Shown in pieces: positions 1 to 64,000 of a DNA stretch of 64,000 bases. Location: NCBI RefSeq assembly GCF_011326725.1, contig NZ_JAANCO010000002.1:124001-188000 (forward strand), read 5' to 3'. Origin of the DNA: Microbacterium excoecariae (GTDB lineage Bacteria > Actinomycetota > Actinomycetes > Actinomycetales > Microbacteriaceae). The position numbers and the translations under genes were made by a program. The notes under the pieces were generated by a model. The model did not search any database. It was not told the origin of the DNA and was given only the letters and a program-made list of their open reading frames with translations. Numbering within the stretch: position 1 is the stretch's first letter; each line of letters starts with the position of its first letter.

Positions 1-914
<914 letters not shown>

Positions 915-1148
915 GACTGTTTCTCCTTCACCGGCAGGTACGTGCCGGACGATCCGTTGTGAATGGAAGCGGGGCGCCGGAGCGTACCGCGGGCCCGTCG
1001 TTGGGCCTGGCCTGAGTATTGCATGGGAGTCACGCGGCGCGCCAGCGCGGATCCGGATATCCCGCGCACCTGGCCCTTTCCCAGCGGTCGTCACTATGCT
1101 TTCGGGGTTGTCGTCCGCACCTGGCGGACCGAGGAGACCCACCAGATC

Positions 1149-2009
1149 ATGACGAACGAGACGCCCGAACTCCCCGAGAACTCCGCGCCCGGCGCGCGCC
1201 GCGAGGCGCTGCGCGAGAAGGCGACGGCCGTGAAGGCGCGGATCCGCCGCCGGCGGCTGATCCGCTGGGCCGTGATCGCGCTCGTCGTGATCGTCGCCGT
1301 CGGCGCCGCCGCCTGGTGGATCTGGCGCGAGGTCTCGCCGGAGATCGACCGCCCCGTCGTGACCCCCAACAACGTCACGGGCGACGCCGTCGACATGATC
1401 TCCCTCCTCCCCGAGGAGGAGCGGCCGGAGACCGTCGCGGACCCGATCGACATCGAGATCTACGTCGACTACCTCTCGCCGGACGCGGGCGACATCGAGC
1501 AGAACCTCGCGCCGGCGATCTTCGAGCTGGTCGACGAGGGCGTCGTGACGGTGGCCTACCACCCGCTCTCCCTGCTGTCGGGGCAGTCGAACGGCACGCA
1601 GTACTCGGCGCGCGCCGCCGGCGCCGCCATGTGCGTCGTCTCGGACGCGCCGCAGGCGTTCCGCGCGTTCAACACGGCGCTCCTCACGAATCAGCCGGAG
1701 CCCGACACGGACGGCTACACCGACGAGGAGCTCGCGGACCTGGCCGAGGAATCCGGCGCCGAGGACCTGGGCGACTGCATCGCCGACCACACCTACACGC
1801 CGTGGGTGTCGGAGGCGACGGCCCGCGCGCTCGACGGCGAGCTTCCCGGCACCGACGGGGTCGCGCTGACCGGCGACGCGATGGTGCTCGTCGACGGCAT
1901 GGAGTACGAGGGCGCGTTCGACGACGCCGCGGAATTCAGCCAGTTCCTCCTCACCGTGCAGAGCGAGCTGTACTACGGCGACACGGGCGATTCGGCCGAC
2001 GCCGAGTAG
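1149..2009 (+). CDS. Membrane-anchored DsbA-like thioredoxin-fold protein lacking the CXXC motif
   Basis: 286 residues. A basic cytoplasmic segment (to about residue 38) is followed by one membrane helix (about 40-58) and an extracytoplasmic DsbA/thioredoxin_4-like domain. Family members carry a redox Cys-Pro-x-Cys after the first strand. Here the equivalent stretch, [14 protein letters not shown], has Ser110-Pro-Asp-Ala113, so both active cysteines are gone. The only cysteines are in AAMCVV and LGDCIAD. A thiol oxidase role is therefore unlikely; a binding or chaperone role is a guess. The start at ATG 1149 gives the expected N-in topology. The open frame continues upstream to 963 but that part looks non-coding. 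Confidence 0.8.
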
Positions 2010-2036
2010 GGTGGATCCCGCCCCGCTCGGGGCCCC

Positions 2037-2109
2037 GCCGGCTTAGCTCAGTTGGTAGAGCACCTGTCTTGTAAACAGGGGGTCGTCAGTTCGAACCTGG
2101 CAGCCGGCA
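2037..2109 (+). tRNA. tRNA-Thr (anticodon TGT)
   Basis: Cloverleaf of 73 nt. The 7-bp acceptor stem is GCCGGCT/AGCCGGC, the D arm holds GCTCAGTTGGTAGAGC, the anticodon stem is CCTGT/ACAGG with TGT in the loop, and the T arm contains GTTCGAACC. CCA is not encoded. Confidence 0.97.
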
Positions 2110-2224
2110 CCGTCACACCGCGGCGCCCGCGACGCCGCATTTCGTCACAGAGGGTCACGCGCCGCGCCTGGCGCGGCGGCGGTCCTTAGGCTCGTCCTAT
2201 GTGCGGGCGAAGGACGGGATGGCG

Positions 2225-3946
2225 ATGAGCGAGGACACGAACCAGGCGGCGTCGGGACGCGGGGCGCGCACGCGCGCGCAGCGGGGCGCGAGCAAGCCGC
2301 ACGGGCAGTGGAAGATCGACGGCACGGAGCCGTTGAACGCCAACGAGCAGTTCAAACAGGACGACAGCGGGCTCAACGTTCGCGCGCGCATCGAGAACGT
2401 CTACGCGAAGGGCGGGTTCGCGTCGATCGACCCGACCGACCTGCACGGCCGCTTCCGGTGGTGGGGGCTGTACACGCAGCGCAAGCCCGGCATCGACGGC
2501 GGGCGCACCGCGACCCTCGAGCCGCACGAGCTCGAGGACGAATACTTCATGCTCCGCGTCCGGATCGACGGCGGCCAGCTCACGACCGAGCAGCTGCGCG
2601 TGATCGGCACGATCTCCACCGAGTTCGCGCGCGGATCCGCGGACCTCACCGACCGGCAGAACATCCAGCTGCACTGGATCCGCGTCGAGGACGTGCCCGA
2701 GATCTGGCGGCGCCTCGAGGCGGTCGGGCTGGGGACCACCGAGGCGTGCGGCGACGTGCCGCGCGTCGTGCTCGGGTCCCCCGTCGCGGGCATCTCCTCG
2801 GAGGAGCTGATCGACCCGACGCCCCAGATCGACGAGATCACGGAGCGCTTCATCGGGGATCCGGACCTCGCGAACCTGCCCCGGAAGTTCAAGACGGCGA
2901 TCACGGGCCACCCGAGCCAGGACGTCGTGCACGAGATCAACGACGTCGCGTTCGTCGCCGTGACCCACCCCGAGTACGGCGTCGGATACGACGTGTGGGT
3001 CGGCGGCGCGCTCTCCACCGTGCCGCGCCTCGGCGAGCGGCTCGGAGCCTGGGCGGCGCCCGACCAGGTGGCCGACGTCTGGCACGGCGTCGTGCGCATC
3101 TTCCGCGACTACGGCTACCGTCGCCTGCGCAACAAGGCGCGCCTGAAGTTCCTCCTCGCCGACTGGGGCGTGACGAAGTTCCGCGAGGTGCTCGAGACGG
3201 AATACCTCGGGTACCGCCTGGCCGACGGGCCGGCGCCCGTGCGGCCGACGGGGCCCGGCGACCACGTCGGCGTGCACCCGCAGAAGGACGGCCGCGTCTA
3301 TGTCGGCGCGACGCCGATCGTCGGGCGCGTGTCGGGGGAGCGCCTGACGGCGCTCGCCGACCTGATCGAGGAGCACGGATCCGCGCGCCTGCGCACGACG
3401 CCGCACCAGAAGCTCGTGATCCTCGACATCCCGGCGGACCGGACGGAGTCGCTCATCGCGGGCCTCGACGGGCTCGGGCTCAGCGCGCGCCCGAGCCTCA
3501 TCCGCCGCGGCACGATCGCGTGCACCGGCATCGAGTACTGCAAGCTCGCGATCGTCGACACGAAGGACACCGCCGAGCGCGCCGTGCGCGACCTCGAGGA
3601 GCGCTTCGCCGACACCGACCTGCCGGCGCCCCTGTCGCTGCACGTCAACGGCTGCCCCAACTCGTGCGCGCGGATCCAGACGGCCGACATCGGCCTGAAG
3701 GGCCAGATCATCACGGACGACGCGGGCAACCAGGTCCCGGGCTTCCAGGTGCACCTGGGCGGCGGCCTCGCCTCGCCCGACCGCGAGGAGGCGGGCCTCG
3801 GACGCACGGTGCGCGGGTTGAAGGTCACGGCGGACGGCATCTCCGACTACGTCGAGCGCGTCGCGCGCCGCTACGCCGACGGCCGCGAGGGCGGCGAGTC
3901 CTTCGCGCAGTGGGCGCACCGGGTCGACGACGAGGTGCTCACATGA
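2225..3946 (+). CDS. sir: Assimilatory sulfite reductase, siroheme/4Fe-4S, ferredoxin-dependent type
   Basis: Reduces sulfite to sulfide for cysteine synthesis, in the cytoplasm. 573 residues with two ferredoxin-like half domains and two nitrite/sulfite reductase domains. The siroheme-4Fe-4S ligands are Cys433 and Cys439 (ACTGIEYC) and Cys477 and Cys481 (NGCPNSC). The ATG at 2225 is chosen because AAGGA lies 10 nt upstream; GTG 2201 and ATG 2219 are in frame and possible. A TAGGCT -10-like hexamer sits at 2187-2192. Its TGA overlaps the ATG of the next gene (ATGA), so sulfite reductase and APS reductase are translationally coupled. Family assignment is strong; the electron donor is assumed to be ferredoxin. 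Confidence 0.95.
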   Translation: MSEDTNQAASGRGARTRAQRGASKPHGQWKIDGTEPLNANEQFKQDDSGLNVRARIENVYAKGGFASIDPTDLHGRFRWWGLYTQRKPGIDGGRTATLEPHELEDEYFMLRVRIDGGQLTTEQLRVIGTISTEFARGSADLTDRQNIQLHWIRVEDVPEIWRRLEAVGLGTTEACGDVPRVVLGSPVAGISSEELIDPTPQIDEITERFIGDPDLANLPRKFKTAITGHPSQDVVHEINDVAFVAVTHPEYGVGYDVWVGGALSTVPRLGERLGAWAAPDQVADVWHGVVRIFRDYGYRRLRNKARLKFLLADWGVTKFREVLETEYLGYRLADGPAPVRPTGPGDHVGVHPQKDGRVYVGATPIVGRVSGERLTALADLIEEHGSARLRTTPHQKLVILDIPADRTESLIAGLDGLGLSARPSLIRRGTIACTGIEYCKLAIVDTKDTAERAVRDLEERFADTDLPAPLSLHVNGCPNSCARIQTADIGLKGQIITDDAGNQVPGFQVHLGGGLASPDREEAGLGRTVRGLKVTADGISDYVERVARRYADGREGGESFAQWAHRVDDEVLT

Positions 3947-4686
3947 GCGTGAGCCTCGCGCCGCGGGCCACGCGGCGCACGGCCGACGAGCTCGAGGCCC
4001 TCGCGCGCGAGGCCGTCGTCGAGCTGGGGAGCGGATCGGATCGCGAGGTCGACGCGGCGGCGGCGATCGCGTGGGTCGTCCGGACCTTCGAACCGGGCGC
4101 CGTCGCGGTCGCCTCCTCGATGGCCAACACCGTGCTGCCCCACTTCGTCTCGCAGCGGATCCCGGGCGTCGACGTGCTGTTCCTCGACACCGGCTACCAC
4201 TTCGTCGAGACGCTCGCGACGCGCGACGAGGCCCAGCGCCAGCTCGACATTCGCGTCGTGGACGTTACCGCGAGCCTCTCGGTCGCGGAGCAGGACGCCG
4301 CCTACGGGCGCGACCTGTTCGCCTCGAACCCCGAGTACTGCTGCGCCATGCGCAAGGTCGAGCCGCTGCGCGACTCGCTGCGCGGGTACGAGGTGTGGAT
4401 CTCGGGGGTGCGCCGCGAGGAGTCCGCGACGCGCACGATGGCCCCGCTCGTGACGTTCGACCACAAGAACGGGCTCGTGAAGGTCAACCCGTTCGTGGCG
4501 TGGACCAGCGACGAGCTGTATGGCTACGCGGCGCAGCACGGCGTGCCCATGAACCTCCTCCTCGGGGCGGGATACCCGTCGATCGGCTGCGAGCCCTGCA
4601 CGCAGCCCGTCGCCGACGGCGCGGATCCGCGGTCCGGCCGCTGGGCGGGCACGGCGAAGGTGGAGTGCGGGATCCACGTGATCTGA
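3943..4686 (+). CDS. cysH: Adenylyl-sulfate (APS) reductase, 4Fe-4S, thioredoxin-dependent
   Basis: Reduces activated sulfate to sulfite, the step before the preceding gene's reaction. 247 residues with an adenine-nucleotide alpha-hydrolase-like fold. Cluster cysteines are Cys133-Cys134 (EYCCAMRKVEPL) and Cys216/Cys219 (SIGCEPCT), which marks the APS-type reductase of Gram-positives rather than the cluster-free PAPS enzyme. The catalytic cysteine is Cys242 in the C-terminal ECGIH. The start overlaps the sulfite reductase stop by 4 bp. No sulfate-activation genes follow; the next gene is an unrelated transporter. Confidence 0.95.
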   Translation: MSVSLAPRATRRTADELEALAREAVVELGSGSDREVDAAAAIAWVVRTFEPGAVAVASSMANTVLPHFVSQRIPGVDVLFLDTGYHFVETLATRDEAQRQLDIRVVDVTASLSVAEQDAAYGRDLFASNPEYCCAMRKVEPLRDSLRGYEVWISGVRREESATRTMAPLVTFDHKNGLVKVNPFVAWTSDELYGYAAQHGVPMNLLLGAGYPSIGCEPCTQPVADGADPRSGRWAGTAKVECGIHVI

Positions 4687-4712
4687 GCCGCCGCCGGTAG
4701 CCTCGAGAGGTC

Positions 4713-5672
4713 ATGGAACGCTCGGGGTCCGCGCGCATCGTCGCGCTCGTGGTCGGCGTCGTGGGCGCCGTCGCCGTCGGCGCGCTCACGGCCCTGCAGG
4801 CGCGCCTCAACGGCGAGCTCGGCGCCGTCCTCGCCGACGGGTTTCTCGCCGCCGCCATCTCGTTCGGCTCGGGGCTGGCGATCCTCGTCGTGCTCGGGCT
4901 CGCGCTCCCGTCGGGCCGCGCGGGCCTGAAGCGCATCGCCGCCGAGCGCCGCGCGGGGCGCCTCGACTGGTGGCTCCTGTGCGGCGGCGCGGCCGGGGCG
5001 TTCAGCGTCGCGACGCAGGGCCTGACGGTTGGCGCGATCGGCGTCGCGCTGTTCTCGGTCGGCATGATCGCGGGGCAGACCGTCGGCGGGCTCGTCCTCG
5101 ACCGCACGGGGTACAGCCCCGCGGGCGTCTCGCCCGTGACCCCGGGGCGCCTCGTGGGCGCCGCGCTCGTCGTCGCGGCCGTCGTCGTCTCGCTCGGCGG
5201 CGCCGCCGGATCCGTCCCGGCCTGGATGCTCGCGCTGCCGTTCCTCGTCGGGGTCGGCGTCTCGTGGCAGACCGCGACGAACGGGCGGCTGCGGCAGCGG
5301 GCCGGATCCGCGCTCGCCGCGACGGCCGTGAACTTCGTCGGCGGGACGGCGCTCCTCGTCGTCGCCGCCGGGGTCTCGGTCGCCGTCCGCGGGTGGCCCG
5401 ACCAGTTCCCCACCGCGCCCGCCGTATACGCGGGCGGCGTGCTCGGGGTGAGCTACATCTTCATCTCGGCGGCGCTCACGCCGCGGACCGGCGTGCTCGT
5501 CATGACCCTCGGGTCGGTCGTCGGCATGCTCGCGTCGTCGGTCGTGTTCGACCTTGTGTGGCCGCCCGAGGCGGACCCGGACCCGGTGCGCCAGGCCGCC
5601 ATGATCCTCCTGGCCGCGGCGGGCGTCGCCGTGGCGATCGCGCCGCGGCGGGGGTTCAGGACTCGGGGGTGA
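4713..5672 (+). CDS. DMT-superfamily membrane transporter, YdcZ/DUF606 type
   Basis: 319 residues, almost entirely hydrophobic, with about ten predicted membrane helices in two related halves. Each half resembles the DUF606 (DMT_YdcZ) family, including the N-terminal ALTALQARLNGEL signature. Substrate unknown; family members are thought to export small molecules. ATG 4713 follows GAGAGG, and TAGCCT at 4698-4703 could be its -10 box. The 3' end overlaps the convergent msrB gene by 17 bp. Confidence 0.85.
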   Translation: MERSGSARIVALVVGVVGAVAVGALTALQARLNGELGAVLADGFLAAAISFGSGLAILVVLGLALPSGRAGLKRIAAERRAGRLDWWLLCGGAAGAFSVATQGLTVGAIGVALFSVGMIAGQTVGGLVLDRTGYSPAGVSPVTPGRLVGAALVVAAVVVSLGGAAGSVPAWMLALPFLVGVGVSWQTATNGRLRQRAGSALAATAVNFVGGTALLVVAAGVSVAVRGWPDQFPTAPAVYAGGVLGVSYIFISAALTPRTGVLVMTLGSVVGMLASSVVFDLVWPPEADPDPVRQAAMILLAAAGVAVAIAPRRGFRTRG

Positions 5673-6057
5673 AGGTGAGCGACAGCGAGTTCATGCAGTA
5701 GCGGTCGCCCGTCGGCGTGCCGAAGCCGTCGGGGAAGACGTGCCCGAGGTGCGAGCCGCACGCGGCGCACCGCACCTCGGTGCGCTGCATGCCCAGGCTG
5801 TTGTCCTCGAGCAGCTGCACCGCGTCGGGGCGCACCGACTCGTAGAAGCTGGGCCACCCGCAGTGCGAGTCGAACTTCGTGCCGCTCTGGAAGAGCTCGG
5901 CGCCGCACCCCGCGCACGTGTAGAGGCCCGCGCGCTCCTCGTCCAGGAGTTCGCCCGTCCAGGCGCGCTCCGTGCCCGACTCGCGCAGCACCGCGTACTG
6001 CTCCGGGCTCAGCTCGGCGCGCCACTCGTCCTCGGACTTCTCGACCTCGTATGCCAT
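5656..6057 (-). CDS. msrB: Peptide-methionine (R)-S-oxide reductase
   Basis: Repairs oxidised methionine (R epimer) using thioredoxin. 133 residues, normal for a single-domain MsrB. The zinc site is Cys48, Cys51, Cys97 and Cys100 (CAGC and CAAC) and the catalytic cysteine is Cys121 in GDRYCMNSLSL. The start is the ATG at 6057, preceded on its strand by TATCCT and exactly 6 nt, so the mRNA is probably leaderless. Longer frames running upstream are not coding. Confidence 0.96.
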   Translation of the reverse strand: MAYEVEKSEDEWRAELSPEQYAVLRESGTERAWTGELLDEERAGLYTCAGCGAELFQSGTKFDSHCGWPSFYESVRPDAVQLLEDNSLGMQRTEVRCAACGSHLGHVFPDGFGTPTGDRYCMNSLSLTFTPES

Positions 6058-6131
6058 GCCCCCAGGATACGACGCGCCGCGCGGGGCGGGCGCGGCTCGT
6101 GACGCGCCGTGACGCGGGCGAGAATGGGCGG

Positions 6132-7100
6132 ATGGATCCCGCCCTCGCCGACGTCCTCCAGCGCTACGACCGCTTCGCCCGGGAGGAGGCGCCCGGGCGC
6201 AGCGCCCGGTACGCGGAGTGGGCCGCGGGGCTCGCGGCGGATCCGGAGACGGCGGCGATCCTCGCCCCGCTTCCCGCGCCCCACCGGCAGCCGCCCGTCG
6301 TGTTCGCCGTGACGCGCATGCTGGGGGCGCCCGCCGATTACGGGGCGTGGGCCGCGTTCGTGCGCGCCCACGCCGAGCGCATCGTGGCCGAGTGCGCCGC
6401 GCGCACGACCCAGACCAACGAGCCGCTCCGGTGCGCGCCGCTCGCGTTCGCGCTCGCGCGCATCCCGGGGCCCGTCGCGCTCCTCGAGGTCGGCGCGTCG
6501 GCCGGTCTCTGCCTGTTTCCGGACCGCTACGCCTACCGATTCGTCGAGCCGGGCGGCGGCACGCGGCTCCTCGGATCCGGTCCCGTCGTGCTGACCTCCG
6601 AGCTGCGCGGGGGCCTCGCCGCACCCGAGCGGATCCCCGAGATCGTCTGGCGGGCGGGCATCGACCCGCAGCCGCGCGACGCGCGCCGTGAGGAGGACCG
6701 CGCGTGGATCGAGGGCCTCGTCTGGCCGGGCGAAGACGAGCGCGCGCGGCGGATCGCGGGCGCGCTCGACATCGCGGCGGCGGATCCGCCCGAGATCGTC
6801 GCCGCGGACGCGTCCGAGGAGGGCGTCATCGCATCGCTCGCCGCGCGGGCGCCCGCGGACGCGACGCTCGTCGTGACGACACCGGGCGTCCTCCCGCACC
6901 TGCCCCGTCCCGCGCGCGAGCGCCTGATCTCGCAGATCCGCGACCTGGGCGCCCGGTGGATCACGATCGATCACCCGCGCCTCCACGACGCGTGGACGGC
7001 GCCGATCGACGCGGACGCGTGGCCCGGGTTCGTGCTCGCGCTCGACGGCACCCCGGTCGCCGCGACGGATCCGCTCGGCGGGTGGATCGCCCCCGCCTGA
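6132..7100 (+). CDS. DUF2332 family protein
   Basis: 322 residues matching the actinobacterial and proteobacterial DUF2332 family. Features are an N-terminal helical region, the NEPLRCAPL segment and a Rossmann-like strand-loop ALLEVGASAGL (about residues 120-130), which looks like the SAM-binding motif I of methyltransferases. C-terminal strands ending TTPGVLPHLPR and ITIDHPRLH follow. No function is established for the family; a methyltransferase-like fold is my inference from the glycine-rich loop. ATG 6132 is preceded by GAGAAT-N6, a weak leaderless promoter. Confidence 0.8.
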   Translation: MDPALADVLQRYDRFAREEAPGRSARYAEWAAGLAADPETAAILAPLPAPHRQPPVVFAVTRMLGAPADYGAWAAFVRAHAERIVAECAARTTQTNEPLRCAPLAFALARIPGPVALLEVGASAGLCLFPDRYAYRFVEPGGGTRLLGSGPVVLTSELRGGLAAPERIPEIVWRAGIDPQPRDARREEDRAWIEGLVWPGEDERARRIAGALDIAAADPPEIVAADASEEGVIASLAARAPADATLVVTTPGVLPHLPRPARERLISQIRDLGARWITIDHPRLHDAWTAPIDADAWPGFVLALDGTPVAATDPLGGWIAPA

Positions 7101-7147
7101 CCGCGTGTCTGGGCGGACGCACGGGGGAGGGCGCATACGCTCGAGGC

Positions 7148-7432
7148 ATGTCTGACGTGCACCTCGGCGCCCCACGTCCCGGGGCGGAGCAGGGCGGGCT
7201 CGACGAGCGCTCCCGCGCCATCCTTGCCTTCGAGGCCGAGTGGCCGCAGCACGACGGCGCGAAGGAGGAGGCCCTGCGCGCACGCTTCGGGATGGAGCCC
7301 GCGCGCTATTACCAGGTCCTCGCGCGCCTGACGGACGACCCCCGCGCCCAGGCGCACGCGCCGCTGTTGATCGGCCGGCTGCGCCGCCTGCGCGATGCCC
7401 GCGCCGCGCGCCGCGCGCGGCTGCTGCATTGA
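7148..7432 (+). CDS. DUF3263 small protein
   Basis: 94 residues. The core (ILAFEAEWPQHDGAKEEALRARFG ... YYQVL) matches DUF3263, a short helical domain of actinobacteria that resembles a helix-turn-helix (FGMEPARYYQVLARL). The C-terminus is strongly basic (RRLRRLRDARAARRARLLH), suggesting nucleic-acid binding, which is inferred. TACGCT at 7136-7141 lies 6 nt before the ATG, so the mRNA is probably leaderless. The neighbouring LytR_C protein gene is commonly found next to DUF3263. Confidence 0.85.
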   Translation: MSDVHLGAPRPGAEQGGLDERSRAILAFEAEWPQHDGAKEEALRARFGMEPARYYQVLARLTDDPRAQAHAPLLIGRLRRLRDARAARRARLLH

Positions 7433-7445
7433 CGGGCCCGCTACC

Positions 7446-8000
7446 ATGACCCGCGTGCCGCAGACCGACTTCCCGCAGGACCGCTTCGACGACGTCGACG
7501 AGGACCCCGCGCGGCTCGGCGCCCACCGCGCGCCGCGCCCCCGCTTCCGGTGGGTCGTCGTGCTGCTGTGGTGGCTCCTCGCCGTGGCGGTGCTGACCGG
7601 GGCGGGGATCCTGGCGTTCCTGGCGCTGTCGAGCACCGAGTCGATCAGCCTCCCGTCGTCGAGCCAGACCGCGGTCGCGACGCCCTCCCCGTCGGAGATC
7701 GACACCTCGTACACCGTCCTCGTCCTCAACGGGACGGCGGACGCCGAGGCGTCCGCGGCGGTGCAGGAGGCGGTGCGCGACGCGGGGTGGGACGAGAGCG
7801 ACATCGTCCCCCTGAACTCCGACGTCAACGACTTCCAGCACACGACGGTCTATTACGCGGACGCGGAGGATCAGGCGGCCGCGCAGGGCCTCGCCGACGC
7901 GCTCGAGATCGACGCCGTGCAGGAGAACGACGAGTTCGCGGCGATGAGCGATGGGGGCCTGACGATCGTCGTCGGCCTCGACCGTGTTTCGGAGTCGTAA
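7446..8000 (+). CDS. Membrane protein with LytR C-terminal (LytR_C) domain
   Basis: 184 residues. A cytoplasmic N-terminus of about 35 residues precedes one membrane helix (about 36-60), a Ser/Thr/Pro-rich linker and an extracytoplasmic LytR_C domain (about 85-180, beginning YTVLVLNGTADAEAS). Such proteins lie beside LCP cell-wall ligases or stand alone, with unknown function. ATG 7446 is used, but TACCAT (7442-7447) lies 7 nt before the in-frame GTG at 7455, so a leaderless start three codons later is also possible. Confidence 0.82.
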   Translation: MTRVPQTDFPQDRFDDVDEDPARLGAHRAPRPRFRWVVVLLWWLLAVAVLTGAGILAFLALSSTESISLPSSSQTAVATPSPSEIDTSYTVLVLNGTADAEASAAVQEAVRDAGWDESDIVPLNSDVNDFQHTTVYYADAEDQAAAQGLADALEIDAVQENDEFAAMSDGGLTIVVGLDRVSES

Positions 8001-8119
8001 ACACCTCGCGTCGAGGCCGTCAATCCTTCGCCGGTCGGCCGGAAACCGCGGATCCGCGCGGATAGCATCGCTCCCATCCCCGGCGCCACGCCGGGAGGTT
8101 CGCAGCACCAGGAGTGAGC

Positions 8120-8323
8120 ATGACGCAGGGCACCGTGAAGTGGTTCAACGCCGAGAAGGGGTACGGATTCATCACCGTCGACGCCGACGGGAAGGATGTC
8201 TTCGTGCACTACTCCAACATCGAGATGAGCGGCTTCCGCGTTCTCGAGGAGGGGCAGGCCGTGGAATTCACCGTCGGCTCCGGCCAGAAGGGGCCGCAGG
8301 CCGAGACCGTCCGGGTCGTCTGA
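8120..8323 (+). CDS. Cold-shock protein, CspA family
   Basis: 67-residue OB-fold RNA chaperone. RNP1 is GYGFITV and RNP2 is DVFVHYS. It matches the standard bacterial Csp length. AGGAG at 8110-8114 is 5 nt before ATG 8120, which selects this start over the upstream in-frame GTG at 8114. The leader (about 50 nt after a TAGCAT box near 8063) is typical for translational control of csp mRNAs. A 20-bp-stem terminator follows. Confidence 0.96.
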
Positions 8324-8340
8324 GACTCCCCTCATCGTCG

Positions 8341-8384
8341 CGCCGCCGGCGCCTCGCGCGAACCCGCGCGAGGCGCCGGCGGCG
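8341..8384 (+). terminator. Strong hairpin terminator after the cold-shock gene
   Basis: Perfect 20-bp stem (8341-8360 with 8365-8384) closed by the 4-nt loop AACC. There is no U-tract, as is common for actinobacterial terminators. Confidence 0.85.
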
Positions 8385-8410
8385 TTCGTGCGGCGTGCGC
8401 GCGAAGAGGT

Positions 8411-8439
8411 TTGCACTCTCCCTGGTCGAGTGCCAGAAT
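8411..8439 (+). promoter_or_regulatory. groEL promoter overlapped by an upstream, imperfect CIRCE
   Basis: TTGCAC (8411-8416), 17 nt, then CAGAAT (8434-8439) gives a good vegetative promoter. GCACTC (8413-8418), exactly 9 nt, GAGTGC (8428-8433) is a second HrcA operator lying across the -35 and spacer. Confidence 0.8.
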
Positions 8440-8443
8440 GCTC

Positions 8444-8470
8444 TTAGCACTCAGTGTGACTGAGTGCTAA
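8444..8470 (+). promoter_or_regulatory. CIRCE operator (HrcA binding site)
   Basis: Perfect match to the consensus TTAGCACTC-N9-GAGTGCTAA, located at the expected transcription start and leader of groEL. It implies repression by HrcA, released on heat stress. Confidence 0.95.
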
Positions 8471-10129
<1,659 letters not shown>

Positions 10130-10156
10130 GTCCTTCCCCCGCTCCGGCGACGTCAC

Positions 10157-10192
10157 GAGGCGGCCCTTCTCCCCCGGGAGGAGGGCCGCCTC
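10157..10192. terminator. Bidirectional hairpin terminator between groL and the WXG100 gene
   Basis: Perfect 16-bp stem (10157-10172 with 10177-10192) and a 4-nt loop, placed between two converging genes. Confidence 0.85.
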
Positions 10193-10202
10193 TCGTCGTT
10201 CG

Positions 10203-10490
10203 TCAGCGGAACATTCCGGCGATGTCGGCCTCGGCCTGCTGGTAGCCGGTGCCCGCGGCCTGGAGGCGCTGGGCGAGGTGCTGCAGCCCCTCCTCGACGC
10301 GCGCCTGCACCGACTGCCACTCGGCGGCGAGGCCCTGGAACGCTTGCGACGCACCGCCCTGCCACGTCGCCTCGAGCTGGTGGATGCGCCCCATGAGGAG
10401 CGCAACCTCCGCCCGCAGCCGCTCCGAGGAGGCCTGCGCCTCCGCCTGCGCCTGGAGGAGCGCGTCGCTGTCGACCTGAAACTGGGTCAT
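10203..10490 (-). CDS. WXG100-family (EsxA/ESAT-6-like) protein
   Basis: 95 residues, all helical, with the Trp-x-Gly hairpin motif at W43-G45 (TWQGGA) midway, matching the 100-residue WXG100 fold of type VII secretion substrates. A typical C-terminal YxxxD/E export signal is only weakly represented (YQQAEADI). No EccC/EssC ATPase, partner Esx gene or LXG toxin lies nearby, so it is an orphan here. GAAAGGA precedes the ATG by 6-7 nt. It lies just downstream of the two-component system on the same strand. Confidence 0.88.
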   Translation of the reverse strand: MTQFQVDSDALLQAQAEAQASSERLRAEVALLMGRIHQLEATWQGGASQAFQGLAAEWQSVQARVEEGLQHLAQRLQAAGTGYQQAEADIAGMFR

Positions 10491-10610
10491 GTCGGATCCT
10501 TTCTCGTCTCGTTCCTCGACGGTATGGATCCGCGCCCCGCCTTTTTCGGCCCAGGGGCCGCCGCGCTCAGATAACCCGCGCGCCGCGCGGGGTGTGAACG
10601 CGCTCGGGTC

Positions 10611-12359
10611 CTACACGAGCGGGAAGGCGACCTGGAAGGTCGCGCCGCCGCCCGGGGTGTCGAAGACCGACACCGAGCCGCCGAGCCGCTCGACGATCGA
10701 CGCGACGATCGCGAGGCCGAGGCCGCTGCCGCCCGTCTCGCGCGTGCGCGAGGTGTCCGCGCGCCAGAAGCGCTCGAAGATCTTGGCGCGGATCTCCGGG
10801 GGGATGCCCTCGCCGTGGTCCACGACCGAGATCCAGCCCATGCGCGTGTCGACGTCGACGCCGACCGTGAGCTCGATCGGCGAGTCCGCCGGGCTGTATC
10901 GGCGCGCGTTGCCCAGCAGGTTCGCGACGACCTGCTGGATCTTCTCCTCGGATCCGCGGACGATGGGGGGCACCTCGACGGGCTTGCCCGGGCGGGGCTC
11001 GGAGAAGTCGAGCGGCGCGATGGCGCGGGGGGTCTCGTCGCGCGCCGCGCGCTCGCCGCGACGCCGCAGCAACGCGCGCTGCGCGCGCGAGAACGCCGCC
11101 GAGCCCGCGCCGAACGCGCCGCGCACCCCCGAGGCTGGCGGAGCGGGCGGCAGGGCCTCGCCGGGGGCGTCGCGGACGGGAGCGGGCGGCTCGAGCGCGT
11201 CGCGGGCGCTCTCCGACAGGATCGTGATGGGGCCCGTGAGCGCCTCGAACGTCGTGTCGTTCACGGCGATCTGGCGCGCCGGATCCGCGGCGCGCACGTC
11301 GAGCGCCGCGTCGCGCGCGATCTGCCTGAGGTCGACGTCGCCGATCTCGAACTCGCGGCGCTCGTCGAGGCGAGCGAGCGACAGGAGGTCCTCGACGAGC
11401 GAGCTCATCCGCTTCGCCTCCTTCTCGATGCGCTCCATGGCCTTCGCGGTGTCCTCGTGCGTCTGAATCGCGCCCATCCGGAAGAGCTCCGCGTAGCCCC
11501 GGACGCTCACGAGCGGCGTGCGTAGCTCGTGACTCGCGTCGCCGATGAAGCGGCGCATCTTGTCGACGGTCGCGTCGCGCTCGGCGAACGACTCGTCGAG
11601 GCGATCGAGCATCGTGTTGATGGCCAGCTTGAGGCGCCCGACCTCGGTGCTCGGCTCGATGTCGGTCATGCGCTGCGCGAAGTCGCCGTCCGCGATCGTC
11701 ATCGCCGTCGATTCGACCTGGCCGAGGCGCCGGAACGCGAGCGTCACGAGCCACCGGGTGACGAGCGCGCCCACGATGAGCGTGAGGATCGTCATGATCG
11801 TGAAGACCCCGACGTAGGTGCTCATGAAGGCGTCGACCTCGGACAGCGGGAGCGCCACGAGCTGGGCGTACAGCGCGCTCGTGCCGCCGACCGTGACCTG
11901 GACGGGGGCGACGGACGCGCGATAGCCCGGGCCCGTGAGCGTGTCCAGGCTGAAGATCGCGTCCTGGTTGAGGAACGCGTCCTGCACCGTCAGCTCGGTG
12001 GGGAACAGCGGATCCGCGCCCGGCCCGCTTTCGCCGCCGGAGACGCCCACGAGGGATCCCTCGGCGTCGTAGATGGCGACGATGTACTCGGTGCGCGGCT
12101 CCGGGTCCTTCGGCAGCAGCGTGGGGATCCCGTCCGCATCCTGGACGACGTCGAAGACCGTCTCGTAGACGTCGGTGCCGGACAGCTGCAGCGCCGAGGT
12201 CCCCACGTATCCGGACAGCATGGACTGCAGGACGGGGGTGGATCCGATTCCCGCCGACAGCAGGCCGGCCGCGAGCACGCCCACCGTCACGCCGGTGATC
12301 TTGGCGCGCAGGCTCGTGCGGCGCCACCAGCGTGTGATCGCGTCGGAGCGGGTGGCCAG
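10611..12359 (-). CDS. Sensor histidine kinase (OmpR-partner type), probable CTG start
   Basis: Membrane sensor paired with the response regulator just upstream. Domain order is cytoplasmic RTSLRAKITG, first membrane helix, extracytoplasmic sensor (about 60-180), second helix, HAMP, and HisKA with phospho-acceptor His277 (DASHELRTPLVSV). The HATPase follows with N box NLLGNARRYS, G boxes and a G2 loop GGSGLGLAI. An unusual insert rich in Pro, Ala and Arg, of roughly 70 residues, interrupts the HATPase before the N box. No ATG, GTG or TTG exists between the preceding TAA and GTG 12290, which would remove the conserved N-terminal segment. A CTG at 12359 has GAGGAAAGG 8 nt upstream and is the likely start. 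Confidence 0.85.
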   Translation of the reverse strand: MATRSDAITRWWRRTSLRAKITGVTVGVLAAGLLSAGIGSTPVLQSMLSGYVGTSALQLSGTDVYETVFDVVQDADGIPTLLPKDPEPRTEYIVAIYDAEGSLVGVSGGESGPGADPLFPTELTVQDAFLNQDAIFSLDTLTGPGYRASVAPVQVTVGGTSALYAQLVALPLSEVDAFMSTYVGVFTIMTILTLIVGALVTRWLVTLAFRRLGQVESTAMTIADGDFAQRMTDIEPSTEVGRLKLAINTMLDRLDESFAERDATVDKMRRFIGDASHELRTPLVSVRGYAELFRMGAIQTHEDTAKAMERIEKEAKRMSSLVEDLLSLARLDERREFEIGDVDLRQIARDAALDVRAADPARQIAVNDTTFEALTGPITILSESARDALEPPAPVRDAPGEALPPAPPASGVRGAFGAGSAAFSRAQRALLRRRGERAARDETPRAIAPLDFSEPRPGKPVEVPPIVRGSEEKIQQVVANLLGNARRYSPADSPIELTVGVDVDTRMGWISVVDHGEGIPPEIRAKIFERFWRADTSRTRETGGSGLGLAIVASIVERLGGSVSVFDTPGGGATFQVAFPLV

Positions 12360-12386
12360 GGCGCGCGCCTTTCCTCGGGGCGGGGG

Positions 12387-13079
12387 TTAGGGCTTGTCGA
12401 CCTTGAGCATGTAGCCGAAGCCGCGCTTGGTCTGGATGAGCGACTCCGAGGCGTGCGGGTCGATCTTGCGGCGCAGGTAGGAGATGTAGCTCTCGACGAT
12501 GCCCGCGTCCCCGTTGAAGTCGTACTCCCACACGTGGTCGAGGATCTGGGCCTTCGAGAGCACGCGGTTCGGGTTCAGCATGAGGTAGCGCAGGAGCTTG
12601 AACTCGGTCGGGCTGAGATCGATCGCCGTGTCGCCCACGTACACGTCGTGCGTGTCCTGATCCATCGTCAGCTCGCCGGAGCGGATGACCGACTCCTCCT
12701 CGTCCGACTGCATCGTGCGCCGGAGCACGGCCTGGATCCGCGCGACGATCTCGTCGAGGCTGAACGGCTTGGTGACGTAGTCGTCGCCGCCGACGTTGAG
12801 GCCCTTGATCTTGTCGTCGGTGTCGTCCTTGGCGGTCAGGAAGATGATGGGGGCCGTGTAGCCCGCGTCGCGCAGGCGCTTCGTGACGCTGAATCCGTTC
12901 ATGTCGGGCAGCATCACGTCGAGCACGATGAGATCGGGCTCTTCCTCCAGCACGGCCGAGATCGTCTGGGCGCCGTTGATCACGGTCCTGACCTGGAATC
13001 CGGCGAAACGCAGGCTCTGGGAGAGCAGGTCGCGGATGTTCGGCTCGTCGTCGACTACGAGGATGCGCGGTGCGGTCAT
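12387..13079 (-). CDS. OmpR/PhoB-family response regulator, PhoP-like
   Basis: 230 residues. The receiver domain carries the acidic pocket DDE and phospho-acceptor Asp54 (LIVLDVMLPDM), the switch Thr in LTAKDD and Lys in YVTKPFSL. A winged-helix DNA-binding domain follows (DLSPTEFKLLRYLMLNPNRVLSK ... SYISYLRRKID). It most resembles mycobacterial PhoP-type regulators. On its strand CATAAT (13092-13087) lies 7 nt before ATG 13079, suggesting a leaderless transcript; an in-frame ATG at 13088 is the alternative. The kinase begins 28 nt after its stop. Confidence 0.94.
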   Translation of the reverse strand: MTAPRILVVDDEPNIRDLLSQSLRFAGFQVRTVINGAQTISAVLEEEPDLIVLDVMLPDMNGFSVTKRLRDAGYTAPIIFLTAKDDTDDKIKGLNVGGDDYVTKPFSLDEIVARIQAVLRRTMQSDEEESVIRSGELTMDQDTHDVYVGDTAIDLSPTEFKLLRYLMLNPNRVLSKAQILDHVWEYDFNGDAGIVESYISYLRRKIDPHASESLIQTKRGFGYMLKVDKP

Positions 13080-13152
13080 ACCCCCCATTATGTCGACAAT
13101 GCGCCGTCGGTGGCGCTTTTGGGCGCCGAACCGCCCTCAGGCGACCCCGCGA

Positions 13153-14793
13153 TCAGGCCGCGATGTCCTCCGTGTCGAGGATCGTGTAGCTGTATCCCTG
13201 CTCCGCGAGGAAGCGCTGGCGGTTCTGCGCGAACTCCTGGTCGACCGTGTCCCGGGCGATGAGCGTGTAGAAGCTGGCCGTGTGGTCGCTGCGCTTGGGG
13301 CGAAGCAGCCGCCCGAGGCGCTGGGCCTCCTCCTGCCGGGACCCGAAGGAGCCCGAGACCTGGATGGCGACCGACGCCTCGGGGAGGTCGACGGAGAAGT
13401 TCGCGACCTTCGAGACCACGAGGATCCGCTCCGTGCCCTCGCGGAACGCCTGGAACAGCTCCTCGCGCTCGTCGACCGGCGTCGCGCCGGTGATCTGCGG
13501 CGCACCGAGCGCGTCGGAGAGCTCCTGCAGCTGATCGAGGTACTGCCCGATCACGAGGATCTGCTCGTCGCCGTGCCGCGCGATGATCTCGCGCGCGGCG
13601 TCGATCTTCGCGGGGGCGGTCGCCGCGATCCGATAGCGCTGGTCGTCGGCCGCGGCGGCATACTCGAGGCGCTCGGAGGCGGGCAGGTCGATGCGCACCT
13701 CGTAGCAGGCGGCGGGGGAGATGTACCCCTGCTGCTCGATCTCCTTCCACGGGGCGTCGAAGCGCTTCGGGCCGATGAGGCTGAACACGTCGCCCTCGCG
13801 CCCGTCCTCGCGGACGAGCGTCGCCGTCAAGCCGAGGCGTCGCCGGGCCTGCAGGTCGGCGGTCAGCTTGAACACGGGCGCCGGGAGCAGATGCACCTCG
13901 TCGTAGAGGATGAGCCCCCAGTCCAGCGCGTCGAGCACGTCGAGGTGGGCGTACTGCCCCTTCCGCTTCGACGTGAGGATCTGGTAGGTCGCGATCGTGA
14001 CGGGCTTGATTTCTTTGACCTGCCCCGAGTACTCGCCGATCTCGTCCTCGGTCAGCGTCGTGCGCGCGAGCAGCTCGTCGCGCCACTGGCGCGCGGACAC
14101 CGTGTTCGTGACGAGGATGAGCGTGGTCGTTTTCGTGGCCGCCATGGCGCCCGCGCCGACGAGCGTCTTGCCCGCGCCGCAGGGCAGCACGACGACGCCG
14201 GAACCGTCGGCCGAGAACGTGTCGACGGCCTGCTCCTGGTAGGGCCGCAGGCTCCACCCGTCCTCCGCGAGCGCGATCTCGTGCGGCGTTCCCGGGGTGT
14301 AGCCAGCGAGGTCCTCGGCGGGCCAGCCGATTTTGAGGAGCTCCTGCTTGATCTGGCCGCGCGCCCACGCGTCGATCACGTGCGTGTCGGGGTCCGGGTG
14401 CCCGATGAGGAGGTTCTGGATCCGCTTGTTGCGGGAGACCTCGGCGAGCACCGCGCGGTCGGTCGAGCGGAGCAGAAGCTCGCCCTCCTCGCCGCGCTCG
14501 ATCGTCAGGCGCCCGTATCGACCGACCGTCTCGCGCAGGTCGGTCGCGACCGAGGGCGGGACGGGGAAGCGCGTGAAGCGGTCGAGGGTCTCGAGCATGT
14601 CCTCCGCCGTGTGGCCCGCGGCGCGGGCGTTCCACAGCCCGAGGCGCGTGATCCGATACGTGTGGATGTGCTCGGGCGCGCGCTCCAGTTCGGCGAACAC
14701 GGCGAGCTCGTGCCGCGCCGCCTCCGCGTCGGGGTGCGCAACCTCGAGGAGGACCGTGCGGTCGCTCTGGACGATCAGGGGGCCATCAGCCAT
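13153..14793 (-). CDS. DNA repair helicase XPB (SF2)
   Basis: 546 residues, the actinobacterial XPB/RAD25 type. An N-terminal damage-recognition-like region (to about 180) is followed by the helicase core. Motif I is PCGAGKTLVGA, motif II YDEVHLL, motif III LTATLVRED and motif VI QRLGRLLRPK. ATP-driven 3'-5' unwinding in DNA repair is known for mycobacterial and archaeal homologues. It lies directly after the helicase-associated-domain gene on the same strand (42 nt gap), a conserved actinobacterial pairing. Confidence 0.94.
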   Translation of the reverse strand: MADGPLIVQSDRTVLLEVAHPDAEAARHELAVFAELERAPEHIHTYRITRLGLWNARAAGHTAEDMLETLDRFTRFPVPPSVATDLRETVGRYGRLTIERGEEGELLLRSTDRAVLAEVSRNKRIQNLLIGHPDPDTHVIDAWARGQIKQELLKIGWPAEDLAGYTPGTPHEIALAEDGWSLRPYQEQAVDTFSADGSGVVVLPCGAGKTLVGAGAMAATKTTTLILVTNTVSARQWRDELLARTTLTEDEIGEYSGQVKEIKPVTIATYQILTSKRKGQYAHLDVLDALDWGLILYDEVHLLPAPVFKLTADLQARRRLGLTATLVREDGREGDVFSLIGPKRFDAPWKEIEQQGYISPAACYEVRIDLPASERLEYAAAADDQRYRIAATAPAKIDAAREIIARHGDEQILVIGQYLDQLQELSDALGAPQITGATPVDEREELFQAFREGTERILVVSKVANFSVDLPEASVAIQVSGSFGSRQEEAQRLGRLLRPKRSDHTASFYTLIARDTVDQEFAQNRQRFLAEQGYSYTILDTEDIAA

Positions 14794-14835
14794 AGCCCAC
14801 GAGTCTATCCGCGCGAGGCGAACCGGGGCCCGTGT

Positions 14836-16521
14836 TCAGACGCGGCGCGCGGAGCGGATCAGCGAGACGGGGAGGGTGCGCTCGACGTCGGCGCCCCCGT
14901 CGCGCCCCCGGAGCCGACCCCCGCCAAGCCCCGTCGCGTCGAGCCGCATCTCGCGTACGCTGCCGTCGGGCATGTTCACCTCGACCGCGAGCGTCGCGCG
15001 GTCCTTCACGGCCGCCTCGAGCTCGCGCTCGAGCCACGCGGTGTCGCCGTCGGCCGCGTGGCCCTCGCGGAGGCGCTCGATGAGGGCGGCGGCGTCGGCG
15101 GGGCGAGCTCGGTCGGGAAGCACCCGCCGCCGATCGCGCGGGAGCGGATCGCCCGCGGCGTCGACGCGCACGGCCGGATAGCGGGCGTCGGCGAGCGCCC
15201 AGAACACGGTGTCGGCGGCGGCGGCCGTCCGCAGGCGCTCGCCCTCGTGCACGAGACCGAGGCTCTGGAGCGACTGGTCGACGCCGAGCGTGCGCAACAG
15301 GTCCGGATCCGTGCTGGTGACGACGGTGTGGCCCCGCTCGGCATCGGAGGACACGCGGACGAGGCCGTGGCGGTCGGCGATGCGGTCGAGGAGATAGGCG
15401 AGCGGCTGGGGGACGCCGGTGAGCGAGATCTCCTCGAGGAAGGCGCGCATGGAGGCGGCCGTTTCGCCCGCGCCCAGGGCCTCGGTCAGCGTCGGCTCGG
15501 AGAAGCGGTACGACGAGGCCTGCGCGTGCGACTCCCGCAGGGCCATGCGCCGGAGACGCACGTCGAGCGCGGGCGCGAGCGGGCCGGGGCTGATCGCCGT
15601 GAGGTCGTTCTGCAGGTACACGCGGTCGACCTCGTGCGGCAGGAACTCCGCGAGCGCCGCCGTGTCGGCCGCGCCGCCGCGCCGCAACGGCGCCGCCCAG
15701 GCGGGTTCTGTGGGCGGGTCGCCGTCGGCGACCACGCCGACCAGGCGGGCGAACTCGAGCCAGCCGCGGGCCTTGTCGGGCCAGGCCTCGTCGAGCGGAT
15801 AGGCGTCCGACCACAGCGCGGGATCGATCCAGCCCTCGCCCCGGCGTAATCCGTCCGGAAGGGCGTCGCGCAGGCGCGCGGCGAGCGTCGCCCATCGCTC
15901 GGGCGTCGAGTGCTCGATCCAGGCCGCGCCCGCGGCGGTCACGCCGAACACCCGCTCGTGGCCCCGCAGGAGACCCGTGGCGCCCGCGAGGCGCACGAGG
16001 GCGTCCGCCTCGCCGGGTGCGGAAACGATCTGTTCGTCGACGAGCCGACGGCGCTCGGTCGCGCTGAGGGCGCCCGTCCCGACGCGGGCGAGCGGGGCGC
16101 CGAGGGCACGCAGGAGGATGTCCGCGAGCGCCGTGATCGTCGTGAACGCGCGTTCGGCCGCGTGCTCGGCGGCGGCCCCCGTCGCGGCCGGCGGCTCCTG
16201 GTCGGGCGTCGGCGTCGGGTTCGCGCCGGCCAGCGCGCGCGCGACGGGCCGAAGCGCGAGCCCCGCCTCGTCGGTGAGCGCGAGGGTGGTCAGCGGCTCG
16301 CCCGAGGCGAGGCGCCACACGGCGTCGCGGGGCAGGACCGAGAGTGCGTCCGTGACGTGCTCGGGGAGGAGGAGCCACTCGGCCGCGTCGAAGAAGTCGC
16401 GCCACGCGCCCGAGGCGGCGAGGACGTGACGCTCGGCGAACAGCGCCTCCAGCTCCCGATCATCGGCGGCGCGGAGCCGCTCGGCGATCAGTCGCGCCGC
16501 GGCGCCGTCCTCCGCGTTCAC
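14836..16521 (-). CDS. Helicase-associated domain protein (XPB/Ssl2 N-terminal-like)
   Basis: 561 residues, GTG start at 16521. The central and C-terminal part (EVDRVYLQNDLTAISPGPL ... VSSDAERGHTVVTSTDPDLLRTL) is the helicase_C_3 / XPB-Ssl2 N-terminal-like domain that regulates XPB in eukaryotes. No helicase motifs are present. It is co-directional with, and immediately upstream of, the XPB helicase, so a partner or loading role is inferred from context. The start overlaps the stop of the small membrane protein by 4 bp (GTGA). Confidence 0.85.
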   Translation of the reverse strand: MNAEDGAAARLIAERLRAADDRELEALFAERHVLAASGAWRDFFDAAEWLLLPEHVTDALSVLPRDAVWRLASGEPLTTLALTDEAGLALRPVARALAGANPTPTPDQEPPAATGAAAEHAAERAFTTITALADILLRALGAPLARVGTGALSATERRRLVDEQIVSAPGEADALVRLAGATGLLRGHERVFGVTAAGAAWIEHSTPERWATLAARLRDALPDGLRRGEGWIDPALWSDAYPLDEAWPDKARGWLEFARLVGVVADGDPPTEPAWAAPLRRGGAADTAALAEFLPHEVDRVYLQNDLTAISPGPLAPALDVRLRRMALRESHAQASSYRFSEPTLTEALGAGETAASMRAFLEEISLTGVPQPLAYLLDRIADRHGLVRVSSDAERGHTVVTSTDPDLLRTLGVDQSLQSLGLVHEGERLRTAAAADTVFWALADARYPAVRVDAAGDPLPRDRRRVLPDRARPADAAALIERLREGHAADGDTAWLERELEAAVKDRATLAVEVNMPDGSVREMRLDATGLGGGRLRGRDGGADVERTLPVSLIRSARRV

Positions 16522-16781
16522 TGCCGGTTCGCCCGGCCCCGACGGATGAAGCTCATGATGAGCAGCGCGAGCAACAGGAGGAACGAGATGACCGGTCCGA
16601 CCATCTGCACGACGAACACGGTCGGCCAGACGCCCGACGCGTAGTCGACGCCGCCGACCGCGCCGGCGATCATCACCGCGACGAAACAGCCGATCGACAG
16701 CACGAGGATTCCCAGCGACATGGCGGCCAGGACCCGGTCGATGCGGCGCACGGGAGGGGCGCCATCGGCGTTATTGCTCAT
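16518..16781 (-). CDS. Small two-helix membrane protein, unknown function
   Basis: 87 residues with a short acidic/basic N-terminus, two membrane helices (about 18-42 and 52-76) and a basic tail RRGRANRQ. First gene of a three-gene run (this, helicase-associated protein, XPB) with a GTGA stop/start overlap to the second. Resembles the short multi-pass hypothetical proteins often seen ahead of the XPB pair. ATG 16781 has GGGAGGG immediately adjacent, unusually close; an in-frame GTG at 16790 is an alternative start. Confidence 0.7.
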   Translation of the reverse strand: MSNNADGAPPVRRIDRVLAAMSLGILVLSIGCFVAVMIAGAVGGVDYASGVWPTVFVVQMVGPVISFLLLLALLIMSFIRRGRANRQ

Positions 16782-16893
16782 CCCTCCCACAGTAGTCCAC
16801 CGACCCCCGCCGTGGCGCGCACGGTAATCTGAACGGTCGGGGGACCGAGCGGATCCCTCGTTCTTCGTTTCCGGCAGCTTCAGCGAGGTTCCC

Positions 16894-17274
16894 ATGCCCA
16901 CCGGCAAGGTCAGGTTCTACGACGAGGACAAGGGCTTCGGCTTCATCTCGTCCGACGACGGACAGGACGTTTTCCTGCACGCGAGCGCGCTCCCCGCCGG
17001 GGCGTCCCTCGTGAGCGGGACGCGGCTCGAGTTCGGCGTCGCCGATGGTCGGCGCGGCCCCTCCGCGCTTTCGGTCCGGGTGCTCGACGCCCCGCCGAGC
17101 GCCGTGCGCGCGCAGCGCAAGAAGCCCGACGACATGGCCGTCATCGTCGAGGACCTCGTGCGCCTCCTCGACGACATGGGCGGCGACCTCCGCCGCGGGC
17201 GCTACCCCTCGAACGCGCACGCCCGCAAGATCGCGGCCGTCTTGCGAAAGGTTGCCGATGACATCGACGCGTGA
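16894..17274 (+). CDS. Cold-shock-domain protein with actinobacterial C-terminal extension
   Basis: 126 residues. The N-terminal CSD (MPTGKVRFYDEDKGFGFISSDDGQDVFLH) has RNP1 GFGFIS and RNP2 DVFLHAS. A helical extension of about 55 residues (MAVIVEDLVRLLDDMG ... RKIAAVLRKVADDIDA) follows and is absent from CspA. Probable RNA or ssDNA binding. It overlaps the start of the next gene by 17 bp, indicating co-translation with the DUF3027 protein, a frequent pairing. Confidence 0.9.
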   Translation: MPTGKVRFYDEDKGFGFISSDDGQDVFLHASALPAGASLVSGTRLEFGVADGRRGPSALSVRVLDAPPSAVRAQRKKPDDMAVIVEDLVRLLDDMGGDLRRGRYPSNAHARKIAAVLRKVADDIDA

Positions 17275-17800
17275 GCCCGACGAGCGCCTGACCGGCGCGG
17301 GCCCCCTCGCTCTCGCCGCGCTGGCGGAGATCACCCCCGAAGACACCATCGGCGCGCCCGCCGGCTACGAGGCGCACGAGGACGGCACGGTGTCGCTGCG
17401 GTTCGCGGCGACCCTGCCGGGGTACCCGGGGTGGTTCTGGACGGTGTCCGTCGCGGCGGTCGGTGGCGCGGATCCGACCGTGCTCGAGGCCGAGCTGCTG
17501 CCGGGCGACGACGCGCTCGTCGCGCCCGAGTGGGTGCCCTGGTCCCAGCGCCTCGAGGAGTACAAGGCCGCCCAGGCGGCCGCCCGCGCCGCGGGCGAGG
17601 ACATGGGCGACGCCGAGGGCGGTTCCCCCGACGGCGACGAGGGCGAGGACGGCCCAGACGACGACGCGGAGGACGACGCGGAGGACGACGACGACGCGTC
17701 ATTCCTGCACGCCGGGGACGTGGACGGCGTCGACATCGACGAGCTGGACGAGGGCGCGGAGGGCGAGTCGCCCGACGGTGCGGAGGGCGACTCGGAGTAA
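17258..17800 (+). CDS. DUF3027 protein with acidic tail
   Basis: 180 residues. The N-terminal 105 residues (YEAHEDGTVSLRFAATLPGYPGWFWTVSVA ... EWVPWSQRLEEY) match DUF3027. The last 65 are a highly acidic, low-complexity tail (runs of Asp/Glu). Cytoplasmic, function unknown; the acidic tail suggests interaction with a basic protein or nucleic-acid mimicry (inference). The ATG at 17258 with AAAGG 6 nt upstream is inside the end of the cold-shock gene. Confidence 0.8.
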   Translation: MTSTREPDERLTGAGPLALAALAEITPEDTIGAPAGYEAHEDGTVSLRFAATLPGYPGWFWTVSVAAVGGADPTVLEAELLPGDDALVAPEWVPWSQRLEEYKAAQAAARAAGEDMGDAEGGSPDGDEGEDGPDDDAEDDAEDDDDASFLHAGDVDGVDIDELDEGAEGESPDGAEGDSE

Positions 17801-17816
17801 CGGGGCCGGGGCCTAG

Positions 17817-18935
<1,119 letters not shown>

Positions 18936-19013
18936 GGCGGCCCGCCGCGCCGCGCCACGGCCCGCTGCGCGGGTTAGGATCTCCTTACCCCATTTCGCAA
19001 CGAAAGCGCCGCG

Positions 19014-19712
19014 ATGACTGATCTGATCGACACCACCGAGATGTATCTCCGCACCGTCCTCGAGCTCGAGGAGGAGGGGATCGTGCCCCTGCGCGCGCGC
19101 ATCTCGGAGCGACTGGGGCACTCGGGCCCGACCGTCTCGCAGACGGTGGGACGCATGGAGCGCGATGGGCTCATCCGCGTGGGCGAGGACCGGCGCCTCG
19201 TGCTCACCGTGGACGGACGCCGGAAGGCGATCGAGGTCATGCGCAAGCACCGGTTGGCGGAGCGCCTGCTCAGCGACGTGATCGGGCTCGACTGGGCCTA
19301 TGTGCACGAGGAGGCCTGTCGCTGGGAGCACGTCATGAGCGAGCTCGTCGAGCGCCGGCTGGTCGAGCTGCTCGGCCACCCCGACGAGTCCCCCTACGGC
19401 AACCCCATCCCCGGGCTGGGCGAGCTGGGCGATGTCGCGACGTCGACCACCTTCGACGAGGGCGTCATCGGCGTCGTGAAGAAGCTGGACCTCGCGGGGG
19501 AGCCGATCCGCGGGACGGTGCGCCGGCTCGCCGAGCCCGCGCAGGTGGATCCCGAGCTGCTGAGCCAGCTGCGGGACGCCGGGGTGGTCCCCGGCGGGAC
19601 CGGGGCGTTCGAGTACAACGAGGGGTATGTGCTCGTCCGCATGGACGGCGCCGAGAACGGCCTCGAGCTCCCGATCGACGTCGCCTCGCACGTCTTCCTC
19701 GTCGCCGACTGA
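19014..19712 (+). CDS. ideR: Iron-dependent transcriptional repressor, DtxR/IdeR family
   Basis: 232 residues. Winged-helix DNA-binding domain (LIDTTEMYLRTVLELEEEG, recognition helix SGPTVSQTVGRMERDGL), then the metal-binding dimerisation domain (MRKHRLAERLL ... HEEACRWEHVM with the expected Cys, Glu and His ligands), and a C-terminal SH3-like domain. Close in sequence to DtxR/IdeR rather than MntR. It binds TTAGGTTAG-type boxes when Fe(II) is plentiful. A matching box lies in this window at 46800-46818, upstream of heme genes. TAGGAT near 18973 may be its -10 box. Confidence 0.93.
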   Translation: MTDLIDTTEMYLRTVLELEEEGIVPLRARISERLGHSGPTVSQTVGRMERDGLIRVGEDRRLVLTVDGRRKAIEVMRKHRLAERLLSDVIGLDWAYVHEEACRWEHVMSELVERRLVELLGHPDESPYGNPIPGLGELGDVATSTTFDEGVIGVVKKLDLAGEPIRGTVRRLAEPAQVDPELLSQLRDAGVVPGGTGAFEYNEGYVLVRMDGAENGLELPIDVASHVFLVAD

Positions 19713-19754
19713 CGCGCGGCCGTCAGCGGATTCTGGTCCGGGCGTGACTTTGCC

Positions 19755-19770
19755 GTTATCTTTCGTTACC
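19755..19770 (+). promoter_or_regulatory. Direct repeat GTTATC-N4-GTTACC upstream of the M23 peptidase
   Basis: GTTATC (19755-19760) and GTTACC (19765-19770) are spaced one helical turn apart, and a related GGTGATACC follows at 19775-19783. A tandem regulator site is possible; an MtrA-like regulator of cell-wall hydrolases is a guess. Confidence 0.35.
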
Positions 19771-19781
19771 ATTTGGTGATA

Positions 19782-19908
19782 CCCGGCGCCCGCGCCGGGG
19801 GCTCTGTGGGAAATCGCCTCGTGTGGTTCGCCCCTCCCGCAGAGAGACACTGTGCCCCCAACCAGTGCTGGCGAATCACCGCGTTCCCGACGCGCGAGGC
19901 GATGGAGG
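19782..19908 (+). ncRNA. Structured 5' leader of the M23 peptidase with two competing folds
   Basis: A hairpin at 19782-19799 (7-bp stem) is followed by two alternatives. Fold A pairs 19802-19811 with 19835-19844 (10 bp, one GU). Fold B pairs 19813-19821 with 19895-19903 (9 bp, perfect), 19825-19832 with 19870-19877 (8 bp, one GU) and 19848-19852 with 19863-19867. Fold B closes directly against the GGAGG ribosome site (19904-19908). Strands 19813-19832 lie in the loop of fold A, so the two folds compete or form a pseudoknot. This is riboswitch-like architecture, but I do not recognise a known class. Confidence 0.5.
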
Positions 19909-19917
19909 AACCCGATC

Positions 19918-20841
19918 TTGGCAGACGACATGACGGCGCGCGACGAGCTCGCCCCCGACGACGCGCAGGTACCCGCTGCGCAGCCCCTCACGAGCCGCAA
20001 GATGCTCGCCGCCGCCCGCAAGGACATGCGTGAGACAGAGCGCGCGGCCCGCCGCGAGGAGGCTCACCAGGCGTCGCGCCGCTTCACGCCTCTGCGTGCC
20101 GCGGGAACGCTGGCCGCGGTGTGTGCGCTCATCGCCGGCGTCGCGATCCCCGCGTACGCGGCGACCCAGCAGGACACGTCCTCTCAGACGGCGAGCGTGC
20201 GCGAGGCCGCCGAGGGCGAAGCCCAGTCGCTCGAGGTGAGCGAGGACGCCGCGTCGACCGACCTCACGGCGACGACCTACGCCGCGACCTCCTCCGAGGA
20301 GATCGAAAAGATCGAGGCCGAGCGCGCCGCCCTCGAGCGCGCCGAGGCCGAACAGGCTGCCGCGGAGGAGGCTGCCGCGGAGGCGGCGGCCTCCGCCGAG
20401 GCGACCGAGGCCGCCGAGACGACCGGGACTGTGGCGAGCGCCGAGGCGCCCGCGCCGACCGTCGTCGACGGCGCCGTGAACCCGCTGCCGGCGGGATCGT
20501 ACTACGTCAGCCGCTCCGTGAGCTCCGGCCACGACGGCACCGACATGGTCGCTCCGGCCATGACGCCGATCTACGCCGTCAAGTCCGGCACCGTGACCGT
20601 CTCGAGCGAGGGCTACGGCGGCTGGGGCGTGACGGTCGCGATCGATCACAACGACGGCACGCAGACCCTCTACGGGCACATGACGTACGGCACGCGCCAG
20701 GTCGCGGCGGGCCAGGCCGTGGAGGCCGGGCAGATCATCGGGTACGTCGGCTCGACCGGCCGCTCGACGGCGAACCACCTCCACATCGAGCTGCGGATCA
20801 ACGGCGTGATCGTCGATCCGATGAACTACCTGCCGATCTAA
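19918..20841 (+). CDS. Secreted or membrane-anchored M23 (LytM-type) peptidoglycan endopeptidase
   Basis: 307 residues. Cytoplasmic N-terminus (about 60), one membrane helix or signal (LRAAGTLAAVCALIAGVAIPAYA), then an Ala/Glu-rich coiled linker (about 90-175) and a C-terminal M23 domain. Metal and catalytic residues sit in SSGHDGTDMV and ANHLHIELRING; the family's HxxxD appears as HDGTD, with final HLH. Cleaves peptide cross-links in the cell wall. TTG 19918 is chosen as start because GGAGG lies 9 nt upstream; ATG 19930 is the alternative. The leader carries competing RNA folds. Confidence 0.9.
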   Translation: MADDMTARDELAPDDAQVPAAQPLTSRKMLAAARKDMRETERAARREEAHQASRRFTPLRAAGTLAAVCALIAGVAIPAYAATQQDTSSQTASVREAAEGEAQSLEVSEDAASTDLTATTYAATSSEEIEKIEAERAALERAEAEQAAAEEAAAEAAASAEATEAAETTGTVASAEAPAPTVVDGAVNPLPAGSYYVSRSVSSGHDGTDMVAPAMTPIYAVKSGTVTVSSEGYGGWGVTVAIDHNDGTQTLYGHMTYGTRQVAAGQAVEAGQIIGYVGSTGRSTANHLHIELRINGVIVDPMNYLPI

Positions 20842-20852
20842 TCAGGCACCTC

Positions 20853-20894
20853 GCGATCGAGCCCGCACCGACGACACGGTGCGGGCTCGATCGC
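20853..20894 (+). terminator. Hairpin terminator after the M23 peptidase
   Basis: Perfect 18-bp stem (20853-20870 with 20877-20894), 6-nt loop, starting 12 nt after the stop codon. Confidence 0.88.
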
Positions 20895-20945
20895 ATGTTG
20901 CACGAAATTCATTCGGCATTCGTCTCCCGGGCGTGTCCGCTGGGC

Positions 20946-20971
20946 TATCCTGATCGCGTCGTCGCGACGAC
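20946..20971 (+). promoter_or_regulatory. Putative promoter and 14-bp palindrome of the HNH leader transcript
   Basis: TATCCT (20946-20951) resembles a -10 box. The perfect palindrome GTCGTCGCGACGAC (20958-20971) covers the expected start site and could be an operator or the first hairpin of the RNA. Confidence 0.4.
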
Positions 20972-20988
20972 GAGGGAGAGGAAAGCCC

Positions 20989-21210
20989 ATGGACCAACGC
21001 CCACGCATCCGAACCACGGATGCGCTCGGACGCTATGTCCTGAGGCATTGTGCGCACACGAGCCGCGGCGCCGCCGCGGTGTGCCATCGAGGCGCTGTCA
21101 TTGCGACAGCGCCTTTTTTCGTGCCCTCCGGCCCGCGCGACGACAATCCGCAACTCCCGGAAGCCATCCGGGAAGGGAAGAAAGGTCGCATATGCGCACC
21201 CTCGTGTTGA
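20989..21210 (+). other. Candidate leader-peptide ORF spanning an intrinsic terminator, ahead of the HNH gene
   Basis: A 73-codon frame starting MDQRPRIRTTDALGRYVLRH with GAGAGGAAAG 4-5 nt before its ATG. It contains a hairpin (21004-21011 with 21017-21024), runs through the intrinsic terminator at 21091-21119, and ends 18 nt inside the HNH gene. Translation through the terminator would favour read-through, so an attenuation leader is plausible. It could equally be a short regulatory RNA that merely has an open frame. No protein family recognised. This 350-bp gap (20842-21191) holds no other gene. Confidence 0.4.
21091..21119 (+). terminator. Intrinsic terminator or attenuator inside the HNH leader
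   Basis: 9-bp stem GGCGCTGTC/GACAGCGCC with loop ATTGC followed by TTTTTT, a textbook Rho-independent terminator 73 nt before the HNH start codon. Confidence 0.88.
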
Positions 21211-21689
21211 ATGCCGGATTCGAGCCGCTCGCTGTGGTCTCGTTCAAGCGCGCGCTCGTGCTCGTGATGAACGACAAGGCGAATGTGATAGAGCGGATGG
21301 AGAACGCTCCCGTGTGGAGCGTTTCCGGCCCGCACGATCGCCCCGCCGTGATCGTTCTGAATAGATATGTCAGAATTCCGCACGCGCGTCGCATTCCCGT
21401 CACCCGTCGCGGGGTTCTGCGCCGCGACGGCTATCGCTGCGGCTACTGCGGTCGCGCGGCCAACACGATCGACCACGTTCTCCCGCGCTCGCGGGGTGGC
21501 GCGGACTCCTGGGAGAACCTCGTTGCGGCCTGCGTGACGTGCAACAACGTCAAGAGCGACCGGACGCCGCAGGAAATGGGCTGGAAATTGCGCCACGTCC
21601 CCGCGATTCCCCGCGGAAACAGCTGGGCGGTGCGCGGTTCCGAAAAAGCGGACCCCTCGTGGGAGCGCTATTTGGAAATGGCCGCTTAG
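21192..21689 (+). CDS. HNH endonuclease family protein
   Basis: 165 residues. N-terminal domain starting MRTLVLNAGFEPLAVVSFKR (common to actinobacterial HNH proteins of this type). The HNH/zinc domain has CGYCG, the core DHVLPRSRGG, a conserved Asn in WENL and CVTCN. Predicted metal-dependent nuclease, target unknown. Codon use departs from its neighbours (ATA once, AGA twice, several AAT/ATT) and GC is lower. Preceded by a terminator-containing leader, and followed by lsr2. AAAGG lies about 6 nt before the ATG. Confidence 0.9.
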   Translation: MRTLVLNAGFEPLAVVSFKRALVLVMNDKANVIERMENAPVWSVSGPHDRPAVIVLNRYVRIPHARRIPVTRRGVLRRDGYRCGYCGRAANTIDHVLPRSRGGADSWENLVAACVTCNNVKSDRTPQEMGWKLRHVPAIPRGNSWAVRGSEKADPSWERYLEMAA

Positions 21690-21751
21690 GCCGCGATTGA
21701 AATATCGCTTTCGATAAGCAATTTCACGTGCACACGGGTTATGGTGTCGTT

Positions 21752-22099
21752 ATGGCGAGAAAGATTGTTCATCAGTTGGTCGACGACATCGACGGAACCG
21801 TGCTGGAGCCGGGCGAGGGCGAGACGATTCTTTTCTCCCTCGACGGCAAGAGCTACGAGATTGACGTGAGCGCGGAAAACGCGCAGGCCGTGCGCGATGC
21901 ATTCGAGCCGTTCGTGTCTTCGGCGCGGCGTATCTCGGGGGCCACGGCGACCCCGAAGACTCGCGGTGCGCGCTCAAGCGGCGGAAGCGGTCGCGACCTC
22001 GCGGCCGTCCGCGAGTGGGCGCGGGCGAACGGGCACACGGTCAGCGATCGCGGGCGCGTCCCCGAGGCGGTCCTGCAGGCCTACGACGCCGCGCACTGA
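21752..22099 (+). CDS. lsr2: Lsr2 nucleoid-associated protein (xenogeneic silencer)
   Basis: 115 residues. N-terminal dimerisation/oligomerisation domain (MARKIVHQLVDDIDGTVLEPGEGETI), a flexible Ser/Gly linker, and the C-terminal AT-rich DNA-binding domain with the Arg100-Gly-Arg102 minor-groove clamp (SDRGRVPEAVLQAY). Bridges and silences AT-rich, often foreign DNA. TATGGT (21740-21745) sits 6 nt before the ATG, predicting a leaderless mRNA. Note the comparatively AT-rich DNA just upstream. Confidence 0.96.
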   Translation: MARKIVHQLVDDIDGTVLEPGEGETILFSLDGKSYEIDVSAENAQAVRDAFEPFVSSARRISGATATPKTRGARSSGGSGRDLAAVREWARANGHTVSDRGRVPEAVLQAYDAAH

Positions 22100-22111
22100 C
22101 GCGACAAGCCC

Positions 22112-22144
22112 ACGCGCCCTCCCAGATAGACTGGGAGGGCGCGT
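22112..22144 (+). terminator. Hairpin terminator after lsr2
   Basis: Perfect 14-bp stem (22112-22125 with 22131-22144), 5-nt loop, just ahead of the tRNA-Arg gene. Confidence 0.85.
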
Positions 22145-22152
22145 TGGCGCAT

Positions 22153-22225
22153 GCCCCTGTAGCTCAGTGGATAGAGCGTCGGTTTCCTAAACCGTGCGTC
22201 GCAGGTTCGAGTCCTGTCAGGGGCA
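22153..22225 (+). tRNA. tRNA-Arg (anticodon CCT)
   Basis: 73-nt cloverleaf with acceptor GCCCCTG/CAGGGGC, D arm GCTCAGTGGATAGAGC, anticodon loop TTCCTAA, T arm GGTTCGAGTCC, no encoded CCA. Reads AGG codons. Confidence 0.95.
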
Positions 22226-22242
22226 CCGGATCCCCGCACCCC

Positions 22243-23082
22243 CTACGGCAGCAACCCGTGGCGCCGCGCTGCCGCGACCGCGGCGTGGCGCGTCGAGGCG
22301 TCGAGGCGGGACATCGCGGATGCAAGGTACGCCTTGACGGTCGCCTCGCGCAGGCCCAGGCGCTCGGCGATCTCGGCGTTCGTCGCGCCGAGCGCGGCGC
22401 ACGCGAGCACGTCCACCTCGCGCGGCGCCAGCCGGATCTCGGAGGCGCGCGGCGGGGCGTCCGCGGAGAGAGCCGCCAACCGTCGCTCCACGGCCGCGAG
22501 GCGGCCGCGGAGGCCCGCGTCGTCGACCTCGGCGGCGATGAGGCGGAGCTCCGCGTAGGTGGCGCGCAGCTCCTCCCGCTGCGCCGCGGGGAGGGGACCG
22601 GGCGCGTTGCGCGTGTCCTCGAGGGCGCTCGGCCGCTCCGCGAGCGCCGAGGCGAGGCGCTCCGCGACGCCGACCGCGGGAGCCGCGGCGACGCCGCCCA
22701 CGGTGGAGGAGCCCCACGCCCCGCCATACAGGAGGCCGCGCGGGCGTCCCGCGACGACGACGGGCACCGCGATCAGCGTGCCGATCCCCTCGCCGAGGAT
22801 GAAGCCGTCGTAGTCGTGCGTGATCTGCCTGGCCGTGGCGTAGTCGCCCGTCATGCGCGGGCGCGCCTCGGCGACCGCCCGCCCGCCGAGCCCGCGGTCG
22901 GGCGCGACGGCGAGCCCCGCGAGCGCGCCCGTGCGGTTCCCCACGATGCGGGTCACGCGCGTGAGCTGGTCCTCGTCCGCGAGGCCGCCGAAGGCGAGGG
23001 GGAACCGCGTGACGGCCGCGAACTCCTCGACGGCGCGGGCGAGAAGCTGCTGATCGTTCGGCCCGGGGGGCGTCGCCGACAT
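22243..23082 (-). CDS. GAF-domain LuxR-type transcriptional regulator
   Basis: 279 residues. N-terminal GAF-like sensor (about 20-160, FGGLADEDQLTRVTRIVGNRTGAL ... LIAVPVVVAGRPRGLLYG), a helical linker, and a C-terminal LuxR helix-turn-helix (LAPREVDVLACAALGATNAEIAERLGLREATVKAYL). Divergent from the DUF485-acetate symporter operon, where this regulator type is regularly found, so it probably controls acetate uptake. The ATG at 23082 is preceded by GAAAGGCGG; the frame continues upstream without looking coding. Confidence 0.87.
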   Translation of the reverse strand: MSATPPGPNDQQLLARAVEEFAAVTRFPLAFGGLADEDQLTRVTRIVGNRTGALAGLAVAPDRGLGGRAVAEARPRMTGDYATARQITHDYDGFILGEGIGTLIAVPVVVAGRPRGLLYGGAWGSSTVGGVAAAPAVGVAERLASALAERPSALEDTRNAPGPLPAAQREELRATYAELRLIAAEVDDAGLRGRLAAVERRLAALSADAPPRASEIRLAPREVDVLACAALGATNAEIAERLGLREATVKAYLASAMSRLDASTRHAAVAAARRHGLLP

Positions 23083-23222
23083 GGTGCCTACCGCCTTTCG
23101 GGGGTGACGGCCCGCGGGCCGAGTTCGTAGCGTCGTGGACAGCTCGGGGCCCCACGAGGGATCCCCGGTTCCCGAGGCGGCGCAACGGTGCGTCGCCCAG
23201 CGACATGCGGCAAGGAGGCCAC

Positions 23223-23573
23223 ATGACGGACAAGAATACTGCCACGACACCCGCGGGGGTCGTGGACTATATCGCGGTGGAGAACTCGGAGACGTTCCGC
23301 GGACTGAAGCGGACGCACCGGTCGTTCGTGTTTCCCATGGCCGCGCTTTTTCTCGTGTGGTACTTCGCGTACGTGCTGCTCGCCGGGTGGGCGCCCGACT
23401 TCATGGGGCAGCGCGTCTGGGGCGACATCACGGTCGGCCTTCTCCTCGGGCTGGGCCAGTTCGTGACAACGTTCGCCATCACGATGGGCTACGTCGCCTT
23501 CGCGAATCGCCGGCTCGATCCGGTGGCACAGCGGATCCGCGAACAGCTCGAGCGCGAGGAGGCCGGCCGATGA
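23223..23573 (+). CDS. DUF485 inner-membrane protein
   Basis: 116 residues, two membrane helices (about 38-60 and 74-98) and a C-terminal amphipathic helix. The DUF485 signature runs RTHRSFVFPMAALFLVWYF. Always found as the partner of ActP-type acetate symporters; exact role unknown. AAGGAGG precedes the ATG, and the stop overlaps the symporter start by 4 bp (ATGA). Confidence 0.93.
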   Translation: MTDKNTATTPAGVVDYIAVENSETFRGLKRTHRSFVFPMAALFLVWYFAYVLLAGWAPDFMGQRVWGDITVGLLLGLGQFVTTFAITMGYVAFANRRLDPVAQRIREQLEREEAGR

Positions 23574-25183
23574 GCGGCGCGCTGGAGACGGCGGCGGACG
23601 TCGTCACCGAGATCGAAAACAACCCGATCCTCAACATGTCGATCTTCGCGGCGTTCGTGGCCGTGACGATGTTCATCGTCATCCGCGCGAGCCGCAACAA
23701 CGCCTCGGCCGCCGACTACTACGCGGGCGGGCGGTCGTTCACGGGGCCGCAGAACGGCTTCGCCATCTCGGGCGACTACCTCTCGGCCGCCTCGTTCCTC
23801 GGCATCGTGGGCGCGATCGCGGTCAACGGCTACGACGGGTTCCTCTACTCCATCGGCTTCCTCGTCGCATGGCTCGTGGCGCTCCTGCTCGTCGCGGAGC
23901 TGATGCGCAACACGGGGAAGTTCACGATGGCCGACGTGCTGTCGTTCCGCCTCCGGCAGGCGCCCGTCCGCATGGCGGCCGCGGTCACGACCCTGGCCGT
24001 GTGCTTCTTCTACCTGCTTGCGCAGATGGCCGGAGCAGGCGGGCTCGTGTCCCTGCTGATGGGCATCGACGGCGCGATCGGGCAGTCGATCGTCATCGCG
24101 GTCGTGGGCGTGATCATGGTGCTGTACGTGCTCATCGGCGGCATGAAGGGCACGACCTGGGTGCAGATCGTCAAGGCCTTCCTCCTCATCGGCGGCGGCA
24201 TCGTGATGTCGATCTGGGTGCTCGCGCTCAACGGCTTCAGCATCAACGCGCTGCTCGAGTCGGCCGTCGCGGCCTCGCCGCAGGGGGACGCGATCCTCAG
24301 CCCCGGGCTGAAGTACGCCAACCCGCTCGACTTCCTTTCGCTCGGCCTCGCGCTCGTGCTGGGCACCGCCGGGCTGCCGCACGTGCTCATGCGCTTCTAC
24401 ACCGTGCCCACCGCGAAGGAGGCCCGCCGTTCCGTCGTCTGGGCGATCTGGCTGATCGGGCTGTTCTACCTGCTGACGCTCGTGCTCGGCTACGGCGCGG
24501 GCGCCCTCGTGGGCCCCGAGCAGATCGAGGCCGCGCCCGGCGGGGTGAACTCGGCGGCGCCGCTGCTCGCGAACGCGCTCGGCGGGCCGCTCCTCATGGG
24601 GTTCATCTCCGCCGTGGCGTTCGCGACCATCCTCGCCGTCGTGGCCGGGCTGACGATCACCGCGTCGGCCTCGTTCGCCCACGACATCTACGCAAACGTG
24701 TGGAAGAAGGGGAAGGTCACGGGCGACGGCGAGGTGCGCGTCGCGCGGATGACGACGCTCGTCGTCGGCGCGCTCGCGATCGTCGGAGGCATCGGCGTGC
24801 AGGGTCAGAACGTCGCGTTCCTCGTGGCGCTCGCATTCGCGGTGGCCGCCTCGGCGAACCTGCCGACGATCCTCTTCTCGCTGTTCTGGCGCGGTTTCAC
24901 GACCATGGGGGCGGTTCTCAGCATGTACGGCGGTCTCGCGGCCGCCGTCATCCTGATCGTGCTCTCGCCGGTGTTCTCCGGATCCGAGACGAGTGTCTTC
25001 CCCGGCATCGACATCGCCGTGTTCCCGCTGACGAACCCGGGCATCGTGTCGATTCCCGTCGGGTTCCTGCTGGGATTCGTCGGGTCTTTCATCGGGCGCG
25101 GATCCGAGGATCCGAAGCTGGCGGCGGAGATGGATGTGCGCTCGCTGACGGGCCACGGGGCCGAAAAGGCCGTCGAGCACTAG
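23570..25183 (+). CDS. actP: Cation/acetate symporter
   Basis: 537 residues, about 13 membrane helices, sodium:solute symporter family. It shows the YYAGGRSFTGPQNGFAISGDYLSAASFLGI region and the GTAGLPHVLMRFYTVPTAKEAR signature of ActP. Imports acetate or short monocarboxylates with Na+. Coupled to the DUF485 gene by ATGA overlap and flanked by the divergent GAF-LuxR regulator. Confidence 0.94.
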   Translation: MSGALETAADVVTEIENNPILNMSIFAAFVAVTMFIVIRASRNNASAADYYAGGRSFTGPQNGFAISGDYLSAASFLGIVGAIAVNGYDGFLYSIGFLVAWLVALLLVAELMRNTGKFTMADVLSFRLRQAPVRMAAAVTTLAVCFFYLLAQMAGAGGLVSLLMGIDGAIGQSIVIAVVGVIMVLYVLIGGMKGTTWVQIVKAFLLIGGGIVMSIWVLALNGFSINALLESAVAASPQGDAILSPGLKYANPLDFLSLGLALVLGTAGLPHVLMRFYTVPTAKEARRSVVWAIWLIGLFYLLTLVLGYGAGALVGPEQIEAAPGGVNSAAPLLANALGGPLLMGFISAVAFATILAVVAGLTITASASFAHDIYANVWKKGKVTGDGEVRVARMTTLVVGALAIVGGIGVQGQNVAFLVALAFAVAASANLPTILFSLFWRGFTTMGAVLSMYGGLAAAVILIVLSPVFSGSETSVFPGIDIAVFPLTNPGIVSIPVGFLLGFVGSFIGRGSEDPKLAAEMDVRSLTGHGAEKAVEH

Positions 25184-25213
25184 GGAGACATGCCCGACGA
25201 CGGCGACCCTCGA

Positions 25214-25241
25214 GGGCGCGCGGCCACCGCGCCGCGCGCCC
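25214..25241. terminator. Shared hairpin terminator between actP and tag
   Basis: 11-bp stem (25214-25224 with 25231-25241), 6-nt loop, between converging genes; it touches the tag stop codon. Confidence 0.7.
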
Positions 25242-25858
25242 TACGCGGTCGGCCAGACGCCGCTGGAGCCGCGGCGGTGGCTGCCGACGAGGTGCGTGTC
25301 CACGATGCCGATCGCTTCCATGAGCGCGAACATGGTCGTGGGGCCCACCCACCGGAACCCGCGGCGCTTGAGCTCGCGCGAGAGAGCGATCGATTCGTCG
25401 GAGGTTGACGGCACCTCGTCGGGGGTCCGCGGCGCGGGCGTGGCCGCCGGGCGGAACGACCACACGAGCCGTGCGAGGTCGGTGCCGTCCTCGCGCAGGC
25501 GCAGGGTCGCCCGGGCGTTGTCGATCGTCGCGAGGATCTTCGCGCGGTTCCGAATGATGCCCGCATCCGCGAGAAGCCGCGCGACGTCTCCGTCGTCGAA
25601 CGCGGCCACGCGCGCGGGGTCGAAGTCGGCGAACGCGTCGCGAAACGCGGGGCGCTTGCGCAGGACCGTGGCCCAGGACAGGCCGGACTGAAACGCCTCG
25701 AGGCTGAGGCGCTCGAAGACGCCGCGCTCGTCGGTGACGGGCAGGCCCCATTCGTCGTCGTAGTAGGCGCGCAGCAGGTCGCTCGCGGCGGCCCAGGCGG
25801 GGCGCACGAGCCCGTCGGCGCCCTTGACGAGCCCGCGGGGGAGGGTGATCTCGGTCAT
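25241..25858 (-). CDS. tag: DNA-3-methyladenine glycosylase I
   Basis: Base-excision repair enzyme removing 3-methyladenine. 205 residues of the TagI family with YYDDEWGLPV, the LSLEAFQSGLSW helix, KRRGFRWVGPTTMFALMEAIGIVDTH and HLVGSH. The usual N-terminal zinc ligand Cys is absent (the N-terminus reads PRGLVKGADGLVRPAWAA), so the zinc snap may be incomplete. ATG 25858 start. Confidence 0.9.
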   Translation of the reverse strand: MTEITLPRGLVKGADGLVRPAWAAASDLLRAYYDDEWGLPVTDERGVFERLSLEAFQSGLSWATVLRKRPAFRDAFADFDPARVAAFDDGDVARLLADAGIIRNRAKILATIDNARATLRLREDGTDLARLVWSFRPAATPAPRTPDEVPSTSDESIALSRELKRRGFRWVGPTTMFALMEAIGIVDTHLVGSHRRGSSGVWPTA

Positions 25859-26041
25859 GCCCCCATCCTCCCCGGCCCGCGCCGCCGCCGTGCGGGCGAG
25901 GCGCCGGATCCGGGGAGAACGGCGCGGATCCGCGCCCTGGGGACGAGCGGGCGGGCGGATCCGGACATCCCGCGCGGCGGATTGCGGCGCGCGCGGCGAT
26001 CCGGGGCGAGAAATGGCCGCCGCGTGCGTAGCCTTGCGCCT

Positions 26042-29000
26042 GTGTGGCGTATCAAAGGCTCAGCGGCGCTGTCCGGGACGGAGGACGGCGTGAACCCGAG
26101 CGATCTCCAGGTGGCCGAGCCCGGCGTGCCCGTCGGCCACGCCGCCGACGCCGAGCGCGAGCGCCTGCGCGACGCCGCGTCGCGCCTCGGGGGGCGCTCG
26201 ACGCTCCTCCAGTATCGCGAGGCGCCCGAGTCGTTCATCGAGATCACGACCGCGCACCCCGGGAGCCTGCCGCAGTTCATCACGGGTCGCTCGACCCTCC
26301 TGTCGAACCTGTTCCGCGACGAGGTCGCCCTGCGCACCGCCCGCCTGTCGGCCGAACGGATCGCCGCGAAGAACGTGGAGCTGCGCACGGCCCGCGGCAT
26401 CGACGCCGTCCGCCTCGCCGTCGGGCTCGCGTCCTGGCGCGTGGGGTCCGAACGCTTCACGGCGCCCGTGCTGCTCCGGCCGCTCGCCCTGCGTCGCCAC
26501 CACGCCGACTTCGAGCTGAAGCTGCGCGGCCACTTCCGCGTCAACCCCGAGCTGCTGCGCGCCGCGCGGGATCACTTCGGCGTCGACCTCGACGGGGCGG
26601 CGCTCGCCTCGCTCGCCTACGACGACGGCCTCTTCCAGCCGCAGCCCGTCATCGACCGGCTGCGCGCCCTCACCGCCCACGTGGACACGTTCTCGGTCAA
26701 GCCGCGGCTGTTCGTGTCCACCTTCGCCGACGTCTCGGGGCCCGTGGTGCGGGACCTCGCATCGGCCGATCACCCTCTTCTGAACGCGCTCGGCGGGCAC
26801 GAGGAGGACCTGCGCGCGGTGCAGGCGCCGCGCCCCGCGCCGATCGCGGCGGGGCCCGACGACCGCGCCCCCGCGTCCGACACGCTGCTCCTCGACGCCG
26901 ACGCCGAGCAGGAGGCGGTCCTGGCGCGGATCCGCGCGGGGCACTCCCTCGCGGTGCACACGCTCCCCGGCACGGGCGGGATGCAGACGGTCATCAATGC
27001 GATGGGCGAGTTCGTCCGGGCGGGCAAGCGCGTGCTCGTCGTGAGCGCGCGCCGCGCGACGCTCGAGGGCGTCGCCCATCGCCTCCGCGGCATCCACCTG
27101 GAGTCGCTCGCGGTGACGCCCACGGCGCTGCGCACCGACCTCATCCGGGCGATCGGCCGCAACGAGAAGGCGACGCAACCGCGCGTGACCGACGTCGACG
27201 ACGCGCTCGTGCGGCTGCGCACCGTGCTCCGCGACTACCGCGGGGCGCTGACGCGCACGCGCGATCGCCTCGGGGTGTCGGTCCTCGACATCACGCGCGA
27301 GCTCACCCGGCTCGCCTCGCTGCCGGTGCCGCCCTCGTCGTCCGCGCGCCTGGGGATCCGCGCGCTCGAGAAGCTCGCCGACGATCGCTCGAGCGCCGCG
27401 CGCACGCTGGCGCTCGCCGCGCGCCTCGGCGAGTTCCGGACGGGACCCGACGACTCGCCCTGGTACGGCGTGAGCTTCGAGACCACGGAGGCCGCACGCA
27501 CGGCGCACGCCCTCGCGGGGCGCCTGCACCGTACCGACGTGCCGCAGCTGCTGGAGCGCGGGTACGAGCTCATCTCGCAGACGCGCATGCGCCCCTTCGC
27601 GACCCTCGACGAGCTGGGGGAATACCTGCGGCTGCTGCACGGGATCCGCGATTCGCTCGACCGTTTCCAGCCGATGGCCTTCGAGCGCCCCCTCGCCGAC
27701 ATGATCAAGGCGCACGGGACGCGGCGCGACGCCCAGTCGATGTCCGGCGCGCAGCGGCGCCGGCTGAAGCGGCTCTCGCGCGAGCTCGTCCGACCGGGCG
27801 TGCACGTCGCCGACATGCACGACGCGCTGACGCGGATCCAGCACCAGCGCGCCCAGTGGCAGCACCTCTCCGAGGGGGCGAGCGTTCCCGAGGTGCCGCT
27901 CGGGCTCGCCGACGCGCAGGTCGAGTGGCAGCGCGTCGAGGCCGACCTGGGCGAGCTCGACCAGGCCCTGGGGCGCGGAACGCGGCTGGCGGCGCTGCCG
28001 GTGGAGCGACTGATTCGCACGCTCGCCGGGCTCGCCGCCGAGTCCGACGTCTTCGAGAACATCGTCGAGCGCGCCGAGCTGCGCGCGACGCTCGACGAGC
28101 TCGGCCTCTCGCCGCTGCTCACCGAGCTGTCCGTGCGGCACGTGGACGAGGCGCGCGTGGGCGAGGAGCTCGAATTCACGTGGTGGCAGTCGGCCCTGGA
28201 GCACCTGCTCCAGAGCGACAAGGCGCTGCTCGGCGCCTCCACGAGCGTCGTCGACCGCCTGGAGAAGGACTACCGACTCGTCGACGAGGCGCACGCGGCC
28301 GCCTCCGGGCCGCTCCTGGCCTGGCAGCTGGCCGCGCAGTGGAAGATCGGCATCGTCGACGAGCCCGACGAGTCCGATCGCCTGCGCCGCGCGCTCATGC
28401 GCGGCGAGGTCACGGCCCGGCAGGTCCACGAGGACGCGCCGCAGCTCATGCGCACGCTCGCGCCGGTGTGGCTCGCGTCGCCGTACGACGTGCCCCAGCT
28501 GCCCGACACCGAGCGCTTCGACGCCGTCCTCCTCGTCGACTCCGCGGCGATCTCGCTCGCGGAGGCGGCCCCGGCGATCCGCCGCGCGAACCAGGTCGTC
28601 GTCTTCGGCGACCCCGTCACGCAGCGCCCCACGCCGTTCGCGGTCTCCACCGCCGCCGCCGTCGAGCCCGAGCGCGAGGATCCGGCGCGCGCCGAGCGCA
28701 GCGCGTTCGAGCGGATCGCCGAGGTCCTGCCCGTCGAGACGCTGACGCGCAGCTACCGCTCGGGCGGGGAGGATCTCGCGCATCTCGTCAACGACGCGTT
28801 CTACGGCGGGGAGATCTCCTCGTTGCCGTGGGCGGGGTCCTACCTCGGCCGCGGCAGCCTGACGGTCGACTACATCGAGGGCGGCCAGGGCGCGCCCGAC
28901 CCGCGCACGGGCGCGGTCGAGAGCCCGGATCCCGAGGTCCAGCGCGTCGTCACGCTCGTCGTCGAGCACGCCGTCAACCGCCCGCGCGAGTCGCTCATGG

Positions 29001-29743
29001 TGGTGACCGCGAGCCGCCGACACGCCGACCGCGTGCGCGCCGCGGTGACCGCCGCGTTCGCGGGCCGCGGCGACGTCGCGGACTTCGTCGGGCGCGAGAC
29101 GGCCGAGCCGCTCGCGGTCCTCACGCTCGAGGAATCGGTCGCCGAGAGCCGGGACCGCGTGATCTTCTCGCTCGGCTACGGCGTGACGCGTCACGGGCGC
29201 GTGCTGAGCGACCTCGGCGACCTGTCCGGTCCGGACGGCGAGCGCCTCCTCACGGTGGGCATGACGCGCGCGCGCCGCTCCATGGTGATCGTCACGTGCG
29301 TGCGCCCGCCGGACATCGACGACGGCCGGTTCTCCACCGGCGCCGCCCTGCTCATGGACCTGCTGCGTTCCTACGAGGAGCGCGCGCGGGAGCCGCGGCG
29401 CGAGGACGACGCGGATCCGCTGACCCGGGTGCTCGCCCGCGAGCTGCGCCGCATGGGCGCCGCCGTCGAGATGGACTACCGCGGGCTGCTCCCGCTTGTC
29501 GCGCAGGCGGGCGGCAAGGCCGTCATCGTGGAGTCCGACCCGGAGACGCGCGGCGAGTCCCTGCGCGAATCGCTTCGCCTGCGCCCGCAGGTCCTGCGCC
29601 GGCTCGGCTGGCACTACGTCCGCGTGCACGCGTTCGACCTGTACAGCGACCCGCGCGCGGTCGCCGAGCGCGTCGCGGCCGTGCTGGGGATCCGCGCCGA
29701 GGTCGAGCGCGTGGACGCCGACACCGCCCCGATCATCGACTGA
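26042..29743 (+). CDS. Large SF1-helicase-like protein with C-terminal REase-fold (MTES_1575-like) domain
   Basis: 1233 residues from GTG 26042 (TAGCCT at 26029-26034, 7 nt upstream, leaderless); GTG 26090 with GGAGGA is the alternative. The N-terminal 300 residues are family-specific. A P-loop-like LPGTGGMQTV (about 307) lacks the Walker lysine. A helical middle follows, then a Walker B-like DAVLLVDSA (about 828), the SF1 motif GDPVTQRPTP, TLTRSYRSG and motif VI VGMTRARRSMVIV (about 1072). The last 110 residues (AGGKAVIVESDPETRGESLR) resemble the Vsr-like nuclease domain MTES_1575. Common in Microbacteriaceae; function unknown, DNA processing or defence inferred. Confidence 0.82.
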   Translation: MWRIKGSAALSGTEDGVNPSDLQVAEPGVPVGHAADAERERLRDAASRLGGRSTLLQYREAPESFIEITTAHPGSLPQFITGRSTLLSNLFRDEVALRTARLSAERIAAKNVELRTARGIDAVRLAVGLASWRVGSERFTAPVLLRPLALRRHHADFELKLRGHFRVNPELLRAARDHFGVDLDGAALASLAYDDGLFQPQPVIDRLRALTAHVDTFSVKPRLFVSTFADVSGPVVRDLASADHPLLNALGGHEEDLRAVQAPRPAPIAAGPDDRAPASDTLLLDADAEQEAVLARIRAGHSLAVHTLPGTGGMQTVINAMGEFVRAGKRVLVVSARRATLEGVAHRLRGIHLESLAVTPTALRTDLIRAIGRNEKATQPRVTDVDDALVRLRTVLRDYRGALTRTRDRLGVSVLDITRELTRLASLPVPPSSSARLGIRALEKLADDRSSAARTLALAARLGEFRTGPDDSPWYGVSFETTEAARTAHALAGRLHRTDVPQLLERGYELISQTRMRPFATLDELGEYLRLLHGIRDSLDRFQPMAFERPLADMIKAHGTRRDAQSMSGAQRRRLKRLSRELVRPGVHVADMHDALTRIQHQRAQWQHLSEGASVPEVPLGLADAQVEWQRVEADLGELDQALGRGTRLAALPVERLIRTLAGLAAESDVFENIVERAELRATLDELGLSPLLTELSVRHVDEARVGEELEFTWWQSALEHLLQSDKALLGASTSVVDRLEKDYRLVDEAHAAASGPLLAWQLAAQWKIGIVDEPDESDRLRRALMRGEVTARQVHEDAPQLMRTLAPVWLASPYDVPQLPDTERFDAVLLVDSAAISLAEAAPAIRRANQVVVFGDPVTQRPTPFAVSTAAAVEPEREDPARAERSAFERIAEVLPVETLTRSYRSGGEDLAHLVNDAFYGGEISSLPWAGSYLGRGSLTVDYIEGGQGAPDPRTGAVESPDPEVQRVVTLVVEHAVNRPRESLMVVTASRRHADRVRAAVTAAFAGRGDVADFVGRETAEPLAVLTLEESVAESRDRVIFSLGYGVTRHGRVLSDLGDLSGPDGERLLTVGMTRARRSMVIVTCVRPPDIDDGRFSTGAALLMDLLRSYEERAREPRREDDADPLTRVLARELRRMGAAVEMDYRGLLPLVAQAGGKAVIVESDPETRGESLRESLRLRPQVLRRLGWHYVRVHAFDLYSDPRAVAERVAAVLGIRAEVERVDADTAPIID

Positions 29744-29748
29744 GCATC

Positions 29749-29952
29749 GTGGCGGAGAAGGACCCACGGCAGCGCGTGGAGCGGGTGCGGGGGGCGCGCC
29801 GGGCACGGCTCACGCCCGTCCCGGACACGCTGACGGACTCGGAGGCCGAGGCGACGCTCCGGGCCGAGGACGCGCCGCCCGCGTCGCCCACCGGCGCCCC
29901 GAGCGCGAACGACGATCGCCTGCGCCGCGACGTGCCGCCGCACTACGGGTGA
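29749..29952 (+). CDS. Small hypothetical protein
   Basis: 67 residues, GTG start 5 nt after the helicase-nuclease stop, basic N-terminus (EKDPRQRVERVRGARRARL), acidic middle and C-terminal DDRLRRDVPPHYG. No hydrophobic segment or known domain. Position suggests co-translation with the preceding gene. Weak ribosome site; codon positions show normal GC bias, so I consider it real. Confidence 0.6.
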   Translation: MAEKDPRQRVERVRGARRARLTPVPDTLTDSEAEATLRAEDAPPASPTGAPSANDDRLRRDVPPHYG

Positions 29953-29955
29953 GAC

Positions 29956-30000
29956 GCGACAAGGCGGGCGTCGGATCCGATCCGGCGCCCGCCTTGTCGC
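29956..30000. terminator. Bidirectional hairpin terminator
   Basis: Perfect 15-bp stem (29956-29970 with 29986-30000) between the small ORF and the converging mscL gene. Confidence 0.85.
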
Positions 30001-30009
30001 GCGAGTGGG

Positions 30010-30408
30010 TCAGGACTGCTTCTGCGCCGCGAGCAGGTCGCGGATCTCCGTGAGCAGCTCCTCCTGGCTCGGCGGGTTCACAACCTCGGGCTCGCCCTTC
30101 TTGCGGCGCTCGGCCAGCTTGTTCATGGGCATCACGAGGACGAAGTAGACCACCGCGGCGATGGTGAGGAAGTTGATGATCGCCTGGATGATCCCGCCGA
30201 TGCCGATCGACGCCGTGGCGAAGATGCCGGGGATCTCGATGACCCAGCCGGACAAGTCGCCCGTCGGCACGAAGGCGCCGAGGAGCGGGTTGACGATGTA
30301 GTCGACGAACGCCGTGACGATCGCCGTGAACGCCGCGCCGATGACGACCGCGACCGCCAGTTCGACGACGTTGCCGCGCATGATGAAGTCTTTGAAGCCC
30401 TGGAACAC
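30010..30408 (-). CDS. mscL: Large-conductance mechanosensitive channel
   Basis: 132 residues, homopentameric membrane channel opening on osmotic down-shock. The first helix has GNVVELAVAVVIGAAFTAIV, a periplasmic loop follows, then the second helix (AIINFLTIAAVVYFVLVMPMN) and a charged C-terminal helix. Normal length. Confidence 0.96.
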   Translation of the reverse strand: MFQGFKDFIMRGNVVELAVAVVIGAAFTAIVTAFVDYIVNPLLGAFVPTGDLSGWVIEIPGIFATASIGIGGIIQAIINFLTIAAVVYFVLVMPMNKLAERRKKGEPEVVNPPSQEELLTEIRDLLAAQKQS

Positions 30409-30471
30409 GATCGTGCCCGCCCTCCTGGGGCGCGCATCGGGCGCCCCCGTCGTGTCGACCCAGCGCCCACC

Positions 30472-30750
30472 TCAGGCGCTGGCGGCGACCGCCCCCGAGC
30501 TGCCGCTCGTCGATGTCGCCTGAGACGATGATGCCGGTGCCGCCGCCGATTTCCCATCGGCCGCGCCGGTGCTCGCGCGCGAGTCGGTGCGGTAGAAGCC
30601 GGAGCCGTTGAAGGTCACGCCGATGGATCCGTACTGCTTGCGCAGCGCCCCGCCGCACGCGGGGCACTCGGTGAGCGAGGCGTCGCTGAAGGACTGGACG
30701 GCGTCGAAGGCGTGGCCGCAGTCCGTGCAGGCGTAGGCGTAGGTGGGCAT
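30472..30750 (-). CDS. FmdB-family zinc-ribbon protein
   Basis: 92 residues. The N-terminal zinc ribbon MPTYAYACTDCGHAF ... CPACGG has two CxxC pairs, typical of FmdB. The last 30 residues are a low-complexity Ser/Ala/Gly tail. Putative regulatory or metal-site protein of unknown function. Lies between mscL and the folate enzyme on the same strand. Confidence 0.9.
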   Translation of the reverse strand: MPTYAYACTDCGHAFDAVQSFSDASLTECPACGGALRKQYGSIGVTFNGSGFYRTDSRASTGAADGKSAAAPASSSQATSTSGSSGAVAASA

Positions 30751-30795
30751 CTCGGGGGACCTCCGAAAGGGGATCGCCGGGCCGTGCGGGCGGGC

Positions 30796-31377
30796 TCAGC
30801 GATCGAACGACAGGGTGCGGGTCGGCGTGAGCGCCCCCGACATCGGCACATCGTGCGACTCGCGCGGGAGGGCGTCGACCACCTCGACATCATAAATCAC
30901 GGCGTAGACCGGCGGCGGGGCCGCGAAGGCCGCGAGTGCGCGATCGTAGTAGCCGAGGCCCCACCCGAGGCGCGTGCCGCGCACATCGACGGCGGCGGCC
31001 GGCGCGAGGATGAGGTCCGCCTCGGCGAGCGGATCCCCGCCGAGCGCCGGTCCGGCGGGCTCCGGGACGCCGAGGGGGCCGGGGCGGCTCGTTCCGTCGT
31101 CGTCCGCCCACACGAGCTGGCCGCCCGGGCGGCTGAGGGGGAGGATCACACGGATCCCGCGCGCGCGGGCCGCCGCAAGGAAGCCGGTCGTCGGGGGTTC
31201 CTGCGGAGCGGCGAGATAACAGGCGACCGTCCGCGCGCCGAGGCCTCCTGCGAGGTCGAGCGCACGGGCCGCGATCCGGCGGTCGGCGTCGGCGACGGCG
31301 CCGGCCGACAGGGCCCGCCGGGCGTCGCGGATCCGGCGGCGGATGTCCCGCTTCCCCTCGGCTTCGCCCGTCTCCAC
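30796..31377 (-). CDS. 5-formyltetrahydrofolate cyclo-ligase
   Basis: Converts 5-formyl-THF to 5,10-methenyl-THF with ATP. 193 residues. Conserved KRDIRRRIRDARRAL at the N-terminus and the substrate/phosphate motif RLGWGLGYYDRAL. GTG 31377 is preceded on its strand by TACCCT and exactly 6 nt, a leaderless promoter that fixes this start. The much longer open frame upstream is antisense to galU and not coding. Confidence 0.93.
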   Translation of the reverse strand: METGEAEGKRDIRRRIRDARRALSAGAVADADRRIAARALDLAGGLGARTVACYLAAPQEPPTTGFLAAARARGIRVILPLSRPGGQLVWADDDGTSRPGPLGVPEPAGPALGGDPLAEADLILAPAAAVDVRGTRLGWGLGYYDRALAAFAAPPPVYAVIYDVEVVDALPRESHDVPMSGALTPTRTLSFDR

Positions 31378-31446
31378 GGGCCCAGGGTACGCGGATCCCC
31401 GGGGCGGCGAACACGGCGATGTCGGTGGCGTCGGTAAGGTGAAGTC

Positions 31447-32334
31447 ATGGAACCTGCCAAGATCAAAGCTGTCATGCCTGTCGCGGGTCTCGGCACCCGC
31501 TTCCTCCCCGCCACGAAGGCGACGCCGAAGGAGATGCTCCCGGTCGTCGACAAGCCGGCCATCCAGTACGTGGTCGAAGAGGCCGTCGCCGCGGGCATCC
31601 GCGACGTGCTCATGATCATCGGCCGGAACAAGAACGCGATCGCCAACCACTTCGACTCGGTCCCCGAGCTCGAGGAGAAGCTGACCGCCAAGGGCGACGA
31701 CAGCAAGCTCGGCAACGTCCGCAAGTCGAGCGACCTCGCCGACGTGCACCTCCTGCGCCAGGGCGAGCCGAAGGGCCTCGGCCACGCCGTCTACCGCGCC
31801 AAGCAGCACGTGGGCGACAGCCCGTTCGCGGTCATGCTCGGCGACGACCTGATCGACGAGCGCGACCCCCTGCTCCCCAAGATGATCCAGGTCAACGAGC
31901 AGAAGAAGGCCATGGTCGTCGCGCTCATGGAGGTCGACCCCGAGCAGATCCACCTGTACGGGTGCGCCTCGGTCGAGCAGACCGATGACCCCGACGTCGT
32001 GAAAATCCTCGACCTCGTCGAGAAGCCCGCAAAGGAGGACGCCCCGTCGAACCTCGCGATCATCGGTCGCTACCTCCTCACGCCCGAGATCTTCGACGTG
32101 CTCGAGCACACCGAGCCGGGCAAGGGTAACGAGATTCAGCTGACGGACGCGCTGAAGGAGGTCGCCGCCGACGACGAGAACGTCGACGTCTATGGCGTCA
32201 TCTTCCGCGGGCGCCGCTACGACACGGGCGACAAGCTCGACTACATCAAGGCGATCATGCGCCTCGCGGCCGACCGCGAGGACCTTGGGCCCGAGCTGCG
32301 CCCCTGGTTCAAGGAGTTCGCGGCTACGCTCTAG
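31447..32334 (+). CDS. galU: UTP-glucose-1-phosphate uridylyltransferase
   Basis: Makes UDP-glucose for cell-wall glycans and polysaccharides. 295 residues, with nucleotide-binding GLGTRFLPATKATPKEMLPVVDKP, the catalytic region QGEPKGLGHAV, GDDLIDE and the VEKP sugar-binding motif. TAAGGT (31435-31440), 6 nt, ATG gives a leaderless promoter. Confidence 0.96.
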   Translation: MEPAKIKAVMPVAGLGTRFLPATKATPKEMLPVVDKPAIQYVVEEAVAAGIRDVLMIIGRNKNAIANHFDSVPELEEKLTAKGDDSKLGNVRKSSDLADVHLLRQGEPKGLGHAVYRAKQHVGDSPFAVMLGDDLIDERDPLLPKMIQVNEQKKAMVVALMEVDPEQIHLYGCASVEQTDDPDVVKILDLVEKPAKEDAPSNLAIIGRYLLTPEIFDVLEHTEPGKGNEIQLTDALKEVAADDENVDVYGVIFRGRRYDTGDKLDYIKAIMRLAADREDLGPELRPWFKEFAATL

Positions 32335-32374
32335 CCACACCGGGCGCCCGCCCGCACGCACCAAGGAGAGCCGG

Positions 32375-33004
32375 ATGGACACGCTCGATCGCTCGCACGG
32401 CGAGGTGTCCATCCGGCTCGTCCGTCCCCGGGACGCGCGGGTGCTCGAGTACGAGCTCGCGACGAACCGTTCGTGGCTCGTCCCATGGGAGGCGACGAAC
32501 CCCGACGGTGCCGTGTCCATGGACATGCGCGCGGGGATCCGCCGGCTCCTGCAGCAGCATCGCGACGGCGCGGGCGTCCCCTTCGTGATGGAGCATCAGG
32601 GGTCCGTGGCGGGGCAGCTGAACGTGTGGGGAATCGCCCGCGGATCCCTCTCGTCGGCCACGATCGGCTACTGGGTGTCCCAGCGCTTCGCGGGGCGCGG
32701 GATCACGCCGACGGCGGTCGCGCTCGCGACCGACGCCTGCTTCCAGACGCTCGGGCTGCACCGGATGGAGATCTGCATCCGCCCCGAGAACGCGCCGAGC
32801 ATTCGCGTCGTCGAGAAGCTCGGCTTTCGGTACGAGGGATACCGTCGGCGCTATATCCACATCAACGGCGACTGGCGCGACCACTATGCCTTTGCGCTCA
32901 CGCGGGAGGACGCCCCCGAGGGCGTCCTGCGGCGCTTCGTCGAGGGGCGCGCCCCCGAGGAGGCCGCGCGCGTTCCGGAACGGGACCGCCCGCACCTCGC
33001 GTGA
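32375..33004 (+). CDS. GNAT-family N-acetyltransferase (RimJ/RimL-like)
   Basis: 209 residues. Acetyl-CoA-dependent acetyltransferase fold with the YWVSQRFAGRGITPTAVALATDACF pyrophosphate loop and the LHRMEICIRPENAPSIRVVEKLGFRYEG motif B typical of ribosomal-protein alanine acetyltransferases. The C-terminal 30 residues are an Arg/Glu-rich extension. Substrate unknown. AAGGAGAG precedes ATG 32375. Follows galU by 40 nt on the same strand. Confidence 0.9.
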   Translation: MDTLDRSHGEVSIRLVRPRDARVLEYELATNRSWLVPWEATNPDGAVSMDMRAGIRRLLQQHRDGAGVPFVMEHQGSVAGQLNVWGIARGSLSSATIGYWVSQRFAGRGITPTAVALATDACFQTLGLHRMEICIRPENAPSIRVVEKLGFRYEGYRRRYIHINGDWRDHYAFALTREDAPEGVLRRFVEGRAPEEAARVPERDRPHLA

Positions 33005-33039
33005 TCTGCCCGCAACGCGGCTCTGATACCTCTAGCGGC

Positions 33040-34332
33040 ATGAGTATCACGCTGCGCGGGGCGCGCGCCGTCTGGACGCCGGGGGCCGAGCACGCCGGCG
33101 ACATCCACATCCGCGGCGAGCGGTTCGCAGACGTGGGGGATCCGACGGCCGAGGTGATCGATGCCTCGGGCTGCGTCGTCACCCCCGGGCTGGTCAACGC
33201 GCATCACCATCTCCTGCAGAGCGGTTTTCGCACGCTCCCCGGCACGCGCGGGGTCGCGATGCGAGACTGGCTGCCTGCCATGGCGGCGGCGTATTCCGAG
33301 GCGGGCATCGACGGCTCCCTGACGGAGTCCACGGCGCTCGTGGGGCTCGCCGAGGCGCTTCTCTCGGGCGTGACGACGGTCGCGGACCATCACCTGAACT
33401 GGCCGACGGACGGCGGCGCGAGCGCGGTCGATGTCGCCCGGGGCGTCGCGCGGGCGCGGGCGCGGCTGGGGGCGAGGCTGGTCTTTGTGCGCGGGACCGC
33501 CGGCGATGCGCCGGACGTCGCAGCCACCGGCGCCGACGCGATCGCGGCGGCGCTGGCTCCCGGGCGGGGAGGCGTGACCCCCGACGGGCTCGTACAGGTC
33601 GCCGTGGGCCCCGCGGGGGTGCACAGCGATCGGCCGGAGACGTTCGCGGCGCTCGCGGACGTCGCGCGGGAGCGGGGGTTGCGACGGCGCACGCAGGCGA
33701 ACGAGCAGGTCGACACCGAGATCGCGCTCGCGCGGTACGGCCGGCGCCCGCTCGAGCTCCTCGAGGAATGGGGCTGGTTGGCGCCCGACGTGACGATCGC
33801 GCACCTGTGCGACGTGACCGACGGCGAGATCGATCTGCTCGCCGCGCGCGGCGTCGCCGCGACGCACGCGCCCGGTTGTGACGTCCCCATGGGATGGGGG
33901 ATCGCCCGCGTCGCCCGGCTGCGCGCGGCGGGGATCCGGGTGGGGCTCGGGACCTCGGGTGGCGGGAGCAACGACGCCGGCCACCTGCTCGCCGACGCGC
34001 GCCTGGCGATGCAGGTCTCGGGCCTCGTGGGCGCGCCGCTCGCCGCGCGCGACGTCCTCGAAGCGGCCACCGCGGGATCTGCGGACGGGCTGGGCCGCCC
34101 CGAGCTCGGCCGCATCGCTCCCGGCGCGGCCGCGGACGTGTGCGTCTGGGATGTCTCGGGCGCGGCGGACGCCGGGACGGCGGATGCGGTCGCCGGGCTT
34201 GTCTGGCTCCGCCCGGGCCGCCGGCCGCGGCACGTCATCGTGGCGGGCCGGGTCGTCGTGCGCGACTACCGCCTCGTGGAGGCCGACGAGGAGGAGCTCG
34301 TCCGGCGTCTCGCCGAGCGTGTCGGACGCTGA
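33040..34332 (+). CDS. Amidohydrolase-superfamily protein, 8-oxoguanine deaminase/AtzB-like, with altered metal site
   Basis: 430 residues, TIM-barrel amidohydrolase. The first metal motif His55-x-His57 (NAHHHLLQ) is intact and His255 is kept (IAHLCDV). The usual second His-x-His of the family reads Arg217-Thr-Gln219 (RRTQANEQ), and the catalytic Asp of GxDG reads Ser306 (LGTSGGGSND). Deamination of a purine-, pyrimidine- or triazine-like ring is the family activity; with these changes the chemistry may differ or be lost. TACCTC 7 nt before the ATG suggests a leaderless mRNA. First gene of the heterocycle cluster. Confidence 0.8.
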   Translation: MSITLRGARAVWTPGAEHAGDIHIRGERFADVGDPTAEVIDASGCVVTPGLVNAHHHLLQSGFRTLPGTRGVAMRDWLPAMAAAYSEAGIDGSLTESTALVGLAEALLSGVTTVADHHLNWPTDGGASAVDVARGVARARARLGARLVFVRGTAGDAPDVAATGADAIAAALAPGRGGVTPDGLVQVAVGPAGVHSDRPETFAALADVARERGLRRRTQANEQVDTEIALARYGRRPLELLEEWGWLAPDVTIAHLCDVTDGEIDLLAARGVAATHAPGCDVPMGWGIARVARLRAAGIRVGLGTSGGGSNDAGHLLADARLAMQVSGLVGAPLAARDVLEAATAGSADGLGRPELGRIAPGAAADVCVWDVSGAADAGTADAVAGLVWLRPGRRPRHVIVAGRVVVRDYRLVEADEEELVRRLAERVGR

Positions 34333-34336
34333 CGCC

Positions 34337-35284
34337 TCACACGTCGAGGACGAGCCGCGGGCATGCCGCGCGCGAGACGCAGATCATCATCACGGGGCTC
34401 GTTTCACGCTCGGCCGCGCTGAGGACGCGGTCGCGGTGGTCGACCTCCCCCTCGACGACGACGGTCTCGCACGTGCCGCACGTGCCCTCGCGGCAGGACG
34501 AGACCGTGAACACGCCGCGATCCTCGAGGGCCTCGAGAATCGACCGGTCGGCGGGGACGTCGATCACCTCGCCCGTGGACATGAGCTCGACTTCGAAGGC
34601 CTCGGTGGCGCGCTCTGGCTCCGCGGGCGCCACGGCGAACGGCTCGACGTGCAGGCGCGCGGGTTCAGCCGCGGCGAGCGCCGCGAGGAGCGGATCCGGC
34701 CCACACGCCCAGATGGGCGCGGGGCCGGCCTCCGCGACGATCGCGGCCGGGTCGGCCCGGTCGCCCTCCGCGCTCACGTGCAGGCGGACGCGGTCGCCGA
34801 GCGCGGCGATCTCGGCCGCGAAGGGAACGGCCGCACGCGTGCGGACGCTGTAGTGCAACGTCCATTCGGCGCCGGCGCGCTCGGCGGCGCGCACCATCGG
34901 CAGGATCGGGGTGATCCCGATCCCGCCCGCGACGAATACCGCGCGCTCGCCCGACCCCGGCGCGTCGAACGCGAAGTTCGAGCGTGGTCCGCGCGCGCGC
35001 ACGACGGCGCCCTCGGCGAGCGCGTGCGCCGCGCGGGATCCGCCGCGGCCCGCGTCCTCGCGGAGGATCGCGACGCGCCAGGTGTCGCGCTCGTCGGGGT
35101 CCGCGCTCAGCGAGTACTGCCGCTCTAGACCGTCGCCGAGCACGAGGTCGATGTGTGCCCCGGGCTCCCACGCGGGGAGCGGGCGGCCGTTGGCGGCGGC
35201 CAGCGTGAGGGACACGATGCCGGGGGTCTCCGCGACGCGGCGGCGCACGACCAGCTCGCGCTCGACGTCGCTGAAGAAGCTCAT
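34337..35284 (-). CDS. PDR/VanB-family ferredoxin reductase (FMN/NAD, 2Fe-2S)
   Basis: 315 residues. FMN-binding domain (RQYSLSADPDE), NAD domain (VFVAGGIGITPILPMV, WACGPDPLL), then a C-terminal plant-type 2Fe-2S domain with SSCREGTCGTCE and a distal Cys (MMICVSRA). Such proteins pass electrons from NAD(P)H to a Rieske oxygenase or P450. No oxygenase gene is in the window. The ATG overlaps the regulator's TGA (ATGA), so both are co-translated. Confidence 0.88.
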   Translation of the reverse strand: MSFFSDVERELVVRRRVAETPGIVSLTLAAANGRPLPAWEPGAHIDLVLGDGLERQYSLSADPDERDTWRVAILREDAGRGGSRAAHALAEGAVVRARGPRSNFAFDAPGSGERAVFVAGGIGITPILPMVRAAERAGAEWTLHYSVRTRAAVPFAAEIAALGDRVRLHVSAEGDRADPAAIVAEAGPAPIWACGPDPLLAALAAAEPARLHVEPFAVAPAEPERATEAFEVELMSTGEVIDVPADRSILEALEDRGVFTVSSCREGTCGTCETVVVEGEVDHRDRVLSAAERETSPVMMICVSRAACPRLVLDV

Positions 35285-35838
35285 GCGCCCTTCTCCTCTC
35301 CGGCGCCGCCGCGCGGCCCGCGTTCCTTCACGACCATGAGGCGATAGGGCGCGCCGTCGGCGCTGGCCCATCGGTGCGGCGTCCCGCCGCGGTAGTAGAG
35401 GGACCCGCCCGTCGGCACGCGCTGGGGTCCGCCGGGGCCCGCGTCGATGAGGGCCTCGCCCGCGATGACCGTGACGAACTCGTCCTCGGGGTGGGTGTAG
35501 AACTCGCCGAGCTCGGTGACGGCGCCCGTGACGTCGATCACGGTGAATCGGGTGTCGCCGGAGGTGAGAACGCGCGCGTCGGCGCCGCCGAACGACCCGA
35601 CGGCCGCTTCGGGGGCGTCGAGCGACGTTCCGCTCATGAGCTCGACCTGGCTCGTGCCGAGGGCGCGAGCGAGCCGCGAGAGCGACTCCAGGCTGGGGTT
35701 CGCCCGTCCCCTCTCGAGCTGGCTGACGAAGGGGTGGGACAGGTCGGCACGCTCCGCGAGCTGCACGATCGTGAGGTCGAGGGCGCGGCGACGGGCGCGG
35801 ATCGCGGCGCCGAGGCGGGCGCCGGCGGTGTCGCTCAT
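35281..35838 (-). CDS. XRE-cupin transcriptional regulator
   Basis: 185 residues. N-terminal XRE helix-turn-helix (LGAAIRARRRALDLTIVQLAERADLSHPFVSQLERGRANPSLESL) and a C-terminal cupin sensor (about 105-175, FYTHPEDEFVTVIAGEA ... GGSLYYRGGTPHRW). GGAGG precedes ATG 35838. Divergent from the deaminase-transporter operon with a 19-bp palindrome between them (35913-35931), so it probably senses the cluster's substrate and controls both directions. Confidence 0.88.
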   Translation of the reverse strand: MSDTAGARLGAAIRARRRALDLTIVQLAERADLSHPFVSQLERGRANPSLESLSRLARALGTSQVELMSGTSLDAPEAAVGSFGGADARVLTSGDTRFTVIDVTGAVTELGEFYTHPEDEFVTVIAGEALIDAGPGGPQRVPTGGSLYYRGGTPHRWASADGAPYRLMVVKERGPRGGAGEEKGA

Positions 35839-35912
35839 GGGGCCTCCAGGGTGATGCACGGAAAGACAAAGAACCGAAACGCCGGGGAAACATGTCGCGT
35901 CTAGCGTCGGCG

Positions 35913-35931
35913 ATGTTGATCACATCAACAT
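35913..35931. promoter_or_regulatory. Perfect 19-bp palindromic operator
   Basis: ATGTTGAT-CAC-ATCAACAT: 8-bp arms with a 3-bp centre, AT-rich against a GC-rich background, in the 116-bp divergent spacer between the XRE-cupin regulator and the amidohydrolase operon, 24 bp before the operon's first ATG. Confidence 0.75.
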
Positions 35932-35954
35932 TTCTTCCTCACAAGGTGTACCAC

Positions 35955-37181
35955 ATGGACGTTTCCTCCCCCCGCCGCCTCCGCGGCGCCACCCTGGCCG
36001 ACGGGCGCGTCGTCGACGTCGTCCTGGACGGCGAGACCGTCGGGGCCGTGACCGAAGCCGCCGCGGGCGCCCCGCTCGAGGACGGCGACCTCGACCTGGG
36101 CGGCTTCCTCTTGCTGGCCGCGCCGGCCGACCCCCACACGCACCTCGACAAGGCGCTGTCGTGGGACGCGATCCGCCCCGTCTCGGGCGACCTCGAGACG
36201 GCGATCGCGTCCTGGACCGACTTCATCCGCGGCACGACCGAGGACGAGATCCGAGGCCGGGCGGTGCGCGCCATCGAGCGGTACGTCGCGAACGGCACGA
36301 CGGCCCTGCGCACCCACGTCGACGTGCCCTCCGAGGGCGACCCCGCCCGCGGCGTGCGCGCCGTGGCCGCCGCCCGCGCGCAATTCGCGGGCATCGTCGA
36401 CATCGAGATCGTGGCGCTCGCCGCGCGCGACATCGACCCGGCCCGCGTCGAGGCGGCGCTCGCCGCGGGCGCCGACCTGGTGGGCGGGGCGCCGCATCTC
36501 GCGACCGACGAGGGTGCGGATCTCGCGCGCCTCCTGGACGTCGCGGAGCGCCACGGCGTCGGCGTCGACATCCACGCCGACGAGGCGCTGCGCCACGGCG
36601 ACACCCTCCGACTGATGTCGCGCCGCACCGCCGACTGGACCGTCACGCGGACGGCGAGCCACTGCGTGCGGCTGTCGATGATGACGGCCGACGAGCTGGA
36701 TCCCTTGCTCGCCGAGGTCGCTGCCGCCGGCATCGGGGTGGTCGCCAACCCGCTGACGAACCTCTACCTGCAGGGCTGGGACGACCCCGTCGCCATGCCA
36801 CGCGGCGTCGCTCCGGTGGGGCGGCTCCGGCGGGCCGGGGTGACGACCGCGGCGGGCGGCGACAACATGCGGGATCCGTTCAACCCGGTCGGGCGAGCCG
36901 ACGCCTTCGAGACCGCCATGCTCCTCGTCGCGACGACCCACGTCTCGATCGACGAGGCCTGGGACGCGGTGACGGATGCGGCACGCACCGTGATGGGGCT
37001 CCCTGCGGCGGGCCCCGTGCCCGGCCGCCGCGCGGAGCTCCTCGCGGTGCGCGCCGACTCGCTCGCCGACGCCGTGGCGTTTGCGCCCGCAGAGCGCATC
37101 GTCTTCTCGCGTGGCCGCGTGGTCGCGCGCATCGACACGACGCGCTGGATGGCCCCGCGCGCGCAGGAGGAGGCCCGATGA
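35955..37181 (+). CDS. Cytosine deaminase-like amidohydrolase (CodA family)
   Basis: 408 residues. All metal and catalytic residues of CodA-type enzymes are present: His61-x-His63 (PHTHLDKAL), His207 and Glu210 (IHADEALRHGD), His236 (ASHCVRL) and Asp303 (GGDNMRDPF). It should hydrolyse an amino or imino group on a pyrimidine-like or related ring; N-isopropylammelide-type substrates are also known for relatives. AAGGTG lies about 6 nt before ATG 35955. First gene of an operon with ATGA overlap to the ABC ATPase. Confidence 0.87.
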   Translation: MDVSSPRRLRGATLADGRVVDVVLDGETVGAVTEAAAGAPLEDGDLDLGGFLLLAAPADPHTHLDKALSWDAIRPVSGDLETAIASWTDFIRGTTEDEIRGRAVRAIERYVANGTTALRTHVDVPSEGDPARGVRAVAAARAQFAGIVDIEIVALAARDIDPARVEAALAAGADLVGGAPHLATDEGADLARLLDVAERHGVGVDIHADEALRHGDTLRLMSRRTADWTVTRTASHCVRLSMMTADELDPLLAEVAAAGIGVVANPLTNLYLQGWDDPVAMPRGVAPVGRLRRAGVTTAAGGDNMRDPFNPVGRADAFETAMLLVATTHVSIDEAWDAVTDAARTVMGLPAAGPVPGRRAELLAVRADSLADAVAFAPAERIVFSRGRVVARIDTTRWMAPRAQEEAR

Positions 37182-37948
37182 GCACTGCGACGATCGACCG
37201 ACCGCGCGAGACAGCCGACGCCCTAGTCGACTTCCGCGACGTCGGAATGACCTACGACGACGGCACCGTCGCACTCGAGCACGTCGACATCACGGTCCGG
37301 CGCGGCGAGTTCGTCACCGTCGTCGGTCCCTCCGGGTGCGGCAAGTCGACGCTCCTGCGTATCGCGGCCGGGCTCGAAAGCCACACGGCGGGGGACTGCG
37401 ACACGCACACCGACCGCGTGGGCTTCGTGTTCCAGGACGCCACGCTGCTGCCCTGGCGAAACGTCCGGAAGAACGTCGAGCTGCTCGCGGAGCTGAACGG
37501 ACAAACCCCCACCCAACGTTCCGCCGCCGCGCAGGAGGCGATCGACCTCGTGGGCCTGGCGGGCTTCGAGGGATCGATGCCGCGCCAGCTCTCCGGCGGG
37601 ATGAGGATGCGCGCCTCGCTCGCGCGCTCGCTGACGCTGAACCCCGACCTGTTCCTGTTCGACGAGCCGTTCGGCGCGCTCGACGAGATCACCCGCCAGC
37701 GGCTGAACGACGAGCTCCTCCGGCTCTTCGCCCAGCGCGGGTTCGGAGGCCTCTTTATTACCCACTCGGTCGCCGAGGCCGTGTATCTCTCGACCCGCGT
37801 CGTGGTGATGTCCGGCCGACCCGGCCGCATCGTCGACGTCGTCGACGTCCCCTTCGACATGCCCCGAGACCCCGAGATCCGCTTCTCGAGCGAGTTCGGT
37901 GCGCTCGTCGGGCGCGTCTCGCACGCCCTCAAGGAGGCCCACGCATGA
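37178..37948 (+). CDS. ABC transporter ATP-binding protein (SsuB/ThiZ-like)
   Basis: 256 residues with Walker [11 protein letters not shown]-loop FVFQDATLLPW, signature LSGGMRMRASLARSL, Walker B LFLFDEPFGALDE and switch His (ITHSVAEAVYLS). Belongs to the nitrate/sulfonate/taurine and HMP-precursor importer group. Overlaps the amidohydrolase upstream and the permease downstream by 4 bp each. Confidence 0.92.
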   Translation: MSTATIDRPRETADALVDFRDVGMTYDDGTVALEHVDITVRRGEFVTVVGPSGCGKSTLLRIAAGLESHTAGDCDTHTDRVGFVFQDATLLPWRNVRKNVELLAELNGQTPTQRSAAAQEAIDLVGLAGFEGSMPRQLSGGMRMRASLARSLTLNPDLFLFDEPFGALDEITRQRLNDELLRLFAQRGFGGLFITHSVAEAVYLSTRVVVMSGRPGRIVDVVDVPFDMPRDPEIRFSSEFGALVGRVSHALKEAHA

Positions 37949-38790
37949 CACAGCTGACTGCGGCGCCCGCCGCACCCGCTCCCGTCGCGACGCGCGCCAG
38001 GCGAGCATCCGCGCCCGCCTGGCTGCACACCGCCTGGCCGCCGCTGGTCGTGTTCGGCATCATCCTCGTGGCGTGGTCGGTCGCGAGCGCGATGCTCGGC
38101 GACCGGAGCTTTCTCCTGCCCGCCCCCTACCGCATCTTCACGGACGGCCTGTTCGACCCGATTACGGGGCCGGAGATCCTCGAGGCGCTCGGTCAGACCA
38201 CCCTCGTCGCCTTCATCGGTCTCGCGATCGCCGTCGTCCTCGGCATCGGGTGGGCGGTCGTGATGCTGCAAGCAAAGTGGGCGGAGCGCTCGCTGTACCC
38301 CTACGCCGTGATCCTGCAGTGCATCCCGATCCTCGCTCTTGTCCCCCTCATCGGCTTCTGGTTCGGGTACGGCCTGCCCGGTCGCATCATCGTCTGCGTC
38401 CTTATCTCGTTGTTCCCCATGGTCTCGAACACGCTGTTCGGGCTCCAGTCGGTGGACAAGTCGCAGAAGGAACTGTTCCAGCTTCAGCACGCCGGTCGCT
38501 GGACCACCCTGCGAAAGCTGCAGCTCCCCGCCGCGCTGCCGTCGATCTTCGTCGGGCTGCGCACCTCCGCGGGCCTGTCGATCGTGGGCGCCATCGTGGG
38601 CGACTACTTCTTCCGCCGCGGGACGCCCGGACTCGGATCCCTCATGAGCGCGTATACGTCGCGCCTACTCGCGGCCGAGCTGTACGCATCGGTCGTCGTC
38701 GCCGCCCTCCTCGGCGTCGCCATCTTCGTGGGCTTCGGCCTGCTCTCCCGCCTCGTCGTCGGCCGCTGGTACGACGCCACCAAGGCCTGA
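37945..38790 (+). CDS. ABC transporter permease (SsuC/ThiX-like)
   Basis: 281 residues, about six membrane helices, BPD_transp_1 fold with the ATPase-coupling EAA segment LRKLQLPAALPSIFVGLRTSAG. A basic cytoplasmic N-terminus is followed by the first helix at about 28-50. Forms the membrane channel with the preceding ATPase; one permease gene implies a homodimer. Confidence 0.92.
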   Translation: MTQLTAAPAAPAPVATRARRASAPAWLHTAWPPLVVFGIILVAWSVASAMLGDRSFLLPAPYRIFTDGLFDPITGPEILEALGQTTLVAFIGLAIAVVLGIGWAVVMLQAKWAERSLYPYAVILQCIPILALVPLIGFWFGYGLPGRIIVCVLISLFPMVSNTLFGLQSVDKSQKELFQLQHAGRWTTLRKLQLPAALPSIFVGLRTSAGLSIVGAIVGDYFFRRGTPGLGSLMSAYTSRLLAAELYASVVVAALLGVAIFVGFGLLSRLVVGRWYDATKA

Positions 38791-38820
38791 CCCCTCCCAC
38801 CCCCCTCAGGAAGCGAGACC

Positions 38821-40005
38821 ATGACCCTCATCACCCGCCGGCGCGCGCTCGCCGCCGCCTCGACGCTCGGCGTCGCGACCCTCGCCCTCACCGCCTGCTC
38901 GGGCGGGACGACCGCGGACGACGCCGCGGCCGATCTCGAGGTCGGATCCCTCGACCTGTCGGCCGTGTGCCCCGCCGACATCGTCGTCCAGACCGACTGG
39001 AACCCCCAGGCCGAGCACGGCCACCTCTTCCAGCTCATCGGCGACGACTACACGATCGACGCCGAGAACAAGTCGGTCTCCTCGCCGCTCGTCGTCGACG
39101 GCGAGTACACGGGTGTGAACTTCGAGGTGCGCGCCGGCGGTCCCGCCATCGGGTACTCGACCGTCAACTCGATCATGTTCCAGGACGACGCGATCACCCT
39201 CGGCTACGTGCACTCGGACGCCGCGATCTCGAGTTCGGCCATCACCCCCGTTGTCGGCGTCATGGCGCAGATGGACGTCAACCCGCAGATGGTGATGTGG
39301 GACCCGGAGACCTACCCGGACGTCGAGACGATCGAGGACCTCGCCGCCGCGCTCGAGGAGTCGGGCGGCGCCTGGCGCTACTTCGGCGGCGCCGCGTACA
39401 TGGAGTACCTCATGGCCGCGGGGATCGTGCCCGAGTCGATCGTAGATGGCGGCTATGACGGCACGCCCGCGTCCTTTGTGGCGGACGACGGCCTCTCCGC
39501 GCAGCAGGGCTTCGCCTCCGCCGAGCCCTACATTTACGCCAACGAGGTCGAGGCGTGGAATAAGCCGGTCGAGTACGCGCTCATCGCGGACGCGGGCTGG
39601 GACATCTACGGATCCGCCCTCTCGGTGCGCGCCGACAAGATCGAGGAGCTCTCGCCCTGCCTTGAGGAGCTCGTGCCGATCCTGCAGCAGGCGGAGGTCG
39701 ACTTCTTCGCGGACCCGTCCGACACGGTCGATCTCATCCTCGAGCTCGTCGCCGAGTACAACAACGGCTGGACCTACTCCCAGGGCGTGGCCGACTACGC
39801 GGTGGAGACGCTTATCGAGGACGGCATCGTCTCGAACGGCGACAACGGGTACATCGGCGACTTCGATCCGGAGCGCGTGAGCGAGTTCTTCGGAACGGGC
39901 ATGGAGCTCTTCCAGGAGATCGCCGCCGACGTCGACCCCGACCTCGTTGCCGAGGACATCTACACGAACGAGTTCCTCGACACCTCGATCGGCCTGTCCG
40001 AATGA
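38821..40005 (+). CDS. ABC transporter substrate-binding lipoprotein, NMT1/THI5-like
   Basis: 394 residues. Signal peptide with TRRR and lipobox LTAC, lipidated at Cys26. Residues after about 50 contain VQTDWNPQAEHG, a motif of the NMT1/THI5 family that binds pyrimidine precursors of thiamine and other small heterocycles, followed by GPAIGYSTVNS and YVHSDAAISS. Captures the cluster's substrate outside the cell. ATGA overlap with the downstream FAD oxidase. Confidence 0.88.
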   Translation: MTLITRRRALAAASTLGVATLALTACSGGTTADDAAADLEVGSLDLSAVCPADIVVQTDWNPQAEHGHLFQLIGDDYTIDAENKSVSSPLVVDGEYTGVNFEVRAGGPAIGYSTVNSIMFQDDAITLGYVHSDAAISSSAITPVVGVMAQMDVNPQMVMWDPETYPDVETIEDLAAALEESGGAWRYFGGAAYMEYLMAAGIVPESIVDGGYDGTPASFVADDGLSAQQGFASAEPYIYANEVEAWNKPVEYALIADAGWDIYGSALSVRADKIEELSPCLEELVPILQQAEVDFFADPSDTVDLILELVAEYNNGWTYSQGVADYAVETLIEDGIVSNGDNGYIGDFDPERVSEFFGTGMELFQEIAADVDPDLVAEDIYTNEFLDTSIGLSE

Positions 40006-41336
40006 GCGTCGCCACAGCCGAACGCGCCTCGGTCTCGGACCTCTACGACGCGCTCGTCGAGCTCCTCGGCCCGCGGGGCGTCACGACCGACCGGCGCATG
40101 CTGGAGCGGGCCTCGGTCGACGGCGCGCGCATGTCTCCCGTCATCAGCGAGCTGTTGCCCCTCGGCATCGCGCAGATCGTCGCCTTCCCGACCACGGCCG
40201 AGGACATCGCGCGCGTCGTCGACGCGGCAGTCTCCCGCGGGATCCCCGTCACGCCCCGCGGGAAGGGCACGGGGAACTACGGTCAGGCCATCCCCTCGCG
40301 CGGCGGACTCGTGCTCGACACGTCGCGGGCCCGGACGATCGTCGAGGTCGCCGACGGCGTCATCACGGCCGACGCGGGCGTCCCCATGGCGCAGCTGGAG
40401 CAGGCGGCGCGCGAGACCGGGCAGCAGCTGTGGATGTATCCGTCGACGATGAACTCGTCGGTCGGTGGGTTCCTCGCGGGCGGATCCGGCGGCACGGGAA
40501 CGATCGCGCACGGCGCGAACCACATGGGGTTCGTGGTCGCCCTCGACGTCGTCCACGCGGACGGATCGGGCCTGCATCACGTCGTGGGGGAGGAGGCTCA
40601 GCGCTACGTGCACAACTACGGCACGGCGGGCATCATCGCCCGCGCGAGCGTCCGCCTCGAGCCCGCGGTCGACTGGCGCGCGCTCTACGCGTCCTTTGAG
40701 ACGTTCGCGGGTCCCCTGTCCGTGCTCCGCGAACTCGGCCGGCTCGAGCCGCTCCCGCGCCTCGTCTCCGCCGACACGCGGGAGGTCTCGGCCGCGCTGC
40801 CGGAGGATCCCGCCATCCCGCGCGGGCGCGCGAGCCTGCGCGCCATCCTGCACCCGGACACGGTTGCCGCCGCGACGACGCTCATCGAGGGCGCCGGCGG
40901 CCGCGTCGAAGACGTGCGGACGGGGCCCGCGGAGGGCGCGAAGCTCTCGACGCTCAGCTACAACCACCCGATCGAGTGGCTCCAGAAGTCGCGGCCGGGG
41001 CACTACTACCACCTCGAGGTCGGCGGCGACATCCTTGCCGACGACATCGCGCTCGTGCACGACACGATCGGCGACGGGCTCCTGCACATCGAGGCCGGGC
41101 ATACGGTGCCGATCGGCATGCTGGCGGCGGAGTACACGGGCCCCGAGGAGGTCCTTGCCGCGATCGCGCGACTCGAGGCCATCGGCGTCGGCGTCCACAA
41201 CTGCCACCAGTGGAACGTCGACTTCGAAATGCCACGCACGGTCGAGCTCGCGCGGGTCACGGATCCGCGGGGCCTGCTCAACCCGGGCAAGCTCAATCCC
41301 GACTATCGGGGCCCGCAGAAGGGATCCATCCGATGA
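40002..41336 (+). CDS. FAD-binding oxidoreductase (VAO/PCMH family)
   Basis: 444 residues. N-terminal PCMH-type FAD domain (IVAFPTTAEDIARVVDAAV, pyrophosphate loop PRGKGTGNYGQAIPSRGGLVLD, STMNSSVGGFLAGGSGGTGTI) and an oxidase C-domain ending in DPRGLLNPGKLNP. Oxidises a C-H, C-O or C-N bond of a small substrate. Placed between the binding protein and the creatininase-family enzyme with 4-bp overlaps on both sides, so it is part of the pathway. Confidence 0.88.
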   Translation: MSVATAERASVSDLYDALVELLGPRGVTTDRRMLERASVDGARMSPVISELLPLGIAQIVAFPTTAEDIARVVDAAVSRGIPVTPRGKGTGNYGQAIPSRGGLVLDTSRARTIVEVADGVITADAGVPMAQLEQAARETGQQLWMYPSTMNSSVGGFLAGGSGGTGTIAHGANHMGFVVALDVVHADGSGLHHVVGEEAQRYVHNYGTAGIIARASVRLEPAVDWRALYASFETFAGPLSVLRELGRLEPLPRLVSADTREVSAALPEDPAIPRGRASLRAILHPDTVAAATTLIEGAGGRVEDVRTGPAEGAKLSTLSYNHPIEWLQKSRPGHYYHLEVGGDILADDIALVHDTIGDGLLHIEAGHTVPIGMLAAEYTGPEEVLAAIARLEAIGVGVHNCHQWNVDFEMPRTVELARVTDPRGLLNPGKLNPDYRGPQKGSIR

Positions 41337-42112
41337 CCCGCGTCCTCACCGATCTGCCACAGCCGGCCGCGCTCGAGGTGCTGTCCGACGCGTCGGTGAT
41401 CGTCCAGCCGATCGGCGCGCTCGAGCAGCACGGCGCGCACCTGCCGCTGAACACCGACCTCGTCATCCCGGAGGAGATCGGACGGCGCGCGGTGGATCGC
41501 GCCGTCGCGGCCGGCGTCGACGCGTGGCTGTTGCCGCCCATCGCGGCGAGCAAGAGCGACGAGCACCATTGGGCGCCCGGCACGATCTGGATGGAGGCCT
41601 CGACCATCTGGAACACGCTCGTCGACGTGGGCCGGTCCGTGGCGGCGACCCCCGCGCGCACGCTCGTGTTCCTGAATGGGCACGGCGGCAACTCCGCGCT
41701 CCTGCAGGTCGTCAATCGCGAAATCCGGCGCCGATTCGGGCTGAAGACCTTCTCATTGGGATCCGGAACTCAGCGGGCGGGCGGCCAGGCGGAGGGCGGG
41801 CCGGACGAGTACGGCATGGGGATCCATGCGGGGCACTCCGAGACGAGCCTCATGCTCGCGCTCCGGCCGGAGCTCGTGGACATGTCGCGCGCGGTCCGCA
41901 ACGTCCCGGAGCACATCGCCGAGTTCGAGACGATCGGGTTCAACGGCTACCCCGTGAGCTTCGGGTGGACGTCGGACGACTTCGGCCCGAGCGGCGTGAT
42001 CGGCGACGCCACCGGCGCCACCGCGGCCTACGGCGAGAAGCTCGCGGAGGCCGGTACGGCGTTCGTCGCGCAGGCGCTCGGCGAGATCGCGCGATTCGAG
42101 TTCGCCCGATGA
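41333..42112 (+). CDS. Creatininase-family amidohydrolase
   Basis: 259 residues. Creatininase fold with its metal ligands: Glu in QPIGALEQHGAHLPLNTD, SKSDEHHWAPGT, NGHGGNS and IHAGHSETSLML. Family members open cyclic amides (creatinine), deformylate pterin-pathway intermediates, or hydrolyse inososes. Here it lies in an operon of ring-modifying enzymes, so ring opening or amide hydrolysis of the heterocycle is inferred. Confidence 0.9.
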   Translation: MTRVLTDLPQPAALEVLSDASVIVQPIGALEQHGAHLPLNTDLVIPEEIGRRAVDRAVAAGVDAWLLPPIAASKSDEHHWAPGTIWMEASTIWNTLVDVGRSVAATPARTLVFLNGHGGNSALLQVVNREIRRRFGLKTFSLGSGTQRAGGQAEGGPDEYGMGIHAGHSETSLMLALRPELVDMSRAVRNVPEHIAEFETIGFNGYPVSFGWTSDDFGPSGVIGDATGATAAYGEKLAEAGTAFVAQALGEIARFEFAR

Positions 42113-42750
42113 GCGCACCGCGCACGCCGGGCGCCGCCGGCAACGTGCCGCCCGAGGGGCTCGATCGGCCCGTGCAGGACGGGCGGGTCCCCGCGGATCC
42201 GGCCGACCTGCTCGCCGCGTGGCTGCCCGGCGACGACGACCCGGAACGTCCCCTGTGCACGCTCGCGACCGTCGACGAGGAGGGGGTTCCGGACGCGCGG
42301 ACCGTCCTCGTGTCGGGCCGCCGCGAGGCCGGGATCACCTTCCACACGGAGGGATCCAGCCGCAAGGCCCAGCAGCTCGCCGCGCACCCGGTGGCCGCGC
42401 TCGTCGTTCGATGGCCGGAGCTCGCGCGCCAGGTTGTCCTCCGTGGCCGCGTGGAGCGCACGGATCCGGCCGACGAGGCGCTCGCGTTCGCGCGCCGCAG
42501 TCGCTACCTCCAGCTCCTCGCGGGCATCAACACCGACGCGCTCGCGGCGGAGGACCGCGCGACGCGGGAGCGCGTGTACGCGCGGATCGACGCGGAGACG
42601 CCCGACCCGCCGCAGCCGGACTCGTGGACCGGATACGCCCTCGTGCCGCACGAGGTGACGTTCTGGGAGGGGTCGGATGCGGCCCCCAGCCGCCGCGCGC
42701 GGTACACCCGCGCCGGCGACGGCTGGTCCGCCTCCTTCCTGGCCGGCTGA
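42109..42750 (+). CDS. Pyridoxamine-phosphate-oxidase-like FMN protein (PdxH-like)
   Basis: 213 residues, full PdxH layout: N-terminal helix, PLCTLATVDEEGVPDARTVLVSGR FMN-binding strand region, TEGSSRKAQQLAAHPVAALV, and a C-terminal RYTRAGDGWSASFLAG like the PdxH dimer tail. Could make PLP, but its 4-bp overlap with the creatininase gene suggests a cluster-specific FMN oxidase or reductase. Last gene of the run. Confidence 0.82.
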   Translation: MSAPRTPGAAGNVPPEGLDRPVQDGRVPADPADLLAAWLPGDDDPERPLCTLATVDEEGVPDARTVLVSGRREAGITFHTEGSSRKAQQLAAHPVAALVVRWPELARQVVLRGRVERTDPADEALAFARRSRYLQLLAGINTDALAAEDRATRERVYARIDAETPDPPQPDSWTGYALVPHEVTFWEGSDAAPSRRARYTRAGDGWSASFLAG

Positions 42751-42823
42751 TGACCCCGACCGCCCCTTCGCCCCGACACCGGGCGTAGGGTCGGGGGCAT
42801 CACCGATCGGGAGGGGGCCGGTT

Positions 42824-44539
42824 ATGGTCACTGTGGCCGCGAACATCGTCGAGACGCTTGCCGCCAGCGGGGTGAGGCGGGTCTACGGCATCCCGGGGGA
42901 CTCGCTGAACGGGTTCACCGACGCCCTGCGCACGAACGGCGAGGTCGAGTGGGTGCACGTGCGCCACGAGGAGGCGGCCGCTTTCGCCGCGAGCGCGGAG
43001 GCCGCCGTCACGGGCGAGCTCGCCGTCTGCGCGGGCAGCTGCGGGCCGGGCAACCTCCACCTCATCAACGGGCTCTTCGACGCGCAGCGATCGCGGGTTC
43101 CCGTGCTCGCCATCGCCGCCCACATCCCGAGCGACGAGATCGGCACGGGCTACTTCCAGGAGACGCACCCGCAGGAGCTGTTCCGCGAGTGCAGCGTGTA
43201 CGCCGAGCACGTCGCCACGCCCGAGCAGATGCCGCGCCTGTTGCGGATCGCGATGCGCGAGGCCGTCTCGCAGCGCGGCGTCGCCGTGCTCGTCGTCCCG
43301 GGGGACGTGGGGCTCGCCGAGATCGAGGCGGCCGCGGAGGAGATTCGGGGCCAGGAGCCGCGGGTGATCCCCGCGGAGGCCGAGATCGACCGGGCGGCCG
43401 AGGCGCTGAACGCGGGGAAGAAGGTCACGATCCTCGCCGGCGCGGGCGTCGCGGGGGCGCACGAGGAGCTCGTCTCCTTCGCCGAGCGTCTCCAGGCGCC
43501 CGTCGTGCACGCGCTGCGCGGCAAGGAGTTCGTCGAGTACGACAACCCGTTCGACGTGGGCATGACGGGCCTGATCGGCTTCGCCTCGGGCTACCACGCC
43601 ATGCGCGAGTGCGACACGCTCGTCATGCTCGGCACCGACTTCCCCTACCCCCAGTTCTTCCCCGAGGACGCGACGATCATCCAGGTGGACGTCCGGGGTG
43701 GGCAGATCGGGCGGCGCACGCGGGTGGACATCCCGCTCGTCGGCGGCGTCGCGGAGACGATCGCCGAGCTGCTGCCGCGCCTCGAGGCCGCCGCCGATTC
43801 CGGTCACCTCGACGCGGCCCGGAAGCACTACCGGCGCTCCCGCAAGGGGCTCGACGACCTCGCGACCCCGTCGAAGCGCACGATCCACCCGCAGTACCTC
43901 GCGCGCCTGCTCGACGAGGCGGCGTCGGACGACGCGGTGTTCCTCCCCGACGTGGGCTCGCCGGTCGTCTGGGCCGCGCGGTATCTCACGATGAACGGTC
44001 GGCGCCGGCTCATCGGATCCTTCACCCACGGATCCATGGCGAACGCCCTCTCGCAGGCGATCGGCGTGCAGGCGGTCGATCGGTCGCGCCAGGTCATCGC
44101 GATGGCGGGCGACGGCGGCCTCTCGATGCTGCTCGGCGAGCTCATCACGCTGACGCAGAACGACCTGCCGGTCAAGACGGTCGTCTTCGACAACGCGTCG
44201 CTGAATTTCGTCGAGCTCGAGATGAAGGCCGCCGGCTTCGTGAACTACGCCACGGGCCTCGACAACCCCGACTTTGCGAAGATCGCGGAGGCGATGGGGA
44301 TCCGCGGGATCCGCGTGACGGACTCCGCGGACCTGGAGGACGCGGTGCGCGAGTTCCTCGCGCACGACGGGCCCGCCGTCCTCGACGTCGTCACGGAACG
44401 GCAGGAGCTGTCGATGCCGCCGACGATCACGGCGGAGCAAGCGAAGGGCTTCGCGCTCTACGCGATCCGCACGGTCCTCTCGGGCCGCGGCGACGAGCTC
44501 GTGGACCTCGCGCGCACGAACCTGCGGCAGCTGCGGTAG
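42824..44539 (+). CDS. poxB: Thiamine-diphosphate pyruvate oxidase/dehydrogenase, PoxB-like
   Basis: 571 residues, the length of E. coli PoxB (572). TPP N-domain with the catalytic Glu in VRHEEAAAFAASA, a central FAD-type domain (ILAGAGVAGAHEELVSFAERL, TGLIGFASGYHAM), and the C-terminal TPP motif GDGGLSMLLGELITLTQNDL ending in FDNASLN. Oxidatively decarboxylates pyruvate to acetate and CO2, passing electrons to quinones. GGAGGGGG lies about 6 nt before the ATG. Confidence 0.92.
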   Translation: MVTVAANIVETLAASGVRRVYGIPGDSLNGFTDALRTNGEVEWVHVRHEEAAAFAASAEAAVTGELAVCAGSCGPGNLHLINGLFDAQRSRVPVLAIAAHIPSDEIGTGYFQETHPQELFRECSVYAEHVATPEQMPRLLRIAMREAVSQRGVAVLVVPGDVGLAEIEAAAEEIRGQEPRVIPAEAEIDRAAEALNAGKKVTILAGAGVAGAHEELVSFAERLQAPVVHALRGKEFVEYDNPFDVGMTGLIGFASGYHAMRECDTLVMLGTDFPYPQFFPEDATIIQVDVRGGQIGRRTRVDIPLVGGVAETIAELLPRLEAAADSGHLDAARKHYRRSRKGLDDLATPSKRTIHPQYLARLLDEAASDDAVFLPDVGSPVVWAARYLTMNGRRRLIGSFTHGSMANALSQAIGVQAVDRSRQVIAMAGDGGLSMLLGELITLTQNDLPVKTVVFDNASLNFVELEMKAAGFVNYATGLDNPDFAKIAEAMGIRGIRVTDSADLEDAVREFLAHDGPAVLDVVTERQELSMPPTITAEQAKGFALYAIRTVLSGRGDELVDLARTNLRQLR

Positions 44540-44624
44540 GCGGCGGAGGCCAAAACGCCCGGTCCGGGCGCGACACGCCGACGGCTCGCGGGGCCGGGCC
44601 GGGTGTTCCCCTACCGTGGAGCGC

Positions 44625-45542
44625 ATGGGCGGGCAGATTCTCGGAGGCGGAGCGATCGCGCTCGTCGTCGCGCTGTTGTGGCTCGCCTACCTGCTCCCGT
44701 CGTGGCAGGCCAGCGTGCGCTACAACGCGGCCGAGAAGAACGCGGTGCGGCTGAACCAGGCCCTCCGCGTCCTCGCCCACACGAGCGAGGCGCCCGAGGA
44801 GCTGCGGGTCGAGCTCTCCCGCCGCGAGGCGGCCAAGCAGCAGCGCCTCGTGCGCCGGCTGCAGGCGGAGGAGGACCGGATCCGCGAGGAGAACGATCGC
44901 GCCCAGGTCGAGGCCAAGAAGCGCGAGCTCGAGGCGGAGCGGATGCGCCGCGCGATCGCCGTCGAGGACGAGCGGCGGCGGCTGGCCGAGCTGCGGGCGG
45001 ATCCGCGGGTGCGCCAGGCGCGCGCCCGGCGGCAGCTGCGCCTCGCGGCCACGACCCTGTCGGCGCTCGGGCTCGCGGCCGCGGGCGTCGGCGCGTGGCT
45101 GTTCGCCACGACCGGCCAGGCGCTCGTCGCCGGAATCGGTCTCGCGGCGCTCGTCGCCGGGCTCGTGACCCTGCGCCGGATGGCGGGGGTGGCGCGCCGC
45201 GCCCGCGCACACGTCGCCGCGGCCGTCGCGCGCCCGCGCCGGCGCACGGTGTCCGAGCTCATCGACCCGGAGGATCGCGGGTGGACACCGCGGCGCCTCC
45301 CCGCGCCCCTCACGGCGACCGCCGGATCCCGCGCGTCCGACGAGGTCATCGCGCGCGCGGCGCGCGAGGAGGCCCGGCGGTCGGCCGAGCAGGCGGCGGC
45401 GCGCAAGCGCATCGCCGAGCGCGACCGCCCCGCCCCGATCCGCGCTGTCGAGGCCGACCGATTCGTCGGCGTGGGCGTCGTGGACGACGCCGAGATCGAG
45501 CAGCACGTGCGCGAGCTCCTGGCGCGACGCGCCGTCGGGTAG
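44625..45542 (+). CDS. Membrane protein with long charged coiled coil, unknown function
   Basis: 305 residues. One N-terminal helix (about 6-24), then a highly charged coiled coil (about 40-128, rich in Glu, Arg, Lys), two further membrane helices (about 138-180) and an Ala/Arg/Glu-rich C-terminal region. No known domain, though this layout recurs in actinobacterial hypothetical proteins ('large exoprotein' in some annotations). TACCGT (44612-44617) 7 nt before the ATG suggests a leaderless mRNA; an in-frame GTG at 44616 is possible. Confidence 0.72.
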   Translation: MGGQILGGGAIALVVALLWLAYLLPSWQASVRYNAAEKNAVRLNQALRVLAHTSEAPEELRVELSRREAAKQQRLVRRLQAEEDRIREENDRAQVEAKKRELEAERMRRAIAVEDERRRLAELRADPRVRQARARRQLRLAATTLSALGLAAAGVGAWLFATTGQALVAGIGLAALVAGLVTLRRMAGVARRARAHVAAAVARPRRRTVSELIDPEDRGWTPRRLPAPLTATAGSRASDEVIARAAREEARRSAEQAAARKRIAERDRPAPIRAVEADRFVGVGVVDDAEIEQHVRELLARRAVG

Positions 45543-45593
45543 CGCCGATTTTTCCGCGCGCCGGGGCGTCTGGTAATGTCTATCTGGTTGCAC

Positions 45594-45666
45594 GGGCCCA
45601 TGGCGCAGTTGGTAGCGCGTCTCGTTCGCAATGAGAAGGTCGGGGGTTCGAATCCCCCTGGGTCCA
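45594..45666 (+). tRNA. tRNA-Ala (anticodon CGC)
   Basis: 73-nt cloverleaf: acceptor GGGCCCA/TGGGTCC, D arm GCGCAGTTGGTAGCGC, anticodon loop TTCGCAA, T arm GGGTTCGAATCCC, no encoded CCA. Reads the GCG codon, abundant in this genome. Confidence 0.96.
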
Positions 45667-45670
45667 CGAC

Positions 45671-45696
45671 AAAATCCCCGCTCGGCGGGGATTTTT
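45671..45696 (+). terminator. Intrinsic terminator after tRNA-Ala
   Basis: AAAATCCCCGC/GCGGGGATTTT stem with a 3-nt loop and T-tract, 4 nt after the tRNA. Confidence 0.9.
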
Positions 45697-45718
45697 CGTT
45701 CCTGTGTTGAGACAGGCC

Positions 45719-45753
45719 GAAGGCCCGGATCCGCCCCGCGGATCCGGGCCTTC
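45719..45753 (-). terminator. Hairpin terminator of the heme oxygenase operon
   Basis: Perfect 16-bp stem (45719-45734 with 45738-45753), 3-nt loop, 12 bp beyond the heme oxygenase stop on the minus strand. Confidence 0.82.
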
Positions 45754-45765
45754 GTGTGTCCGGGG

Positions 45766-46431
45766 TTACGCCGCTGAGGAATCCTGGCCGCGGTCGGCGG
45801 CGAGCTCGACGAACACCTCGGTGTTGAAGCGGTAGGCGTCCAGGACCTCGGCGACGACCCGCTCGCGCTCCGCGTCGTCCCACGGGGCTGCGTCGAGCTC
45901 GGCGCGGTAGTGATCCTTGAAGGCGGCCGGGTCGGCGATGTCGCCGAAGATGTAGAACCCGATGCCGTTCGTCTCGAACCCGAACTGGCGCGCGACGACC
46001 CGGCCGATGTGCAGCCCGCCCGAGAGGTCGCCGAGGTAGCGCGTGTAGTGGTGGGCGACGAACCCGCCGGGCCACGTGGCCGCGACCTCCTCGATCCGCC
46101 GCACGTAGCGCGCGGTCGCCGGGAGCGGGGTGATCTCGTCGCGCCAGGACGGGCCGAGGAGGAACGCCAGGTCGGCCTCGAGCGCGGGCAGGCGCGTGAG
46201 GCGCTCCGAGAGGAATCGTGCGGCGATGGGGTCGCGGCGCATGCGGCGCGCGCCGCCCTCCAGCGCGGAGTAGATCGCGTGGTGCTGCGCGACGAGGGCG
46301 ATGTAGTCCTCGCGCGACCGCTCACCGCGCAGCAGCGACGCCATGAAGCCCGCGCCCTCGCTCGTCGAGTGCGCGCCGGCGGACCGCTCGCGGATCAGGG
46401 CGGACAGGGGGATCGGGGCAGGGCTCGTCAT
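45766..46431 (-). CDS. hmuO: Heme oxygenase (biliverdin-producing, HmuO type)
   Basis: Opens heme to biliverdin, CO and Fe(II), releasing iron in the cytoplasm. 221 residues, all helical. Proximal heme ligand His in ERSAGAHSTSEGAGFM and the distal-helix glycines GDLSGGLHIGR are present. Second gene of a DUF2470-hmuO operon whose control region has a DtxR/IdeR box (46800-46818), divergent to the heme uptake genes. Confidence 0.95.
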   Translation of the reverse strand: MTSPAPIPLSALIRERSAGAHSTSEGAGFMASLLRGERSREDYIALVAQHHAIYSALEGGARRMRRDPIAARFLSERLTRLPALEADLAFLLGPSWRDEITPLPATARYVRRIEEVAATWPGGFVAHHYTRYLGDLSGGLHIGRVVARQFGFETNGIGFYIFGDIADPAAFKDHYRAELDAAPWDDAERERVVAEVLDAYRFNTEVFVELAADRGQDSSAA

Positions 46432-46462
46432 GTCGGGTGTCCTTGCGGGTGTGGGGGTGGGG

Positions 46463-46765
46463 TCAGTGCGGGCGCGGGGTCACGCCGAGCACGGCGCAGG
46501 CGCGGTCGTAGAGGGCGACGATCTCGCGGCGCACCTCGGTGCGTTCGGTGATCTCGCCGCCCGGCCAGGGGACGCGGACCGCGCGCACGCCGCCCGCACC
46601 GGCGACGTCCCACTCGCCGCCCGCGCCGTCGAACCCTGTCATGGCGGCGCTCGTGGCGGACGGATCCGCGAACGCGCGGGCAATGAGCGTGTTGTCGTCC
46701 GCGTGATCCGCGTTCATGTGGCGGAGGATCGCGGCGACGGTGTCGTCGGGAAACGGGTGGGGCAT
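46463..46765 (-). CDS. DUF2470 heme-associated protein
   Basis: 100 residues matching DUF2470: MNADHADDNTLIARAF and MTGFDGAGGEWDV. This fold is found as the C-terminal half of HugZ-type heme utilisation proteins and occurs alone beside heme oxygenases, so a role in binding or passing heme is inferred. GAGGAG precedes ATG 46765. It is the first gene of the operon, 31 nt before hmuO. Confidence 0.9.
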   Translation of the reverse strand: MPHPFPDDTVAAILRHMNADHADDNTLIARAFADPSATSAAMTGFDGAGGEWDVAGAGGVRAVRVPWPGGEITERTEVRREIVALYDRACAVLGVTPRPH

Positions 46766-46799
46766 GCGGGGCTCCTCTCGCGACCAGGCGTCGCGCAAT

Positions 46800-46818
46800 G
46801 TAGGTGAGCCATACCTTA
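46800..46818. promoter_or_regulatory. DtxR/IdeR iron box
   Basis: GTAGGTGAGCCATACCTTA matches the consensus TTAGGTTAGCCTAACCTAA at 14 of 19 positions, located 35 bp upstream of the DUF2470 start. The regulator is encoded at 19014-19712. Confidence 0.72.
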
Positions 46819-46875
46819 CGGGATCCCGCGATCCTGGTTGCACACCGCGCGTCTGATGCCTTAGGGTTCCCTTAG

Positions 46876-46889
46876 TTAGGCATGCCTGA
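46876..46889. promoter_or_regulatory. Second iron-box-like palindrome at the heme uptake promoter
   Basis: TTAGGCATGCCTGA, 12 of 14 positions palindromic, sits 9 bp after the TAGGGT -10 box. With the preceding TTAG it resembles a DtxR box missing one base. Confidence 0.45.
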
Positions 46890-47099
46890 TCCACGCTCGC
46901 GCCGCGGGCGGATCCGGATGCACGACCGCCCGAGGTCGGGAAATGTCCCGATGAGTGTGCGGAGCGAGCGCCCTCCCTACCAAGAAGCAGCGCCCGCCCC
47001 CGACCGCCGGCCTCGGGCTGATACGCGCCTTGAGCGCGCCGGAAAACAGCGCGGCCGAGCGGCCACGCTGATTCTATCTCTCGCAGAAAACGGAATCAC

Positions 47100-48887
47100 A
47101 TGGCAGAAACAGTGGAGCGCCCGCGGCCCGCGCGGGCGCAGAGGAAGGCGGCGCTCGGCGCCCTGACCGTGGCGGCGATCGCCCTGGGCGGCGCGCTCGT
47201 CGCCCCGGCCGCGTACGCCGCGGCGACGCCGGCGTTTTCGGCCGAGGCGACGGAGACCGAGGGCGTCGGTATCGACGTCGCGATCGAGGGGGAGGGCTTC
47301 GACGATGTCGTGGCTCTGCCCGGCCAGGCCGAGCCGCACGTGTACTTCACGATGATCGAGAAGGGCGCGGATCTTTCCGGCGTCGGCCAGGCCGACACGG
47401 CGGTCTCCGCGACGGTCGCGGACGACGGCACGGTGAGCGAGACGCTGTCCGTGCCCGTGGAGGAGCTCGCGGAGGGGACCGATTACGAGGTCATCTCCTG
47501 GCCGTCGCGGTCGTTCCCGACCGAGGCGAACATCTATGCGCGCGCGGATGTCGACATCGACTGGACCGTCCTGTTCCCCGCGGCGACGCCGGCGTTTACG
47601 GCCGAGGCGACGGAGAGCGAGGGCGTCGGTATCGACGTCGCGATCGAGGGGGAGGGCTTCGACGATGTCGTGGCTCTGCCCGGCCAGGCCGAGCCGCACG
47701 TGTACTTCACGATGATCGAGAAGGGCGCGGATCTTTCCGGCGTCGGCCAGGCCGACACGGCGGTCTCCGCGACGGTCGCGGACGACGGCACGGTGAGCGA
47801 GACGCTGTCCGTGCCCGTGGAGGAGCTCGCGGAGGGGACCGATTACGAGGTCATCTCCTGGCCGTCGCGGTCGTTCCCGACCGAGGCGAACATCTATGCG
47901 CGCGCCGATGTCGACATCGACTGGACCGTCCTGTTCCCCGCCGAGGAGCCGGTCTTTGACCCGCAGCTGGGCGTTTCCCCGGCCACGGAACTCGACCCCG
48001 AGGGCCAGGTTGTGACGGTCTCCGGTACCGGGTACAACCCTGCCCAGCCGATCTACGTTTTCGTCTGCGGCGACGTGGAGCTTCCGGCCGACCTGTGGTC
48101 GCTCGCGCTCGGATGCCGCACGGGCGCAAAGGTCGTCTACGCCTCGACCGACACCACCGAGGGTCGCGTGACGTTCGACGAGGACGGATCCTTCGAGATC
48201 GCCCTCGACGTCGTCCCCGTGGGCGAGGGCGCCACCGCCGTGTACACGGCGGCCAACCACACCGCCCCGACCTCGCGCGCCCAGGACGCGAAGGCGACCC
48301 TCGCGTTCGCCGAGGTCGCGCCCGAGCCGGAGCCGGAGCCCGAGCCCGAGGACCGTACGGTTGCGATCGCTGGTGCCGACGGCGCCGCGCTCGAGGTCAT
48401 CCGCCCGGGCGACACCGTGACCTTCTCGGTGGCCGGCGCCGAGCCCGGCACCGTCTTCGACGTCACGGTGTTCTCGGATCCCGTGACCCTTCCGGCCGCG
48501 ACGGCCGACGGATCCGGCGTCGCGACCGTATCGTGGACCGTCCCGGAGGACTTCGCCGCGGGCGCGCACGAGATCACGTTCGTCGCGGGCGAGGTCACCT
48601 ACCGCGCCGCGTTCACGGTGGCGGCGGCCGCCACCGATGACGGCGCCGCGGGCGACGACACCGCCGCGGGCGGCGACTCGTCCACGGGCGCGGGCGAGGC
48701 GCCGGCGGCCACGTCCGGCACCTCGGGCACGTCCGGCACGGCCGCGTCCGGATCGGACGACGCCGACGCGCTGCTTGCGACGGGCGCGCCGGTCGCCGGC
48801 GGCCTGGCCGCCGGGGCCGCGATGCTCGCGCTCCTCGGTGCCGCGCTCCTCGCCGCCACGCGCCGCCGCACCCCCGCGGGGCGCTGA
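47100..48887 (+). CDS. Secreted surface protein with tandem 120-residue repeats, heme-locus associated
   Basis: 595 residues. Signal peptide (to about 40, ending AAYAAATPA), two almost identical 120-residue Ig-like modules (40-160, 160-280), a third divergent module with two cysteines (VCGDVELPADLWSLALGC), a Glu-Pro spacer, a fourth Ig-like module (about 420-510), and a Gly/Ser/Thr/Ala linker. The end has LLATG at 558-562, a hydrophobic helix and RRR, which looks like a sortase sorting signal with Leu for Pro. First gene of the heme uptake operon; role in heme capture is from context. The modules match HtaA-neighbour proteins in style. Confidence 0.78.
   Translation: MAETVERPRPARAQRKAALGALTVAAIALGGALVAPAAYAAATPAFSAEATETEGVGIDVAIEGEGFDDVVALPGQAEPHVYFTMIEKGADLSGVGQADTAVSATVADDGTVSETLSVPVEELAEGTDYEVISWPSRSFPTEANIYARADVDIDWTVLFPAATPAFTAEATESEGVGIDVAIEGEGFDDVVALPGQAEPHVYFTMIEKGADLSGVGQADTAVSATVADDGTVSETLSVPVEELAEGTDYEVISWPSRSFPTEANIYARADVDIDWTVLFPAEEPVFDPQLGVSPATELDPEGQVVTVSGTGYNPAQPIYVFVCGDVELPADLWSLALGCRTGAKVVYASTDTTEGRVTFDEDGSFEIALDVVPVGEGATAVYTAANHTAPTSRAQDAKATLAFAEVAPEPEPEPEPEDRTVAIAGADGAALEVIRPGDTVTFSVAGAEPGTVFDVTVFSDPVTLPAATADGSGVATVSWTVPEDFAAGAHEITFVAGEVTYRAAFTVAAAATDDGAAGDDTAAGGDSSTGAGEAPAATSGTSGTSGTAASGSDDADALLATGAPVAGGLAAGAAMLALLGAALLAATRRRTPAGR
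47221..47580 (+). repeat. 360-bp tandem repeat, copy 1
   Basis: Differs from copy 2 at only three positions: 47238 (T/A), 47257 (C/G) and 47546 (G/C), i.e. 99.2 percent identity. Encodes one complete 120-residue module. Confidence 0.97.
47581..47940 (+). repeat. 360-bp tandem repeat, copy 2
   Basis: In-frame copy of 47221-47580. Two differences change Ser/Thr reciprocally and one is silent, so the protein modules are nearly interchangeable. Confidence 0.97.
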
Positions 48888-48895
48888 CCCTGCTT

Positions 48896-48928
48896 CCGGC
48901 CGCCCGCTCGGGGGGAGCGGGCGGCCGG
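48896..48928 (+). terminator. Hairpin after the first heme surface gene
   Basis: Perfect 14-bp stem (48896-48909 with 48915-48928), 5-nt loop, no T-tract. Confidence 0.65.
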
Positions 48929-48942
48929 ACCCCGATCTCTGC

Positions 48943-48971
48943 GGGGCGTCCCGTTTGCGGGACGCCCCTTT
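48943..48971 (+). terminator. Intercistronic attenuator before the HtaA gene
   Basis: 11-bp stem (48943-48953 with 48958-48968), loop TTTG, followed by TTT. Second of two tandem hairpins in the 115-bp gap. Confidence 0.65.
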
Positions 48972-49002
48972 CCGCACGACCACCCTCGGGAAGTGAGGAC
49001 AC

Positions 49003-51831
49003 GTGTCCGAGCGCACGTCGACCCGCCGATCCACGATCGCCTCGGCGATCATCGCCCTGACCGCCGCCGTCGGCGCCCTATTCGCCGCCCCCGCGCACGC
49101 CGCCGAGCCTGCCCCGACGGCTCCCGTCGCGGTGGCCTCGGGGGAGCTCACGTGGGGCGTCAGCTCCCCGTGGCGCGCGTACATCACGGGCCCCATCGCG
49201 AACGGGCAGATCCTCGCCCAGGAGCCCGCGACGGTTGCCGCCGACGGCCAGGGCACCTGGACGGGCGCCGCGGGCGAGGTCGATCTCGCCGCGGGCACGG
49301 GATCCGTGACCTACGCGGGCGGTCTCACCTTCCAGGGCCACGCGGGCCTCGGCCCGGACGGCGGGTACGCGCTCGACCAGACGCTCGCCGCTGTGCGCGT
49401 CGAGCTCACCTCCCCGACGACGGCGGTCCTCTCCGCCGAGGTGACCCAGCCGGGCGCGGCCGGCTTCCCGACCTACGCGGGTGAGCGCGTCGAGATGGCC
49501 GACCTCGTCTTCGCGGACGGCGACCTGCTCGACGGCGCGGTCACGGCGACCGCGACGCTCACCGACGCGGGCGCCGACGTCTACGCCCGCACGAACGCCG
49601 ATTTCCAACCGGGCGCGCGGCTCGATGACGTGTCCTTCGGCATCGACGCCGCGGCGCCCGTGCCCGAGCCCGCGACCCCCACGGCGCTCGCGCTGTCCGC
49701 GGCGCCCGCGACGGCCTGCGCCGGCGACGCCGTCACCCTCACGGCGCGCGTGGCTCCGGCCGTCGCCGGGACGATCCGCTTCTCGGCCGGATCCACCGTG
49801 GTCGGCGAGGCGCGGGTGGACGCGACCGGCGCCGCGACGCTGGGCACCACGACGCTCGCGACGGGCGAGCACGCGCCCACCGCGCGCTTCACCCCGGACG
49901 ACGACGCCTTCGCGGCGTCTGCGGCGTCCGCCGCCGCGATCGTCGTCCTGGACTGCGCGGAGGAGCCCGCGGCCCGTACCGGCAGCCTCGAGTGGGGGGT
50001 GAAGGCGAGCTTCCGCGACTACGTCGTCGGCGCGATCGCGCACGGCGACATCGCCGCGACCCAGGGCGCCTCCCAGGCCTCGGGCAACGGCGCGTTCACG
50101 TTCCCGCAAGCATCGAGCGGCACGGCGTGGGACGGATCCACCGGATCGGCACAGTACGCCGGTCAGGTGCGCTTCCGGGGTCACGATGGGGTCCTCGACG
50201 TCACGCTCGCGAACCCCACGGTGCGCGTGACGAGCGCCTCGCGGGCCGACTTGGTCGTCGCCGTCGCAGGTGGCGATCGCGTGACGATCGCCGCGATCGA
50301 CCTGGCTTCGGGCCGGGCGACGCGCACCGGGGACGACGGGATCCGGGTCACGAGCGCGCGCACGACCCTCACAGCCGCAGGCGCGGGACTGTTCTCGTAC
50401 GACGGCAGCGCCTTCTACCCCGCGGGCCAGGAGCTCGACCGGATCAGCTTCACGGTGGGCGCGGACGGCACCGCCGAGGTGGCGGATCCCCCCGCGGCGT
50501 CCCCGGCGCCCGCTCCGACCGCCCCGGCCGCGGCGGCGCCCGAGCCGGCCGCCGCGACCTCCGGCCCCGCGGCGGGCGCGCTCGAATGGGGCGTCTCGAG
50601 CGCCTTCGTCGCGTACACGACGTGCGAGGGCGCGGACGCGTTCGGCTACGCGCACTGCGCGAACGGTACCGTCTCGACGAGCGGCGTCGGCGCGGGCTAC
50701 GTGTTCCCGCAGGCCACCGGCGGCGACTGGGATCCGGAGACCGGCACGGGCACCGTCCAGTACTCGGGCGTCGTCCGCTTCTCCGGGTACGGCATGACGA
50801 TGTTCGAGGTGGCGAACCCGTCGATCACCGTCGGCGCCGACGGGTCCGCGACGCTTTACACGGGCAACACGGCGGGCTTCGGCTCCGCGTCCTACCCCCT
50901 CGATCTCTCGGGCGCGACGCGCACGACGGGCGATGCGGGCGAGGTGACCTTCGCGGGCGCGCGTGTCGGCGGCTCGCTGACGGGTGGCCCGAGCGCCGAC
51001 AACGCCGTCGGCTTCGACGACGTCACCTTCACGGTCGGTTCCGCGAGCACCGCGAGCTACGCCGCGACCGCGGCGGGCGCGACCGAAGACGAGGAGGAGG
51101 ACAACGAGGCGCCCGAAGAGGACCCGGCCGTCCGGGCCCTCGACGCCTCGGCCTGTGTCGTGACCGACGCCACGCTCGACTGGGGCGTCAAGGAGAGCTT
51201 CCGTGCGTACATCAGCGGCACGATCGCGAACGGGTCCTGGGAGACCTCCGCGGGGGCGACCTACGACACCCCGACATTCTCCTTCACCGGCGGCACGGGA
51301 TCCGTGGATCCCGACACCGGTGCCGGGACCGTCAGCTTCCCCGGCGAGATCCACTTCACGGGGCACGACGGGGTCCTCGACCTCACGCTCGCGAACCCCA
51401 CCCTCGCGTTCGACGGACCCGGCACCGCGACGCTCCTCGTCGACGCGCGGAGCACGGGGATGGACGGCGAGACCGCCGTCGACGAGCGCCAGGCGGCGGT
51501 CGCCGACGTGAACCTCGGCGGCGCCGCGCCCGGCGACGACGTGACGGACGCCGCGGTCACCCTCACGGCCGCGGGCGCCGATGCTTTCGCCGGGTTCTAC
51601 GCGGCCGGCGAAACGCTGGACCCCGTGTCCGCCACGTTCGAGGTCGCCGACTGCGCCCCGGCCGCCGCGGCGGGCGCGGAGGCCTCGGCCGCGGGCGCCG
51701 CCGGCGCGGCTCCCGAGGCCCCGCTGCCGTGGCTCCCGCTCGGCCTCGGCGGCGCCGCGCTGCTTGTCGCGGGGCTCGGCGCCGGGTTCCTCCTCGGCCG
51801 CCGGCGCCCCCGCGAGGGGGCCGCCTCGTGA
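49003..51831 (+). CDS. htaA: Cell-surface heme-binding protein with four HtaA domains
   Basis: 942 residues. Signal peptide (to about 33), then HtaA domains beginning near residues 47 (LTWGVSSPWRAYITG), 326 (LEWGVKASFRDYVVG), 524 (LEWGVSSAFVAYTT) and 722 (LDWGVKESFRAYISG). An Ig-like domain lies between the first two (about 225-315). A membrane helix (about 906-930) and RRRPREG tail anchor it. HtaA domains bind heme and pass it to HmuT in Corynebacterium. The third domain departs most from the others (an inserted CEGADAFGYAHC). GTG 49003 start; its stop overlaps hmuT by 4 bp. Confidence 0.93.
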   Translation: MSERTSTRRSTIASAIIALTAAVGALFAAPAHAAEPAPTAPVAVASGELTWGVSSPWRAYITGPIANGQILAQEPATVAADGQGTWTGAAGEVDLAAGTGSVTYAGGLTFQGHAGLGPDGGYALDQTLAAVRVELTSPTTAVLSAEVTQPGAAGFPTYAGERVEMADLVFADGDLLDGAVTATATLTDAGADVYARTNADFQPGARLDDVSFGIDAAAPVPEPATPTALALSAAPATACAGDAVTLTARVAPAVAGTIRFSAGSTVVGEARVDATGAATLGTTTLATGEHAPTARFTPDDDAFAASAASAAAIVVLDCAEEPAARTGSLEWGVKASFRDYVVGAIAHGDIAATQGASQASGNGAFTFPQASSGTAWDGSTGSAQYAGQVRFRGHDGVLDVTLANPTVRVTSASRADLVVAVAGGDRVTIAAIDLASGRATRTGDDGIRVTSARTTLTAAGAGLFSYDGSAFYPAGQELDRISFTVGADGTAEVADPPAASPAPAPTAPAAAAPEPAAATSGPAAGALEWGVSSAFVAYTTCEGADAFGYAHCANGTVSTSGVGAGYVFPQATGGDWDPETGTGTVQYSGVVRFSGYGMTMFEVANPSITVGADGSATLYTGNTAGFGSASYPLDLSGATRTTGDAGEVTFAGARVGGSLTGGPSADNAVGFDDVTFTVGSASTASYAATAAGATEDEEEDNEAPEEDPAVRALDASACVVTDATLDWGVKESFRAYISGTIANGSWETSAGATYDTPTFSFTGGTGSVDPDTGAGTVSFPGEIHFTGHDGVLDLTLANPTLAFDGPGTATLLVDARSTGMDGETAVDERQAAVADVNLGGAAPGDDVTDAAVTLTAAGADAFAGFYAAGETLDPVSATFEVADCAPAAAAGAEASAAGAAGAAPEAPLPWLPLGLGGAALLVAGLGAGFLLGRRRPREGAAS

Positions 51832-52931
51832 GGCCCGGGCGCCTCGCCCGCGCGCTCGCCGGCGCCTGCGCCGTGGTCGCGCTCGCCGCGGCGTGCGCCG
51901 CGTCCCCCGCGGCGGAGCCCGCCGCCGCGCCGCGCACCGACCTCGCCGAGGTGTCGCCCGTGGTAGATCCGCGCGCGTACGAGGGGCCCTCGACCGCAAC
52001 GCTCGCCGATGAGGCGATCGAGCCCGTGGGCCCCCGCCCGGAGCAGGATCTGCCCGCCACGGCGCCGTCGCGGGAGGCGGATGGGTCCTCCGAGCCGGTG
52101 GAGGTGCGCCGCGCGGACCGCGTCGTCGCAATGGACCTTTCCGGCTCCATCGCCGCGACGGTCTGGGCGCTCGGCCTCGGCGACACCCTCGTCGGCGTCG
52201 ACCAGGCGGCCACCTTCCCCGGCACGGAGGGCCTGGAGACGGTCACCTCGGGCGGGCACAGCGTCAACGCCGAGTCGATCATCGCGCTTGCGCCCGACGT
52301 CGTGATCACCGACGGCACGGTCGGCCCGCGCGACGTCGTCGAGCAGCTGGCCGACGTCGGGATCCCCGTCGTCTTCGTCGACAACGAGGCGTCGTACGCG
52401 GGGGCGGGTCAGCTCGCGCGGGACGTCGCCGCGGCGCTCGGCGCCCCGGAGGCGGGGGAGGATCTCGCCGACCGGATCGCCGACGACGTCGCGGAGACGA
52501 CCGACGTCGTCGCCCGCCTCGCCCCGGAGGCCGAGGGCGACCGCGTGCGGATGCTCTTCCTCTATCTCCGCGGTTCTGCGGGCGTGTACTACCTCTTCGG
52601 CGAGGAGTCGGGCGCCGATGAGCTCATCGACGCCCTCGGCGGCGTCGACGTGGCCGGCGAGCTCGGCTGGGAGGGCATGCGCCCCATGACCGACGAGGCG
52701 CTCGTCGCGGCGGATCCGGACCTCATCCTCACGATGACGGGCGGGATCGCGTCGGTGGGCGGGGTCGACGGGCTCCTCGAGGCCAAGCCCGCGATCGCGC
52801 TGACGGCCGCGGGCCAGCACCGCCGCATTGTCGACATGGACGACGGCGCCGTGCTCTCCTTCGGGCCGCGCTCCGCCGACGTCCTCGACGCCCTCGCCCG
52901 CGCCGTCTACGCGCCGGGGGACGCGCCGTGA
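51828..52931 (+). CDS. hmuT: Heme ABC transporter substrate-binding lipoprotein
   Basis: 367 residues, GTG start. Signal peptide with lipobox-like LAAAC, lipidation at Cys23, a variable Pro/Glu-rich spacer (about 25-90), then a PeriBP_2 fold (RVVAMDLSGSIAATVWALGL, TSGGHSVNAESIIALAPDVVITD). Receives heme from HtaA. GTGA overlap with htaA and with hmuU. Confidence 0.93.
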   Translation: MRPGRLARALAGACAVVALAAACAASPAAEPAAAPRTDLAEVSPVVDPRAYEGPSTATLADEAIEPVGPRPEQDLPATAPSREADGSSEPVEVRRADRVVAMDLSGSIAATVWALGLGDTLVGVDQAATFPGTEGLETVTSGGHSVNAESIIALAPDVVITDGTVGPRDVVEQLADVGIPVVFVDNEASYAGAGQLARDVAAALGAPEAGEDLADRIADDVAETTDVVARLAPEAEGDRVRMLFLYLRGSAGVYYLFGEESGADELIDALGGVDVAGELGWEGMRPMTDEALVAADPDLILTMTGGIASVGGVDGLLEAKPAIALTAAGQHRRIVDMDDGAVLSFGPRSADVLDALARAVYAPGDAP

Positions 52932-53998
52932 CCGCGACCGCCGCGCCCCCGCGGCGGGCCGGATCCGCCCCCGCCCGGAGGGCCGTCGTCGTGCTCGCGG
53001 CCGGCATCGTCCTCGTCGTCGCCGGCGCGCTCGTGTCCGCGTGCGTCGGGCAGCTGGCCGTGACGCCGTCGCAGGTGCTCGGCGCGCTCGCGCGGGGCCT
53101 CGGGATCGGCGGCGTCGGCGCGCCCGCCGAGGCGCTCGTCGACCAGACCCTGTGGCAGATCCGCTTCCCGCGCGTGGCGATGTCGCTCCTCGTCGGCGCG
53201 CTGCTCGCGGTCGCGGGCGGGGTCATGCAGGCGATTTTCGGTAACCCCCTCGCCGAGCCGGGCGTCGTCGGGGTCTCCTCCGGGGCGGCCCTCGGCGCCG
53301 CGGCGGCCATCACCTTTGGCGCGCTCGGCGGGCTCCAGATCGCGGGCGCCGCGTTCGCCGGTGGCCTGGCCGCGACCCTCGTGGTGTACGCGACCGCGCG
53401 CTCCGCCGGTCGCACCGAGATGGTCACGCTCCTCCTCACCGGGATCGCCGTGAACGCGTTCGCGGGGGCGGGGCTCGCGCTCATGATGTTCGTCGGCGAC
53501 ACGCAGAGCCGCGAGCAGATCACGTTTTGGCAGCTCGGATCCCTCGCCGGCGCGCGCTGGGGCGAGGTGCTCGTCGTCGCCGTGCTCGGCGGCGCCGCCG
53601 TCGCCGTCGCGCTGCGCCTCGGGCCGCAGTACGACCTGCTCGCGCTGGGCGACCGCACGGCGGCGCACGTCGGGGTGCGGGTGGAGCGCCTGCGCGTCGG
53701 GTCCGTCGTCCTCGTCGCGCTCATGACGGGCGTCGCGGTCGCCTTCGTCGGCATCATCGCGTTCGTCGGGCTCGTCGTTCCGCACGTCGTGCGGATGCTG
53801 CTGGGGCCCGCGCACCGCCTGCTGCTCGTCGCCTCGGCGATCGGCGGAGCCGCTCTCCTCGTGATCGCCGACCTCCTGGCGCGGACGCTGGTGCCGGCGT
53901 CCGACCTGCCGATCGGCATGCTCACCTCGCTCGTCGGCGGGCCGTTCTTCTACGCGCTCATCCGGCGCGGGCGCCGCCAGGCTGGGGGATGGGCGTGA
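52928..53998 (+). CDS. hmuU: Heme ABC transporter permease (FecCD family)
   Basis: 356 residues, about 8-10 membrane helices. FecCD signatures FPRVAMSLLVGALLAVAGGVMQAIFGNPLAEPGVVGVSSGAAL (split between helices) and VGIIAFVGLVVPHVVRMLLGP ATPase-contact loop are recognisable. GTG start overlaps hmuT. Confidence 0.94.
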   Translation: MTATAAPPRRAGSAPARRAVVVLAAGIVLVVAGALVSACVGQLAVTPSQVLGALARGLGIGGVGAPAEALVDQTLWQIRFPRVAMSLLVGALLAVAGGVMQAIFGNPLAEPGVVGVSSGAALGAAAAITFGALGGLQIAGAAFAGGLAATLVVYATARSAGRTEMVTLLLTGIAVNAFAGAGLALMMFVGDTQSREQITFWQLGSLAGARWGEVLVVAVLGGAAVAVALRLGPQYDLLALGDRTAAHVGVRVERLRVGSVVLVALMTGVAVAFVGIIAFVGLVVPHVVRMLLGPAHRLLLVASAIGGAALLVIADLLARTLVPASDLPIGMLTSLVGGPFFYALIRRGRRQAGGWA

Positions 53999-54774
53999 GG
54001 GCGCGGACCGCGATCGCGGCCGCGGGCGTCGGCGTCTCCCGGGGCGGGGCGCGGATCCTCGACGGTGTCGACCTCGACGTGCGCTACGGCGAGGTGCTCG
54101 CGCTCGTCGGCCCCAACGGCGCGGGCAAATCGACGCTCCTCGGCATGCTCGCCGGCGACGTCGCGCCCTCGGGCGGATCCGTGACGATCGACGGCGCTCC
54201 GGTGTCCCGCCGCGGCCACGCCGACCTCGCGCGCCGCCGGGCCGTGCTCCTCCAGGCCAACCAGGTCGCGTTCTCCTTCACGGCGCGGCAGGTCATCGAG
54301 ATGGGGCGCGCGCCCTGGCGCGGCACGGATCGCGAGGCGGCCGGCGACCGCGCGATCGACGCCGCCGTGGCCGCCACCGACACGGCCCATCTGGCGGACC
54401 GCGCCTTCTTCTCCCTCTCGGGCGGCGAGAAGGCGCGGGTCTCGCTCGCGCGCGTGATCGCGCAGGACACGGGCATCGTGCTCCTCGACGAGCCGACCGC
54501 CGCCCTCGACATCGCCCACCAGGAGCAGGTCCTCTCCCTTGCCCGCGGGCTCGCGGCGCGCGGCCGCGCCGTCGTCGCGGTGCTGCACGACCTGTCGCTC
54601 GCGGCCGCCTACGCCGACGAGATCGCGATGCTCGGCCGGGGGCGCCTCGTCGCGCGCGGCGCGCCGCGAGCCGTGCTCACGGCCGAGCGGATCGAGGCGG
54701 TCTACGGCGCCGCCGTGCGGATCCTGCCGGACCCGGCCACGGGCGCCCCCGTCGTGCTGCCCCGCCGCGGCTGA
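53989..54774 (+). CDS. hmuV: Heme ABC transporter ATP-binding protein
   Basis: 261 residues with Walker A GPNGAGKST, Q-loop LLQANQVAFSF, signature LSGGEKARVSLARVI, Walker B IVLLDEPTAALD and switch LHDLSLA. Completes the HmuTUV importer. ATG 53989 lies 10 nt inside hmuU. Confidence 0.94.
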   Translation: MGVRARTAIAAAGVGVSRGGARILDGVDLDVRYGEVLALVGPNGAGKSTLLGMLAGDVAPSGGSVTIDGAPVSRRGHADLARRRAVLLQANQVAFSFTARQVIEMGRAPWRGTDREAAGDRAIDAAVAATDTAHLADRAFFSLSGGEKARVSLARVIAQDTGIVLLDEPTAALDIAHQEQVLSLARGLAARGRAVVAVLHDLSLAAAYADEIAMLGRGRLVARGAPRAVLTAERIEAVYGAAVRILPDPATGAPVVLPRRG

Positions 54775-54785
54775 GGCCGGGCGCG

Positions 54786-56135
54786 CTACCGCGCCGCGGG
54801 GGCCGCCTCGAGCGGGGCGTCCTCGGCAGCGGCGGGCGCCGGGTCCTCCGCCGGATCCTCCGCGTCCGCCGAGCGCCGGACGAGCTCGACGACGAGGGCC
54901 ACGGCCGCGAGCGCCGCGATCGCGGCGACCACGACGCCGGTCGTGAGCGGGCGCGTGAAGAACACCAGCGCGCCCGCGCCGAGCGCCGCGGCGAGGAGGA
55001 TCGGCGCGTGATAGCGGTCCACGACGGCGCCGAAGCGCCCGGTCGACAGGCCGTGCCGGTCGCGCGCGGCGCGCACGGATCCGGCGACGGCGTCGACGGA
55101 TCCCCGCACCCGCGCGCCGGATCCGGCCGGGGCGGAGAACCATGTCACGAGGGCGATGAGGGCGCCGGCGAGCGCGAGCGCCCACACCGTGCCCGTGATC
55201 GTCGCCGTCAGCTGATCGAAGATGTCGTGCGTCGCGCCCGCGGGGAGCGTCGCGGGGCTGAGCGCCGCCGTGACCAGGTGTCGCCCGACGGCGAGGCCCG
55301 CGCCGAGCAGCGCGAAGACGACCGCGAGCGCGAAACCCGCCCGCCCCGTGGTCCGGCGGCGGTCGCGCGCTACGAGGACGCCCGCCACGAGGAGGCCGAG
55401 CGCGACCCACGGGAGCCACAGGCCGGCGGCGACCGCGAGGAGGTACACCGCGCGTACGAGGAGAAGCTCGTCCGCCTGGACGAGCGGGATCTCCTGGTCG
55501 ATCGAGGGGATCTGGTCGGCGAGCGCGAAACCGCTCTCCGACAGCGCCTCGGTGGCGCGATCGATCACGACGCCGAGCTGCAACGACACGACGCCCGAGT
55601 CGTCGATCGCGAGGGCGCCCGTCTCGTCGCCCGTGATTGCCGCGACGGCCTCCGTGTGCGTGAGGCGCAGCGTGCCCGCCCACGCGTCGGAGAACGCGTC
55701 CGAGGCCACGGCCCCGTGCACGGCGTCGTCCACGAGCGAGGAGATGCCGCGGGCGGCGAAGCCCTCCACGAGCACGAGCGCGGTGTCGGCCCGCGGTGGC
55801 AGGTCGAGCGAGCGCAGCCCGTCCGCCGCGTCCGAGACGATCCCCTCGATGTCGACCTGCGCGTCGATCGCCGCGCTGATCTCGTCGGCGATCGCGTCCT
55901 GGACCGCGGGGCTGTCCGCCAGCGGCGCGAGCGTCGCGACAAACCGTCCCGTGTCGACCAGCTGCGCCCGCGTCCACGAGGCGACGACCGCGAGCGGCGC
56001 GGTTAGGACGGCCGCGGTGATGAGGATGGTTGCGAGGATGGAGCGCCCGCGCCCCGCCCGTCGCGGCGATTTCAGCGCCGTGTTCTCGGATTCGAGCGCG
56101 GCGATGCGCGCGCGGAGGTCGTCGATCTCGCTCAC
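54786..56135 (-). CDS. Multi-pass membrane protein, unknown function
   Basis: 449 residues. Short N-terminal coiled coil (MSEIDDLRARIAALESENTALK), a first helix (about 33-53), an extracytoplasmic domain of about 180 residues (VDTGRFVATLAPLADSPAVQDAIADEISAAI), four to five further helices (about 235-410) and an acidic/Ala tail. Similar layout occurs in many actinobacterial hypothetical proteins, some with an integral-membrane DUF. Converges with hmuV, 11 bp apart; no link to heme is evident. Confidence 0.75.
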   Translation of the reverse strand: MSEIDDLRARIAALESENTALKSPRRAGRGRSILATILITAAVLTAPLAVVASWTRAQLVDTGRFVATLAPLADSPAVQDAIADEISAAIDAQVDIEGIVSDAADGLRSLDLPPRADTALVLVEGFAARGISSLVDDAVHGAVASDAFSDAWAGTLRLTHTEAVAAITGDETGALAIDDSGVVSLQLGVVIDRATEALSESGFALADQIPSIDQEIPLVQADELLLVRAVYLLAVAAGLWLPWVALGLLVAGVLVARDRRRTTGRAGFALAVVFALLGAGLAVGRHLVTAALSPATLPAGATHDIFDQLTATITGTVWALALAGALIALVTWFSAPAGSGARVRGSVDAVAGSVRAARDRHGLSTGRFGAVVDRYHAPILLAAALGAGALVFFTRPLTTGVVVAAIAALAAVALVVELVRRSADAEDPAEDPAPAAAEDAPLEAAPAAR

Positions 56136-56207
56136 GGGGTCCCCTTCTGCCGGCGCGCGCCATCCGCGCCCCGCCCGCTCATCATGGCAGTATCTCGCCG
56201 CCGGAAC

Positions 56208-57866
56208 CTAGCCCGACCTCAGGTCCCGCGCCCGGAGCCCCACGATCCCCGCGGCGGCGAGGGCGGCGGCCACGCCGAGGAGCGTCGCGGGGCCGGCGGC
56301 GTCGTACGCGTTCGCGAAGGGCTCGGGCACGCCGTGGAACGGCGAGAGCGCGGCGACGGCCTCGGGCACGTCGAACACGGGGCCGAAGAACTCGAGCACG
56401 AAGGCCGCCGCGAGGCCCGCCCACGCGAGCCCGGCGCCCCGCGGCCACACGCCGACGAGCGCCGCCGCGAGGGCCGGGAACACGAGCGCGGCGGAACCGT
56501 AGGACAGCGCGACCCGGGCGTAGGCGGCGAGGGGCGGATCCACCACTCCCGCCTGGAGCGCCCCGGCCCAGAGCGCGGCGAGCGAGGCGGCGAGAACGGC
56601 GAGCGCGCCGGCGCCGGCCACGAGCATCTCGCCCGCGAACCAGCGCGCCCGCCCCACGGGGTGGGACAGCAGCAGCTCAAGGCGCCCGGACTCCTCCTCC
56701 CGGCGCGCCCGGAGCGCGACGGCGATGCCGAGCGCCGCGGACGCCCCCGCGGCGTACAGGGCGAGGATCCCGAGGAAGCCGTCGCGGAACGCGTTCGGGT
56801 CCGTCCCGAACAGCCGCCCGAGGACCGCGTTGGTGGCCACGAGGTCCGCCACCATCTCCTCGAGCGAGCCCATCATCGTCCCGGACGCGTACAGGACGAG
56901 CGCGGATCCGATCACCGTCCCCGCGATCGCGCCCCGGTGCTGGCGGAGCGCGAGGGCGGCCGTGCCGCGCAGGCCCCACCCGGCGCGCGCCCGCCCCGGC
57001 CGCTCGGGGAGGAGCCCCGCGCCAAGGTCCCGCCGGCCGGCGAGCGCCGCGGCGAGGGCGACGAGACCGGCCGCGGCCAGCGGCGCGAGCGCGATCGGCC
57101 ACCACCGCAGGTCGACGAAGGCGCGGATCTGTTGCGCCCACGCGATCGGAGAGAGCCAGGACAGGGCGGATCCGCCCTCCGCCTGCAGATCGCCCGCGGC
57201 CCGCACGACGACGGCCGCCGCGAGCGCCGCGAGGGACAGGCCGAGCGCTCCCCGCGCGGAGGAGGCGACCTGCGCGCACACGAGCGCGATCGCGCCGAAG
57301 ACGAACGCGCTCGCGGAGCACGCGAGCATCATCGCGATCGCGGAGGCGGCGTCGGTCGCCCCCGTCGCGAGGAACACGCCCGCGCCGACTCCCGCGATCG
57401 CCGCCAGGAGCGCCGCGAGGGTGCCGAGCGCCGCGGCGGCGGGGGCGAGGCGCCCGACCGGCTGCGCCCGAACGAGCTCGGCCCGTCCGTCGTCCTCGGC
57501 GGCGCGCGTGTGGCGCACGACGTGGGAGGAGGCGAGGACGGCGAGCGCGGCCGCGATCCACAGGGTGCCCTCGTTCGCGAGCGCGACGTCGGGCGAGTAG
57601 TCGTTGAGCCCGTACCCCGGACCGCCCATGACGATGCCCGTCGGGGTGCGCATGATCTCGGCGCGCGCGGCCAGCGCGGCGTCGTCGAAGACGGTGCGCA
57701 GCGCGACGGAAAAATACGCCGTGAACGCGGCGATCGACGCCGCCCAGACGAGCATCCGGCGCCGGTCGGCGCGGACGATGTGGCGCGCGAGCGCCGCGGC
57801 CCCCGTGAGCGGGCTGGCCCGCCGGATCCGCGCGGTGCGCGCCAGGCGGTTCGCGACGAGGCTCAC
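56208..57866 (-). CDS. ABC exporter permease (two fused ABC-2-like halves)
   Basis: 552 residues, about 12 membrane helices. It contains two related halves, each with an EDDGRAELV or EEESGRLELLLSHPVGR motif typical of actinobacterial antibiotic-type exporter permeases. GTG 57866 overlaps the ATPase stop by 4 bp (GTGA), so the pair forms one exporter. Substrate unknown; drug or peptide export is the usual guess. Confidence 0.85.
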   Translation of the reverse strand: MSLVANRLARTARIRRASPLTGAAALARHIVRADRRRMLVWAASIAAFTAYFSVALRTVFDDAALAARAEIMRTPTGIVMGGPGYGLNDYSPDVALANEGTLWIAAALAVLASSHVVRHTRAAEDDGRAELVRAQPVGRLAPAAAALGTLAALLAAIAGVGAGVFLATGATDAASAIAMMLACSASAFVFGAIALVCAQVASSARGALGLSLAALAAAVVVRAAGDLQAEGGSALSWLSPIAWAQQIRAFVDLRWWPIALAPLAAAGLVALAAALAGRRDLGAGLLPERPGRARAGWGLRGTAALALRQHRGAIAGTVIGSALVLYASGTMMGSLEEMVADLVATNAVLGRLFGTDPNAFRDGFLGILALYAAGASAALGIAVALRARREEESGRLELLLSHPVGRARWFAGEMLVAGAGALAVLAASLAALWAGALQAGVVDPPLAAYARVALSYGSAALVFPALAAALVGVWPRGAGLAWAGLAAAFVLEFFGPVFDVPEAVAALSPFHGVPEPFANAYDAAGPATLLGVAAALAAAGIVGLRARDLRSG

Positions 57867-58762
57867 GCGTGGCCGCCGTAGTGCCGGAGGAAGAGGTCCT
57901 CGAGCGAGGCCGGCTGCACCGTGAGCTCGGACGCGCCGCGCGACGTGAGGGCCGCGAGCACGCCGGGAAGCGCCGCGTCGTCCACCGCGCACGTCACGCG
58001 GGTGCCGCCCGGGACGGCCTCGGCGTGCCCCTCGTGCATGTCCGCGTGCGCGAGGAGGCCGCCCGGGTCCGTCTGCACCGTCGCGGCGACGCGCGAGCGC
58101 GTGAGGTGTCGCAGCTCGGAGAGCGTGCCCTCCTCGACCACGCGCCCGCGGCGGATGATGCTGACGGTGTCGCAGACCTTCTCGACCTCGCTCAGGATGT
58201 GGCTGCTGAGCAGGATGGCGCGGCCGCGGCCCGCCAGGGCCCCGACCTCCCGCGTGAACACGGCCTCCATGAGGGGGTCGAGGCCGCTCGTGGGCTCGTC
58301 GAGGACGAATAGCTCGGCGTCGCTCGCGAGGGCCGAGACGAGCGCGACCTTCTGGCGGTTGCCCTTCGAATACGCGCGGCAGCGCACGCGGGGGTCCAGG
58401 CCGAACGCCTCCGTCAACTCGGCGATCCGGGCCGCGTCGACCCCGCCGCGCAGCCGGGAGAGGTAGTCGATCGCCTCGCCGCCCGTGAGGTTCGGCCAGA
58501 GCGCGACGTCGCCCGGCACGTACGCGATCCGCCGGTGGAGCGGGACGGCGTCGCGCCACGGGTCGGACCCGAACACGCGCGCGGATCCGCCCGAGGGGCG
58601 CAGGAGGCCGAGGAGGATCCGGATCGTCGTGGACTTGCCGGATCCGTTCGGGCCCAGGAAGCCGCGGGTCTCGCCCGGCTCCACGCGGAGGTCCAGCCCG
58701 TCGAGCGCCGCCTGGCGCCCGAAGCGCTTGACGAGCCCGCGGACGTCGATCGCGCTCACCAT
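57863..58762 (-). CDS. ABC exporter ATP-binding protein
   Basis: 299 residues. Walker A GPNGSGKST, Q-loop YVPGDVALWPNLTG, signature YSKGNRQKVALVSAL (divergent, as in DrrA/Ccm-type exporters), Walker B LFVLDEPTSGLDP and switch SSHILSEVE. A C-terminal domain of about 80 residues follows. ATG 58762; GTG 58759 is possible. Confidence 0.92.
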   Translation of the reverse strand: MVSAIDVRGLVKRFGRQAALDGLDLRVEPGETRGFLGPNGSGKSTTIRILLGLLRPSGGSARVFGSDPWRDAVPLHRRIAYVPGDVALWPNLTGGEAIDYLSRLRGGVDAARIAELTEAFGLDPRVRCRAYSKGNRQKVALVSALASDAELFVLDEPTSGLDPLMEAVFTREVGALAGRGRAILLSSHILSEVEKVCDTVSIIRRGRVVEEGTLSELRHLTRSRVAATVQTDPGGLLAHADMHEGHAEAVPGGTRVTCAVDDAALPGVLAALTSRGASELTVQPASLEDLFLRHYGGHA

Positions 58763-58811
58763 GGTCGCGATCGAACCACCGCGCGGGCGCCGGCACAAGC
58801 GCCCGCCCGGA

Positions 58812-59285
58812 TCAGGCGATGCCGAGGTCCCGGCGGATCCGCCCGACGTGGCCCGTGGCCTTGACGTTGTAGGCCGCGAGGGCGACGCGGCCCTCCTCGT
58901 CGATCGCGAAGGTCGAGCGGATGACGCCCTCGATCTTCTTGCCGTAGTTCATCTTCTCGCCCCAGGCGCCGTAGGCGCGGTGCACCGCGGCGTCCGGGTC
59001 GCTGAGGAGGGGGTACGTCAGGCCGTCGCGATCGGCGAAGCGGCGCAGCTTCTCCGGCTCGTCGCGCGAGATGCCCACGATGTCGTACCCGGCCGCACGA
59101 AGGGGCTCCAGCGCGTCGCGGAAGTCGCACGCCTCGGTCGTGCACCCGGGCGTCATGGCGGCGGGGTAGAAGAAGGCCACGACGCGGCGGCCTCGGAAGC
59201 TCGCGAGGGAGACGGGCCGGCCGTCCTGGTCGGGGAGCGTGAAATCGGGCGCGGGGTCGCCGGCGGCCAGGCGGATGTCGGTCAT
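58812..59285 (-). CDS. bcp: Thioredoxin-dependent thiol peroxidase (Bcp/PrxQ)
   Basis: 157 residues. Reduces hydroperoxides. Peroxidatic Cys48 (PGCTTEACDF) and resolving Cys53 five residues later identify the alpha-2 (PrxQ) type; the usual FYPxDxTPGC appears as FYPAAMTPGC. TACCCT then 6 nt before ATG 59285 indicates a leaderless mRNA from the divergent promoter shared with the hydrolase. Confidence 0.94.
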   Translation of the reverse strand: MTDIRLAAGDPAPDFTLPDQDGRPVSLASFRGRRVVAFFYPAAMTPGCTTEACDFRDALEPLRAAGYDIVGISRDEPEKLRRFADRDGLTYPLLSDPDAAVHRAYGAWGEKMNYGKKIEGVIRSTFAIDEEGRVALAAYNVKATGHVGRIRRDLGIA

Positions 59286-59308
59286 CCCTCCAGGGTATCC
59301 GCGGCGGC
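59286..59308. promoter_or_regulatory. 23-bp bidirectional promoter with overlapping -10 boxes
   Basis: Plus-strand TATCCG (59296-59301) and minus-strand TACCCT (59297-59292) share two base pairs. Each lies 6-7 nt from its own ATG, so both mRNAs would be leaderless. Confidence 0.55.
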
Positions 59309-60112
59309 ATGATGGAACGCATGGCGATCCCCCTCGTGACCGAGATGCCCGACCCGCAGTTCGTGATGTCGCGGGAGGGATTCCGCATCGCGACCTACGC
59401 GTGGGGCGACGAACAGGCGCCCACCGTGCTCGCCGTGCACGGGTTCGCCTCCAGCTGCCGCGACAACTGGGTCCAGACGGGGTGGGTGCGCGAGCTGCTC
59501 CGCCAGGGGCTGCGGGTGGTCGGCATCGACCAGCGCGGCCACGGCCAGAGCGAGAAGCCCCACGAGCCGACGGACTGCACGATGGACGCGCTGGTCGCGG
59601 ACATCGAGGCCGTCATCGACACGCACATGATCGACCCCGTGCGCTACCTCGGGTATTCGCTGGGCGCGCGCGTCGGCTGGCACGCGGCCGCCGCGCTCCC
59701 CGAGCGCATCGAGCGCGCCGTCCTCGGCGGGATCCCGGACGGGCGTCCCCTCGGCCGCCTCGACCTGACGCAGGCGCGGGAGTTCGCCGCGAGCGGCGCG
59801 GAGGTGACGGATCCGGTCACGCGCAACTACGTCGCGCTCGCCGAGCGGGTCGCGGGCAACGACCTGAACGCGCTCGTCGCGCTCGCGGGCGGCATGCGCT
59901 TCGGGGACGCGGATCCGGATCTCGGGGATCCGCCGACGCAGCCCGTCCTGTTCGCGACGGGATCCGAGGACCGCGTGCTGGAGGACTCGCGGCGCCTCGC
60001 GGCCGCCGTCCCGACGGGGACGTTCGTCGAGATCCCCGGGCGGCACCACTTCAACACGCCGGGCGCGCGCGAGTTCCGCCGCGCGGGCGCGGAGTTCCTC
60101 GCGGCGCCGTAG
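59309..60112 (+). CDS. Alpha/beta hydrolase
   Basis: 267 residues. Oxyanion-hole strand VLAVHGFASSCRDNW, nucleophile elbow LGYSLGARVGW with Ser, acid near GSEDRVLE and the catalytic His in GRHHFNTPG. Substrate unknown; resembles esterases and haloperoxidase-type hydrolases. ATG 59309 lies 7 nt after TATCCG (leaderless); ATG 59321 (MAIPLVTEM) is the alternative start. Confidence 0.9.
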   Translation: MMERMAIPLVTEMPDPQFVMSREGFRIATYAWGDEQAPTVLAVHGFASSCRDNWVQTGWVRELLRQGLRVVGIDQRGHGQSEKPHEPTDCTMDALVADIEAVIDTHMIDPVRYLGYSLGARVGWHAAAALPERIERAVLGGIPDGRPLGRLDLTQAREFAASGAEVTDPVTRNYVALAERVAGNDLNALVALAGGMRFGDADPDLGDPPTQPVLFATGSEDRVLEDSRRLAAAVPTGTFVEIPGRHHFNTPGAREFRRAGAEFLAAP

Positions 60113-60122
60113 GGCGCGCGAG

Positions 60123-61166
60123 TCAGTAGTCCTCGCGCGCCGCGAAGGTCTCCAGGAGGCGCTGCAGCGAGTCGACGCGCGACGAGCCGATCCGCCCTGC
60201 GTCGGCGGCGGCCTGGATCGCGCACTCCGGCGCGCCCGGCAGGTGGGTGCAGCCGCGCGGGCAGTCCTCCGCGGCCTCCGCGAGGTCGGGGTAGGCGCCG
60301 AGGACGTTCGCGGGGTCGACGTGACCGAGCCCGAACGAGCGCACGCCCGGGGTGTCGATCACCCAGCCGGATCCGGCCGCGCCGCGGTAGCGCAGCGACA
60401 CGGTGGACGACGAGGTGTGCCGGCCGCGGCCCGTAACGGTGTTGACGTGGCCCGTCGCGCGCCCCGCGTCGGGCACGAGCGCGTTGACGAGCGTGGACTT
60501 GCCGACGCCCGAGTGCCCCACGAACACGGTCGAGTGCCCCGCCAGCGCGCGGCCGATCTCCGCCGTGGGAGCCGCGCCGTGGGCCGAGCGGAACACGCGC
60601 AGGTCGTCCAGCCCGTCGAAGTGCGCGAGGAACTCGCCCGGATCCGCGAGGTCGGTCTTCGTCACGACCATGAGAGGGCGGATCCCCGCGTCCAGCGCGG
60701 CGACGAGGTAGCGGTCGACGAGCCGGGGGCGCGGCGGCGGGTCCGCGGCGGCGACGACGACGAGCATCTGGTCGGCGTTCGCGACGATCACCCGCTCGAC
60801 CTGGTCGGTGTCGTCGGCGGAGCGCCGGAGGAGGCTCGTGCGCTCCTCGATCCCGACGATCCGGCCGAGCGTGCCGTCGTCGCCCGAGGTGTCGCCGACC
60901 ACGCGCGCGCGGTCGCCCGTGACGATCGCCGTCTTGCGCAGCTCACGGGCGCGCGCGGCGGTCGTCTCGCGCTCCTCGGGTCCGTCCTCGTCGATGAGCA
61001 CGCGGTAGCGCCCGCGATCGACGCCGAGGACGCGGCCGATCACGGCGTCCTCGTGCGCGGGGCGCCGCTTCGTGCGGGGGCGGTTGGCCTTGGGGTTCGG
61101 GCGCACGCGCACGTCGGCCTCGTCGAAGACGTCGTCCTCGTCGTCGTCGGCCTCCCACCAGCTCAC
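60123..61166 (-). CDS. rsgA: Ribosome small-subunit-dependent GTPase A
   Basis: 347 residues. Basic/acidic N-terminal extension, OB domain (AVIGRVLGVDRGRYRVLID), and a circularly permuted GTPase (G4 VVTKTD, G1 GHSGVGKST, G3 DTPG). The C-terminal zinc site is CPRGCTHLPGAPEC. Late maturation factor of the 30S subunit. GTG 61166 starts 11 nt after the aroA stop; this rsgA-aroA order is common in actinobacteria. Confidence 0.94.
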   Translation of the reverse strand: MSWWEADDDEDDVFDEADVRVRPNPKANRPRTKRRPAHEDAVIGRVLGVDRGRYRVLIDEDGPEERETTAARARELRKTAIVTGDRARVVGDTSGDDGTLGRIVGIEERTSLLRRSADDTDQVERVIVANADQMLVVVAAADPPPRPRLVDRYLVAALDAGIRPLMVVTKTDLADPGEFLAHFDGLDDLRVFRSAHGAAPTAEIGRALAGHSTVFVGHSGVGKSTLVNALVPDAGRATGHVNTVTGRGRHTSSSTVSLRYRGAAGSGWVIDTPGVRSFGLGHVDPANVLGAYPDLAEAAEDCPRGCTHLPGAPECAIQAAADAGRIGSSRVDSLQRLLETFAAREDY

Positions 61167-61177
61167 GCGCGCCCCCG

Positions 61178-62518
61178 TCAGTCGGCCGCGAGCATGTGTT
61201 GCCAGAGGCCCGCGAACTGCGGCATGGTCTTGGCCGTCGTGCCGATGTCGTCGATGACGACGCCGGGGACGGCGAGCCCCACGAGCGCGCCGGTCGTCGC
61301 CATGCGGTGATCGTGGAACGCGCGCCAGGTGCCGCCCGTGAGCGGGGCGGGGTGCACCCGGATCCCGTCCGGCAGCTCCTCCGCGTGCCCGCCGAGCGCG
61401 GCGAGGTTGGCGGCGAGCGCCGCGATCCGGTCGGTCTCGTGGCGCCGGATGTGGCCGATGCCCGTGAACGTCGAGGGCCCGTCGGCGAAGGCGGCTAGTC
61501 CCACGAGCGTCGGCGTCAGCTCGCTGACGGCCGACAGGTCGAGGTCGACGCCATGAATCGTCTTGCCGCCCGTGACCGTGACGGCGCCGCCGCGGCGCGT
61601 CACGCGCGCGCCGAGGAGCGAGAGGATCTCGGTGAGCTGGCTGCCGGGCTGCGTCGAGTGCGCGGGCCAGGCCGGGATCGTCACGGATCCGCCCGCCACC
61701 ATCGCGGCCGCGAGGAACGGCGCGGCGTTCGACAGGTCGGGCTCGATGTGGATGGTCTTGCCGCGCGGGGGGCTCGCCGGCACGATCCACTCGTGGGCCG
61801 ACGGGCGCTCGACGTGCACGCCGCGGTGGGCGAGCGTCTCGAGCGTCATCTCGATGTGCGGCAGGCTCGGCAGGGTGCGGCCCGTGTGCTTGAGGTGGAG
61901 GCCGACGTCGAAGCGCGGGGCCGCGAGCAGCAGGCCGGAGACGAACTGGCTCGACTCGGACGCGTCGATCTCGAGCTCGCCGCCGCGGATGTGCCCGTGG
62001 CCGTGCACCGTGAACGGGAGGCTCCAGGATCCGCCGTCGTCGATGTCGATGCCCAGGTCGCGCAGCGCCTTGATCATGGCGCCCATGGGGCGGTGGAGCG
62101 CGGTGGCGTCGGCGGTCATCCGCACGTCGCCCTCGGCGAGGCCGAGGAGCGGCGCGACGAAGCGCATGACCGTGCCGGCCTGGCCGCTGTCGACCTCGCA
62201 CCCGCCGGTCAGTGCGCGCGGCGGCGTGACCTCGACGTCCTCGCCGAAGGGGCTGGATCCCGGAACCCGTTCGATCGTCACGCCGAGCGCGCGCAGCGCG
62301 TCGCCCATGCGGTACGAATCGGCCGAGTGCAGCGGCGCCTCGATGCGGCTCGGGCCGTCGGCGAGGGCCGCGAGGATCAGCTCGCGGTTCGTCAGCGACT
62401 TGGACCCGGGCACCGTGACGGTCGCGGCCAGGGGGCCGGGCGCCGTGGGCGCGTCGAATTGCCCGCGCGGCGCGTCGGCCGGGGCGGTGGACGTGGGGGA
62501 ATACCCTCGCGTGGTCAT
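61178..62518 (-). CDS. aroA: 3-phosphoshikimate 1-carboxyvinyltransferase (EPSP synthase)
   Basis: Sixth step of the shikimate pathway. 446 residues, two-domain inside-out barrel. Motifs PGSKSLTNRELILAALADG, DSGQAGTVMRFVAPL and the C-terminal DDIGTTAKTMPQF. The LDVSGQAGTVMRF-like loop places it with the usual actinobacterial enzymes. Minus-strand TAGGGT lies 8 nt before ATG 62518. Confidence 0.96.
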   Translation of the reverse strand: MTTRGYSPTSTAPADAPRGQFDAPTAPGPLAATVTVPGSKSLTNRELILAALADGPSRIEAPLHSADSYRMGDALRALGVTIERVPGSSPFGEDVEVTPPRALTGGCEVDSGQAGTVMRFVAPLLGLAEGDVRMTADATALHRPMGAMIKALRDLGIDIDDGGSWSLPFTVHGHGHIRGGELEIDASESSQFVSGLLLAAPRFDVGLHLKHTGRTLPSLPHIEMTLETLAHRGVHVERPSAHEWIVPASPPRGKTIHIEPDLSNAAPFLAAAMVAGGSVTIPAWPAHSTQPGSQLTEILSLLGARVTRRGGAVTVTGGKTIHGVDLDLSAVSELTPTLVGLAAFADGPSTFTGIGHIRRHETDRIAALAANLAALGGHAEELPDGIRVHPAPLTGGTWRAFHDHRMATTGALVGLAVPGVVIDDIGTTAKTMPQFAGLWQHMLAAD

Positions 62519-62635
62519 CGCGTTCCACCCTAGTGAGGAAACGAGACGAGGTGACGGATGACCGCTTCGGCGTGTATCACGGCTGAACGGCCGCGAACAG
62601 GGGATATCGCGGATCCCGGCGTACGCTGGGACGCC

Positions 62636-63241
62636 ATGGACGCCCCCGAGACGACCCCGGCCCCCGCGGACGCGCGTGCGCAGTTCGCGGACCAGGCGCT
62701 GCCCTTCATGGACCAGCTCTACGGCGCGGCGATGCGGATGACCCGCAACCCGCAGGACGCGGCCGACCTCGTGCAGGACACGTTCGTCAAGGCCTACGCC
62801 TCGTGGTCGCGCTTCGAACAGGGCACGAACCTCAAGGCGTGGCTCTACCGGATCCTCACGAACACCTATATCAACGGCTACCGCAAGAAGCAGCGGGAGC
62901 CCTATCAGGGCGCGATCGACGACCTGGAGGATTGGCAGCTCGGCGGGGCGGAGTCCACCACCGCGACGAGCCGGCGATCCGCCGAGGCCGAGGCCATCGA
63001 TCACATGCCCGCGTCCGTCGTCAAGGACGCGCTGCAGGAGATTCCCGATGATTTCCGGATGGCGGTGTACCTCGCCGACGTCGAGGGCTTCGCCTACCAG
63101 GAGATCGCCGACATCATGAAAACCCCCATCGGCACGGTCATGAGCCGGCTGCACCGCGGCCGTCGGCTCCTGCGCGACAAGCTGAGGGACTACGCGGCCG
63201 AGCGAGGGATCACGGCCGCCCAGACAGGAGCGAAGAAGTGA
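62636..63241 (+). CDS. sigH: RNA polymerase sigma factor, ECF group SigR/SigH
   Basis: 201 residues. Region 2 ([36 protein letters not shown] split across helices) and region 4 ([41 protein letters not shown]). Controls the thiol-oxidative and heat stress regulon in actinobacteria. The stop overlaps the anti-sigma GTG by 4 bp. TACGCT near 62622 may be one promoter; I did not find a clear SigH-type GGAA-GTT autoregulatory promoter. Confidence 0.94.
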
Positions 63242-63492
63242 GCGACTGCGGCTGCGAGAAGGCCCGCGCGGACCTCGAAGCGTTCGTGCGCGGAGAGCTG
63301 GAGTGTTGCCGCACCCAGCACAGCGAGATCCGGGAGCACATCGAGAACTGCCCCGGCTGCCAGGACGAGGCGACCGTTCAGCGCACCCTGACGGTCGCGG
63401 TGCAGCGCGCGTGCATCGACGAGGCGGCACCGGAGGAGCTGAAGGCGCAGGTCATCGCGTCGCTCCTCGACGTGCAGTCGCGCCCTCACTGA
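63238..63492 (+). CDS. rsrA: Zinc anti-sigma factor, RsrA/RshA type
   Basis: 84 residues with the ZAS signature His34-x3-Cys38-x2-Cys41 (HIENCPGC) plus N-terminal cysteines (Cys4, Cys6, Cys23, Cys24) that may form redox disulfides. Binds and blocks SigH until oxidised, releasing zinc. GTG start inside the sigH stop. Confidence 0.93.
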
Positions 63493-63521
63493 CGCGACGC
63501 GCGGGTGCGTATGGTGGTCGG

Positions 63522-64000
63522 GTGACCGCTCTCGACGCCCGCACCGTGCCCGCCGACCCGACCTCCCGCGACGCGCTCGCCGCGCGCGGCCTCGACTACC
63601 GGGTCGTGGAGGCCGACGACCTCGCCGACCACCTGCGCGCCGAGCACCGCGGGTTCCTCGGCGACGAGCCGACCGAGGCCGAGGTCGCCGATGACCTGCG
63701 CACCCACGCCGAGCGGCGCGTGATCGGCGTGTACGACGCGGCGAGCCCGCAGCCCTACCCCGTCGCGACCGAGTGCGCCTGGGTGACCCCGCTCAGCGTG
63801 CCGGGCGGCGAGATCGACATGTGGGCCATCAGCGGCGTGACCGTGGCCGCGACGCATCGGCGCCGCGGCATCGCGCGCGGCATGCTCGAGGGCGACCTCC
63901 GCGCCGCGAAGGACGCGGGGCTCGCGATCGCGGGGCTCACGGCGACCGAGGCGACCATCTACGGCCGCTACGGCTTCGCGCCCGCCGCGCCGGTCGCGCA
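63522..64000 (+). CDS. Eis-like GNAT acetyltransferase, C-terminus cut by window edge
   Basis: First 159 residues. N-terminal GNAT domain with ISGVTVAATHRRRGIARGMLEGDLRAAKDAG (acetyl-CoA loop RRRGIA) and TATEATIYGRYGF as in Eis. Eis proteins acetylate lysines or aminoglycosides; the central and SCP-like domains lie beyond the window. GTG 63522 is preceded by TATGGT and 6 nt, a leaderless promoter. Confidence 0.87.
   Translation, partial: MTALDARTVPADPTSRDALAARGLDYRVVEADDLADHLRAEHRGFLGDEPTEAEVADDLRTHAERRVIGVYDAASPQPYPVATECAWVTPLSVPGGEIDMWAISGVTVAATHRRRGIARGMLEGDLRAAKDAGLAIAGLTATEATIYGRYGFAPAAPVA

Follow-up and report, generated by a model that had tools for sequence, protein, structure and literature searches.

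Introduction

The preQ1-II and SAM-II riboswitches are translation-controlling pseudoknots whose crossing helices lie beside the Shine-Dalgarno (SD) sequence. The leader RNA described here likewise brings crossing helices up to the SD, but it is larger, its SD adjoins the helix that we call P1, and any part of the SD itself in a pseudoknot is putative. In gene context it resembles the c-di-AMP riboswitch ydaO/yuaA (RF00379): both are structured leaders ahead of NlpC/P60 or M23 wall hydrolases, both occupy a dtxR-leader-hydrolase slot, and both probably act on translation. The two differ in helices, helix order and sequence, and the RF00379 model does not match the new leader. For the nlpC gene of Corynebacterium glutamicum, PMC9960051 describes a ydaO riboswitch that most likely acts on translation, and a promoter that is also under the control of MtrA. 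As with orphan riboswitch candidates, the leader is a conserved, structured 5' element on one gene class; it differs from them in having been found so far in Microbacteriaceae only, by models that may overlook copies of greater divergence.

The window analysed here is a 64,000-nucleotide stretch of the Microbacterium excoecariae genome (contig NZ_JAANCO010000002.1, positions 124,001 to 188,000). A first-pass annotation, made from its letters, had proposed a riboswitch-like leader with two mutually exclusive folds, A and B, ahead of an M23 peptidase gene, and had suggested covariation among relatives and an Rfam search as checks. Here we show how the leader is built, which genes it precedes, how widely it occurs, and how it relates to the c-di-AMP riboswitch of sister families. 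It provides a concrete, family-wide orphan riboswitch candidate with a tight gene association.

Results

A structured leader between dtxR and an M23 peptidase gene

The locus reads, on the plus strand, serC, a DtxR-type metal-dependent regulator (19014-19712; PF02742 and PF01325), the leader, an M23 peptidase gene (19918-20841) and an HNH gene (21192). The DtxR, M23 and HNH domains were identified with Pfam, and the gene order is also syntenic in relatives, among them M. barkeri, M. oryzae, other Microbacterium and Labedella phragmitis; the regulator gene served as our syntenic anchor. The peptidase, recognized as such by the first-pass annotation, matched PF01551 with 97.5 bits (E 5.4e-28). 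It starts with TTG (19918-19920), and its N-terminus looks secretory.

A predicted promoter, with a -35-like element GTGACT (19744-19749) and a -10-like element TACCAT (19767-19772), both conserved in relatives, precedes the leader, and we expect transcription to start at about 19779-19781. The pattern TGACN-N17-TANNNT stands before 88 of the 91 distinct Microbacterium leaders, with a spacer of 17 in all 88; in other genera, a comparable TGACN-N17/18-TANNNT precedes 48 of 58 distinct leaders (spacer 17 in 45, 18 in three). The distance from promoter to leader is mostly narrow in both groups. A generic sigma-70 promoter scan found no promoter at the leader, and a terminator scan found no terminator-like site there. 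Start codons are nearly constant: TTG in 86, GTG in one and not assigned in four of the 91 distinct Microbacterium leaders, and TTG in 53 and GTG in five of the 58 from other genera, so that ATG was assigned in neither set. It is as if weak initiation of the hydrolase belonged to its control.

Within the promoter lies a direct repeat, GTTAT-CTTTC-GTTACC (19755-19770), to which the response regulator MtrA may bind. We treat it as a lead: it resembles the Streptomyces MtrA consensus given in PMC5650626, but that consensus repeats every 11 nt and this one every 10. Five leaders from other genera (L091, L102, L106, L188, L196) carry a GTTACC-N4/5-GTTA-like direct repeat that also resembles the consensus in PMC5650626. 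It lies 5' of the -35 element, unlike the similar repeat of Microbacterium, which overlaps the promoter spacer.

From 5' to 3', the promoter is followed by P0, the 5' strands of PA, P1 and P2, the 3' strand of PA, a variable stretch (containing P2b in some leaders), the 3' strand of P2, P3, the 3' strand of P1, the SD and the start codon. PA, the fold A of the first-pass annotation, pairs CTCTGTGGGA (19802-19811) with TCCCGCAGAG (19835-19844) through ten pairs, one of them G-U. Fold B consists of an outer helix, P1, in which ATCGCCTCG (19813-19821) and CGAGGCGAT (19895-19903) form nine pairs, and an inner helix, P2, in which GGTTCGCC (19825-19832) and GGCGAATC (19870-19877) form eight, again with one G-U. 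Both folds lie exactly where that annotation had placed them when read from the sequence, and P2 can be extended by a ninth pair (19824/19878), giving strands 19824-19832 and 19870-19878. The SD, GGAGGA (19904-19909), follows directly on the 3' strand of P1, which ends at 19903, so that fold B does abut the ribosome-binding site of the TTG start as described; all 12 Microbacterium leaders that were aligned have this SD unchanged.

Three further helices had escaped the earlier description. P0 is a 5' hairpin (19782-19788 with 19793-19799) seen in the sequence, and the region 5' of PA folds better than its shuffles, with a mean z of -2.5 in 82 distinct Microbacterium leaders and -2.1 in 58 others. 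P2b (CACTG/CAGTG, 19848-19852 with 19863-19867) is variable in relatives: in alignment A3, which leaves out L002 with its misaligned P1, four of its five pairs are invariant and one shows a two-sided change, and in many other Microbacterium it is swapped for longer, different stretches. P3 (19880-19884 with 19890-19894) covaries in both leader sets.

Covariation in both folds and in two sets of leaders

Folding of the window leader alone gave a minimum free energy of -61 against -54.8 for shuffles (z -1.61), and nine of 200 shuffles folded equally well. Single-sequence folding is barely above chance and too weak to decide anything. Evidence for the helices comes from comparison. In a first Microbacterium alignment of 11 leaders (10 distinct), two-sided changes were found at 13 of 35 pairs, against 6.2 after shuffling, a count reached in none of 500 shuffles.

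The larger Microbacterium set comprised 97 matches (91 distinct), from 96 loci, to R1, a covariance model of fold B and its hairpins from which fold A is absent; fold A was added for the pair count only, which covers PA, P1, P2 and P3 and leaves out P2b. Two-sided changes occurred at 24 of 30 pairs in the 91 distinct leaders, compared to 14.9 in shuffles. The covariation score was 0.256 against 0.130 (0/500 shuffles as high), where the shuffles ignore relatedness among leaders; sliding the partners, a control that keeps relatedness, gave at most 0.083. The 68 matches (58 distinct) of the other-genera model R2 showed two-sided changes at 24 of 26 pairs (17.3 when shuffled) and a score of 0.530, against 0.235 in shuffles (0/500) and at most 0.119 with slid partners.

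Each helix contributes. PA, although absent from both models, showed two-sided changes at every one of its 10 pairs in Microbacterium (77.5% of cells paired) and at nine of 10 in other genera (83.6%); its outer two pairs are often broken in Microbacterium, where 44 of the 88 cells of one and 58 of the 90 cells of the other are unpaired. The corresponding values in Microbacterium and in other genera were 5/7 pairs (87.5% paired) and 5/6 (98.8%) for P1, 5/9 (94.4%) and 6/6 (98.6%) for P2, and 4/4 modelled pairs (95.0%) and 4/4 (94.6%) for P3. In other genera there are 98 G-U cells and only 26 A-C cells, the excess that RNA of the mRNA strand should show. In Microbacterium the counts are 138 G-U and 101 A-C, and in PA alone they are equal (57 and 56).

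These comparisons show PA, P1, P2 and P3 to exist as RNA helices. Two-sided changes, the sign of common structure that the first-pass annotation had looked to, are thus present in both folds and in both leader sets, and its view of the leader as riboswitch-like and structured holds for Microbacterium and for other genera alike: conserved, covarying structure, as expected of a riboswitch, lies in the 5' leader in both groups.

Distribution of the leader and of its relatives

R1 matched 296 of 366 Microbacterium genomes (E<=0.01), nearly always once per genome, and gave no match in the other 70. Among 249 Microbacteriaceae genomes it was found in Microbacterium only (four genomes) and in no other genus; searches across more than 40 genomes were run with stricter filters that lose weak matches. 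Leaders of other genera, which we reached through the neighbouring dtxR gene, have the same helix order with different sequences. Over 53 such loci, nearly all from other genera, R1 had 26 matches with E values of 10 or less; of the best 19, all but one fell at the leader, the exception being L090 (3405-3466).

We cut out 45 leaders from other genera, of which nine less regular ones were at first left unaligned, and built R2 from 28. Alignment A5 omits L018, L090, L101, L106, L109, L113, L192 and L211; in A6 all eight return, together with six of the nine irregular leaders, L112, L114 and L179 still being absent. R2 matched 47 of 69 dtxR-downstream loci, a count that contains the 28 leaders it was trained on. 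Among 179 genomes of the family it matched 85, which represent 45 of the 85 genera and again include the genomes of the training leaders; it found nothing in the remaining 94. Of 248 genomes sampled across the order, R2 matched three, each from Microbacteriaceae. The model fails to find the Microbacterium copies, that of the window among them, and may likewise overlook divergent ones elsewhere, so the lack of matches outside Microbacteriaceae in that sample is no proof of absence. Layout, position and weak R1 scores link the Microbacterium and other-genera groups, and no single model covers both.

The RNA is not universal within the family. Five close Microbacterium relatives (L027, L030, L031, L032, L034) keep the gene and, by eye, lack the RNA, their SD coming almost directly after the promoter; the RNA is therefore dispensable, and these relatives offer built-in controls. 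At two other loci (L187, L213) a hydrolase is apparently present without the RNA, also by eye. Nine loci (L182, L190, L197, L198, L199, L202, L207, L209, L215) have the HNH gene about 0.4 kb or less after dtxR, with neither RNA nor hydrolase between.

No known class accounts for the leader. Rfam 15, searched over the whole window at gathering score, returned only three tRNAs and msiK RNA, all away from the leader, and leaders of other genera matched no family in 13 loci (E<=1) or six loci (E<=10); the Rfam check that the annotation had proposed thus leaves the leader without a class. Our literature search, which was not exhaustive, found no description of it. The leader is apparently an orphan, undescribed structured cis-acting RNA class of Microbacteriaceae.

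Downstream genes are predicted wall hydrolases

We judged downstream frames only if they were complete and longer than 150 aa, in rows among which the same genome can recur; 53 of 97 Microbacterium rows lacked such a frame and stayed unclassified, and of the 68 rows from other genera five were truncated. An M23 motif was present in all 44 complete Microbacterium frames. The 63 complete frames from other genera comprised 50 with an NlpC/P60 motif, eight with an M23 motif and five with neither; by eye, those five are three NlpC/P60 variants, one of them (L253) confirmed by Pfam, and two CHAP proteins. Altogether, a simple motif of M23 or NlpC/P60 type is present in 102 of 107 complete frames, and all 107 look like wall hydrolases (M23, NlpC/P60 or CHAP-like) from their predicted products.

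The association extends to copies away from the usual site. Two extra copies off dtxR (L251, L252) both precede M23 genes, and the L253 copy, about 2 kb beyond dtxR, precedes its NlpC/P60 gene; a further copy ahead of an NlpC/P60 gene (L254) is one of a tandem pair (all by Pfam). L039 and L070 form another tandem pair, and in these tandem arrangements each hydrolase gene has its own RNA copy. A search of viral contigs yielded only one weak relative, of M23 type. Since predicted hydrolases of three catalytic types lie downstream, the RNA tracks wall hydrolysis rather than one enzyme chemistry.

The leader stands where sister families carry a c-di-AMP riboswitch

The first-pass annotation noted that actinobacterial wall hydrolases carry ydaO riboswitches and doubted that the motif was present here. 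That doubt was well placed: RF00379 did not match anywhere in the window when searched at gathering score, nor in 19700-20050 at E<=10, and the leader is not a member of RF00379. The model was above cut-off in 0 of 90 Microbacteriaceae genomes (control, 2 of 14), and diadenylate cyclase (PF02457) was found in 0 of 60, the source genome included (control, 11 of 14). A sub-threshold RF00379 match in one genome (G446; E 3.7e-4, 25.4 bits against a cut-off of 38) was judged to be chance, lying inside a long open frame that is FAD synthetase-like by eye. Because Microbacteriaceae appear to have lost c-di-AMP, it is implausible as the ligand; these counts refute the idea as far as genomes can, and we regard c-di-AMP as a very unlikely ligand.

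The association itself was borne out in sister families. Among 79 genomes sampled across the order, the cyclase was present in 51 and RF00379 in 48, and in none of the five Microbacteriaceae of that sample; in three of its families (f4, f10, f12), the five genomes sampled from each had neither. Seven of the 12 best RF00379 loci in this sample were preceded, within about 0.1-0.55 kb, by a gene for a DtxR homologue of 53-67% identity; serC was also seen at two of the seven, and HNH at two. Downstream of six of these seven, Pfam identified five NlpC/P60 proteins and one M23 protein, and the seventh (L259) is NlpC/P60-like by eye. By synteny, then, the leader RNA occupies the position held by the c-di-AMP riboswitch in sister families.

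This shared position could mean descent: the leader would be a strongly diverged ydaO riboswitch that kept its place and changed structure and ligand. The syntenic locus, the like kind of downstream gene and the sequence CAGCUACCU, which looks similar to the ydaO 3' end, speak for it, as do two single leaders, L193 and L204, that align to that 3' end better than 60 of 60 and 59 of 60 shuffles. For the consensus, however, the likeness of CAGCUACCU is chance, 325 of 500 shuffles aligning to the ydaO 3' end equally well; RF00379 stays unmatched even at E<=10, helix order differs, and the best R2 matches in ydaO loci fall elsewhere, two ydaO sites being overlapped only by weak matches of 10.6 and 6.3 bits. 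We consider descent improbable. Since the tests of descent were negative apart from those two leaders, replacement is the simpler reading, and the leader RNA probably replaced the c-di-AMP switch at this locus. A more specific version, which we put forward tentatively as somewhat short of an even bet, is that a new riboswitch class arose in Microbacteriaceae and took the place of the c-di-AMP riboswitch after c-di-AMP was lost, with an unrelated sensor for some other sign of wall or turgor state. The family would then be a natural experiment in what senses wall state once this second messenger is gone, and it raises the question of whether a riboswitch slot can outlast the RNA that fills it, one RNA giving way to another.

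Possible coexistence of the folds and proposed control of translation

The best explanation, in our judgement a likely one, is a cis-acting leader of Microbacteriaceae (about 19779-19917) that works like a translational riboswitch and was put in place of the lost c-di-AMP switch. Translation is the likeliest level of control because there is no terminator-like site and the SD comes directly after P1. In the mechanism that we propose, P0 and PA would fold first in the nascent leader; P2 and P1 would then close, either with PA as a pseudoknot, which we prefer, or instead of PA. Closed P1 would form a duplex within the ribosome footprint beside the SD, reducing initiation at the weak TTG, and a cellular signal that shifts the balance of folds would let hydrolase output track the state of the wall.

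Whether PA coexists with P1 and P2 is a point on which we depart from the first-pass annotation. Its statement that the two folds cannot nest together stands, in that PA crosses both P1 and P2; mutual exclusion does not follow, because the folds share no nucleotide and the linkers PA/P1 and P2/PA are short (2 nt in the Microbacterium structure and 0 nt in that of other genera), which makes a pseudoknot holding PA together with P1 and P2 at least as plausible and leads us to lean towards it. A two-state switch, in which PA (ON) and P1/P2 (OFF) never form together and a signal picks one, is possible though on balance doubtful. Nested-fold energies are nearly equal, with means for folds A and B of -61.7 and -62.7 in 11 Microbacterium and -51.2 and -51.1 in 28 others, fold B being better in seven of the Microbacterium leaders and 17 of the others; such equality fits both readings. 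In many other-genera leaders, moreover, GACG at the PA/P1 border could pair with the CGUC that ends the P2 5' strand, lengthening PA at the expense of P1/P2, which speaks for a switch. The 0-2 nt linkers suit a pseudoknot better. Computed SD pairing hardly differs between the two folds (means of 0.71 and 0.71, and of 0.72 and 0.65), and neither it nor the fold energies told an on state from an off state. A rigid-body steric model holding PA, P1, P2 and P3 together had zero penalty, as had both of its controls, so that it is without power.

The leader might also be, instead of a metabolite riboswitch, the target of an RNA-binding protein or a small RNA, or a temperature or ion sensor; conserved unpaired stretches, such as the CCUAG that many other genera have in their P3 loop, could bind a protein. 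We hold this to be a minority possibility in view of the riboswitch-like, multi-helix architecture and of neighbours that are the genes also flanking ydaO in sister families, among which no dedicated binding protein stands out, neither point being strong. That the inverted repeats are not RNA at all, and act as operator sites or encode a leader peptide, is extremely unlikely: a direct repeat is indeed present in the promoter, yet the long-range pairs cross and lie downstream of the promoter, other genera show G-U rather than A-C cells, and model matches are 104 to 136 nt long, not in steps of three.

Other features of the window

A short frame, RIRTTDALGRYVLRH, lies at 20989-21210, upstream of the HNH gene, and has relatives with the pattern SIQTVDARAxFxIRHS in other Microbacteriaceae. 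The pattern was found in 12 of 23 stretches, of which the window and L026 are the same place and L217 is doubtful. By eye, a hairpin and a T-run come after or inside the frame, which is a candidate for a conserved small protein or an attenuator-like leader. The msiK RNA lies on the minus strand at 918-975, above gathering score.
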